This document shows positions 1-38,356 of a DNA stretch of 38,356 nt, piece by piece. The DNA is from Dehalococcoidales bacterium (GTDB lineage: Bacteria > Chloroflexota > Dehalococcoidia > Dehalococcoidales > BS750m-G39). The notes below the pieces were generated by a model. The model had not been told where the DNA came from. It saw only the letters and a program-made list of their open reading frames with translations, and ran no database searches. The stretch lies in contig JAGMCH010000061.1 of NCBI GenBank assembly GCA_023129255.1, forward strand, positions 1 through 38,356. The letters run 5' to 3'. Positions within the stretch are counted from its first letter, which is position 1. The number at the start of each line of letters is the position of its first letter. A program made the translations under genes and the position numbers.

Positions 1-253
1 CGTATACCTTAGTCCTTTGCCCACGAACACTGGTGAAGATACTATCAAGCCTGCCACTGCTAGCCAGATAAACCATAACCGAAAAGACAGGCAATATACT
101 GACAGCGATTAAAATCAGCGACCATTTGAGGGCATCGGCTATGCTGGACGCCGACTCAAAGGAAAGCAAAAGGATTACTACCAGACTCACCGCGAAGGGA
201 TTCAGGATATGAGAGGTCAGGTTAGCTATCCGCTTTCTGGTCTCAATTTGCAT
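1..253 (-). CDS. Membrane protein, 5' part only (cut by window edge)
   Basis: A minus-strand frame opens with ATG at 253 (MQIETRKRIANLTSHILNPF) and stays open to base 1, so only the first 84 residues are present. It shows two hydrophobic stretches, around residues 22-32 and 44-62, followed by a basic loop (VRGQRTKVY). Membrane proteins with an N-terminal ILNPF-type segment and an RxQR loop include PAP2-like phosphatases, but no phosphatase motif falls in the visible part, so no function is claimed. It is divergent from the ABC exporter that starts at 322, and the 68-base gap would hold both promoters. Confidence 0.6.
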   Translation of the reverse strand, partial: MQIETRKRIANLTSHILNPFAVSLVVILLLSFESASSIADALKWSLILIAVSILPVFSVMVYLASSGRLDSIFTSVRGQRTKVY

Positions 254-281
254 TTGCCAAAGGCTCTACCATTAAACTTGC

Positions 282-310
282 TTGACTAATCTGATGCATA
301 ATTATATCCT
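282..310 (+). promoter_or_regulatory. Possible promoter for the first ABC exporter
   Basis: TTGACT at 282-287 is followed after 17 bases by TATCCT at 305-310. The -35 is good and the -10 is weak (4 of 6). The predicted transcript start near 317 lies only a few bases before ATG 322, and no Shine-Dalgarno sequence is visible, so the mRNA may be leaderless. Confidence 0.3.
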
Positions 311-321
311 TATTGACGGCT

Positions 322-1080
322 ATGGTAAAGAGGGGACCTACCGCACCAGCGGTTGAGGTAGATAAGGCTTCGTTCAGCTACAATAATATAAAGGCAATTG
401 ATGAGCTATCGCTACAGGTGCCCAGCGGTATAAGCTTTGGATTACTTGGACCAAATGGTGCCGGAAAAACCACCCTCATTCGGCTGCTGGTCGGTCTCTT
501 AAAGCCAAAATCGGGCAGCGTCCGGATATTAGGAAAAACCCCCTCCCGCAAGACTGCCCACCTTATTGGCTATATGCCACAACTCCACTCCCTCTACACT
601 GAGCTGTCGGTTATCCAGAATGTAGACTTCTTTGCCCGGGTTTATCAGCTAAGCGATAAGCACCAGCGAGCCCAGCGGGTAGAAGAAGCTATCAGATTGG
701 TTGACATGTGGCAGCGCCGTAAAGACTCGGTGCTAAGATTAAGCGGCGGAATGAGACAGAGGGTTAGCCTGGCTTGCGCTATAGTTCATAACCCGCCTCT
801 GCTTTTCCTTGACGAGCCTACTGTTGGCCTTGACCCCGAGCTAAGGGTTACCTTCTGGGAGCATTTTGCTACTCTGACCAAACAGGGCATTACCCTTGTT
901 ATTTCCAGTCATACTATGGATGATGCTGCCCACTGTGACCGCCTTGCCTTTATGCGTGATGGCAAGGTCATTGCCCGGGGCACTCCCAGTGAGCTACAGC
1001 AAGCTACCGGCAAACCCGGCGCCACTCTGGAAGACGCCTTTCTCTATTTTATCCATCGTGAGGATAGAAGTGATTCCTAG
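322..1080 (+). CDS. ABC-2 type exporter, ATP-binding subunit
   Basis: This is the ATPase of a two-gene exporter of the DrrA/CcmA kind, cytoplasmic and coupled to the permease that follows. Counting from the upstream TTG at 313, Walker A is GPNGAGKTT (residues 46-54), the signature is LSGGMRQR, Walker B is LLFLDEPTVGLDP and the switch histidine is in SSHTMDD. All catalytic motifs are intact. The length of about 252 residues is usual for the family. The start is uncertain: TTG 313 and ATG 322 are both possible, and neither has a ribosome binding site; ATG is preferred here. The 3' end overlaps the permease gene by 11 bases, which implies coupled expression. The substrate cannot be read from the sequence; relatives export drugs, lipids or polysaccharides. 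Confidence 0.9.
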   Translation: MVKRGPTAPAVEVDKASFSYNNIKAIDELSLQVPSGISFGLLGPNGAGKTTLIRLLVGLLKPKSGSVRILGKTPSRKTAHLIGYMPQLHSLYTELSVIQNVDFFARVYQLSDKHQRAQRVEEAIRLVDMWQRRKDSVLRLSGGMRQRVSLACAIVHNPPLLFLDEPTVGLDPELRVTFWEHFATLTKQGITLVISSHTMDDAAHCDRLAFMRDGKVIARGTPSELQQATGKPGATLEDAFLYFIHREDRSDS

Positions 1081-1807
1081 CCAAGCTTTTACCATTGCCA
1101 CCAGGATTATAAACCAGCTAATACGAGACCGCAGAACCATGGTTCTGATTGTAGTGGTGCCGCTGGTGGTAATGACCCTCATCGGTTTAAGCTTCCCCGA
1201 AGGCACTGTCCTGGATTATATCGCCCCGGCACTGCTGGCAACAATGGCGCTATTCTTCAGTTTCCTGCTTACCGGGATTAGCTTCCTCAGAGAACGCTCT
1301 CAGGGCACCATGGAGCGCCTGATGGCATCGCCAGTGTCACGCCTGGATATAGTGGTTGGCTATCTATTTGGCTTTTTTATCTTCGCTTTGCTCCAGACGC
1401 TAATTGTAGTCCTGTTCACCATTTATGCGTTGGATGTTACCTATCAGGGGGATTTATGGCAGATTTTCATATTTCAAATCGTGATAATAACCGCAGCCGT
1501 TAATCTGGGCATATTTATATCAACCTTTGCCCGAAACGAATTCCAGATGGTCCAGTTTATCCCGTTAATCATCTTTCCCCAGATATTCCTCTGCGGGGTT
1601 ATCTGGCCGGTGGAGCAAATGCCCAATTACCTGCAGTGGCTATCCAAAATACTGCCACTGACCTACGGCGTGGATGGGCTGCGGGATATTATGCTCGCTG
1701 GCAAGAGCTTGCTCGATGTCGGCTTTGAGCTAGCAGTCCTGGTCGGCTTTGCCGTCGTCATATCAATCATAGCCGCTTTTACCCTGAGGAGAGGTGCTGC
1801 CGGCTAG
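1070..1807 (+). CDS. ABC-2 type exporter, permease subunit
   Basis: An integral membrane protein of about 245 residues with six hydrophobic segments, matching the ABC-2 permease layout (DrrB/NodJ-like). The conserved block around FLCGVIWPVEQMP before the last two helices is typical of this family. The frame is open back to 896, but that extension runs through the ATPase gene and is not membrane-like. GTG at 1070, with GTGAGG at 1058-1063 six bases upstream, is the likely start and gives an 11-base overlap with the ATPase. With the ATPase it forms a complete exporter of unknown substrate. Confidence 0.85.
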   Translation: MIPSQAFTIATRIINQLIRDRRTMVLIVVVPLVVMTLIGLSFPEGTVLDYIAPALLATMALFFSFLLTGISFLRERSQGTMERLMASPVSRLDIVVGYLFGFFIFALLQTLIVVLFTIYALDVTYQGDLWQIFIFQIVIITAAVNLGIFISTFARNEFQMVQFIPLIIFPQIFLCGVIWPVEQMPNYLQWLSKILPLTYGVDGLRDIMLAGKSLLDVGFELAVLVGFAVVISIIAAFTLRRGAAG

Positions 1808-1826
1808 CCCCAGATAAAGGTTTATT

Positions 1827-2483
1827 ATGGGAATTAGAGAGAATGTTCAACAACTGCTAAAAGAGCTGCCCGGCGGGGTGGAACTGGTAGTCGCCACCAA
1901 AGCCAGGACAGCTGAAGAAGTGCTTCAAGCAGTGGACTCCGGTATAAAGATTGTGGGGGAAAATTATGTCCAGGAAGCAGAAAGAATTTACCCGGTAGTA
2001 GGCAATAAAGCGAAGTGGCACATGATTGGACACCTCCAAAAAAATAAGGTGAAAAAAGCGGTAAGACTGTTTGATATGATAGAAACCGTCGATTCGGTTG
2101 ACATCGCCAGAGAGATTGATAAGCGATGCGCTCAAATCGGTAAAGTAATGCCGGTATTAGTCGAGATAAATAGTGGCCGGGAGAAGCAGAAATCAGGCGT
2201 ACTGCCCGAAAACGCCGAACAGCTAATAAAAGAGATTTCAAGCTTGCCTAATATAAAAGTAATGGGGTTGATGACTATGGGGCCTCGCTTTGGCAACCCT
2301 GAGGATTCAAGACCCTATTTTATAACCACCAGAAAAATATTCGACCGGATTAAAGCGCTTGAGCTACCTAATATAGAGATGAGATATCTTTCCATGGGAA
2401 TGACCAACTCCTACCCCATTGCCCTGGAGGAAGGGGCAAACATGGTAAGAATAGGGACTAAGATATTTGGAGAAAGAACCTAG
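1827..2483 (+). CDS. YggS/PROSC family pyridoxal-phosphate homeostasis protein
   Basis: A single-domain PLP-binding protein with the alanine-racemase fold. Family members hold PLP in the cytoplasm and affect vitamin B6 and amino-acid balance without a known reaction of their own. The PLP lysine is probably K25 in VVATK. Other family marks are GENYVQE, WHMIGHLQKNK, the VNSGREKQKSG-like segment (here EINSGREKQKSG), LSMGMTNSYPIA and VRIGTKIFGER at the C-terminus. The 218 residues are close to the usual length. The family's more common SMGMSxD is here SMGMTNS. It lies 19 bases after the ABC permease and 25 bases before the Mrp gene, probably in one transcript. Confidence 0.9.
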   Translation: MGIRENVQQLLKELPGGVELVVATKARTAEEVLQAVDSGIKIVGENYVQEAERIYPVVGNKAKWHMIGHLQKNKVKKAVRLFDMIETVDSVDIAREIDKRCAQIGKVMPVLVEINSGREKQKSGVLPENAEQLIKEISSLPNIKVMGLMTMGPRFGNPEDSRPYFITTRKIFDRIKALELPNIEMRYLSMGMTNSYPIALEEGANMVRIGTKIFGERT

Positions 2484-2508
2484 CTTTAAGAACAGGAGGA
2501 GAAATTCT

Positions 2509-3543
2509 ATGGCGACTGAAGAGCAAGTAAGGGAGAGTTTGGAAAAGGTAATAGTTCCCGGGGTTATGCGTAGCCTGAATGGGCTGAATCTGGTGCGCCA
2601 GGTCACCACCTCTGACCAGGAAGTCAAAATCACTCTGTCTTCTTCAGCCCTGAATGCCGAGACTCAGGAATTGATTAGTTCCAAGACCAAAGCCGTGGTG
2701 GAGAAGCTGCCCGGGGTAAAAAGGGTAGAGATAGAGTTTATTGCGGCTAAGCCCACCGAGCTAAATCAAATTGGACATATCATCGCCGTAATGAGTGGTA
2801 AAGGGGGGGTAGGCAAATCGCTGGTAGCCAGCCTGACAGCCATTGCCCTCAAACGCCAAGGCTATGAAGTGGGCATACTGGACGCTGACCTGACCGGTCC
2901 CAGCATCCCCAAGATGTTTGGCATCACCGCCCGCCCCACCGGCAGCGATACCGGAATTATGCCCGTGCTCTCAAGGGCAGGGATTGAACTCATGTCCATT
3001 AACCTGCTACTGCCTCAAGAGGATGACGCCGTTATCTGGCGTGGACCTCTCATCAGCAACACCATCAAGCAATTCTGGGAGGGTGTGCTCTGGGGTAAGC
3101 TAGACTATCTAGTAATAGACCTGCCCCCGGGCACCGCCGATGCCCCCCTTACCGTAATGCAATCATTTCCCATCTCCGGGGTTATCATCGTCTTCACCCC
3201 TCAGGCCTTAACCACCATGATAGTTAGAAAAGCGGTAAACATGGCTCAAAAAATGGATAAGCCCGTCCTGGGCGTGGTTGAGAATATGAGCTACCTATAC
3301 ATACCCGAAATAGACAAACGGATTGAACTCTTCGGCAGAAGCCGGGGAGATGAAATGGCACAAGCAGCCAGGGCGCCTTTACTGGGGCAATTGCCCCTGG
3401 ACCCGGAGCTAGCCAAGCTTTGTGACCAAGGCAACATCGAGCGCTACGACTCCGAGATTATGAAAAGCCTTGGTCAATCTCTTCCTCAAGCCATATCGGC
3501 TAAGGCGTCACAGAAACCGCCCCTTGACGAAGTAAAGCCTTAG
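2509..3543 (+). CDS. Mrp/ApbC-type P-loop ATPase, Fe-S carrier family
   Basis: A 344-residue protein with an N-terminal DUF59/MIP18-like domain (about residues 1-80) and a Mrp/NBP35 ATPase domain. The deviant Walker A is MSGKGGVGKS (residues 95-104), and the DLPPGTADAPLT block is at about 204-215. Relatives bind and deliver Fe-S clusters. The start is ATG 2509, with AGGAGG at 2494-2499; the frame extends to 2467 inside yggS, but that part carries the ribosome binding site. Oddity: after ENMSY, where ApbC proteins usually carry a CxxC cluster-binding pair, this protein has YIPEIDKR (residues 264-271), and no nearby cysteine pair replaces it. A ferredoxin gene follows 390 bases later. Cluster binding is therefore doubtful although the family assignment is firm. 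Confidence 0.9.
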   Translation: MATEEQVRESLEKVIVPGVMRSLNGLNLVRQVTTSDQEVKITLSSSALNAETQELISSKTKAVVEKLPGVKRVEIEFIAAKPTELNQIGHIIAVMSGKGGVGKSLVASLTAIALKRQGYEVGILDADLTGPSIPKMFGITARPTGSDTGIMPVLSRAGIELMSINLLLPQEDDAVIWRGPLISNTIKQFWEGVLWGKLDYLVIDLPPGTADAPLTVMQSFPISGVIIVFTPQALTTMIVRKAVNMAQKMDKPVLGVVENMSYLYIPEIDKRIELFGRSRGDEMAQAARAPLLGQLPLDPELAKLCDQGNIERYDSEIMKSLGQSLPQAISAKASQKPPLDEVKP

Positions 3544-3566
3544 ACTTACTCTATTAGGGGGGACAA

Positions 3567-3824
3567 ATGGTTGAAGAAAGGGAAAGAGAAAGACTGGCTC
3601 AGGAAGAGCTAGTTAGAAAAAGAATTGATGAAAAGGGAAATAAGTGGCGAAAGGTCTATTTCGGTGGTGGAGCACACTTCCGAAACTGGCTTAAGCAATG
3701 TCGGGAATTGGGCGAGGTTGAGGTGGAGGAAATAGACTCCACCGGGTTTAAGTGCTTTGAGGAGGCTGGCGAAAAATTATACCGAATCTGGATGAAGGAA
3801 GAAGACGAAGGCAAGCAGAAATGA
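3567..3824 (+). CDS. Small charged protein of unknown function
   Basis: An 85-residue soluble protein, not recognised. The first 25 residues are a very charged stretch rich in Glu, Arg and Lys that is likely helical. The middle holds KVYFGGGAHFRNWLKQCREL and a second cysteine in FKCFEEAG. GGGGGG just before ATG 3567 serves as ribosome binding site. It lies 23 bases after the Mrp gene and before the ferredoxin, so it may belong to the same Fe-S-related transcript; that link is position only. Confidence 0.6.
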   Translation: MVEERERERLAQEELVRKRIDEKGNKWRKVYFGGGAHFRNWLKQCRELGEVEVEEIDSTGFKCFEEAGEKLYRIWMKEEDEGKQK

Positions 3825-3933
3825 GAAAAATGCGTTACCCCAGCGGCAATCTGAGGAGGTGAATAAAAAGGTGCATTGAATAGGGATAAATGGTAAAATA
3901 AGCATAATCAGAGTCAGGAGGATAGTTAAAGAA

Positions 3934-4200
3934 ATGGCATACAAGATTACTGAAGAGTGCATTAGCTGCGGAGCCTGTGAACCAGAGTGCGCTAATGAGG
4001 CCATCTCCGAAGGAGAGGAAATCTACGTGATTGACCCCAATAAGTGCACCGAGTGCGTGGGCAACTATGAAGCACCCAAGTGCGTCGAGGTCTGTCCCGT
4101 GGATTGCTGTATACCCGACCCCGCCCATAAGGAAAGTCGGGAGCAACTGCTTGAGAAGTGGAAGAAGCTACACCCGGGTGAAACTCCGGCATCTACCTAA
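3934..4200 (+). CDS. 2[4Fe-4S] ferredoxin
   Basis: An 88-residue low-potential electron carrier. The first cluster motif is C9-x2-C12-x2-C15-x3-C19. The second is C38-x2-C41-x8-C50-x3-C54-P, the longer spacing seen in YfhL/Allochromatium-type ferredoxins. Two more cysteines (C58, C59) follow in [11 protein letters not shown]-terminal helix of about 25 residues ends the protein, as in that subgroup. CAGGAGG lies 11 bases before ATG 3934. It is the last protein gene before the tRNA and could serve any anaerobic oxidoreductase; the neighbouring Mrp-type gene hints at, but does not prove, a link to Fe-S metabolism. Confidence 0.93.
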
Positions 4201-4269
4201 CACCTTTTAGCCTTAACGCTGCTTGGCTTTGGCAGAGGCAATAATGATAAGTATGCCTTCTCCCTGCGT

Positions 4270-4344
4270 TCCCCGATAGCTCAATGGTAGAGCGGGCGGC
4301 TGTTAACCGCTAGGTTGTAGGTTCGAGTCCTACTCGGGGAGCCA
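4270..4344 (+). tRNA. tRNA-Asn (anticodon GTT), CCA encoded
   Basis: The acceptor stem TCCCCGA (4270-4276) pairs with TCGGGGA (4334-4340), followed by discriminator G and an encoded CCA (4342-4344). The D arm contains AGCTCAATGGTAGAGC. The anticodon stem GCGG/CCGC encloses the loop CTGTTAA with anticodon GTT. The T arm contains GGTTCGAGTCC. All four arms are intact. It stands alone, in the same direction as the ferredoxin and prfA. Confidence 0.97.
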
Positions 4345-4349
4345 GTTAT

Positions 4350-4575
4350 TCTTTCTTTTTTTAAATTTCCCCACCCCCCCTTAAAGTATGTTTTGCTTCC
4401 CATACCCACCCGCCCAAAAGAGGTTTCGCCCTTAAATTCCCGCTTGTTATATCCCCCCCCCTCTACAGAAGACCAGCTTAAGAGGGTGCTTTAAGAGGGG
4501 CACCAGCCCCTATAGGGCGGGAGGGTGGGGAAAAAGACAAAGAAAGCTGGGGGTGGGAGGGGGAGAGCAAAGCCC
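4350..4575. repeat. Hairpin plus G-quadruplex intergenic repeat (degenerate, possibly two facing parts)
   Basis: This fills most of the 340-base gap between tRNA-Asn and prfA, and no gene is seen in it. The forward core has hairpin GGGGC-ACCA-GCCCC (4497-4510), a TATA linker and GGGCGGGAGGGTGGGG (4515-4530), four G-runs with one-base loops. Upstream, CCCATACCCACCCGCCC (4399-4415) is the same kind of tract on the other strand. The layout matches the elements at 14061, 28218, 28891, 33693 and 36990. Confidence 0.65.
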
Positions 4576-4633
4576 CCAATGGGGGGTGGGAACAGTAAGC
4601 ATCAGTAAACAATCGAGGAACAACACCCCAAAT

Positions 4634-4662
4634 TTGAGCCCTCGTTACGCCTATGTTATAAT
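4634..4662 (+). promoter_or_regulatory. Sigma-70-type promoter for prfA
   Basis: TTGAGC (4634-4639), a 17-base spacer and a perfect TATAAT (4657-4662). The predicted start near 4669 leaves a short leader with AGGA before ATG 4685. Confidence 0.6.
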
Positions 4663-4684
4663 TTCTTTGTAGGAATAAATCGCT

Positions 4685-5755
4685 ATGTGGGAAAGATTAG
4701 AGCAAATAGAGAAGCGTTACCAGGAGCTAGAGCGGCAAATAGCTAACCCTGAGGTAGCCACTGACCTGAAAAAATTACAGGCATTGTCTCAGGAGAAGGC
4801 CGGTATTGAGGGCCTGGTAACCAAATATAGACAATATAAGGCAACCGCCAAGCAGCTAGAGGACACGAAAGCAATGCTCGCCGGCGGGCTGGATGAAGGC
4901 ATGAGCGCCCTGGCCAAGCAGGAGATAGAAAGCCTGGAGACAAAGCTAGACCGCCAACTTAATGAGCTAAAGCTCGCCCTCCTGCCCAAGGATGCCAATG
5001 ACGACCGAGACATCATTATGGAAATCCGGGCCGGAGCCGGCGGCGATGAAGCCGGTCTATTTGCCGCCGACCTCTTCCGCATGTATTCCCGCTATGCTCA
5101 AGCCAAAGGCTGGGAAGCGGATGTTATTGATAGTAATGAGAGCGGCATCGGCGGCTTTAAGGAAATTATATTTGAGATAAAGGGTAAAGGCGCCTTCAGC
5201 CGTCTGAAGTATGAGCGAGGGGTACATCGGGTGCAGCGGGTGCCGGTTACCGAATCTTCAGGCAGAATTCATACCTCAACGGCTACCGTGGCTGTTCTCC
5301 CTCAAGCCGATGAGGTAGAGGTAGCCATCAATCCTAACGACCTTAAAATTGACTTCTACCACAGTCGGGGGGCGGGGGGACAAAATGTAAATAAGGTAGC
5401 CACTGCCGTCCGTATCACTCACCTCACCACTGGGATAGTAAGCACCTGCCAGGATGAACGCTCACAGCTAAGAAACAGGACAAAGGCGATGGCGGTGCTC
5501 CGAGCCCGACTCCTGGATTCGGAGCAGCGCAAACAGGAGGAGGAGATAACCAAACAGCGCCGTTCCCAGGTGGGCACCGGCGACCGCGCCGAAAAGATAA
5601 GGACCTACAACTTCCCTCAAGACCGCGTTTCCGACCACCGCATTGGCCTAACCCTGCGCAACCTGCCCCGTATCCTGGAGGGGGAGCTTGACGAGCTCAT
5701 CGACGCTCTAGCCACCAGTGACCAAGCCAAATGGCTGGAGAGGCAACTGGCGTGA
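4685..5755 (+). CDS. prfA: Peptide chain release factor 1
   Basis: RF1 reads UAA and UAG stop codons and triggers peptide release on the ribosome. The codon-recognition tripeptide is PVT at residues 187-189 in [11 protein letters not shown] (RF2 would have SPF), and the catalytic GGQ is at 231-233 in GAGGQNVNK. The 356 residues are full length. The glutamine of GGQ is the methylation target of PrmC, whose gene overlaps the 3' end by 4 bases, a common pairing. A good promoter lies immediately upstream. Confidence 0.97.
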
Positions 5756-6606
5756 CCTTAAAACAGGCTCTAAGCCGCGCCAGGGGCATTCTGGCTGGAA
5801 ATAATATTGAGGATGCCCCTCTGGAAGCTGAGCTTCTGCTGAAGTATGCCTTAAAAATAAGCCGAACCCAGTTATATCTAGACCTGGACCATGAATTAAG
5901 CCCCCAGCAAGAGCAAACCTTCTGGCGACTGGTCGAACGCCGCTTAAGTGGTGAGCCCACTGCCTATACAACCACACATCGCGAATTCTACGGGCTCGAT
6001 TTCTATGTTGACCCCCGCGTTCTCATCCCCCGACCGGAAAGCGAGCTACTGGTTGAGGTAGCCCTCGGTCTGGCTCAAAATCACCCATTATCTACCATCG
6101 CTGACATTGGCACCGGCTGTGGGGCTATTGCCATCAGCCTGGCGCTTGAGCTGCCAAAGACCAGGATTTACGCCACCGATATATCAGCCCCCGCCCTTGA
6201 GGTCGCCATACTCAACTGCCAAAAACATGGGGTGATAGATAGAGTCCATCTCCTCCACGGCGATATGCTTGACCCCCTCCTTGAGCCAGTTGACCTTATA
6301 ATAGCCAACTTACCTTATGTCAAGGAATCGGAAATAGCCGGGGTAAAATTTGAGCCGCGGCTGGCGCTTGATGGAGGCTCAGACGGAACGGAGAGAGTAC
6401 GCCAGCTATGCCGACAGGCGGGCGGCAAACTATCAGCCGGCGGCTCTTTGCTTCTGGAAATTGGACGGGGACAGAGAGGGGCTGTAACCGCCCTACTTAA
6501 TACCCTCTTCCCCAATGGCGGAATAGAAGTCGTGCCTGACTTGAGCGGCATAGACCGGGTGATAAGCCTCAGCCTCACCGCCAGCAAACACAAGGTGGCT
6601 AGATAA
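5752..6606 (+). CDS. prmC: Release-factor glutamine methyltransferase PrmC (HemK)
   Basis: This enzyme methylates the GGQ glutamine of RF1 and RF2 using S-adenosylmethionine. The SAM-binding motif I is [10 protein letters not shown] (residues 118-127) and the substrate-binding motif is NLPY (186-189; the family consensus is NPPY, and NLPY is an accepted variant). RPESELL (94-100) is also typical. Start choice: ATG 5731 has no ribosome binding site, whereas GTG 5752 has GGAGAGG eight bases upstream and overlaps the prfA stop, giving 284 residues, the usual size. It is translationally coupled to prfA and to the next gene, whose ATG shares a base with its stop. Confidence 0.95.
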
Positions 6607-7193
6607 TGAAGACCAGATCTACCATGGTCTCGGCAATACTCCTGGCTGCCGGCGAAGCCAAACGCATGGGCAAGCTCAAGCAACTGATGCCCCTGGGCAA
6701 CACCACTATTGTGGAACAAACCATTGATAACTTCTCAAGTTCCAGGGTAAGCGAGGTCATCGTAGTGCTGGGGCATAGAGCCGAAGAGATAATGAAGAGA
6801 ATAGCCACTAGACCTATCAAGATGGTAGTAAATCCGCTCTACCGCCAGGGTATGAGCACCTCCATAGCCGCCGGGCTAACATTCATTGATAGCCAAGCCC
6901 AGGCAGTTATGCTCGCCCTGGCTGACCAGCCCTTTGTTGATAGCCAGACTCTCAATAGGCTGATAGCGGAATTTGAGGCTCATGATAAGGGTATTGCCAT
7001 CCCCACCTATAAGGGCAAAAGAGGACACCCTCTTATCTTCTCCATAAAATATAAAGCTCAGCTATCCGGGTTAAAGGGCGATATCGGGGGCAGAGAGATA
7101 ATCAAGCGTCACCCCGAGGACATCCTTGAGGTAGCCGTTGACTGCGAAGGCATCGTTATCGACGTCGACACTATGCCCCAAGGTTCAGCTTGA
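6606..7193 (+). CDS. MobA/MocA-like nucleotidyltransferase
   Basis: A 195-residue NTP-transferase of the MobA-like family, relatives of which attach CMP or GMP to molybdopterin. The N-terminal nucleotide loop is LLAAGEAKRMGKLKQL, followed by the LADQPFVDS metal-binding segment and GKRGHPLIF, typical of MocA/CoxC-type cytidylyltransferases. ATG 6606 overlaps the prmC stop by one base; ATG 6624 is an alternative. It is cotranscribed with prfA-prmC but functionally unrelated to them. No molybdenum cofactor gene or molybdoenzyme lies in the window, so the true substrate is open. Confidence 0.82.
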   Translation: MKTRSTMVSAILLAAGEAKRMGKLKQLMPLGNTTIVEQTIDNFSSSRVSEVIVVLGHRAEEIMKRIATRPIKMVVNPLYRQGMSTSIAAGLTFIDSQAQAVMLALADQPFVDSQTLNRLIAEFEAHDKGIAIPTYKGKRGHPLIFSIKYKAQLSGLKGDIGGREIIKRHPEDILEVAVDCEGIVIDVDTMPQGSA

Positions 7194-7218
7194 CACACAA
7201 TCGCCCCGATGTTAAATT
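7190..7218 (+). promoter_or_regulatory. Promoter for etfBA
   Basis: A perfect TTGACA (7190-7195), a 17-base spacer and TAAATT (7213-7218). It overlaps the stop codon of the preceding gene, so etfBA can be transcribed apart from the prfA operon. Confidence 0.5.
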
Positions 7219-7264
7219 AATCAATTGGGTTCTTTACTCAAGGTAAGCAGGAGGAATGAGCATT

Positions 7265-8065
7265 ATGAATATGATTGTCTGCATCAAGCAAGTGATTGAC
7301 CCTGAGGCACCCCCCGCCAGCTTCAAGATTGACCCCTCCAGCAATAAGGTGGTGCCGCCAGCGGGGGTATCGCCGATAATTGACCCCTACGCTGAATATG
7401 CGGTAGAGGCAGCACTCAAGCTTAAGGATGCCCTGGGAGGTAAAATCACTGCCATAAGCCTGGGCACAAACCAGCTCAGAGATATAGCAAAAAAACCGCT
7501 AGCCATGGGGGCTGATGAGCTCATCTTATTGGAGGATGAGTCCTTTGATGAGGGCGATAGTTGGTCAACAGCCTATGCACTGGCGATGAGCATCAAAAAG
7601 CTCGGCGACTATGATATCATCTTCTGTGGCCGGGAGGCTTCTGACTGGAATGCAGGACAGGTAGGCTCAGGCATTGCCGAACTCCTGGGGCTACCCAGTG
7701 TAACCCTAGCCAAGAAGATAGACATCACCGATGGTAAGGCAAGGGTAGAGCGGGTAACTGATGAAGGCTATGAGGTGATTGAGCTGTCCCTACCCGCCTT
7801 GATTACAGTAAGCAATGAGATTGGTGAGCCCCGTTACCCCACTATAAAAGGGATTATGGCCGCCAAAAAGAAGGAGGCGGTTATCTGGAAACCAGCCGAT
7901 ATCGGGGTTGAGGTCTCCCAGCTCGGGGCTGCTGGTAGGCACACCAAGCTGCTAAAATTATTCCAACCAGTCCGCGAAGGGAAATGTGAGATTGTTGAAG
8001 GGGAAAGTCCTGAGGAGGCGGCAGCTAATCTAGCCCTTAAATTAAGAGAGGCTAAAATACTATAG
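7265..8065 (+). CDS. etfB: Electron transfer flavoprotein, beta subunit
   Basis: The beta subunit of the soluble EtfAB flavoprotein, which passes electrons between dehydrogenases and membrane or other acceptors. The start MNMIVCIKQVIDPE, the segment DPYAEYAVEAAL and the nucleotide-binding stretch CGREASDWNAGQVG (residues 121-134) identify it. The last motif ends in QVG, as in FixA and bifurcating types (AQVGP), rather than the NQTG of classical mitochondrial-type EtfB. AGGAGG (7249-7254) lies one base from ATG 7256 but ten bases from ATG 7265, so 7265 is preferred. etfA follows after 36 bases. No acyl-CoA dehydrogenase or quinone oxidoreductase partner lies nearby. Confidence 0.93.
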   Translation: MNMIVCIKQVIDPEAPPASFKIDPSSNKVVPPAGVSPIIDPYAEYAVEAALKLKDALGGKITAISLGTNQLRDIAKKPLAMGADELILLEDESFDEGDSWSTAYALAMSIKKLGDYDIIFCGREASDWNAGQVGSGIAELLGLPSVTLAKKIDITDGKARVERVTDEGYEVIELSLPALITVSNEIGEPRYPTIKGIMAAKKKEAVIWKPADIGVEVSQLGAAGRHTKLLKLFQPVREGKCEIVEGESPEEAAANLALKLREAKIL

Positions 8066-8101
8066 GAATTATCTCTGGCTATGACCTAAGGAGGCGAATC
8101 T

Positions 8102-9100
8102 ATGGCTGAATATAAAGGTGTTATGATTTTTGGCGAGGCTACGGAAGGAAAACTGGCGTCAATCGCCACCGAGCTACTGGGTTGCGGTAGAAAGCTGGCT
8201 GATGACCTGGGACAGGAGTTATCCGCCGTATTAGTTGGCAGCGGCATAAGCAACCTGGCTCAGGAAGCAATTGCCTTTGGCGCCGATAAAGCATATGTCG
8301 TCGATGACCCCCTGCTCAAGGATTATCAAACCGATTCCTACGTCTCAGTCATGGAAAAGGTAGTGGGGCAGGTGATGCCCCAGGTTCTCCTTCTGGGGCA
8401 GACCTCTATCGGTCGTGACCTGGCACCCAGACTAGCTTTCAAGCTGAATACGGCTGCCTCTCTGGGCTGCCTGGAGCTGGCTATTGACCCCGAGTCAAAG
8501 CTATTGCTGCAGACCAAGCCCGTCTACGGAGGGAACGCTCAAGCCGTTTTCGTCTGTGCGTCCTACCCGCAAATAGCTACCGTTAGAGCCAAGGCAATGG
8601 CACCCTTGGAGCCAGACAAATCAAGAAAAGGGGAAGTAATCACTATTGACGCTGGTCTAGACCCCTCGGCAATAAGAACCAAAGTGCTGGAGAAGGTGGC
8701 AGAAAAGGTGGAGGGGATAAGGCTTGAGGACGCTGAGGTGATAGTAAGCGGCGGTAGAGGCATTGGCAGTGTTGAAGGTTTCCAGCAGCTAGAGGAACTG
8801 GCTAGGATGCTGAAGGGGGCAGTAGGCGCTACCAGACCCCCCTGTGATAATGAGTGGGTGCCAGCCGGGGCGCAGATAGGGCTTACCGGTAAAATTGTCG
8901 CCCCCGACCTCTACATAGCCGTAGCTCTGTCTGGTTCCAGCCAACATATGTCCGGTTGTTCTGGCTCCAAGACCATAGTCGCCATAAATAAAGACCCTGA
9001 GGCAAATATCTTCAGGGAAGCTCGCTTCGGCGTAGTGGGCGACTGGAAAAAAGCTCTACCCACCTTCACCGAGAAGCTCAAGGAACTGCTCGCTGGGTAA
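8102..9100 (+). CDS. etfA: Electron transfer flavoprotein, alpha subunit
   Basis: The FAD-binding partner of EtfB. The C-terminal FAD domain is clear: [39 protein letters not shown], then [20 protein letters not shown] and the tail FGVVGDW. The 332 residues are the standard size for bacterial EtfA without the extra ferredoxin domain. AAGGAGG stands ahead of ATG 8102. It is the second gene of the etfBA operon, and a separate promoter follows it at 9108. Confidence 0.95.
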
Positions 9101-9107
9101 AAAATGT

Positions 9108-9136
9108 TTGATTTTGACCCGTAGCTTTGCTATGAT
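9108..9136 (+). promoter_or_regulatory. Promoter for the surface protein/ABC exporter operon
   Basis: TTGATT (9108-9113), a 17-base spacer and TATGAT (9131-9136), directly after etfA. The start near 9143 precedes the ribosome binding site AAGGGGG at 9154-9160. Confidence 0.5.
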
Positions 9137-9167
9137 ACCGAAATAATTTATGCAAGGGGGCAAAGTA

Positions 9168-10034
9168 ATGAAAATAGGAAGAGCAATATGTCTCTGTTTC
9201 TTGCTCGCCAGCTTACTGACTTTTCTTTCGTTAAGCCCCGTTTTAGCTCAAGACGAGGAGGCAAAGATTGAACTGACCACCTCCTACTATAAGCTGGAGA
9301 TAATCTCCGGTGAAAGCGCTAGTTTTATTGTTGAGCTGAACTACCAAGGGGCCGAGGCTCGGATCTTTGACCTGGAGGCTACCGGACCCACGGACTGGGT
9401 GACATATATTACCCCGGCCTATTCCACAGGCACACAGATACTGGACATCAGGATTGAGCCGCCGCTGCCCGACGAAACTTACAGTACCGAGAGGATAGCG
9501 GTTAACACCGCCCCCGGCTACGGGCTTATGCCTGAGCCCGGGGAATACCAGATAACCGTGGAGGCAACCTCAGGGGAGATTAAGGGCACCATTCAGCTCA
9601 CGGTAGTAGTAACGGCCAGGTACGAGATGTATCTAACCACACCCGATGGGCTCCTTAGTACCACGGCTACCGCGGGCAAGGACAATTACTTCGCAGTAGC
9701 AGTAGTAAACGTAGGCTCAGCGGCTATTGATGACATCACCTTCTCCACCAAGAAACCGAGGGGGTGGACAGTTGAATTCTCCCAAGACAAGATAAGCTCG
9801 CTGGAGGCTGGTGAGTTTCAAACAATAGACTTGAATATTAAGCCGCCAGCCGACACCATAGCCGGGGATTATGAAATCATCCTCAGAGCCTCAGGAAATC
9901 AGGCCTCAGATAGTATTGATTATATTAGGGTTACAGTGAAGACATCTGCCATCTGGGGGTGGGTTGGGGTTGGCATCATAGTCCTGGTCATCGCTGGCCT
10001 GGCCTTTATCTTTATGCGATTTAGCAGGCGGTGA
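9168..10034 (+). CDS. Exported, C-terminally anchored protein with NEW3-type beta domains
   Basis: A 288-residue protein with a signal peptide (MKIGRAICLCFLLAS..., cleavage likely after VLA at about residue 24), about 225 extracytoplasmic residues rich in beta-strand, and a C-terminal membrane helix (GWVGVGIIVLVIAGLAFIFM) ending FSRR. The GDYEIILRASG-type strand and the GWTVEFSQ/ADTIAGDYEI pattern match NEW3 (COG1470) domains. The start is ATG 9168, with AAGGGGG seven bases upstream; ATG 9150 would place that site inside the gene. It lies four bases before an ABC ATPase, an arrangement that suggests an accessory protein for the exporter; this is inference from context. Confidence 0.75.
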   Translation: MKIGRAICLCFLLASLLTFLSLSPVLAQDEEAKIELTTSYYKLEIISGESASFIVELNYQGAEARIFDLEATGPTDWVTYITPAYSTGTQILDIRIEPPLPDETYSTERIAVNTAPGYGLMPEPGEYQITVEATSGEIKGTIQLTVVVTARYEMYLTTPDGLLSTTATAGKDNYFAVAVVNVGSAAIDDITFSTKKPRGWTVEFSQDKISSLEAGEFQTIDLNIKPPADTIAGDYEIILRASGNQASDSIDYIRVTVKTSAIWGWVGVGIIVLVIAGLAFIFMRFSRR

Positions 10035-10038
10035 GGGG

Positions 10039-10974
10039 ATGGGCAAAAAGATAGTAGTTGAGACCCAAGAGCTAACTAAAAGGTATGACGGCACCACTGT
10101 GGTCGACCACCTCAATCTACACGTGGCTGAGAATGAGGTATTCGGCTTACTCGGGCCCAATGGCGCCGGCAAAACCACCACCATCCTCATGCTACTGGGA
10201 CTGACTGAGCCGGCATCAGGCACCGCCCGAGTATATGGCTTTGACTCCACCAGGGAGCCGCTTAAGGTAAAGCGCCTGACTGGATACCTGCCGGAAAAGG
10301 TGGGATTCTATGACAACCTCACCGCCAGGGAAAACCTGAGGTTCATTGCCCAGCTAAATAACATCGGCGATGCCGAATCTCAACACCAGATTGAACAAAT
10401 ATTAGAGGCGGTAGGCATTGCTGAGATGGCTGACATGGCGGTGGGCAAGTTTTCCCGGGGCATGAAGCAGCGCTTAGGGATGGCCGACGTGCTGGTCAAA
10501 AAGCCAAAGGTAGCCTTTCTTGATGAGCCCACTGCTGGGCTTGACCCGGAAGGGATTAACCAAATCCTCGACCTGATAGCCAACCTGTCTAAAACGGGGA
10601 CGACGGTAGTCCTTTCTTCCCACCGGCTCTATGAAGTGCAAAGGGTATGCCATAGCATAGGCATATTATCTAAGGGCAAAATGGTGGTTGAGGGCTCTCT
10701 AGACGAGCTGAGCAGAGAAGCTTTCGCCGAAGGTCGCTACAGAATAGAGGTAGAAACCGCCGAGCCAAGTCCGCAACTAGTAGAGGTTCTCAACAAAATC
10801 ACCGGCGTAAGAAAGGTAGAAGCCAAAGCCAACCAGCTGCAAATAACCACTGATTCCGACCTGCGGGCTGAAATCTCCAAAGTGGTGGTACAAAGCGGCG
10901 TGCCACTAATTCAGGTGAAAATCCAGGCGTTTTCCCTGGATGATATCTACATGAGGTATTTCCACGAAGGTTAA
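10039..10974 (+). CDS. ABC-2 type transporter, ATP-binding subunit (NosF/CcmA-like)
   Basis: An ATPase of 311 residues. The first 220 or so form the ABC domain: Walker A GPNGAGKTT, signature FSRGMKQR (Arg in place of the first Gly of SGG, as often in NosF-like members), Walker B VAFLDEPTAGLDPEG and switch histidine in SSHRL. The remaining 90 residues form a small C-terminal domain with an ACT-like pattern (RYRIEVET... VRKVEAKANQLQITTDSD), common in this subgroup. It is the middle gene of the surface protein-ATPase-permease operon, with gaps of 4 and 8 bases. The cargo is unknown. Confidence 0.9.
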   Translation: MGKKIVVETQELTKRYDGTTVVDHLNLHVAENEVFGLLGPNGAGKTTTILMLLGLTEPASGTARVYGFDSTREPLKVKRLTGYLPEKVGFYDNLTARENLRFIAQLNNIGDAESQHQIEQILEAVGIAEMADMAVGKFSRGMKQRLGMADVLVKKPKVAFLDEPTAGLDPEGINQILDLIANLSKTGTTVVLSSHRLYEVQRVCHSIGILSKGKMVVEGSLDELSREAFAEGRYRIEVETAEPSPQLVEVLNKITGVRKVEAKANQLQITTDSDLRAEISKVVVQSGVPLIQVKIQAFSLDDIYMRYFHEG

Positions 10975-10982
10975 CTTAAGAA

Positions 10983-11879
10983 ATGACAACCATCCTCAGA
11001 AAAGAACTGGCTGATTATTTTACCAGCATAAGGTGTTTCATATTATTCCTCTTGGTATTTGTTGCCAGCGCATTTGCGATTTATGCTGCTCGCCAGGGAA
11101 TTTTTGAGGCAAGCCTTGACCCCGGGCCTATTTTCATAAAATTGTTTACCACCGGGGAAGACATACCTTCGCTGGCTGAATTTATTGCCCTCCTCATCCC
11201 CGTAATAGGGATAGCTCTTAGCTTTGATGCCATAAACAGTGAGCGCTCCAGCGGCACTCTAAATCGAATCCTGTCCCAGCCCGTTTACCGGGATAGTGTC
11301 ATTAACGGAAAATTCCTGGCTGGCGTGGTTATCCTGTCTATCATGGTAGGGGTTACCATACTGCTGGTTGGAGGCTACGGTCTGAGGATGATTGGCGTGC
11401 CACCAACCGCCGAGGAAATCATCAGGCTCTTTATCTACTTCATCTCTGCCGTTATCTACGGAGCCTTCTGGATGGGTTTAGCCATCCTTTTCTCGGTTCT
11501 ATTCCGCAACCTGGCTGTTTCTCTGCTATGCCCACTCGCCATCTGGATATTGCTCGGCATCCCCGCCTCCGTTTTTAACCCCTATATTAGTTTTATAGTG
11601 CCCGCCATAACCGACTCTATAGGGACGGCTCTAATGTTAGCCCGCCTTTCCCCCTATTTCTTGTTTCAAGAGGCTACTATGGTGCTCCTCATCCCGGCGT
11701 GGAGAGGGTGGGGACTATTAACCACCAGCACAACAAGCTCAATGCTGCTCAATCCCCTCTCTTTGGACCAGAGCCTGCTCATCATCTGGCCCCAGCTCAC
11801 CGTTCTGATAGCACTAACTGCTATCTGCTTCGCCATCAGCTACGTGGTCTTTATGAGGCAGGAGATAAGGTCTACCTAA
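10983..11879 (+). CDS. ABC-2 type transporter, permease subunit
   Basis: A 298-residue membrane protein with a short cytoplasmic start (MTTILRKELADYFTSIRCF), a first helix, a large external loop, then about five more helices. The cytoplasmic segment DAINSERSSGTLNRILSQPVYRDSVINGK is the hallmark of the NosY-type ABC-2 permease. It ends the operon that began at 9168. The next gene is convergent, 42 bases on, and no clear terminator lies between them. Confidence 0.87.
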   Translation: MTTILRKELADYFTSIRCFILFLLVFVASAFAIYAARQGIFEASLDPGPIFIKLFTTGEDIPSLAEFIALLIPVIGIALSFDAINSERSSGTLNRILSQPVYRDSVINGKFLAGVVILSIMVGVTILLVGGYGLRMIGVPPTAEEIIRLFIYFISAVIYGAFWMGLAILFSVLFRNLAVSLLCPLAIWILLGIPASVFNPYISFIVPAITDSIGTALMLARLSPYFLFQEATMVLLIPAWRGWGLLTTSTTSSMLLNPLSLDQSLLIIWPQLTVLIALTAICFAISYVVFMRQEIRST

Positions 11880-11921
11880 AGAGCTAGGCTTGAGGCTAAC
11901 AATTCCTAAATAGGGGTAAAA

Positions 11922-13979
11922 TCAGCCCTTTTCGGCTTGTCGGGCGGCGATAATCTTTTCGGCGATGTGAGCCGGCACCTCTTCGTAGTGGCTAAACTCC
12001 GCCTTATAGCTACCCCTGCCCTGGGTTATTGATTTCAGGTCTATGGCATAGCGCAGAATCTCAGCCAGTGGCACCTGAGCCTCAATAGCGTTAACCCCAC
12101 CCCCGGGGTTCATCCCCTGCACCCGCGCCCGCTTGGTATTAAGGTCGCCAATAATATCACCGGTGAAGTCCTCAGGGATGGTAACCTCGATATTCATTAT
12201 TGGCTCAAGCAGGATAGGTTGCCCCTCGGCTAATCCTTTCTTGAGCGCCCCCGCCCCAGCAATCTTGAAGCATATATCCGAGGAATCGACCGGGTGAAAG
12301 CTGCCGTCATAGACCGTTGTCTTTATGTCAATAACCGGGTAGCGAGCTAAAACCCCTTCCTGGATGGCTTCATTAACCCCCTTTTCCACCGATGGAATAT
12401 AATTCTTTGGTATACGGCCACCTACCACCTTATCAGCAAACTCACGACCGCTGCCACGGGATAAGGGCTCAAGCTCCAAGAGGACATGCCCATATTGACC
12501 ATGCCCTCCCGTCTGCTTCTTATGCTTATACTCAGCCTTGGCGGGCGCGGTAATCGTCTCTTTATAGGGAACCTTGGGCGTTTCCAGCCTCACCCCGACG
12601 CCGAATTTACGCCGCATCTTGTCGGCGGCTACCTCAAGGTGGGACTCACCAATTCCTGATAGAATTGTCTCGTTGGTATCAGTCTCACGGCGCACCTCAA
12701 GGGTGGGGTCTTCCTCAGACAATCTGGATAGCGCCGCTCCCAGCTTATCCAGGTCAGCCTTGGTCTTGGGGTGTACCGCCAAGCTAAACACTGGCTGGGG
12801 GAACTCCATCGGGGCAATCTTCACCGGCTGAGCCTGACTACACAATGTATCCCCGGTGCCGGTCAAGGTCAGCTTGGCTACCGCCCCCATATCCCCAGCC
12901 CCGAGCTGAGGCACTGGCTCCTGGGTCTTGCCCCTTAAGACAAATAGCTGACCGATGCGCTCGGCCCCACCTTGGGCGGCATTCCACACCTGGGAATTAC
13001 TTTTAATGGCACCGTTATAGACCCGGAAGTAGGTAAGTTTACCCACATAGGGGTCGGCACTGGTCTTAAACACCAGAGCCGCCAGCGGGGCAGCCTCACT
13101 GGGTTCAATCGTTTGTTTGGCTGAATCACTGATAGTTATTACCTCTCTCTCTTTAGCCGAGGGCAGATAATCATGGATGGCATCCAGAAACAAGGTAGTC
13201 CCTACATTCTGTAATGCCGAGCCAGTTAAAATGAGAACAACCCTGCCGGCTACTACCGCCCGCCGCAAGCCATCGCCCAGCTCCTCCAGGCTAAGCTCCT
13301 GGCCCTCCAGATACTTCTCAATAAGCTTGTCATCAACCTCAGCCACCGCTTCTACCAGCTTCTCCCGAAAGGAATCGGCTTTGCTCTGAAGCGAGGATGG
13401 GAACTCCGCCTCCTTGGCTTCAGAACCGGAATAGGCTTTCATGGTCAGCAGGTCAACTATTCCCTGGAAACTATCTTGGGCACCTATAGGCAACTGCAGC
13501 GGCAGGCACTTAGAGCCAAACCTGGACTGAATCTGCCCCACAGTTTTATAAAAGTCGGCGTTCTCGCGGTCCATCTTGTTGATAAAGATAAGCCGGGGCA
13601 GTTCTGCCTGCTCACAGTATGACCATACCTGCTCGGTGCCCACCTCAACACCAGAGGCAGCACAGACCATAATTACTGCCCCTTCACTAACCCTTATTGC
13701 CGCCCTGACCTCGCCGACAAAGTCGGAATAACCGGGGGTATCTATGAGGTTGAGCTTCGCCCCCTTCCACTGGCAGGGGATAAGAGACAGGTTTATGCTA
13801 ATCTGGCGCTTTACCTCATCAGGGTCATAGTCTGAGGTAGTAGTCCCGTCCTCAACCTTGCCCAACCGCTTAACGGCTCCAATGGTAAACAACATTGCTT
13901 CTGAGGCTGAGGTCTTGCCGGCACCACTGTGCGATAGTAAAACAACGTTTCTAATATTCTCTAGTCCATATTGTTGCAT
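11922..13979 (-). CDS. EF-G-like translational GTPase (EF-G2 type paralogue)
   Basis: A 685-residue protein with all EF-G domains. G1 is SHSGAGKT (residues 16-23; canonical EF-G has AHIDAGKT), switch I contains KRQISINLSLIP instead of RGITI, G3 is DTPGYSDF and G4 is NKMD. The C-terminal half keeps EF-G domains III-V, including GGHGQYGHV and the last segment ITQGRGSY. The altered switch I and G1 place it with the EF-G-like paralogues found beside a true EF-G in many bacteria, which lack a firm role and may not translocate. ATG 13979 is preceded by GAGGGAG. Its own promoter lies at 14011-14039. Confidence 0.9.
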   Translation of the reverse strand: MQQYGLENIRNVVLLSHSGAGKTSASEAMLFTIGAVKRLGKVEDGTTTSDYDPDEVKRQISINLSLIPCQWKGAKLNLIDTPGYSDFVGEVRAAIRVSEGAVIMVCAASGVEVGTEQVWSYCEQAELPRLIFINKMDRENADFYKTVGQIQSRFGSKCLPLQLPIGAQDSFQGIVDLLTMKAYSGSEAKEAEFPSSLQSKADSFREKLVEAVAEVDDKLIEKYLEGQELSLEELGDGLRRAVVAGRVVLILTGSALQNVGTTLFLDAIHDYLPSAKEREVITISDSAKQTIEPSEAAPLAALVFKTSADPYVGKLTYFRVYNGAIKSNSQVWNAAQGGAERIGQLFVLRGKTQEPVPQLGAGDMGAVAKLTLTGTGDTLCSQAQPVKIAPMEFPQPVFSLAVHPKTKADLDKLGAALSRLSEEDPTLEVRRETDTNETILSGIGESHLEVAADKMRRKFGVGVRLETPKVPYKETITAPAKAEYKHKKQTGGHGQYGHVLLELEPLSRGSGREFADKVVGGRIPKNYIPSVEKGVNEAIQEGVLARYPVIDIKTTVYDGSFHPVDSSDICFKIAGAGALKKGLAEGQPILLEPIMNIEVTIPEDFTGDIIGDLNTKRARVQGMNPGGGVNAIEAQVPLAEILRYAIDLKSITQGRGSYKAEFSHYEEVPAHIAEKIIAARQAEKG

Positions 13980-14010
13980 CTAACCACTACTCCCTCTAGC
14001 TCATCACCAT

Positions 14011-14039
14011 ATTATAATCAGAGCTTGTTGATACGGCAA
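14011..14039 (-). promoter_or_regulatory. Promoter for the EF-G-like gene
   Basis: On the minus strand, TTGCCG (14039-14034), a 17-base spacer and a perfect TATAAT (14016-14011). It directs transcription into the gene starting at 13979. Confidence 0.55.
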
Positions 14040-14060
14040 GTTATTTATTAATTTGATTAT

Positions 14061-14250
14061 CTACCTCACCCCCTTAATCCCCCTCTCCTTCAAAGGAGAG
14101 GGGGAGGATTATTTTAAAAGAGGGGCTTCGCCCCTCTTAAACTCCCTGCTAGATTAGTTCCCCCCAACCACCCCAAAAGTAAGAGAGTTAGAGAGGTGAA
14201 ACCTCTATTGGGCGGGTGGGTGGGAAAGAAAACACAGGTTAAAAACGGGG
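14061..14250 (+). repeat. Hairpin plus G-quadruplex intergenic repeat, most complete copy
   Basis: Order of parts: a CTACCTCACCCCC lead; perfect 12-bp hairpin CCCCCTCTCCTT (14079-14090) with AAGGAGAGGGGG (14093-14104); hairpin AAGAGGGGC/GCCCCTCTT with a TTC loop (14118-14138); hairpin AGAGGT-GAA-ACCTCT (14192-14206); GGGCGGGTGGGTGGG (14210-14224); and a tail AAAACACAGGTTAAAAA. It fills the gap between two minus-strand genes, and no ORF is present. The lead and first hairpin match the copy at 33769-33812 in reverse orientation with one difference over 30 bases. Confidence 0.8.
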
Positions 14251-14258
14251 ATGGAGGG

Positions 14259-15092
14259 CTAGCGCGCTCGGCGCCGTCTTCTAAACAAAGAGGGGAAGAT
14301 CCATAAGAGGAAAATTATGCCGAAGAAGGGAAAGGGTATGGAAAAACCGCCACCGCCGCCGGTCTGGGCAACGGCGGTTGCCGGTGCCGCCGCTGGTTCT
14401 GCCATGGCTATCGCCTCTTCGGTTATCTCATATGCTGCCAAAGCAGCACCGAGAAAATCTCTGGGCACCCAGCCCAGAGGATTATTCCTGCAGGTAGGCT
14501 CAGCCCAGATCCAACCCACCTCACCCTCCAGCTTGAAAAAGGCGGTGGCTTCATCATATTCAGGAAGGTAGACCAGGGCTGCGGTATGACTCTTGCCGAC
14601 GACTATAGCTGAGCGAAATCCCGCCCCTTTATACATAACCGCCAGCAGCACGGCGCTATCTTCACAATCGCCATAGCCAACGCCATTCTGGTCAATACTG
14701 GCCGCCAGCTCATCGGCATTTTGGGCGAACTCCTCATAGTCAAACTGGTCAATATCAGTGGTATATCTAACCCTATCCCGAACGAAACAAAATACCGCTT
14801 CTGCCCTCTGGAACCGGTCTGGGTATTCGTCAGCAATCTGTTCGCCCAGGCTATAGGCTAAGGCAGCATTTTCCCCCAGGCTCTCAAAGACTATAACCGG
14901 GCGGAAGGTTGCCTCAGATACTTGATAAAAACCGTCGTCACCAGAGGCTCGGGTTCGGCATATCTCCCAGTCATCGAAGACATCGCCATCTATCTCGTGG
15001 AAACCCTCAGATGGAAATGCCCAGGCATAGCCAGCGCTTCCCAGCCCGGCGGATAAGATGACTATTAAACTAATTAAAACAGTCCTCTTCAT
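14259..15092 (-). CDS. Exported transglutaminase-like protein, C-terminally anchored
   Basis: A 277-residue protein. The signal peptide (MKRTVLISLIVILSAGLGSA..., cleavage near AWA, about residue 25) is followed by a transglutaminase/cysteine-protease-like domain. The catalytic cysteine is C143 in YGDCEDSAVLL, the histidine is H169 in GKSHTAALV, and an acidic third residue follows. A glycine-rich linker (GGGGGFSIPFP) leads to a C-terminal helix ending in RRRRRAR. The catalytic domain would therefore sit outside the cell, held at the membrane. ATG 15092 overlaps the stop of the DUF350-like gene (ATGA). The substrate could be surface protein or peptidoglycan-like material; not determined. Confidence 0.8.
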   Translation of the reverse strand: MKRTVLISLIVILSAGLGSAGYAWAFPSEGFHEIDGDVFDDWEICRTRASGDDGFYQVSEATFRPVIVFESLGENAALAYSLGEQIADEYPDRFQRAEAVFCFVRDRVRYTTDIDQFDYEEFAQNADELAASIDQNGVGYGDCEDSAVLLAVMYKGAGFRSAIVVGKSHTAALVYLPEYDEATAFFKLEGEVGWIWAEPTCRNNPLGWVPRDFLGAALAAYEITEEAIAMAEPAAAPATAVAQTGGGGGFSIPFPFFGIIFLLWIFPSLFRRRRRAR

Positions 15093-15574
15093 AGTGGTCC
15101 TGTCAGTGCGGCATTGAGTATCAAGCCGAAGAAGACGAGATAGCCAAAGACATGTATCCCGGCTGCCACCGGGCTTTTCTTGATGCTGGCAAACGGTATT
15201 TTAGGCGTTAGCTTATCCACAATATAGAATATAGCCACCCCGATAAGTAAGCTCACCACGAAGCTTATAGCTAATATCCCCCACGTCCTGAAATCGAAGA
15301 TGTACCACACTATTGGGGCAGTGACCGCAGTGAGGGCGGTGATAGCGCCGTGGATAACCAGCCCAATCAGGATGAAAAAGCCGGCAATGAATAGTCCGGT
15401 AGCCACCGGGTCCTCTCCGATGCGCTCGCGATGAGGGATACGAGGGGTGAGGGCATCCAGCGCCCGAACTCCCAGCCAGGCCAGAAGAACCGAGACGAAA
15501 GCTAGCAATACCACCTTGGCTAACCATATCAAAACAATTACCCAGAAGGGGACAACCAGCCCTAGCTCACTCAT
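15089..15574 (-). CDS. DUF350-like membrane protein with internal duplication
   Basis: A 161-residue integral membrane protein with four hydrophobic segments arranged as two similar halves. The first half has DALTPRIPHRERIGEDPVAT and the second has VDKLTPKIPFASIKKSPVAA, each followed by a Gly-rich helix (GLFIAGFFILIG; GIHVFGYLVFFG). This twofold LTP-(x)n-PVA-helix pattern is that of DUF350/YjfL proteins, whose role is unknown. The frame extends to GTG 15592, but AAGGAGG just before ATG 15574 sets the start. It is coupled by ATGA overlap to the transglutaminase gene, so the two may act together in the envelope. Confidence 0.7.
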   Translation of the reverse strand: MSELGLVVPFWVIVLIWLAKVVLLAFVSVLLAWLGVRALDALTPRIPHRERIGEDPVATGLFIAGFFILIGLVIHGAITALTAVTAPIVWYIFDFRTWGILAISFVVSLLIGVAIFYIVDKLTPKIPFASIKKSPVAAGIHVFGYLVFFGLILNAALTGPL

Positions 15575-15612
15575 AAGATATCCTCCTTCCACAGGTCATA
15601 TCAGCCTATGTA

Positions 15613-16191
15613 TTATTCAACGCCAAATTTATCATAAAAAGCGATTTCAGAAAGTTCTTTCCTTGGTCTGATTTTGGGTTCCTCATCGGGGACGCCCAGT
15701 GGGAAGAGGGTAACCAGACTATAACCAGCCGGTACTCCCAGAATCGCCGCCGCTCTGGGGGCATCAAAGGCACCAATAATGACCGTGCCCAACCCCAAGG
15801 CATGAGCTGCCAGCACCATGTTCTGCACCGCCAGGGCAGTATCAAACATGTACCAATCGCCCTTGTCGGTGACGGTTTCACCGTCCGGGCGGCAGCCTGA
15901 CCTGCCCATTTGGGCGCAGACGACAATTAACACCGGCACGGTGTTGATGGCCTTCATGCCAGCATTTTCCACTATTACCCCGTCAGGCCTTTTAAACCTG
16001 GACAGGGTATCAGCCACCTCAGCCTTTATCTTGCTGTCCCGCACCACGATAAATCGCCAGCACTGAGTATTAGCCCAGGACGGTGCCCAGCGGCCGGCTT
16101 CCAGAACTGCCTGCACAGCTTTATCATCGACCGGGGTAGACTTGTACTTACGAATACTCCTCCTGGTCTTAATTGCCTCCAGAGCGTCCAT
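15613..16191 (-). CDS. Nitroreductase-family FMN oxidoreductase
   Basis: A 192-residue flavoprotein. The N-terminal FMN phosphate motif is RRSIRKYKSTPVDD, then GRWAPSWANTQCWRF (the usual APSxxNxQPW with Cys for Pro) and the C-terminal GVPAGYSLVTLFPLGVPDEEP. The family reduces nitro groups, quinones or flavins with NAD(P)H, or in some members dehalogenates or cleaves flavins, so the exact reaction is not readable. GGAGGAG precedes ATG 16191. It lies in the minus-strand run between pcm and DUF350, with short gaps. Confidence 0.88.
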   Translation of the reverse strand: MDALEAIKTRRSIRKYKSTPVDDKAVQAVLEAGRWAPSWANTQCWRFIVVRDSKIKAEVADTLSRFKRPDGVIVENAGMKAINTVPVLIVVCAQMGRSGCRPDGETVTDKGDWYMFDTALAVQNMVLAAHALGLGTVIIGAFDAPRAAAILGVPAGYSLVTLFPLGVPDEEPKIRPRKELSEIAFYDKFGVE

Positions 16192-16212
16192 GCTTATACT
16201 CCTCCAGGATTT

Positions 16213-16857
16213 TTATTCCTCTTCCCAGGCACCCTTACCGATTAGGGAGACGAAGCGGCAGCCACCCAAATTCTGAACCGCCATCTTCTTTTTGCCTTTG
16301 GTAATTTTATATAACTCCTGTATATAGCGAGAGCCAACGGGAATTACCAGCCGCCCACCAATCCTCAACTGAGCTAAGAGGTCAGGCGGCACCTTGGGAG
16401 CAGCCGCAGTAACCATAATGGCGTCATAAGGGGCTTCCCGCTGCCAGCCCAGCGTCTCCTCCGCCAAGTGCACCTCAATATTGGTATATCCCAGCTTGTC
16501 TAATACCCGCTTGGCTGTCTCAGCCAGGGCTGGCACCCGCTCGGTAGTAACTACAAACCGGGCTAGCCTGGCCAGAATAGCCGCCTGATACCCACTGCCG
16601 GTACCTACCTCCAGCACCTTTTCCTTGCCAGTAAGCTCTAATGCCTCGGTCATAAGGGCGATGATAAAAGGCTGTGAAATTGTCTGGTCGCAACCGATAG
16701 GAAGCGGTCTATCTTCATAGGCTAAGTGCCGACTCTCTGATGGCACAAAGAGTTCCCTGGGAATAGACCGCATGGCTGCCAATACCCGCTCATCTTTAAT
16801 CTCAGTGCTAAGGTGTTCAACTAACCCGGCCCTCGCTACCTCAAAATCCGCATCCAT
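16213..16857 (-). CDS. pcm: Protein-L-isoaspartate O-methyltransferase
   Basis: This enzyme repairs isoaspartyl residues in damaged proteins by SAM-dependent methylation. Family marks are the N-terminal IKDERVLAAMRSIPRELFVP, then DRPLPIGCDQTISQPFI, SAM motif I VLEVGTGSGYQAAILA, and YDAIMVTAAAPKVP. The roughly 214 residues are standard. Starts at GTG 16866 and ATG 16857 are both possible; neither has a convincing ribosome binding site, and ATG is chosen. It lies 15 bases after the small membrane protein gene. Confidence 0.93.
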   Translation of the reverse strand: MDADFEVARAGLVEHLSTEIKDERVLAAMRSIPRELFVPSESRHLAYEDRPLPIGCDQTISQPFIIALMTEALELTGKEKVLEVGTGSGYQAAILARLARFVVTTERVPALAETAKRVLDKLGYTNIEVHLAEETLGWQREAPYDAIMVTAAAPKVPPDLLAQLRIGGRLVIPVGSRYIQELYKITKGKKKMAVQNLGGCRFVSLIGKGAWEEE

Positions 16858-16872
16858 AATAGGCACCCACTG

Positions 16873-17163
16873 CTAGGATAAGGTTAAGGGTAAAACGAAA
16901 AATAGCACCACCAGAATAACCAGCATTATCCCCGCCAGAATACCAATTCTCCGTAACTCGGCAACTATATTGGGGTGCTGGGCTACCGTAGGCTTCGGGG
17001 TTGGCGCCTTTGCCGAGGGAACAGGAGCATCAGCCCGGGGAGGGAGCTCAGATTTTTGAGCCACCGCCGGTGCTAAAGCCACCGGGGCGGAAAAGGCCTT
17101 GCCGCCTTTTCTTCTCTTACTCCGAGACAGGTGTCGGCCACGACGCCGTGATTTGCCCGACAT
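16873..17163 (-). CDS. Small tail-anchored basic protein of unknown function
   Basis: A 96-residue protein in three parts. The N-terminus is very basic (MSGKSRRRGRHLSRSKRRKGGK), the linker is rich in Pro and Ala (residues about 24-62), and a single C-terminal helix (GILAGIMLVILVVLFFVLPL) ends the protein. The basic end probably stays in the cytoplasm, where it could bind nucleic acid or acidic lipid. It lies between xerD and pcm, ten bases from xerD. No family is recognised. Confidence 0.6.
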   Translation of the reverse strand: MSGKSRRRGRHLSRSKRRKGGKAFSAPVALAPAVAQKSELPPRADAPVPSAKAPTPKPTVAQHPNIVAELRRIGILAGIMLVILVVLFFVLPLTLS

Positions 17164-17173
17164 TTACAAACTC

Positions 17174-18082
17174 CTACTTAGCCCGTGGGTGAGATTTCTC
17201 ATAGGCGCGCCGGATATGTTCCGTGGTGAGATGGGTATAGACCTGGGTAGTAGAGATGTTGGCGTGACCCAGCAGTTCTTGAACCGACCTCAGGTCAGCC
17301 CCGCCACTCAACATATGAGTAGCAAAGCTATGCCTCAGAGTATGAGGAGTAATCTCAGCCCCCAGCTCGGCTGATTTGGCATAACCCTTTAGTATCTGCC
17401 ACAGTCCTTGCCTGGTCAGCCTCTCACCACGGCGATTAAGGAACAAAGCCTTTTCCTCACTGTCATGTGCCAAGTGAGGACGCGCCTCGGTTAAATACTC
17501 TTTTACAGCCAGAACCGCCCGCTCGTAGATAGGGATGAGCCGCTCCTTATGTCCCTTGCCAAAGCAACGCACATAGCCACCCTCGGTATCTAAATCAGCC
17601 AAGTTCAAGGACACCAGTTCGCTCGCCCTCATGCCAGTGGCATATAACAACTCCAACATTGCCCTGTCCCGCTTGGCTTCGGGCGTGGACTGCTTGGTCG
17701 GTTGCTCCAACAGGCGGTGGACCTGGGCGATTGAGATAGGCTTGGGTAATGATTTCCCCACCTTAGTTGAACTCACACCCCGGGTTGGGTTATCCTTTAT
17801 CACCCCCTCAGCCACCATAAAGCCGAAGAAGGACTTGACCGCAGCTACCTTGCGGGCTATGGTGGTGGCAGCATAGCCCCTCCCCTTAAGCTCGAGCAGA
17901 TAGCTCAGCATGGCTTGGCGGTCAAAAGCAGCCCACGGGGGAATAGTGCCCCGCTTGGCCGCCTCCTCCTCAACAAAGCCGGCCAGTTGATGCAGGTCAT
18001 TCCGATAGGCAACTATGGTGTTCTCGGAAAAGCCCTTCTCCACCGCCAGATAGTCCAGAAAACTGTCAATAGCTTCTTTCAC
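17174..18082 (-). CDS. xerD: XerC/XerD-type tyrosine recombinase
   Basis: A 302-residue site-specific recombinase; Xer proteins resolve chromosome dimers at dif together with FtsK. The N-terminal SAM-like core-binding domain (about 1-90) is followed by the catalytic domain with the full set R152 (TGMRASEL), K176 (GKGHKE), H247 and R250 (HTLRHSFATH), H273 (LGHANIST) and nucleophile Y282 (VYTHL). Length and layout fit the housekeeping Xer, and no phage genes lie nearby. The symbol is by family; XerC and XerD cannot be told apart here. The start is GTG 18082, with GGGAG just upstream. It is the first gene of the minus-strand run to 14259. The other Xer partner, FtsK, is at 37799. Confidence 0.88.
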   Translation of the reverse strand: MKEAIDSFLDYLAVEKGFSENTIVAYRNDLHQLAGFVEEEAAKRGTIPPWAAFDRQAMLSYLLELKGRGYAATTIARKVAAVKSFFGFMVAEGVIKDNPTRGVSSTKVGKSLPKPISIAQVHRLLEQPTKQSTPEAKRDRAMLELLYATGMRASELVSLNLADLDTEGGYVRCFGKGHKERLIPIYERAVLAVKEYLTEARPHLAHDSEEKALFLNRRGERLTRQGLWQILKGYAKSAELGAEITPHTLRHSFATHMLSGGADLRSVQELLGHANISTTQVYTHLTTEHIRRAYEKSHPRAK

Positions 18083-18114
18083 CGCTCTCCCTCACTACCG
18101 GATAATTATTATGT

Positions 18115-18143
18115 ATTTTAACATAACTGAAAAGAAAATTCAG
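18115..18143 (-). promoter_or_regulatory. Possible promoter for the xerD operon
   Basis: On the minus strand, CTGAAT (18143-18138), a 17-base spacer and TAAAAT (18120-18115), 33 bases ahead of the xerD start. The -35 is weak. Confidence 0.35.
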
Positions 18144-18177
18144 CCCCGAGAAAGGGAGATGCTACTGCGGTGCATTC

Positions 18178-18213
18178 GCATTATAATAAAGGGGGGAGCT
18201 GCAAAGCTCCCCC
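18178..18213 (-). terminator. Intrinsic terminator of the PKD protein gene
   Basis: A perfect 9-bp stem, GGGGGAGCT (18192-18200) and AGCTCCCCC (18205-18213), with a 4-base loop. Read on the minus strand it is followed by CTTTATTATAA. It lies 25 bases beyond the stop of the gene ending at 18239. Confidence 0.7.
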
Positions 18214-18238
18214 TTGTCCTTACGTCGCCCTATTCAGC

Positions 18239-20920
18239 TTAAGCCGGACGGCGGGCACGCATAAAGGCGATAATTATTCCAACAAGGAATATAACGCCAA
18301 TAACCACAATGGCTATGATAGCGCCCGTGCCCAAACCTCCAGCGGCTCCCGTAGATGTAACGTGAGGTCGTAACAACACATTAAAGGCACTCGCCTGACC
18401 TTCAATGAAGACCTCATATGTCCCCGGCACTGTTTTGGAGGTGTAGAAAGTTATATGCTTGGCAGCGCCTGGGTCAACACCAACTCTAGTTGATTGCTCC
18501 GCCTGCCCATTTATTACCAAGTCTATTCTCTTGGAGCCACGGACGCCGCCTTGATTGACGACATCGGCTGAAACAACCACTTGTTGCCCGGGGTAGGCTT
18601 GAGCTGGCTGGATTTGCAGGTTGCAGACAATTATCCTGGCCGGCTCTACTGCCGTAAACACTTCTATGTAATCAGTCTTCACCTCCATGTCTGTCCCACC
18701 TGGACCGGTCACGGTGAGATTGACGGGGTAGGTGCCCGGGTAGTTATAGATATGGGAGGGATTTTGTTCAGGGCTGATTCCCCCGTCGCCGAAGTGCCAC
18801 AGCCATGAGGTAATATCACCGGTTGACAGGTCAGTAAACTGGACGGTTAGCGGTGCCGGACCGCTAGTTGGCGTGGCAATAAAATCGGCTGCCGGGCAAG
18901 TTAGGACAACAAATCCCGGATGGTTGGGATCATCAATGTAGTCTCCAATAAAATTATAGACCCCATTTTGGTTGACATCGAAAACTAAGTCATATGCTCC
19001 TGGGGTGAGCGGTGCCTGCCAGACCACATCAGGACCACAGTTACCATTGTCATCAGTGGTAATCGTGTTCATCCCATCGCCAACATCGGCTGGAATTGGG
19101 TCTCCATCGCTCCAAGCTAGGTCAGCAATGACATACACATTTATATCGGTATTCGGTGGAAAGCCACTACCAGTGGCATAAACATCGTCTGTCACGGTAA
19201 AGACATCCCTGGCAACCCCGGCTTCATCAGTTGACCCAGCCTCTCCTCGTACTTGCCATATCTCAAGTCCGTCAAACGGGTTTGCTGTCCCGATGAAGAG
19301 GGGGTTGACACCAACCATATTCCTAAAGCCATAATTATCCGGATGATCAAAGCCATTCAACGTCACCGGCTGCCAGATGATACCATCCTCAGTCTTCCAT
19401 AGATCCGCTCCAGCAAAATAGTCCATGAATATCTGCCACACCTCCTCCCAGTCAACTGGCTCGTAAACTGGCAAAAAGGCTTCCCGCAGTTGCCGGAATG
19501 GCTCTATATAGTCTTCGTCAACCCCAAGCTCCTCAAGCTTTTCGATTACCTGTTCAAGAGCGGCAACTATTTGTCCCTGCTGCTCCTCGGTTAACTCTAA
19601 ATCAATGAGCTCTCCTATTGGCACAAAGCGGAGGAATACGCTGGCATCAAAGCTCCCTACGTAAAGCACATCCTCATGTGCCTGCATAGACCAGCAGTAG
19701 AAGTTAAGGAAATTGCCGAAGCCACCGGGCCACCCGCTGATAGGCACCCGAGGTGTTACTCCGTCAGGTGGCACCAAAGGGAAATAATCACCTACAACCA
19801 ACTCCCAACTATCATCAGGGTAGGGGTTGATTCGGATAATCTCAAATCCCTTGGGAAGCATAAATCCGGGGGCATCCCCACCAACGCCAGGGAGACTCAG
19901 CGAGCCTACATATAATTGATTGTCTAATACATCCATACATGCAGCGCGCCAGTTATGCATATCCCCAGCGCCATAGTTGACTATCTGAGTCCACCCACTG
20001 GCTAATGAAGGGTCGTCTGGGCTCTGGGCATTACTCCTAAATACCTGAAAGCCGGTTTCCGGGTTGTCCACGCCAGCGTACAAATATCCGTTGAAGCTTG
20101 CCAGGGACCCCACGGCTGTATTTGTACCAGGGCCAAATCCAGAGAAGTCCGCTACCAATTCCCAGTTATGAGAAGGAACACATGCGCCCCCAACACTCAC
20201 CGGGTCATCGGTTGCCCAAATATAAGGCCCTCCTCCATATGCCCCTGCCTCACCGGCGCCTACATAAAGCTTTCCGTTGTGAACCATCATGGCTCGAGGG
20301 GTCCCCATGTATGGAGGAGAATCACCACAAGGAAAAGAGGGTGTTCGCACTCTCTCCCAGGTAACGCCATCAGTGGACTTAAGGATTACATCCATCGGTG
20401 GGACTGCGCCCGCACGTGAGGCGTAGATGGCCTCTTCACCCCATTTGTCGGTGAAGGTGACCATCGGTCCTCTAAACCCAATCTCAGTGCACACAAATAC
20501 TCCTGGTGGTTGGGCTGGCGGGTGAAACACAAAAGCCTGATAAACCCGCTCCCACTCACCGTCATGGTAACGCCAGATTTCTCCCCGCATATCATTGGCA
20601 AACGTCCATGACCCCGGAGCTCCCGTGGGAACTGTTATCTCTTCATATATGATATCCGTGATCTCCGATGGAAGGCCCATTCCATTGATGACCCCCCAGG
20701 TACTGTTCCGTCCCACTCCGACATATAGGTCGCCGTTGAAATACCCCATGGACCAGGCGTAGTTATTCATGGGGTCGCCAAAGCCGCCTTCGGCAATCCT
20801 CTCAAAGTTATCCCGGTCAAATCCACCCACAGGGTCATCAGCTAAGACTGGGGAGGGAAGTGCCATGCAGACCGTTAGCACGGTCAGTACGCCAATTGCG
20901 ACCGTTACTACTTTTCTCAT
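18239..20920 (-). CDS. Large surface protein: beta-propeller-like repeats, PKD and CARDB domains, C-terminal anchor
   Basis: An 893-residue secreted protein. The signal peptide (MRKVVTVAIGVLTVLTVCMA..., cleavage near VLA, about residue 27) is followed by about 560 residues with recurring LYVG strands (FNGDLYVGVG, NGKLYVGAGE, NGYLYAGVD, DNQLYVGSLS, EDVLYVGSF). This suggests a propeller of at least five blades. A stretch of about 60 residues rich in Glu/Leu interrupts it (LELTEEQQGQIVAALEQ). Then come a PKD domain (PAPLTVQFTDLSTG, WHFGDGG), a CARDB-like domain (VVVSADVVNQGG), and a C-terminal helix ending MRARRPA. The helix and basic tail fit membrane anchoring. It has its own terminator, and an isolated TTGACA lies upstream (20978-20973, minus strand) without a clear -10. 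A ligand- or surface-binding role is likely but unproven. Confidence 0.8.
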   Translation of the reverse strand: MRKVVTVAIGVLTVLTVCMALPSPVLADDPVGGFDRDNFERIAEGGFGDPMNNYAWSMGYFNGDLYVGVGRNSTWGVINGMGLPSEITDIIYEEITVPTGAPGSWTFANDMRGEIWRYHDGEWERVYQAFVFHPPAQPPGVFVCTEIGFRGPMVTFTDKWGEEAIYASRAGAVPPMDVILKSTDGVTWERVRTPSFPCGDSPPYMGTPRAMMVHNGKLYVGAGEAGAYGGGPYIWATDDPVSVGGACVPSHNWELVADFSGFGPGTNTAVGSLASFNGYLYAGVDNPETGFQVFRSNAQSPDDPSLASGWTQIVNYGAGDMHNWRAACMDVLDNQLYVGSLSLPGVGGDAPGFMLPKGFEIIRINPYPDDSWELVVGDYFPLVPPDGVTPRVPISGWPGGFGNFLNFYCWSMQAHEDVLYVGSFDASVFLRFVPIGELIDLELTEEQQGQIVAALEQVIEKLEELGVDEDYIEPFRQLREAFLPVYEPVDWEEVWQIFMDYFAGADLWKTEDGIIWQPVTLNGFDHPDNYGFRNMVGVNPLFIGTANPFDGLEIWQVRGEAGSTDEAGVARDVFTVTDDVYATGSGFPPNTDINVYVIADLAWSDGDPIPADVGDGMNTITTDDNGNCGPDVVWQAPLTPGAYDLVFDVNQNGVYNFIGDYIDDPNHPGFVVLTCPAADFIATPTSGPAPLTVQFTDLSTGDITSWLWHFGDGGISPEQNPSHIYNYPGTYPVNLTVTGPGGTDMEVKTDYIEVFTAVEPARIIVCNLQIQPAQAYPGQQVVVSADVVNQGGVRGSKRIDLVINGQAEQSTRVGVDPGAAKHITFYTSKTVPGTYEVFIEGQASAFNVLLRPHVTSTGAAGGLGTGAIIAIVVIGVIFLVGIIIAFMRARRPA

Positions 20921-20990
20921 TATTTGTTACGTTTAAGGGTAGCTCTTAGACTTACATATATCATACGGCCTATGTCAATAGCCTTATTAT

Positions 20991-21026
20991 TTACTAACCT
21001 ATCCCTCTTAATCCCCCTCTCCTTTT
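20991..21026 (+). repeat. Truncated copy of the intergenic repeat
   Basis: Only the lead part remains: ACTAACCT followed by CTTAATCCCCCTCTCCTTTT, which matches the start of the element at 14061-14090. The second arm of the hairpin and the G-rich end are missing. Confidence 0.6.
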
Positions 21027-21108
21027 GATGCTGAAGGTTCTTGAGGGTAATTATAGCGATGGTTCAGCTTGGTATCAATAGAGCCAGCGTAGTTTTTCGT
21101 GAAGCGCT

Positions 21109-21136
21109 TTGCCCTTATCACAGGCTATGGTAAAAT
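21109..21136 (+). promoter_or_regulatory. Promoter for uvrC, possibly leaderless
   Basis: TTGCCC (21109-21114), a 16-base spacer and TAAAAT (21131-21136). The predicted start near 21143 is about two bases before ATG 21145, and no Shine-Dalgarno sequence is seen. Confidence 0.45.
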
Positions 21137-21144
21137 AGATTTGT

Positions 21145-22962
21145 ATGACGGCGAGTTATATAACCGAGCAAATAAGGGGATTGCCAGCCAGCCCCGGCGT
21201 CTACCTGTTTAAAGATGCCGAAGGCAATATAATCTATGTGGGTAAGGCGGCTAACCTCCGCCACCGGGTAAGCTCATATTTTGGCGCCGGGCAAAAGCTA
21301 ACGCCAAAACTTCAGCGGATGGTGAGCAGAGTCAATGACCTGGACTGCTTTGTCGCCGCCTCGGAGCAGGAGGCTCTCATCCTTGAGTTAAACCTGATAA
21401 AGAGGCACCACCCCCGCTACAATGTTCGGCTCAAGGATGATAAGACCTTCCCCTACCTCAAAATAGACACCGCTGAGGACTGGCCCAGGGTGCACATCAC
21501 CCGCCGCCTGGAGGAGGACGAGGGGCGCTACTTTGGTCCCTTCGCCAGCGCCAAGTCGGTGCGCCAGACCCTGAAGCTGATAAAAGGGATTTTCCCCTTT
21601 CGCTCCTGCTCCAGGACCATCACCGGCACCGACACCAGAGCCTGCCTTGATTATGATATCGGGCACTGCCTGGCTCCCTGCATTGGTGCGGTGAGCAGGA
21701 AGGAATACGCCGAGGTAATAAACCGGGTAATCCTTTTCCTTGAGGGGAAGCAGGAAAGGGTGGTCGCCGAGCTTAAGAGCAAGATGAACCAGGCGGCTGA
21801 AACCCTAGACTTTGAGAGGGCAGTCAGGCTCAGAGACCAAATCCAGGCCGTGGAGCAGGTAGTTGAGGGGCAAAGAATCGCCACTACGGTGAAAGGGGAA
21901 CAGGATGTTATCGCCTTCGCCGGGGATAAAGACCAGGCCTGTGTCCAGGTCTTCTTTATCCGCAGTGGCAAGCTGATTGGGCGAGAGAGCTTTTCGCTCC
22001 AGGGGACACGATATGAAGAGCCAAGCCAAATCATGACCAGCTTTATCAAGCAGTTTTATGCCTCCAGTCCCCACATCCCCCCGCTACTGCTGCTCCAGCA
22101 CCCGGTGGAAGATACGGCGATGATTCAGGGCTGGCTACAAAGTAAACAGGGGGGCAGAGTCAACATCCAAGTGCCCCGCCGGGGAAACAAAAGACAACTG
22201 GTCAACATTGTAGCCGAAAACGCCCAACAGGGCTTGGAGCAGCTAAAGATTAAGCAGCTAGCCTCGCCCACAGCGTTATCGGCGGCACTAGAGGAAATAA
22301 AAAGAGAGCTCCGCTTACCCCGCTTGCCCTCCCGCGTAGAAGGCTATGACATCTCCGATATCCAGGGAATGGCAGCAGTGGGCAGTATGGTGGTCTTTGA
22401 TAAAGGAAAGCCAAAGCCCGCTCACTACCGGCGCTTCAGAATCAAAACCGTTTCCGGTATTGATGACTACGCCATGCTTGAGGAGGTGCTCAAGCGACGG
22501 TTCAAGCGGGCTGGTGGTGCCTCAGATGCCTGGGCAATCCTGCCCGACCTGGTGCTCATTGATGGCGGCAAGGGGCAGCTTAACGCCGCCCGAGAAGCAA
22601 TGCGGCAAATGGGGGTTGACTCTATTCCCACCGCCAGCCTAGCCAAGGAAAATGAGGAGGTCTTTATCCCCCACAAGAAAGAGCCCATCGTTCTGCCCAG
22701 GTCTTCCCCCGGGCTCCAGTTACTCCAGCGCCTCAGAGACGAGGCACACCGCTTTGCCCTGGGCTATCATCAGAGAATACGCAAAAGGCAAACCTTCGCC
22801 TCGGCTCTGGATACTATTCCCGGCATTGGACCCAAGCGTAAGCGAGCCCTGCTGAGGCAGTTCGGCTCGGTCAAAGCCATCAGAGAGGCTTCCATTGAAG
22901 AACTAGCTACCGCCAGGGGCATGACCCGAAGTTTAGCTCAAAAAATAAAGGAGTATCTGTAA
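21145..22962 (+). CDS. uvrC: Excinuclease ABC subunit C
   Basis: UvrC makes both cuts in nucleotide excision repair after UvrAB loads on damaged DNA. The N-terminal GIY-YIG nuclease (SPGVYLFKDAEGNIIYVGKA, residues about 15-34) makes the 3' cut. A UVR motif for UvrB contact is near residues 210-245 (LDFERAVRLRDQIQ). The RNase-H-like domain begins at GYDISDIQG and makes the 5' cut, and a tandem HhH domain (IPGIGPKRKRALL) ends the protein. The 605 residues are complete. The UvrC cysteine cluster region (CSRTITGTDTRACLDYDIGHCLAPC) is present. uvrB is 13 kb downstream; uvrA is not in the window. Confidence 0.97.
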   Translation: MTASYITEQIRGLPASPGVYLFKDAEGNIIYVGKAANLRHRVSSYFGAGQKLTPKLQRMVSRVNDLDCFVAASEQEALILELNLIKRHHPRYNVRLKDDKTFPYLKIDTAEDWPRVHITRRLEEDEGRYFGPFASAKSVRQTLKLIKGIFPFRSCSRTITGTDTRACLDYDIGHCLAPCIGAVSRKEYAEVINRVILFLEGKQERVVAELKSKMNQAAETLDFERAVRLRDQIQAVEQVVEGQRIATTVKGEQDVIAFAGDKDQACVQVFFIRSGKLIGRESFSLQGTRYEEPSQIMTSFIKQFYASSPHIPPLLLLQHPVEDTAMIQGWLQSKQGGRVNIQVPRRGNKRQLVNIVAENAQQGLEQLKIKQLASPTALSAALEEIKRELRLPRLPSRVEGYDISDIQGMAAVGSMVVFDKGKPKPAHYRRFRIKTVSGIDDYAMLEEVLKRRFKRAGGASDAWAILPDLVLIDGGKGQLNAAREAMRQMGVDSIPTASLAKENEEVFIPHKKEPIVLPRSSPGLQLLQRLRDEAHRFALGYHQRIRKRQTFASALDTIPGIGPKRKRALLRQFGSVKAIREASIEELATARGMTRSLAQKIKEYL

Positions 22963-22966
22963 GACA

Positions 22967-23914
22967 GTGCCAGCTAACTTACCACCACAATACTTTGAAG
23001 CCGAACAGAACTACCGCTTGGCAAAGAATCCGGCAGAAAAGATAGCCGCCCTGGAGGAAATGCTGGCTATTATGCCCAAGCACAAGGGGACCGACCACCT
23101 CCGAGCTAAGCTAAGAGCCAGGATTGCCAAGCTGACCGAGGCGTCGGAAAAGAAGTTAGCCACCAAGCGGGCGTCAGTGGTTATTGAGAGGGAGGGGGCA
23201 GCCCAGGTGGCGGTAATTGGCTTGCCCAATGCCGGCAAATCTCAGCTTATCTCCAGCATCACCAATGCCTCCCCCACCGTAGCCGATTACCCCTTCACCA
23301 CCCACAGCGCCACCCCGGGAATGATGGAGTTCGAGAACATAAAAATACAGTTGATTGATACCCCACCCCTGGTGCCGCAGTCCATCGACTTCTGGCTGCC
23401 GCCCATGCTGAGACGGGCTGATGCCCTTTTGATTATAGTGGACCTGGCTGACGCCCCACTGGAGCAGATGGAAGCCATCACCGCACAGCTGGAAAAGATG
23501 AGGATAGAAATCGGGGGAGATAAGGCTAAGGCGCTAATTATTGGCAACAAGCTAGACCTGGATAATGCCAGCCGGAATTACACCGCTTTGAAGAACGAAT
23601 ATGAGGGACGATTGCCGGTTATTGCCATCTCCGCCAGAGAAGGGACAGGCTTAGAGGAGCTAAAGGCTAAAATCTATGAGGTGCTGGATATTATCCGTGT
23701 CTACACCAAGGCGCCGGGGAAAAAGCCCGATTTTAACGACCCTATAATCCTGGAGAGGGGCAGCACCCTGGCCGATGCCGCTGCCGAAGTCCATAAAGAC
23801 TTTTTGGCTAAGCTAAAATATGCCCGCATCTGGGGCTCAGGCAAGCACGACGGCGTCATGGCCAAGAGAGACCATATCTTGCAGGATGGCGATATAATAG
23901 AGCTGCACCTTTAA
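22967..23914 (+). CDS. DRG-like (Obg-related) GTPase with TGS domain
   Basis: A 315-residue GTPase of the DRG/Rbg type, more familiar from archaea and eukaryotes, where it binds translating ribosomes. The N-terminal helical part (KIAALEEMLAIMPKHKGTD) is followed by G1 GLPNAGKSQ, a switch with YPFTTHSATPG, G3 DTPP, G4 NKLD and G5 SAREGTG, and by a TGS domain (FNDPIILERGSTLADAA to DGDIIELHL). The start is GTG 22967, four bases after uvrC, and the conserved N-terminus supports it. It is probably cotranscribed with uvrC. A broken copy of its TGS end lies at 24140-24218. Confidence 0.9.
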   Translation: MPANLPPQYFEAEQNYRLAKNPAEKIAALEEMLAIMPKHKGTDHLRAKLRARIAKLTEASEKKLATKRASVVIEREGAAQVAVIGLPNAGKSQLISSITNASPTVADYPFTTHSATPGMMEFENIKIQLIDTPPLVPQSIDFWLPPMLRRADALLIIVDLADAPLEQMEAITAQLEKMRIEIGGDKAKALIIGNKLDLDNASRNYTALKNEYEGRLPVIAISAREGTGLEELKAKIYEVLDIIRVYTKAPGKKPDFNDPIILERGSTLADAAAEVHKDFLAKLKYARIWGSGKHDGVMAKRDHILQDGDIIELHL

Positions 23915-24028
23915 AAATACTGAACAATTCGTCAGAATGTGTTGATTCTAAGCTTGCATCCAAAATGAGTTTGGAGTAGTATATCATAAATAATTTGTTC
24001 CAAGATTTAGAACTGCAGGAGGGCTACA

Positions 24029-24109
24029 ATGGAATGGTGGACCTGGGTTCTTATCGCAGCGCTGGTTATTTTGGTAGTGCTGTGGCTCATGATTAGGCGG
24101 AAACGCTAA
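24029..24109 (+). CDS. 26-residue single-helix membrane peptide
   Basis: ATG 24029 to TAA 24107-24109 encodes MEWWTWVLIAALVILVVLWL followed by MIRRKR: a Trp-rich start, one membrane helix and a basic tail. CAGGAGG lies eight bases before the start. The strong ribosome binding site and the ideal topology for a tail-anchored peptide support translation. It lies in the gap between the DRG-like GTPase and the DUF3068 gene. No homologue is recognised, and the role could be regulation of a membrane complex. Confidence 0.6.
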   Translation: MEWWTWVLIAALVILVVLWLMIRRKR

Positions 24110-24139
24110 AGTCCAAGCTGCTCTAAACCACAATGTGCG

Positions 24140-24218
24140 CTTCTATAAAGACCTCCTAATCGCCGCCGCCCGACCATTTCCCCAAGGACGGCGATATTAT
24201 AGAGCTGCACCCCTTTAG
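24140..24218 (+). pseudogene. Relic of a TGS-domain C-terminus
   Basis: GACCAT at 24172 and the following 34 bases closely match the end of the DRG-like gene (around 23870-23911). GGCGATATTATAGAGCTGCA differs by one base from the intact gene. The frame reads DHFPKDGDIIELHPF against RDHILQDGDIIELHL. A second match, ATAAAGAC near 24145, corresponds to the HKDF stretch, but with a deletion and a stop between them. It is a decayed duplicate of the neighbour's 3' end or the remains of a paralogue. The promoter of the next gene begins six bases after it. Confidence 0.6.
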
Positions 24219-24223
24219 ACCTA

Positions 24224-24252
24224 TTGCAAAAGGGTTGTCTGTGTTGTATAAT
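24224..24252 (+). promoter_or_regulatory. Promoter for the DUF3068 gene
   Basis: TTGCAA (24224-24229), a 17-base spacer and a perfect TATAAT (24247-24252). The 5' leader then carries AAGGAGGTG before ATG 24303. Confidence 0.65.
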
Positions 24253-24302
24253 GCCCCATTATACCTATTATTTCAAGGTAAATATAAGGAGGTGCGCAAA
24301 AG

Positions 24303-25145
24303 ATGAAATTGAAAGGTTGGAGCCTAGGCTTAACCACTTTGGGTCTGGTCCTGGTTGTTTTCTCTCTAGTTTGGCTGCTGGCTATTTTCCCCGCCATGGC
24401 TAAAATGCCTACAGATTACGAACGGGAATATACATTTGAGGGTTTCATCAAGCAACTAAACTCGGAGACAATGTCTTTAGATGAAATCCCTACTAATGTA
24501 GTTCGTTTACTGACGGCAACTGGAACCCAAGACGATGTGTTACTTCTCAAACAGGAGGTTAATTTCTACCACGCGCAAGCGGGGATTCTGCTTACAAGCT
24601 CCTCCGAGGTTTATGGCCTCGATAGGACGACCCGCGAGAACGTGTCCGGCTATGGCGATATGGACCGCTCCGGTCAGTTTACCTTCCCGGCCGGAGTGGA
24701 GCAAAAGACCTATACCTTCTGGTCTTCATCGGCAATGACTACACTTCCCGCCAACTTCGTCAGCGAGGAGACATTCCAGGGGATTACGGTCTATAACTTC
24801 AAGATTGATAGCGAGAATTTAGACGCCGGCACACTGGAGGGGACCGGCTTGCTGCAAACGATGGACGTTCTGACTGAAATCAAGGTAGAGCCGGTTAGCG
24901 GTGTCCCTGTCTATACCGCTTCCACGACAACCGTAAAGGCACCACTACTGCCTGGAGACCCGATACCTATTTACGTAAACTACTTTGCCTTTACCAGCGA
25001 AACAACCGACGGGATGGTTGATACTGCCACTAGCGCACGCAGTATGATACTCTGGGCTACGGTCTATGGCTTCTGGATTGTCATAGGAGTGGGCGCTGCC
25101 CTGATTGTGGTAGGGGTAGTGATGGCTATCCGAACGAAAGAGTAA
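24303..25145 (+). CDS. DUF3068 (PorA-like) two-helix membrane protein
   Basis: A 280-residue protein with an N-terminal helix (GLTTLGLVLVVFSLVWLLAIFPAM), a roughly 220-residue external domain rich in beta-strand, and a C-terminal helix (VYGFWIVIGVGAALIVVGVVMAI) ending RTKE. The layout, the DYEREYTFEG opening and the LTEIKVEPVSGVPVYTAS segment resemble DUF3068 proteins, called porin PorA-like in actinobacteria; porin function is not shown for this lineage. It has a strong promoter and a strong ribosome binding site, AAGGAGGTG, and is probably monocistronic and well expressed. It is convergent with the coiled-coil gene downstream. Confidence 0.75.
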   Translation: MKLKGWSLGLTTLGLVLVVFSLVWLLAIFPAMAKMPTDYEREYTFEGFIKQLNSETMSLDEIPTNVVRLLTATGTQDDVLLLKQEVNFYHAQAGILLTSSSEVYGLDRTTRENVSGYGDMDRSGQFTFPAGVEQKTYTFWSSSAMTTLPANFVSEETFQGITVYNFKIDSENLDAGTLEGTGLLQTMDVLTEIKVEPVSGVPVYTASTTTVKAPLLPGDPIPIYVNYFAFTSETTDGMVDTATSARSMILWATVYGFWIVIGVGAALIVVGVVMAIRTKE

Positions 25146-25149
25146 GCAG

Positions 25150-25269
25150 CCCGGCTAATCTGCTGATATAAATTAAAGTCGCAGGGATTGGGCGCAAGTT
25201 CTGGCTATTATGCATTCAGTCCGTTAGTCCCCTACGGGATATATCCCTGAGAATGCCATCTTAGCCGGG
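25150..25269. repeat. Long-range inverted repeat between convergent genes
   Basis: CCCGGCTAA (25150-25158) and TTAGCCGGG (25261-25269) are perfect inverted arms 102 bases apart. Inside lies a perfect palindrome GGGATATATCCC (25236-25247). No U-run follows either arm. It occupies the whole gap between the DUF3068 gene and the coiled-coil gene. A structured RNA or a weak two-way terminator is possible. Confidence 0.4.
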
Positions 25270-25280
25270 TGTACCTATGC

Positions 25281-26198
25281 TTATATTATCTTATTTTTCC
25301 TCGCTGATTTAATAATCAGCTGTGCTCTTTGTTTGGCCTCAGCAACAATCTCAGCTGCTTCCCATTCTGCCTTGCGCCTTACATCAGCTACTGCCTTAGC
25401 TAGTTCACCTTCCGTACTCTTTTTTGCCCTCTCCCTAGCTTCATTGAAAATCTGTTCTGCTTTTTGTTTAGCTCCATTGAAAACCTGTCCTGCTCTTTGT
25501 TTAGCTTCAGCGATAATTCTCTCTGCCTTCTCTTCAGCCTCTCTGTCTGAATCAGCCTTTATCTTACTGGTCTCCTCCTCCGTCGCTTGCCTTGCTTTGG
25601 CAATAATCTCGGCCGCTTCCTGCTTGGCTTGCTCGATAACACGTACCACTTCTCGCTGTTTTTTATCCCCGGCTTGCCTCTTCGCCTCCTCCCCAGCCTC
25701 TCTAGCAATCTGCAGGGCTTGCTCCTTTGCCTCGGCAATAATGGGAGCTGCTTTTTCTTCAGCCCTTCTCTGAGCTTCACTCTCGAATTCAGAGGCTACT
25801 TGCTCAGCTTTCTGCCTCGATGCCTCAATATACCTTGACAGTTCCCCCTGAGCTTCTCTTTTCACCTCGGCGATAACCTGCTCCGCTTGAAGTTGAGCCC
25901 CTGTGCTGGCCTCGGTGATAATGCGCTCCTTTTCCTTCTGAGCTTTAGCTATAATCTCGGCTGATTCCTTCTCCGCCTCTTTCCTTATCCTTTCCCCCTC
26001 CTCCTCAACGACCCGGCTGAGCCGTTCCTTATATTCCTCTCGAGCTTTAGCTATAATGACGGATGACTCCTTCTCCGCCTCTTTCCTTATCCTTTCCCCC
26101 TCTTCCTCAACGACCCGGCTGAGCCGTTCCTTATAGTCGGTAGGAATCTTGATTATCTCTTCGACCTCCCGCAAGATTTTGCTACTCGCTCCTGCCAT
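25281..26198 (-). CDS. Ala/Glu/Lys-rich coiled-coil protein
   Basis: A 305-residue protein predicted to be almost all helix. It is built from variants of an 11- to 18-residue unit ending in IIAEAKQ/IIAKAQ (at least eight occurrences), giving a long coiled coil like apolipoprotein, DivIVA or V-ATPase subunit E stalks. It has no signal peptide and no membrane helix. Residues 22-89 counted from ATG 26198 are a nearly exact 34-residue tandem duplication. Start: GTG 26207 lies inside the ribosome binding site AAAGGAGGTGA, so ATG 26198 is used; that site is formed by the last codons of the upstream HTH gene, so the two are coupled. A structural or chromosome-organising role is suggested only by the HTH partner. 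Confidence 0.75.
   Translation of the reverse strand: MAGASSKILREVEEIIKIPTDYKERLSRVVEEEGERIRKEAEKESSVIIAKAREEYKERLSRVVEEEGERIRKEAEKESAEIIAKAQKEKERIITEASTGAQLQAEQVIAEVKREAQGELSRYIEASRQKAEQVASEFESEAQRRAEEKAAPIIAEAKEQALQIAREAGEEAKRQAGDKKQREVVRVIEQAKQEAAEIIAKARQATEEETSKIKADSDREAEEKAERIIAEAKQRAGQVFNGAKQKAEQIFNEARERAKKSTEGELAKAVADVRRKAEWEAAEIVAEAKQRAQLIIKSARKNKII
25932..26135 (-). repeat. Tandem duplication of 102 bp inside the coiled-coil gene
   Basis: The unit 26135-26034 is repeated as 26033-25932, in frame (34 codons), and the strings beginning YKERLSRVVEEEGERIRKEA are identical in protein. The nucleotide match is nearly exact over the first 70 or so bases, including CGACCCGGCTGAGCCGTTCC on the plus strand at 102-base offset, so the duplication is recent. 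Confidence 0.85.
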
Positions 26199-26203
26199 CT
26201 CAT

Positions 26204-26437
26204 TCACCTCCTTTCATAGATGATTTGGTTTCTTCCCTTTTCTATATGGTTAGCCTCGTCTTCGATTCTCTTAATCTCAGCCAGGGTGAACAGCCTCCAT
26301 CCCCGCCTATCCCGGTATGACACATCCTTGAGGATGCCACTCCTAAGCCATCGGAGCAGGGTAGACCTACCTATGCCTACCGCTTCACAAACCTCTGTGG
26401 TTCTATAATAGGTCTTTCCCCTAATTGTCATCGGCAT
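26204..26437 (-). CDS. MerR-like helix-turn-helix DNA-binding protein
   Basis: A 77-residue protein with one MerR/excisionase-type winged HTH (KTYYRTTEVCEAVGIGRSTL, then LRWLRSGIL), the wing residues DRRGWRLFT and a short helix LAEIKRIEDEAN. It lacks the dimerisation helix and sensor domain of full MerR regulators. AAAGGAG lies nine bases before ATG 26437. Its stop TGA is inside the ribosome binding site of the coiled-coil gene. Palindromes at 26472 and 26541, just upstream, are candidate operators, so self-regulation is plausible. Confidence 0.8.
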   Translation of the reverse strand: MPMTIRGKTYYRTTEVCEAVGIGRSTLLRWLRSGILKDVSYRDRRGWRLFTLAEIKRIEDEANHIEKGRNQIIYERR

Positions 26438-26471
26438 AATTCAATTCTCCTTTGCACGGCTAAACTGTAGC

Positions 26472-26483
26472 TGACATATGTCA
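26472..26483. promoter_or_regulatory. Perfect palindrome, candidate operator
   Basis: TGACATATGTCA is a perfect 12-base palindrome 35 bases ahead of the HTH gene. On the minus strand it overlaps a TTGACA -35-like box, as expected for a MerR-type operator, but no clear -10 follows at normal spacing. Confidence 0.35.
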
Positions 26484-26540
26484 ATCATGGCACATACTAG
26501 CCAACTTGAGAACCACCAAATGTACTAATTTGGGTAATAA

Positions 26541-26564
26541 ATAGTACCATGTAAATCGTACTAT
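26541..26564. promoter_or_regulatory. Inverted repeat, candidate operator
   Basis: ATAGTAC (26541-26547) and GTACTAT (26558-26564) are perfect 7-base arms separated by 10 bases. Another GTACTA half-site lies at 26522-26527. Both are between the HTH gene and the end of the HAD gene. Confidence 0.35.
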
Positions 26565-26577
26565 AAGTGAGGAATGA

Positions 26578-27393
26578 CTAACTGGATGGCAACAAAAACT
26601 TCTTAACCGCCGCCGCCAGACCACTGCGGTCAACGTCAAGGGTTGTGTAATGGGCTACTGCCTTGACCTCATCAGGGGCATTGTCCATAGCCACCGCCAG
26701 ACCAGCCAGAGAAAACAGAGGAATGTCATTGGTTCCATCCCCGATAGCTGCCACCTCGCTCAGCGATACCCCCAGATGCGAAGCCAACGCTTCCAGTGCC
26801 TTCCCCTTGGATACCTCAGGAGCAAGGACATTAATAAATTCAACGTCGGGAAAAGTCGGCGACTTCACCCAGGAGAAGCGAAGGCGTTCATTAAACTGGT
26901 GGCAGAAATCCTCAGCTTTGGCTACTTCCTGAGGAGTGACCGCGGCTAACCCCCCTTTAATGATTCTCTCCCGTTCCCAGAGGTTGGCGAAATCTATTAT
27001 GGTAGGCTCTATGCCAAAGAATTGGCGATGGGCATTGGTTGACCATGTCTCGCGCTCAGCAAAATAGTGTGTCGCTGAATAAAGCTCAAGGTCTATATTA
27101 TGTGAATGGGCAAATTCAACCGCCTCCTTCACCACCTCTTCACCAATCGGTTGGACATAGACCTCCTCACCAAGATTAGAGACTAAAGCGCCATCAAAGA
27201 AGATATGATAGCCATCCAGCGATAGCTGGTCGATAATTGACCGACAAGCTTTAGCCGCTCGGCCGGTGGACAGGCAGACCTTTATCCCCGACCGGCGGGC
27301 TTCAGCCAGTGCCTCCCTGTCCTCAGCCGAGATGCTCCCATCCCTGCCCAGCAATGTGCCATCTATATCCACTACCAACAGCTTATACTTCAC
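26578..27393 (-). CDS. HAD-superfamily phosphatase, Cof type
   Basis: A 271-residue hydrolase of the Cof/YbiV (HAD-IIB) group, acting on sugar phosphates, nucleotides or flavin phosphates. Motif I is VVDIDGTLLG with the nucleophile Asp, motif II is CLSTGRA, motif III is the lysine in SKGKALEALASHLG, and motif IV is AIGDGTNDIPLF. The IIB cap lies between. The frame extends to TTG 27420, but GTG 27393, just after AAGGGGAG, fits the family N-terminus (MKYKLLVVDIDGT). It overlaps the end of the DUF72 gene by 11 bases. Confidence 0.9.
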   Translation of the reverse strand: MKYKLLVVDIDGTLLGRDGSISAEDREALAEARRSGIKVCLSTGRAAKACRSIIDQLSLDGYHIFFDGALVSNLGEEVYVQPIGEEVVKEAVEFAHSHNIDLELYSATHYFAERETWSTNAHRQFFGIEPTIIDFANLWERERIIKGGLAAVTPQEVAKAEDFCHQFNERLRFSWVKSPTFPDVEFINVLAPEVSKGKALEALASHLGVSLSEVAAIGDGTNDIPLFSLAGLAVAMDNAPDEVKAVAHYTTLDVDRSGLAAAVKKFLLPSS

Positions 27394-28141
27394 CGACTCC
27401 CCTTTCCAGATAATCACCAAGGGTCATGGCGTTCTTCACCGCAAACGCCTCGGTATCATTATTAAAATAGATATAGACTTCTTTCACTTCTGGCGCCAGA
27501 CCGCTCAATCTCTTTGCCCAATCAGCCAGCTCCTCATCTGAGTAAAGGCTAGAGTAGAGCTCGGTGCTGCCATGAAATCTGATGTAGACAAAATCTGCCG
27601 TGGCTACCAGAGGACAGCTTAGACCAGGCATATCAAAGACACACAGCCCGGCATTATGTCGGCGCAAAATTTCAAACACCCCGTCATCAAGCCATGACTG
27701 GTGGCGGAACTCAACCACGTGCTTCATTCCCCGGGGCAAAATAGACAGGAAAGACTCCAGCCGCCCGTCATCGCGGTGCAGATTGGGGGGAAGCTGGTAT
27801 AACAGAGGACCTAACTTCTCCTTCAAGATTTTAGCCCTGCCCAGAAAGGTTTCTACCGGCTCCTCGCTATCCTTGAGCCGCTTAATGTGAGTAATAAAAC
27901 GGCTCACCTTTACGGCAAAGACAAAATTGGCTGGCGAAGAGTGGCTCCAGTTGGCGAAGGCTTCCTCAGAAGGCAGGCGGTAAAAGCTATTATTAAGCTC
28001 AACGGTGGTAAAATGGCGACTATAGAACTCAAGCCACTTCGCCTTGGGCAATTTATCAGGATAGAACCGGTGCCGCCAGTGGTCATAATGCCAGCCCGAG
28101 GTGCCGATATAATACCGCAATTTCCAGTCTCTTTCCGACAC
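27383..28141 (-). CDS. DUF72 (YecE-like) protein
   Basis: A 252-residue protein of the DUF72 TIM-barrel family. Marks are the N-terminal YIGTSGWHYDHWRHRFYP, TTVELNNSFYRLPS, then FAVKVSRFITHIKRL, the FRHQSWL segment and VYIYFNNDTEAFAVKNA at the end. The biochemical role of the family is not established. The start is GTG 28141. It is coupled to the HAD phosphatase gene by overlap. The divergent gap upstream is occupied by the repeat at 28218-28429. Confidence 0.87.
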   Translation of the reverse strand: MSERDWKLRYYIGTSGWHYDHWRHRFYPDKLPKAKWLEFYSRHFTTVELNNSFYRLPSEEAFANWSHSSPANFVFAVKVSRFITHIKRLKDSEEPVETFLGRAKILKEKLGPLLYQLPPNLHRDDGRLESFLSILPRGMKHVVEFRHQSWLDDGVFEILRRHNAGLCVFDMPGLSCPLVATADFVYIRFHGSTELYSSLYSDEELADWAKRLSGLAPEVKEVYIYFNNDTEAFAVKNAMTLGDYLERGVGEV

Positions 28142-28217
28142 TCATTCTAGCACCGTGGTGATGAATTTCCAAGCTCAGCTAGTTCAGATTATCATGTTTC
28201 GTTTCTCTATGGCATTG

Positions 28218-28429
28218 ACCCCACCCCTCCCTGTTTTTAACTTAACTTTTGTTTCCCACCCTCCCACCCTATGGGGGCTAGCGCCCCTCTCAAACACCTC
28301 AGAGAATAGAGAGCTCAAGAGATGCAAAGCCCCAAAATATATTATAGGGAGTGTTAGAGGGACGAAGTCCCTCTTATACAACTATTTCCCCCTCTCCTCA
28401 AAGGAGAGGGGGATAAAGGGGGTGAGGTG
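28218..28429 (-). repeat. Hairpin plus G-quadruplex intergenic repeat (reverse orientation)
   Basis: Reading plus strand left to right: C-tract CCCACCCTCCCACCC (28255-28269; G-quadruplex on the minus strand), TATG, hairpin GGGGC-TAGC-GCCCC (28274-28287), hairpin AGAGGGAC-GAA-GTCCCTCT (28356-28374), and hairpin CCCCCTCTCCT/AGGAGAGGGGG (28388-28412) followed by ATAAAGGGGGTGAGGTG. It is the mirror order of the copy at 14061 and lies between the divergent DUF72 and acpS genes. Confidence 0.8.
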
Positions 28430-28452
28430 TCCCCAATCATGAATAAACAAGC

Positions 28453-28481
28453 TTGAATGCGCCCCAGAAATAGACTATAAT
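28453..28481 (+). promoter_or_regulatory. Promoter for acpS
   Basis: TTGAAT (28453-28458), a 17-base spacer and a perfect TATAAT (28476-28481), 38 bases before ATG 28519. It lies immediately beyond the repeat. Confidence 0.65.
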
Positions 28482-28518
28482 CCCGAAAAGTAAGTTTATT
28501 TATGTTAACAGGCTTAGT

Positions 28519-28884
28519 ATGCACTGTATTGGCATAGACATAATTGAAATCGCCCGCCTGGAAAAGGCTATCGCCCGCCGGGGGGAAGGATTTTTGCGCC
28601 GGATTTATACCGACCTAGAACTAAGGCTATACCGCAAAAAGCTCTCCTCGCTAGCTGCCCGTTTTGCTGCCAAGGAAGCGGTAATAAAAGCCCTGGGAAA
28701 ACCAACCACCGGCGCCAGCCTGAGAGAGATTGAGATACTGTCTGACTCCAACGGCAAGCCGGTGGTCAATCTCTATGGCAAGGCACAAAGTCAAGCCCAG
28801 GGCTTGGGCTTGGACAAATTGGCTATCAGCCTCTCCCACTCCAGGGAATATGCCGTCGCCATGGTCAGCGGCGAGACCAAATAG
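28519..28884 (+). CDS. acpS: Holo-[acyl-carrier-protein] synthase
   Basis: AcpS transfers 4'-phosphopantetheine from CoA to acyl carrier protein. At 121 residues it is the usual size. The Mg-binding aspartate is D7 in IGIDIIEIARLEKAI and the glutamate is E53 in RFAAKEAVIKAL; the C-terminal ISLSHSREYAVAMV holds the last conserved motif. No good ribosome binding site is seen before ATG 28519. It is flanked on both sides by copies of the intergenic repeat, so it is transcribed as a unit of its own. Confidence 0.94.
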   Translation: MHCIGIDIIEIARLEKAIARRGEGFLRRIYTDLELRLYRKKLSSLAARFAAKEAVIKALGKPTTGASLREIEILSDSNGKPVVNLYGKAQSQAQGLGLDKLAISLSHSREYAVAMVSGETK

Positions 28885-28890
28885 AGTTAC

Positions 28891-29066
28891 TTACCAACCC
28901 ACCCCCCTAATCCCCCTCCCTTACAAGGGAGGGGGAAGATTTTTTAAGAAGAGGGGGCGAAGCCCCCTCTCAAACACCCCAACAAAAAGGGGAGATTGGG
29001 GGCAAGACCTCCGAGGGCGGGAGGGTGGGAAGCGAAACACAGGTCTAAAATGAGGAGGGGCCTGAA
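28891..29066 (+). repeat. Hairpin plus G-quadruplex intergenic repeat (forward orientation)
   Basis: Parts in order: hairpin CCCCCTCCCTT (28912-28922) with AAGGGAGGGGG (28925-28935); hairpin AGAGGGGGC-GAA-GCCCCCTCT (28950-28970); GGGCGGGAGGGTGGG (29015-29029); and the tail AAACACAGGTCTAAAA, shared with the copy at 14061. A further AAAGGC-GAA-GCCTTT hairpin (29074-29088) lies just beyond. The rest of the acpS-yebC gap holds only a promoter. Confidence 0.8.
28912..28945 (+). terminator. Probable terminator of acpS, inside the repeat
   Basis: The 11-bp stem with a 2-base loop (28912-28935) is followed by AAGATTTTTT. The U-run begins four bases after the stem, so it is a plausible but not perfect intrinsic terminator. 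Confidence 0.45.
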
Positions 29067-29141
29067 GAGTCTTAAAGGCGAAGCCTTTGAGGGTGGGTAG
29101 CAAAACGACTTAAAAATCCCCCCAGAGGCAAAGCGCCCCAC

Positions 29142-29170
29142 TTTACCTTAGAGAACTAAAATGCTAGAAT
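29142..29170 (+). promoter_or_regulatory. Promoter for yebC-ruvC-ruvA
   Basis: TTTACC (29142-29147), a 17-base spacer and TAGAAT (29165-29170). The start near 29177 precedes AGAGGG and ATG 29190. Confidence 0.5.
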
Positions 29171-29189
29171 TCTAGAAAGAGGGTAAGAT

Positions 29190-29939
29190 ATGTCGGGGCA
29201 TTCCAAGTGGTCACAGATTAAGCGGCAGAAAGGGGTGACTGACGCCCGGCGGGGGCAGCTTTTCACCAAGCTAGCCCGCGAGATTATCGTTGTCGTGCGG
29301 GAGGGGGGCAGTAATCCGGAGGCAAACTTCCGGCTGAGGTTAGCGGTACAGAAAGCCCGCGATAATAACATGCCCCTGGACAATATAGAACGAGCCATCA
29401 AGCGGGGCAGCGGTCACGCCGAAGGCGCCAGCCTGGCAGAAATGGTGCTTGAGGGTTACGGACCCAACGGGGTGGCTATTCTGGTAACGGCGCTGAGTGA
29501 CAATCGCAACCGAACTTTGCAGGATGTGAGGAACATCTTCACCCGCCACGGCGGCAACCTGGGGGAGAGCGGCTGTGTCGCCTGGCTTTTTGACTCCCGG
29601 GGACTGATTACCGTGGAGACCAACGCCCAAGATGCCGAGGAGCTAGCCCTGGAGGCTATTGATACCGGCGCCGAGGATGTCAGGATAGAGAATAACTATA
29701 TTGAGGTCTATACCAAGCCCGAGGAGCTTGAGCCGGTCAGGGAAGCGCTGGGGCAGAAGAATATACCCATCGCCTCAGCTGAGCTATCCATGGTGCCCAA
29801 GACCATAGTTGAGCTTGAGGAAAAGGCAGCCCTGCAGACTCTGAAGTTGCTGGACAAGCTGGAGGAGCTTGACGAGGTTCAGCATGTCTCCAGCAACGCC
29901 GACTTCCCCGATGCCATTCTGGAGAAATACCAAGCGTGA
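29190..29939 (+). CDS. yebC: YebC/PmpR/TACO1 family protein
   Basis: A 249-residue protein whose N-terminus MSGHSKWSQIKRQKGVTDAR is diagnostic, followed by NMPLDNIERAIKRGSG and VLEGYGPNGVAILV. Members act as transcription regulators or, as more recent work shows for some, help translation through proline-rich stretches. Here it stands ahead of ruvC and ruvA, the common bacterial order, with its own promoter at 29142. The start is ATG 29190, with GAGGG upstream. Confidence 0.95.
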   Translation: MSGHSKWSQIKRQKGVTDARRGQLFTKLAREIIVVVREGGSNPEANFRLRLAVQKARDNNMPLDNIERAIKRGSGHAEGASLAEMVLEGYGPNGVAILVTALSDNRNRTLQDVRNIFTRHGGNLGESGCVAWLFDSRGLITVETNAQDAEELALEAIDTGAEDVRIENNYIEVYTKPEELEPVREALGQKNIPIASAELSMVPKTIVELEEKAALQTLKLLDKLEELDEVQHVSSNADFPDAILEKYQA

Positions 29940-29949
29940 GCCTAGCCCG

Positions 29950-30456
29950 ATGATGATTTTAGGTATTGACCCGGGAACAGTAACCATGGGCTATGGTGTC
30001 ATTGAGGTTGGAGACGAAGAGATAACCATGGTTAACTGCGATGCCTTATCTGCTCCGAAGCGCTCCCCTATCGGGGAGCGCTTGAGCTATATGTACCAGA
30101 GGCTTCTGGAAATTATGTCTCGCTATCAGCCTGACGCCGTAGCTATAGAGCAGCCGTTTATGGCTAAGAACGTAAAAGCGGCACTGGCAGTGGGCAGAGC
30201 CCAGGCAATTGCCATCCTGGCAGCAGCCGAGAAGGGAATCCCAACCTATGAATATACCCCAGCCCAGGTAAAGCAGAGGGTTACCAACTACGGGGCAAGC
30301 TCCAAGGAGCAGGTCCAGGAGATGGTCAGGCTCCAGCTTGGGTTGGCTGAAGTCCCCCAGCCAAACGATGCCGCTGATGCCCTAGCCATAGCTCTCTGCC
30401 ACCTGCGCGAGACTCACTTAGATAACCTGCTGGCTAAGCAGCGAGGAGAAAAATGA
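29950..30456 (+). CDS. ruvC: Holliday junction resolvase RuvC
   Basis: This endonuclease cuts Holliday junctions after RuvAB branch migration. Its catalytic acids are D7 (ILGIDPGT), E67 (AIEQPF) and the pair D140/D143 (PNDAADALAIAL). The 168 residues are standard. The frame is open back into yebC, but ATG 29950 or ATG 29953 fits the family start exactly. It overlaps ruvA by ATGA. Confidence 0.96.
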   Translation: MMILGIDPGTVTMGYGVIEVGDEEITMVNCDALSAPKRSPIGERLSYMYQRLLEIMSRYQPDAVAIEQPFMAKNVKAALAVGRAQAIAILAAAEKGIPTYEYTPAQVKQRVTNYGASSKEQVQEMVRLQLGLAEVPQPNDAADALAIALCHLRETHLDNLLAKQRGEK

Positions 30457-31034
30457 TAGCCGGTCTTAAAGGCACATTACAGGCGCTGGGCAGCGACTGG
30501 GCAATCATCAATGTTGGCGGCATAGGCTTTCAGGTCTATATGCCCACCTCCACCCTTTCCACTCTGGGGGCTACCGGGGAGGAGGTTGAGCTGCACACCC
30601 ACCTCCATATCAGGGAGGACAACGCCACCCTCTACGGCTTTGCCACCGCCGAGGAGCTGGGTCTGTTTCAGACCCTCATTGGGGTATCGGGGTTAGGTCC
30701 CAAGCTGGCGCTGGCAATGCTGTCGGCGATGGGCGTGGAAAAGATAGCTATGGCTATCGCCACCGGCAGCGCCAACCTGCTGGCTGAGATTCCGGGAATC
30801 GGCAAAAAGACAGCCAACCGGCTTATACTGGAGCTTAAAGAGAAAATAGGTGCCGGCTGGTTAGCCGCCCCCGCCGAGCTTGCCGAGGAAAACGTCGATG
30901 TTCTAGCCGCCCTCACTTCTCTGGGCTACTCGGTAAGAGAAGCCACCCGCGCCGTAGCCACCCTACCCCCCGACCAGGAACTGACATTAGAGGAAAAGAT
31001 TAAGCTGGCACTGCAGTATTTCACCAGCAAGTAG
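30453..31034 (+). CDS. ruvA: Holliday junction branch migration protein RuvA
   Basis: RuvA binds four-way junctions and loads the RuvB motor. Its domains are an N-terminal OB fold (MIAGLKGTLQALGSDWAIIN), a tandem HhH domain (GVSGLGPKLALAML; IPGIGKKTANRLILELK) and a small C-terminal domain for RuvB contact (VLAALTSLGYSVREATRAV). The 193 residues are complete. ATG 30453 overlaps the ruvC stop. ruvB does not follow; a PRC-barrel gene and another nuclease do. Confidence 0.96.
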   Translation: MIAGLKGTLQALGSDWAIINVGGIGFQVYMPTSTLSTLGATGEEVELHTHLHIREDNATLYGFATAEELGLFQTLIGVSGLGPKLALAMLSAMGVEKIAMAIATGSANLLAEIPGIGKKTANRLILELKEKIGAGWLAAPAELAEENVDVLAALTSLGYSVREATRAVATLPPDQELTLEEKIKLALQYFTSK

Positions 31035-31091
31035 AAAGGCCGTGGTGCCGTGTTACCGATAATATAGCCTTTTGATTGGAGGGAGTGCAAA

Positions 31092-31304
31092 ATGGAGATA
31101 GAGTACGGAGCTGAGGTAAGAGACAAGAACGGTAAGGTGCTGGGTACGGTCAACAAGGTAATACGGGATTCCTGGACGGGCGAAATCAGTAAATTTCAGG
31201 TTACCACCGACCCAACCGAGGTCGGCTTTTTCATTCCCCCACAAAACATAGATAAAGCCACCCCCAAAGAGATAAAATTGAATGTCGCCTTAGAGGAACT
31301 CTAA
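31092..31304 (+). CDS. PRC-barrel domain protein
   Basis: A 70-residue single-domain protein with the PRC-barrel pattern EIEYGAEVRDKNGKVLGTVN, a following strand WTGEISKFQV, and FFIPPQNIDKA. PRC barrels occur in RimM and in photosynthetic reaction centre H subunits and usually mediate protein or RNA contacts. TTGGAGGG lies upstream of ATG 31092. It is 57 bases from ruvA and 25 from the nuclease gene, possibly in the same transcript. Confidence 0.75.
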   Translation: MEIEYGAEVRDKNGKVLGTVNKVIRDSWTGEISKFQVTTDPTEVGFFIPPQNIDKATPKEIKLNVALEEL

Positions 31305-31329
31305 AATCGCTGGCTAAAAGGGGGTTGTT

Positions 31330-31812
31330 ATGGAAATTGCCCTATGTGTGATAATTTTCGCTTTACTTGTGGTAATCCTGGTATTAGTTCTCAGGCCGAG
31401 GAAGGTAGCCGTGCCGGCTATAGAAGAGCTTGAAGCCAAGCTCAGGTTTGCCTTAGCCTCGGCAGCCTCGGTCAAGGAGATTCAAGTTGCCCTGGAAGAC
31501 CTGCCCCACGACGTTCTGGAATCAATAACCCGCAGTCTGGGCAAGCGAACGGGCAAGCTGAACGAGCTTCTGGCCACCTTTGAACTGACCAAATACGACC
31601 GCCTTTTCTATCTGGGAGAGCCGGTTGACTTTGTCGGTATCAAATACGATGAAGGCATAGATTTTATAGAAGTGAAAACGGGCAGAGCCAGCCTGACCAA
31701 GGACGAAAAGAGGCTGAAAGACCTCATTGAGCTGAAGATGGTCAACTATGTGCCCCTGTCGGTGCAGAGGATAGGCATCGCCGAGGAAGTTGATGTTGAG
31801 GAAGGGGAGTAA
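31330..31812 (+). CDS. Membrane-anchored Holliday junction resolvase-like nuclease (COG4741 type)
   Basis: A 160-residue protein with an N-terminal helix (IALCVIIFALLVVILVLVLR), a helical linker, and a PD-(D/E)xK-type nuclease core. The aspartate is in PVDFVGIKYDEG and the E-x-K is in IDFIEVKTGRA. This layout is that of the archaeal and bacterial proteins annotated as Holliday junction resolvase-related endonucleases. It lies just after ruvC-ruvA, consistent with a role in DNA processing. Its last 14 codons and the 3' flank are duplicated exactly at 32244-32311. Confidence 0.75.
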   Translation: MEIALCVIIFALLVVILVLVLRPRKVAVPAIEELEAKLRFALASAASVKEIQVALEDLPHDVLESITRSLGKRTGKLNELLATFELTKYDRLFYLGEPVDFVGIKYDEGIDFIEVKTGRASLTKDEKRLKDLIELKMVNYVPLSVQRIGIAEEVDVEEGE

Positions 31813-31835
31813 GCGGGTTTGATTTGATGGAGATG
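31768..31835 (+). repeat. 68-bp perfect direct repeat, left copy
   Basis: From AGGATAGGCATCGCC to GATTTGATGGAGATG, identical to 32244-32311. This copy covers the last codons of the nuclease gene (residues RIGIAEEVDVEEGE and the stop) plus 23 bases of 3' flank. Confidence 0.95.
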
Positions 31836-31893
31836 GTATAGTGTTTTTGTGGGAAATCCCAAATAACATGGCGGAATGAAGAAAGGAGTAAAG

Positions 31894-32244
31894 ATGCCAA
31901 CTATACTTGTGGTATATAATGCCAAGGATCTAAAGACTGCGGACGATTATGAACAGTATCTAAAGAAGAAGAAGGTTGCTTTCTTACGGTCAAAGCCTTA
32001 CATCGACTCATATGAGAGTTATCGGATTGATAAGGTACTGGCGCCTTCGGTACTCGATGCCAAGAATCCGCCCTCGGAGCCCCCGTATCAGTTTATTGCC
32101 AAGTGCGAGGTCAACAATCTGGAGGATTTTGCTAAAGATGCGCAGACACCTGAGATGATGGCCTTCGCCGAAGAATATAGCGCCTATATCGACCCAAACG
32201 GGCCTCTTAATGTGTTCACCATTGGCCATAAGGTTGAGCCGTAA
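31894..32244 (+). CDS. HapK/REDY-like small protein
   Basis: A 116-residue protein with a ferredoxin-like (dimeric alpha-beta barrel) pattern: MPTILVVYNAKDLKTADDYE, KVAFLRSKPYIDSYESYRID, then YQFIAKCEVNNLEDFAKDAQ and FAEEYSAYID. This resembles the REDY-like HapK domain, named from a prodigiosin pathway protein but widespread and of unknown activity. The frame extends to 31876, but AAAGGAG seven bases before ATG 31894 sets the start. The gene lies exactly between the two 68-bp direct repeats, which suggests it arrived by, or could be lost through, recombination. Confidence 0.65.
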   Translation: MPTILVVYNAKDLKTADDYEQYLKKKKVAFLRSKPYIDSYESYRIDKVLAPSVLDAKNPPSEPPYQFIAKCEVNNLEDFAKDAQTPEMMAFAEEYSAYIDPNGPLNVFTIGHKVEP

Positions 32245-32311
32245 GGATAGGCATCGCCGAGGAAGTTGATGTTGAGGAAGGGGAGTAAGCGGGTTTGATT
32301 TGATGGAGATG
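32244..32311 (+). repeat. 68-bp perfect direct repeat, right copy
   Basis: Identical to 31768-31835, but here non-coding. It begins at the last base of the HapK-like gene's stop codon. The unique sequence between the copies is 408 bases. Confidence 0.95.
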
Positions 32312-32318
32312 TAAGGGA

Positions 32319-32346
32319 TTGACAAGAGGGTGTAGAATGATTTAAA
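32319..32346 (+). promoter_or_regulatory. Possible promoter for the AT-rich two-gene module
   Basis: A perfect TTGACA (32319-32324), a 16-base spacer and TTTAAA (32341-32346), directly after the right copy of the direct repeat and 30 bases before ATG 32377. Confidence 0.4.
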
Positions 32347-32376
32347 GAGCAAAGAATAATGTGAAGGAGGGTAAAG

Positions 32377-33156
32377 ATGGTTGACCAAGAGCCTCAAAAA
32401 ATTATCGACAAGAAAGAAAAAGCTAGAAAACGAGGCGGGAAGTCGTTTCCAGTGCTGAGTTTTAATGAAGCGTTAGTTTTAGCTAAAGGAATAGTTGAAC
32501 ACAGCGCCGGTAAACAGATGCGACGTCTAACACTGTTTGATAAATTGAAAAGATCTCCCACTAGTGGACCAAGTCGGCTATTAGTCACAATCTCAAGTAG
32601 ATACGGATTGACTACTGGAAGTTACACTGCTGAATATATAGTAATAACCAACGATGCTCAAACAATCTTGAGTGGGACTTCTTCAGAATCAGAACGCCGC
32701 CAACAGAGTTTCCAACTCGCTATTCAACAGCAAAGCGTTTTTCAGCAATTATATGAACGACTCAAGGGTAAACGCCTGCCTGCACTTGATGTGATCAAAG
32801 ACGAGTTAGCACAGATAGGTGTGCCTGTGGGTGACCGTGGTGCTGCGGCAGAAGTCTTTATTCAGAATACTAAAGATTTACGGCTAATACGTGAAATATC
32901 AGGAAAAGATACTTTATTACCCATTGAGCAAGTTCTTGAAGAACTCCCTTCTGATAGACAGCCACCCGCCAGAGTGATAAAAGAAGAACCTATCACAGAA
33001 AGTAAGGCAGCAGGTGCTGAAAAACAGAAGGTTAAAGTTGAACCAAACATCCAATTAAATATCGAGATACACATTGCCGCAGATACACAAAATGATAAAA
33101 TCAAGGTCATTTTCGAAAACATGAAAAAGTATTTACTAACAAGAAATAATGAATGA
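32377..33156 (+). CDS. Unknown accessory protein, first gene of an AT-rich pair
   Basis: A 259-residue soluble protein, not firmly recognised. Residues about 25-110 form one unit (SFNEALVLAKGIVEHSAG, PSRLLVTISSRYGLTTGSYT, AEYIVITNDAQTILSG) with a wing-like pattern. Residues 113-175 are a second helical unit (FQQLYERLKGKRLPALDVIK). A charged linker of about 45 residues leads to a C-terminal strand-helix block, NIQLNIEIHIAADTQNDKIK then VIFENMKKYL, a tail seen in other accessory and defence-linked proteins. GAAGGAGG precedes ATG 32377. The gene is AT-rich (23 of 60 bases G+C in the line at 32461) and overlaps the next gene by eight bases. Confidence 0.65.
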   Translation: MVDQEPQKIIDKKEKARKRGGKSFPVLSFNEALVLAKGIVEHSAGKQMRRLTLFDKLKRSPTSGPSRLLVTISSRYGLTTGSYTAEYIVITNDAQTILSGTSSESERRQQSFQLAIQQQSVFQQLYERLKGKRLPALDVIKDELAQIGVPVGDRGAAAEVFIQNTKDLRLIREISGKDTLLPIEQVLEELPSDRQPPARVIKEEPITESKAAGAEKQKVKVEPNIQLNIEIHIAADTQNDKIKVIFENMKKYLLTRNNE

Positions 33157-33670
33157 CAAGACGAGCAACTGGCATAAAAGAATCTCGGATTACGTTGCAA
33201 GCCTACCCGAAGAATTACTCGCTAGTTACAAATTTACTCAAGATGAGTATAGTGACGGCGTAATCCCTTTTGAAATTTACAAAGGTACTCATGGTTACAT
33301 AGAGCGAATAGCTAATCAAATTAATAAAGCATATCACTTTGGGATATACGACGGCTGCCTAGTTCTCATGCGACGCCTTATAGAAACATTGCTTATTCTA
33401 GCATTTAGAGAACTTGGAATTGATTCGGAAATAAAAGATAAAGATGGAGCTTATCTCCGTCTTTCTAAGATAATTAACAAAGCTGAAAATAATAAAACTA
33501 TAGCGTTGACCTTGAATGCTAGGGATGGCTTGAAACCGTTTAAAGTGGGAGGGGATTTATCAGCCCATAACCCCTATTTCTGTGCTCGCCAGAAAGACAT
33601 TCTTAACTTCCGCCTGCAGTATCGGGCTTTGGTAGAAGAATTACTTAATAAAGCTGGTATTCTAAAATAG
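33149..33670 (+). CDS. HEPN/DUF4145-like protein, second gene of the AT-rich pair
   Basis: A 173-residue helical protein. The block INKAYHFGIYDGCLVLMRRL, IETLLILAFRELGI and later GGDLSAHNPYF resembles DUF4145-type HEPN proteins, in which a long helix with RR and a late A-H-N segment are conserved. H140 is in the right place for the HEPN histidine, but the usual R-x4-6-H spacing is not present, so RNase activity is uncertain. ATG 33149 overlaps the stop of its partner. GC is low (23 of 60 in the line at 33301). A strong terminator follows at 33736, so the pair forms a closed unit, plausibly a defence or stress module. Confidence 0.6.
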   Translation: MNDKTSNWHKRISDYVASLPEELLASYKFTQDEYSDGVIPFEIYKGTHGYIERIANQINKAYHFGIYDGCLVLMRRLIETLLILAFRELGIDSEIKDKDGAYLRLSKIINKAENNKTIALTLNARDGLKPFKVGGDLSAHNPYFCARQKDILNFRLQYRALVEELLNKAGILK

Positions 33671-33692
33671 ATCTTTATTTAACTTACACCCC

Positions 33693-33812
33693 CCCTTTTA
33701 TCTATTCCCACCCACCACCCTTATAGGAAGAGTCTAAGAGAGGCGAAGCCTCTCTTTTTTATTTCCCTCCCCCTCTCCTTTGAAGGAGAGGGGGATAAAG
33801 GGGGTGAGGTAG
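33693..33812 (-). repeat. Hairpin plus G-quadruplex intergenic repeat (reverse orientation)
   Basis: Plus-strand order: C-tract CCCACCCACCACCC (33707-33720), hairpin AAGAGAGGC-GAA-GCCTCTCTT (33736-33756), a T-run, then hairpin CCCCCTCTCCTT/AAGGAGAGGGGG (33769-33794) and ATAAAGGGGGTGAGGTAG. The last 44 bases mirror the copy at 14061-14104 almost exactly. Confidence 0.8.
33736..33760 (+). terminator. Intrinsic terminator after the AT-rich gene pair
   Basis: A perfect 9-bp stem AAGAGAGGC/GCCTCTCTT with a GAA loop, followed at once by TTTT and then ATTT. It lies 66 bases after the stop at 33670 and is part of the repeat at 33693-33812. Confidence 0.75.
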
Positions 33813-33916
33813 ATAAATAAACCCCTAAAAGCTATACTATTTAATAGAACATGTTAGCAGGGTAAATAAGTTGCGCCTGTATTGCCGATGATACAAAGAA
33901 AAAGGTGAAAACAAGA

Positions 33917-34081
33917 ATGAGTCTTAATCAGGTATTAACATATTTGGCGATAGCAGGAGTTTTGCTATTAACCATTATCAGCCTCATAAATTTCGATTTA
34001 TTTATTGAGTGGGCTGTAAAAGCTATTATCGCCGCATTTATCATCGGAATTTTTATTCGGGTAAGCATGGGCAAGTGGTAG
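33917..34081 (+). CDS. 54-residue small membrane protein upstream of uvrB
   Basis: ATG 33917 to TAG 34079-34081 encodes two helices: VLTYLAIAGVLLLTIISLI and WAVKAIIAAFIIGIFI, joined by a short loop NFDLFIE and ending RVSMGKW. AAAAAGGTGAAAA upstream holds a ribosome binding site. It is 23 bases before uvrB and in the same direction. No family is recognised. The AT-rich composition sets it apart from uvrB. Confidence 0.65.
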   Translation: MSLNQVLTYLAIAGVLLLTIISLINFDLFIEWAVKAIIAAFIIGIFIRVSMGKW

Positions 34082-34104
34082 TTTCGGTCTTTGTGAAGTG
34101 AAAT

Positions 34105-36090
34105 ATGCCTGAGTTTGAAATTGTCTCCGATTTTAAGATGACCGGCGACCAGCCCCAGGCAGTGGAGGGGCTGATGGCAGGACTTAACAAGGGCTTTAAG
34201 CACCAGACCCTGCTCGGCGTTACCGGCAGCGGTAAGACCTTCACCATGGCTAATGCCATCGCCCGGGCACAGAGACCAACCCTGGTTATCTGCCATAACA
34301 AGACCCTCGCCGCCCAGCTCTCCACCGAGTTCAAGGAGTTCTTCCCCAATAACGCCGTGGAGTACTTCGTCAGCTATTACGATTATTACCAGCCCGAAGC
34401 CTATATCCCCCGCACCGATACCTATATTGAGAAAGAAATAGATATCAACGAGGAGATTGACAAGCTGCGCCATGCCGCTACCCGCTCCCTTTTTACGCGC
34501 CGTGATGTCGTCATCGTGGCTTCGGTGTCCTGCATCTACGGCCTGGGCGAGCCTGAGGAATACCGCAGTTTTGTCTGCAGCCTCAAGCGCGGCGAAGGCT
34601 ACCGCCGGGATAAGCTCCTCCGCCGGCTGGTGGACATGCGATACGAGCGCAACGACATCGACTTCACCCGGGGCAAGTTCCGGGTTCGCGGTGATACCCT
34701 GGAGATTCAGCCCGCTCATGAAGAATTAGCGCTGAGGATTGAGTTCTTCGGCGATGACATTGAGCGCATCATGGAGATAGACCCGCTGACCGGCGAGATG
34801 CTGAAGGAACTGGAAGCGGTGGACATCTATCCCGCCAAGCACTTCGTTACCTCTCACCAAAAGCTGATGCTGGCGATTGAGAGCATAAAGCAGGAGCTGG
34901 CCGAACGGCTGGCCGAGCTAAAAGGACAGGGCAAGCTGCTGGAGGCGGCCCGGCTGGAAGCCAGGACCAACTACGATATAGAGATGCTGCGGGAGGCAGG
35001 CTACTGCCATGCCGTGGAGAACTACTCCCGCCACCTATCACAGCGACCTCCCGGCAGCCCGCCGTGGACACTGCTCGACTACTTCCCCAACGATTTCCTC
35101 TTGTTTATTGACGAGTCGCACATGACCATCCCCCAGATTCGGGGCATGTATCACGGCGACATCTCTCGCAAGCAGACGCTGGTGGAGCACGGCTTTCGCC
35201 TGCCCTCGGCGCTGGACAACCGCCCGCTGAACTTCACCGAGTTCGGGCGGCGCATCAATCAGGTCGTCTACACCTCAGCCACGCCGGCAGAATATGAGTA
35301 TGTACACAGCCAGCAGGTGGCGGAGCAATTAGTCCGCCCCACCGGCCTCCTTGAACCAACGGTTGAAATCAAGCCCACCAAGGGGCAGATTGACGACCTC
35401 CTTGACCAGATTAAGACCAGGGTGGATAAAGGGGAGCGCTGCCTGGTAACCACCCTGACCAAGAGGATGGCTGAGGAGCTGGCTGACTACCTGATAGAGA
35501 CGGGGATTAAGACCCATTACCTTCACTCCGAGATTGACACCCTGGAGAGGGTGGAGATACTGCGAGACCTTCGCCTTGGCGTCTACGATGTGGTGGTGGG
35601 CATAAACCTGCTCCGAGAAGGGCTTGACCTGCCTGAGGTGAGCCTGGTGGCTATTCTTGATGCCGATAAGGAAGGCTTTTTGAGGTCGGAGGGGGCGTTA
35701 ATCCAGACTATGGGGCGTGCCTCCCGCCATATAGATGGACATGTCATCATGTACGCCGATACCGTCACCAAATCCATGCAAGCCGCCATCGACGAAACCC
35801 AGCGCCGCCGCCAGATACAGGAAGCCTATAACAAAGAGCACGGCATTACCCCGCAGGGAATAAGGAAAGCCATCAAGGACATCACCGAACGGGTAAAGGT
35901 TGCCGCCGAGGTTCGGGCTGTCTACAGCGCCGCCCCCCTCGCCAGGGAAGACATCGTCCGGCTGATTAAAGAGCTGGAAGGGCAGATGAAGACCGCCGCC
36001 CGAAAAATGGAGTTTGAGAAGGCGGCGTTAATCCGCGACCGCATAGTTGAGCTACGCAAAGAGTTTGAGCCAGTGGAGATAAAGAGATGA
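34105..36090 (+). CDS. uvrB: Excinuclease ABC subunit B
   Basis: UvrB verifies DNA damage and recruits UvrC. The helicase-like motor has Walker [10 protein letters not shown] (residues 38-46), DEAD-like DESH in [14 protein letters not shown], and motif [11 protein letters not shown]. The beta-hairpin that grips DNA is [12 protein letters not shown]. The C-terminal UVR domain ([20 protein letters not shown]) binds UvrC. At 661 residues it is complete. The start is ATG 34105; upstream GTGAAGTGAAAT gives only a weak ribosome binding site. It overlaps a small downstream gene by ATGA. A long antisense frame across it (33928-34719) is a codon shadow. Confidence 0.97.
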
Positions 36091-36230
36091 GCGATAACAA
36101 GGCAGAGACCAAACAGGAGCGCCGGGAAAAGAAGCTCAAGAAAAAGCAGGAGCGAATACCCAAACACGGCAAGAATATAGCTAAGATTTATATGGACGCC
36201 ATTTTGAAGAGGTTGAGGGGGGGGAAGTAA
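36087..36230 (+). CDS. 47-residue basic protein coupled to uvrB
   Basis: ATG 36087 overlaps the uvrB stop (ATGA) and runs to TAA 36228-36230. The protein begins [20 protein letters not shown] and ends [12 protein letters not shown], with about 17 Lys/Arg in 47 residues. It is likely helical and able to bind nucleic acid. Tight coupling to uvrB suggests coexpression; a role in repair is only a guess. The G-run before the stop (GGGGGGGG) is prone to slippage, which could alter the last residues. Confidence 0.55.
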
Positions 36231-36276
36231 GCAAGCTTCAAGCCAGCCCGGGGGCTGATGCTAAATTATATTTATT

Positions 36277-36525
36277 TTACCTTGCTTCAATTACTACTTC
36301 TGCGTGTAAAATCGTTACTTCACCATCATCCATTTCTAGTTTATAGCTCGGCCAATTTTCAAATTTCTCATCCTTCGTCATTCTTACATCGAATAATTTC
36401 AAAACTTTCCCGTATTTACCTATAAAATTTTCACTTTCTGGATATTTCAATTTGCCTTCTCTGTTTTTCATTTCGATAACTTTTATTCTTGTTCCTGGTT
36501 TAAGTTTTTTTATCTTCCTTATCAT
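36277..36525 (-). CDS. Small AT-rich protein, SH3-like barrel pattern
   Basis: An 82-residue protein: MIRKIKKLKPGTRIKVIEMK, then FIGKYGKVLKLFDV and KLEMDDGEVTILHAEVVIEA. Alternating strands with GKYGKV and DDGE turns suggest a small beta barrel of the SH3/KOW kind, found in phage and accessory proteins. AGGAGG lies seven bases before ATG 36525. It is the last of three minus-strand small genes, all of lower GC than uvrB. No function assigned. Confidence 0.6.
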   Translation of the reverse strand: MIRKIKKLKPGTRIKVIEMKNREGKLKYPESENFIGKYGKVLKLFDVRMTKDEKFENWPSYKLEMDDGEVTILHAEVVIEAR

Positions 36526-36554
36526 CTCCCAACCTCCTCCGAGAACTTGCTGTT

Positions 36555-36740
36555 TTACTTAGTTTTTAACCGTATCATCTCTATAGTAGGGCGAATACCT
36601 TCCCACCACTTGTGGTTAACCCACCCGTGCCGGTAACAGCACCATGGTTTTTGGCATTCAGGGCAACCCTCCGAGCTGCCATACCTGAGCCTGCCCGCTC
36701 TTTCTAACTCTACTAGCCTATCGTACCTCTTCCTAGCCAT
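36555..36740 (-). CDS. Small Cys/His-rich protein, possible zinc ribbon
   Basis: A 61-residue protein with CPECQKPWCCYRHG (C-x2-C-x4-C-C-x3-H) in the middle, rich in Trp, and a basic N-terminus (MARKRYDRLVELER). The spacing could bind zinc. A weak ribosome binding site, CAGGGA, precedes ATG 36740. It lies 30-33 bases from both neighbours, as in a small operon. No family is recognised. Confidence 0.5.
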   Translation of the reverse strand: MARKRYDRLVELERAGRLRYGSSEGCPECQKPWCCYRHGWVNHKWWEGIRPTIEMIRLKTK

Positions 36741-36772
36741 TTTCCCTGCAAGAACTCCGCTGGCACTCTCGC

Positions 36773-36955
36773 TTAATCGTATTTCCCTTCCTGAACAGCC
36801 TCCCTAATGTGCTTCAAAATAGTTTTGTAGAGTTTGCCGTACAACTCTCCCATTACTTCCGGCGTTCGACTTCCCGGCATCTGTAATTTTTCCATCGAAG
36901 CTAAGGTAATCTCTTTTGCCACAATCACTGGGCTTTCATCGTGATACTCCGCCAT
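36773..36955 (-). CDS. Small protein of unknown function
   Basis: A 60-residue protein (MAEYHDESPVIVAKEITLAS... MGELYGKLYKTILKHIREAV), probably alpha-helical in its second half. The pattern of a short strand then GELYGKLYKTIL is reminiscent of small phage-borne or accessory proteins, but no family is claimed. AAAGGAGG is adjacent to ATG 36961 and at good distance from ATG 36955, so the latter is the start. It is the first gene of the small minus-strand set, divergent from the gene at 37240 across a repeat. Confidence 0.55.
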   Translation of the reverse strand: MAEYHDESPVIVAKEITLASMEKLQMPGSRTPEVMGELYGKLYKTILKHIREAVQEGKYD

Positions 36956-36989
36956 TTTCATCCTCCTTTAATGAACTACAAAGGTTCTA

Positions 36990-37180
36990 GCCTTCCCCTC
37001 CCCCCACCCCATAATACCCCCAAACTATTTCTTTTACAATACCCCCCAGGGACAAGAAAAGTCCCCCCATTAACAATACCCCAAAAAGCGGGGTGTTTTT
37101 AAGAGGGGCAAAAGCCCCTCTTTACCTTAAAAGGGCGGTGGGTGGGAATAGATAAAAAACGGTGGGCGGGAAAAGATAAA
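36990..37180 (+). repeat. Hairpin plus G-quadruplex intergenic repeat (degenerate copy)
   Basis: It holds ACCCC/GGGGT (37078-37094) followed by GTTTTT, hairpin AAGAGGGGC-AAAA-GCCCCTCTT (37101-37122), and GGGCGGTGGGTGGG (37133-37146) with the tail AATAGATAAAA, as in the copy at 33693 read in reverse. The C-rich left part (36990-37065) is too degraded to align. The divergent 278-base gap contains nothing else except AT-rich promoter-like sequence at 37183-37201. Confidence 0.65.
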
Positions 37181-37239
37181 CATTGACAAGTAGTATATAA
37201 TAGGCATTGCAAATAACTATTTAGTGAAAGGAGACAAAG

Positions 37240-37482
37240 ATGGCAGAAGTTCCAAAGGACATGAAGTTCCTACTGTTCGGAAAAGGTGCTAAGTGGCACG
37301 CGGTGTCTGCGTTTATTTTAGACTGGCTGGGCTTAGCCTGCTTAATCATGGGAATCATATCCGGTGCTATGGATAGAGCACTAGGGCTAGAGCCAACCTA
37401 TTGGTTCTTAGCAGCAATTGCATTTATTGTATTCGGCTTATGGGCATGGCTCACAGCCTATTTCACAGCCAAGGAGGGATAG
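37240..37482 (+). CDS. Small two-helix membrane protein (first of a pair)
   Basis: An 80-residue protein: a soluble start (MAEVPKDMKFLLFGKGAKWH), two hydrophobic helices (LGLACLIMGIISGAM and FLAAIAFIVFGLWAWLTAYF) and a short tail AKEG. GAAAGGAG lies upstream of ATG 37240. It resembles the next gene in size and topology, although sequence identity is low. No family is recognised. Confidence 0.65.
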   Translation: MAEVPKDMKFLLFGKGAKWHAVSAFILDWLGLACLIMGIISGAMDRALGLEPTYWFLAAIAFIVFGLWAWLTAYFTAKEG

Positions 37483-37527
37483 CCTCCAGCGAAGGGTAAA
37501 ATTTAACTTAAAAAGGAGGAAATATCA

Positions 37528-37794
37528 ATGGCTAAAGGTTTTATGGAGAAACGCAATGACCCAAAATGGCTAGCGACTACGGCAGGTTTGCAGTCTACTT
37601 GGGGTGCCTCTCTCTGGATTCTTGGCTTTATCTTCGCCATATTAGGCATCATTGCTGATGCCACCGGCACCCTTGGCCTGACTATGATGGCCTGGTTCAT
37701 GCTGGCAATCGTATTTCATCTGGCTGGCTTGTCTTATTGGCTCGGCTGGGCACTGGCTGTGCACCTTAAGAGCAAGGAAGCTAAAAAGGAGTAG
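37528..37794 (+). CDS. Small two-helix membrane protein (second of a pair)
   Basis: An 88-residue protein with a short basic start (MAKGFMEKRNDPKWLATTAG), two helices (LWILGFIFAILGIIADA and WFMLAIVFHLAGLSYWLGWAL) and a charged tail KSKEAKKE. AAAAGGAGG precedes ATG 37528. It follows the previous gene after 45 bases, probably in one transcript, and is convergent with ftsK, which ends four bases beyond. No family is recognised. Confidence 0.65.
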   Translation: MAKGFMEKRNDPKWLATTAGLQSTWGASLWILGFIFAILGIIADATGTLGLTMMAWFMLAIVFHLAGLSYWLGWALAVHLKSKEAKKE

Positions 37795-37798
37795 CAAG

Positions 37799-38356
37799 TT
37801 ATCCCTCTTCCCTCTTAACCCCCTCCTCCTCAAGCTGCTCCATGAGGCGGGCGGCACGGGGGTAGCCGATATGCAAGCGCCGTTGCAGATAAGAGGTGGA
37901 GATGTGCTTATGTTCCTGCGCCAGTTGTTTGGCAGCGTCCAGAAGCGGGTCCTCAGGGAAGCCTCCCCTCCCGGCACCAGTCAGGGGTATGGCAAACTCC
38001 TCAATCTTTAGCGGTGCTGCCTCTTCCCTCTGCTGGCTGCCCCAGAAGTAGACCAGCCTCTCTACTTCAGCCTCAGAGACATAGCAACCCTGGAGGCGTT
38101 TGGGCTTAGCCGCTTCGGTAGGCATATAGAGCATGTCTCCCCTGCCCAGCAGCTTTTCCGCGCCTCCCATATCAAGAATAGTCCGTGAATCCACCTGAGA
38201 GGTAACAGCAAAGCTAATGCGGGTGGGAAAGTTAGCCTTAATCAGACCAGTGACCACATCCACCGATGGGCGCTGGGTAGCCACGATAAGGTGAATGCCG
38301 GTAGCCCGGGCAAGCTGAGCTAATCGGCAAAGGGCATGCTCTACTTCATCAAAGCC
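37799..38356 (-). CDS. ftsK: DNA translocase FtsK/SpoIIIE, C-terminal part (cut by window edge)
   Basis: The frame is open to the right edge, so only the last 185 residues are seen. They include the end of the RecA-like motor (CRLAQLARATGIHLIVATQR, PSVDVVTGLIKANFPTRI, SRTILDMGGAEKLLGRGDML) and the C-terminal winged-helix gamma domain (ISTSYLQRRLHIGYPRAARL) that reads KOPS-like sites and activates XerD. FtsK pumps DNA at the division septum. The tyrosine recombinase at 17174 is its probable partner. Confidence 0.93.
   Translation of the reverse strand, partial: GFDEVEHALCRLAQLARATGIHLIVATQRPSVDVVTGLIKANFPTRISFAVTSQVDSRTILDMGGAEKLLGRGDMLYMPTEAAKPKRLQGCYVSEAEVERLVYFWGSQQREEAAPLKIEEFAIPLTGAGRGGFPEDPLLDAAKQLAQEHKHISTSYLQRRLHIGYPRAARLMEQLEEEGVKREEG

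Follow-up and report, generated by a model that had tools for sequence, protein, structure and literature searches.

A C-terminal tail linked to HEPN genes in a candidate sensor–effector pair between ruvA and uvrB of a Dehalococcoidia genome

What function could be served by two overlapping, AT-rich genes lodged between yebC–ruvC–ruvA and uvrB in a member of the Dehalococcoidia (Chloroflexota)? The pair, P1 followed by P2 (32377–33670 of the window, as the whole 38,356-nt stretch of DNA analyzed is called here; Table 1), was singled out in a first-pass annotation as a candidate defence or stress system, a reading supported in part here, and both open reading frames were confirmed where it had placed them. 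It appears to be a mix-and-match module of stress or anti-phage function that is so far uncharacterised, and to be a new version of an already catalogued candidate. The reading that is favoured here, and considered probable, is that of a two-gene module made of a sensor and a HEPN effector, an accessory cargo of the variable ruvA–uvrB interval. In Dehalococcoidia isolate fen_1078 (locus L001), the one other genome with the pair in the same interval, the homologous genes differ from those of the window by 0.52/0.58 at third codon positions against 0.19/0.14 at second positions; P1 and P2 are therefore real genes under protein-level constraint. The stop of P1 and the start of P2 overlap by 8 nt, as do the paired genes in L001 and L021, and overlaps of 1–4 nt join the paired genes in L109, L110, L112, L113, and L114. 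The ribosome-binding site of P1, read from the sequence, is good (GGAGGG); no obvious one is seen in the sequence for P2, so that this gene is likely to be translated by coupling to P1. The GC content of the pair is 0.393, compared with a mean of 0.511 (sd 0.035) for segments of equal length in the window; about 1% of these segments reach a value as low, and all those with GC ≤0.42 begin between 32041 and 33111, the pair being the AT-richest stretch. The base counts behind the first-pass claim of low GC (23, 23, and 37 of 60 bases) were exact on recounting, and its description of the pair as foreign-looking and coupled is supported. In L001 the homologous pair is poorer still in GC (0.35 and 0.32).

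Table 1. Features of the gene pair and its flanks (positions in the window, unless given as residues).
Feature	Position	Strand	Description	Basis
68-bp repeat, copy 1	31768–31835	+	end of the Endonuc_Holl gene (about 43 bp) joined to the final 25 bp of a PCC-domain gene now deleted	
68-bp repeat, copy 2	32244–32311	+	shortly before the pair; remnant of PCC (SGFDLMEM followed by stop)	
P1	32377–33156	+	259 aa	ORF list
P1 domains	residues ~20–190; 199–221; 215–256	+	predicted tandem winged-helix; disordered linker; strand-helix tail	AlphaFold2, homologues
P1 tail	33019–33144 (residues 215–256)	+	KVEPNIQLNIEIHIAADTQNDKIKVIFENMKKYLLT...	held-out tail HMM; identity to DUF5343 tail
P1 stop/P2 start overlap	33149–33156	+	8 nt	sequence
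P2	33149–33670	+	173 aa	ORF list
Terminator-like hairpin, dispersed palindromic repeat	33736–33809 (hairpin and repeat); 33740–33830 (repeat)	+	downstream of the pair	

The N-terminal domain of P1 is predicted to form sensor-like, DNA-binding-like tandem winged helices. The AlphaFold2 model has a mean pLDDT of 81 (about 90 or more across both winged-helix units) and ends in a helix at residues 239–255; a fold search with P1 returned weak, mixed winged-helix matches only. For both P1 and P2, no match above the cut-off was found in Pfam and none in NCBIfam, PADLOC, or PHROGs, and a PDB sequence search gave nothing. The family of the P1 N-terminal domain spans Dehalococcoidia and other Chloroflexota, and tblastn with P1 found no relatives in plasmids or phages. 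In 6 of 13 scanned homologues, a CAP12/Pycsar TIR domain (Pfam match) is fused C-terminally to the P1-type domain. The proteins of L023–L036 and L116 carry such a TIR or its degenerate counterpart; these winged-helix–TIR proteins constitute an uncharacterised Chloroflexota family and lie mostly among housekeeping genes. The P1-type gene of genome G054 (L022, 5534–6439, minus strand) has an in-frame TAG between its halves, and is either a pseudogene or affected by an assembly error. Profile comparison (100 columns in register, P = 0.0086, probability 4.7%) did not establish homology of the P1 N-terminal domain to DUF5343 (PF17278), for which Pfam gives no match in P1, though tails are common to both families.

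No part of P1 proved more informative than the IEIHIAADT-type tail that the first-pass annotation had noticed at its C-terminus. In genome G383, the gene before a P2 homologue codes for a DUF5343 protein (E 4e-34) instead of P1, and the last 40 residues of this protein share 52% identity with the corresponding ones of P1. An HMM of four tails, run on 301 Chloroflexota genomes, recovered five more (E 8e-11 to 3e-14), and a scan of viral contigs with the tail added one; the tail alone had no match in plasmid or phage collections, and tblastn with the G383 DUF5343 protein found no relatives in plasmids. When an HMM of seven tails, none of them from the P1 family, was searched against 4,696 ORFs, it detected the held-out tails of P1 (E 4.7e-13), L022 (9e-18), and L001 (9e-9), while E 0.73 was the lowest value among 2,000 shuffles of P1. 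The same tail is carried by P1-type N-termini (window, L001, L022), by DUF5343 N-termini (assigned by Pfam in L021, L110, L112, and L113, and in L109 and L114 by their likeness to those four), and by another winged-helix-like N-terminus (L111). A related variant, NIQIHLPATxD..VYxxIF, occurs on DUF5343 proteins (L037–L042), its likeness to the tail of the window being only marginal (E between 0.002 and 1, with one missed). A further exchangeable tail, LPxxGxWTxxxRxxWLxA, occurs without a HEPN neighbour on DUF5343 proteins (L044, L046, L049, L052) and on a P1-domain protein (L118, 1480–2238), which is recovered by a profile built from the DUF5343 proteins (E 3e-8); judging from these sequences, tail exchange between the P1-type and DUF5343 sensor families has thus probably happened at least twice.

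The tail is linked to HEPN genes. In all nine loci with a readable downstream gene (window, L001, L021, L022, L109, L110, L112, L113, and L114; L111 ends at a contig edge), the gene that follows the tail gene codes for a HEPN protein, of the P2 type in six cases and of the Ymh type in three (PF09509, E 2.5e-33 in L022). These are small numbers, from Chloroflexota and one viral contig; five of the nine loci were found through the tail alone, and four through P1 or P2 or as the window itself. By contrast, neither the 21 loci of tail-less DUF5343 proteins nor the 14 of other P1-domain homologues contained a gene matching these HEPN profiles. In the L037–L042 variant, a Swt1-like gene or one of another RNxxAH HEPN family comes next in 6 of 6 loci, which were left out of the count of nine because of the marginal likeness of their tail.

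With regard to P2 itself, the leading Foldseek matches are HEPN proteins of the alpha-helical fold (2hsb, prob 1.00; 1wol and 2q00, 0.97; further, 1ufb, 1o3u, and HepT), with weak E-values (0.06 and above) and a query model of moderate confidence (pLDDT 66). P2 also shows a weak similarity to DUF5677 (PF18928; E 0.002, 18.6 bits, below the curated cut-off of 27.1), and the relative in L113 one to DUF4145 (PF13643; 15.9 bits, below the curated cut-off of 23.1). The first-pass proposal of a HEPN-like second gene is upheld by these data, and the folds predicted for the two proteins, winged helix and HEPN, are of the nucleic acid-binding and HEPN kinds on which it depended. The RX4-6H catalytic motif of the superfamily is missing: the P2 family has K-x7-H with GDxSAH, and in P2 the motif GDLSAH stands where RNxxAH is expected. 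In the alignment of six family members, K132, G135, D136, S138, A139, and H140 are invariant. The RNase activity of P2 and its subfamily is doubtful because the arginine of RNxxAH is absent, and the GDxSAH motif raises the question of whether K-x7-H HEPNs are active enzymes. P2 is present in 2 of 393 genomes of the class; tblastn with P2 found no relatives in plasmids, and a scan of viral contigs found none either.

Several known or catalogued systems share features with the pair. The first-pass annotation did not recognise it as a named system, and this holds for the pair itself, as P1 has no match to PADLOC PDC-M34A and P2 none to PDC-M34B in searches up to E 10, but not for the relatives that share its tail: the proteins of L021, L110, and L112 match PDC-M34A, and DUF5343 proteins with a tail, together with Swt1-like HEPNs, match the candidate PDC-M34A/B. 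Like the window pair, PDC-M34 consists of a winged-helix-type protein with a C-terminal tail (A, a DUF5343 protein) followed by a HEPN (B, Swt1-like); it differs in that P1 has an N-terminal domain of another family, P2 lacks RNxxAH, and the tail of the window is a distinct subtype. The class appears to be catalogued but unstudied, since no mention of DUF5343 or PDC-M34 was found in the open-access papers searched. The Ymh HEPNs (PADLOC PD-Lambda-3_B/Aga_HEPN) are partners of the window-type tail in L022, L109, and L110 and keep RNPRAH, whereas P2, whose active-site motif is altered, is a HEPN of a different (DUF5677/DUF4145-like) family. The CAP12/Pycsar TIR (PF10137; PADLOC PDC-S35) is fused to the P1-type domain in some homologues, while the window has no TIR but a tail and a separate HEPN gene. 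The likeness to AbiJ-NTD, in which the same N-terminal domain is joined to HEPN, TIR, and other effectors (Anantharaman, 2013; PMC3710099), is one seen in architecture; the domains are fused in those proteins, whereas the genes are separate here and are connected through a short tail. Finally, HEPN–MNT type VII toxin–antitoxins are also two-gene units with a HEPN member, although P1 has predicted winged helices and no nucleotidyltransferase match.

For the pair, we infer a mechanism in which the tandem winged helices of P1 would detect a phage product or nucleic acid that is foreign or aberrant. Until the sensor fires, P2 would be bound, and held or positioned, by the flexible linker and the strand-helix tail; it would then act on RNA or otherwise halt growth in an abortive-infection manner. 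The tail would be an exchangeable connector, being found on DUF5343 and another winged-helix sensor and with two HEPN families, and the sensor domain of P1 is elsewhere directly fused to a TIR domain. A broader proposal, plausible if short of probable, is that this segment of about 40 residues is a general docking module, by which several winged-helix sensor families recruit interchangeable HEPNs from the following gene, direct TIR fusion being the other option; PDC-M34 would be one branch and the window pair, with its atypical HEPN active site, another. If the tail is such a transferable connector, evolution could recombine sensors and effectors that are separately encoded, and about 40 residues would suffice to predict pairs that lack annotation. 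Swaps of tails and partners open direct tests of the PDC-M34-like class.

The main rival has the same anatomy. In a type II toxin–antitoxin, P1 would be a DNA-binding antitoxin that represses the operon, its tail would neutralise the HEPN toxin P2, and defence would be secondary or absent. The overlapping operon with the antitoxin gene first agrees with this, as do the DNA-binding-like N-terminus, disordered linker, and short C-terminal segment of P1, the HEPN partner, and the exchange of partners, which is normal for type II-like antitoxins (PMC10440598). However, the direct fusion of the P1 domain to TIR in relatives is more in keeping with a sensor than with an antitoxin, there are tandem winged-helix proteins that carry other tails and have no HEPN neighbour, and the canonical catalytic arginine is absent from P2. 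The toxin–antitoxin is for these reasons regarded as unlikely, and the sensor–effector module is preferred.

The altered motif of P2 also weighs against the sensor–effector module, and might instead indicate a regulatory complex devoid of toxin activity, where P2 would be a catalytically dead HEPN modulating P1, a factor of transcription or DNA maintenance. The replacement of RNxxAH by GDxSAH throughout the P2 family is what this would predict, and many DUF5343 relatives have stable neighbours (e.g., DprA-like and CoA-transferase-like genes). Such a complex is nevertheless quite improbable, given that the histidine of the P2 family is invariant, that the distribution is patchy, and that the same tail pairs with Ymh HEPNs in which RNPRAH is conserved and of which two belong to restriction or Hma operons. 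The L022 pair lies between hsdS and hsdR. The L109 pair adjoins a DNA methyltransferase gene, and L111 adjoins a gene for a Mrr-type nuclease. In L110 (6456–7714), a pair of DUF5343-tail and Ymh HEPN genes is located between HmaA and HmaB, and is possibly the HEPN arm of a Hma/BREX-related operon; Hma is a candidate system named by the authors of PADLOC (PMC8565338) and re-read as BREX-related by others (PMC12839542). In L114 (4380–6616), an IMG/VR contig, the genes of the tail protein and the P2-type HEPN are directly beside a phage-type integrase gene, named by reading its sequence. Such defence or mobile contexts of relatives (L022, L109, L110, L111, and L114) speak for the sensor–effector module. 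None was seen for the window pair or L001, beside which no defence genes were recognised. This last result counts against the sensor–effector module, as does the location of L037, L042, and L113 among housekeeping genes.

The interval itself was compared among relatives. Between the window and L001, identity is 62–63% for yebC, ruvC, and ruvA, 79% for uvrB, 62% for P1, and 66% for P2; that the pair equals the neighbouring ruv genes in identity also fits an old vertical inheritance and in this respect disfavours mobile cargo. In closer relatives with a readable interval (uvrB 81–92% identical) the pair is absent, and several of them fill the interval with other AT-rich ORFs. Among the occupants are a HNH-like gene of G256 (L093, 5234–6118, GC 0.38) and unknown ORFs of 548 aa (L095, 202–1848) and 242 aa (L097, 6650–7378), both AT-rich (all in reverse-complement coordinates). 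An intact PCC gene precedes the HNH gene in G256 (L093, 4767–5207) and the pair in L001 (7444–7884), so that genes are gained and lost in the interval downstream of PCC, and the window pair occupies the slot that it has in L001. This slot may be shared through common descent followed by losses, or through insertion more than once at a single site. That the pair is an ordinary old one of the lineage, not mobile, with AT-richness due to relaxed composition, is very hard to believe in spite of the shared slot beside the same PCC gene or remnant and of a divergence from L001 equal to that of the neighbours, since closer relatives lack it and hold other AT-rich ORFs, P2 is so rare in the class, and GC falls far below that of the flanks in both hosts. 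The patchy distribution likewise led us to reject conserved housekeeping genes in a stable context, the outcome that would have spoken against the first-pass proposal.

The 68-bp repeat reported at first pass upstream of the pair is real, and its two copies are exact. It can be explained as a fossil of the junction between Endonuc_Holl and PCC genes, then duplicated around an EthD-like gene. The Endonuc_Holl-type gene (31330–31812; PF10107, E 1e-8) adjoins ruvC and ruvA. On the other side of the pair, the feature that had been called a mobile terminator element does contain a terminator-like hairpin, and is named here a dispersed palindromic repeat. This repeat (CCCTCTCCTT...AAGGAGAGGGGG...AGGGGGTGAGG) has about 40 scored copies in the genome, and probably more; it also occurs at 14057–14132 of the window, in many other places of the genome, and in the relative G390 (L094).
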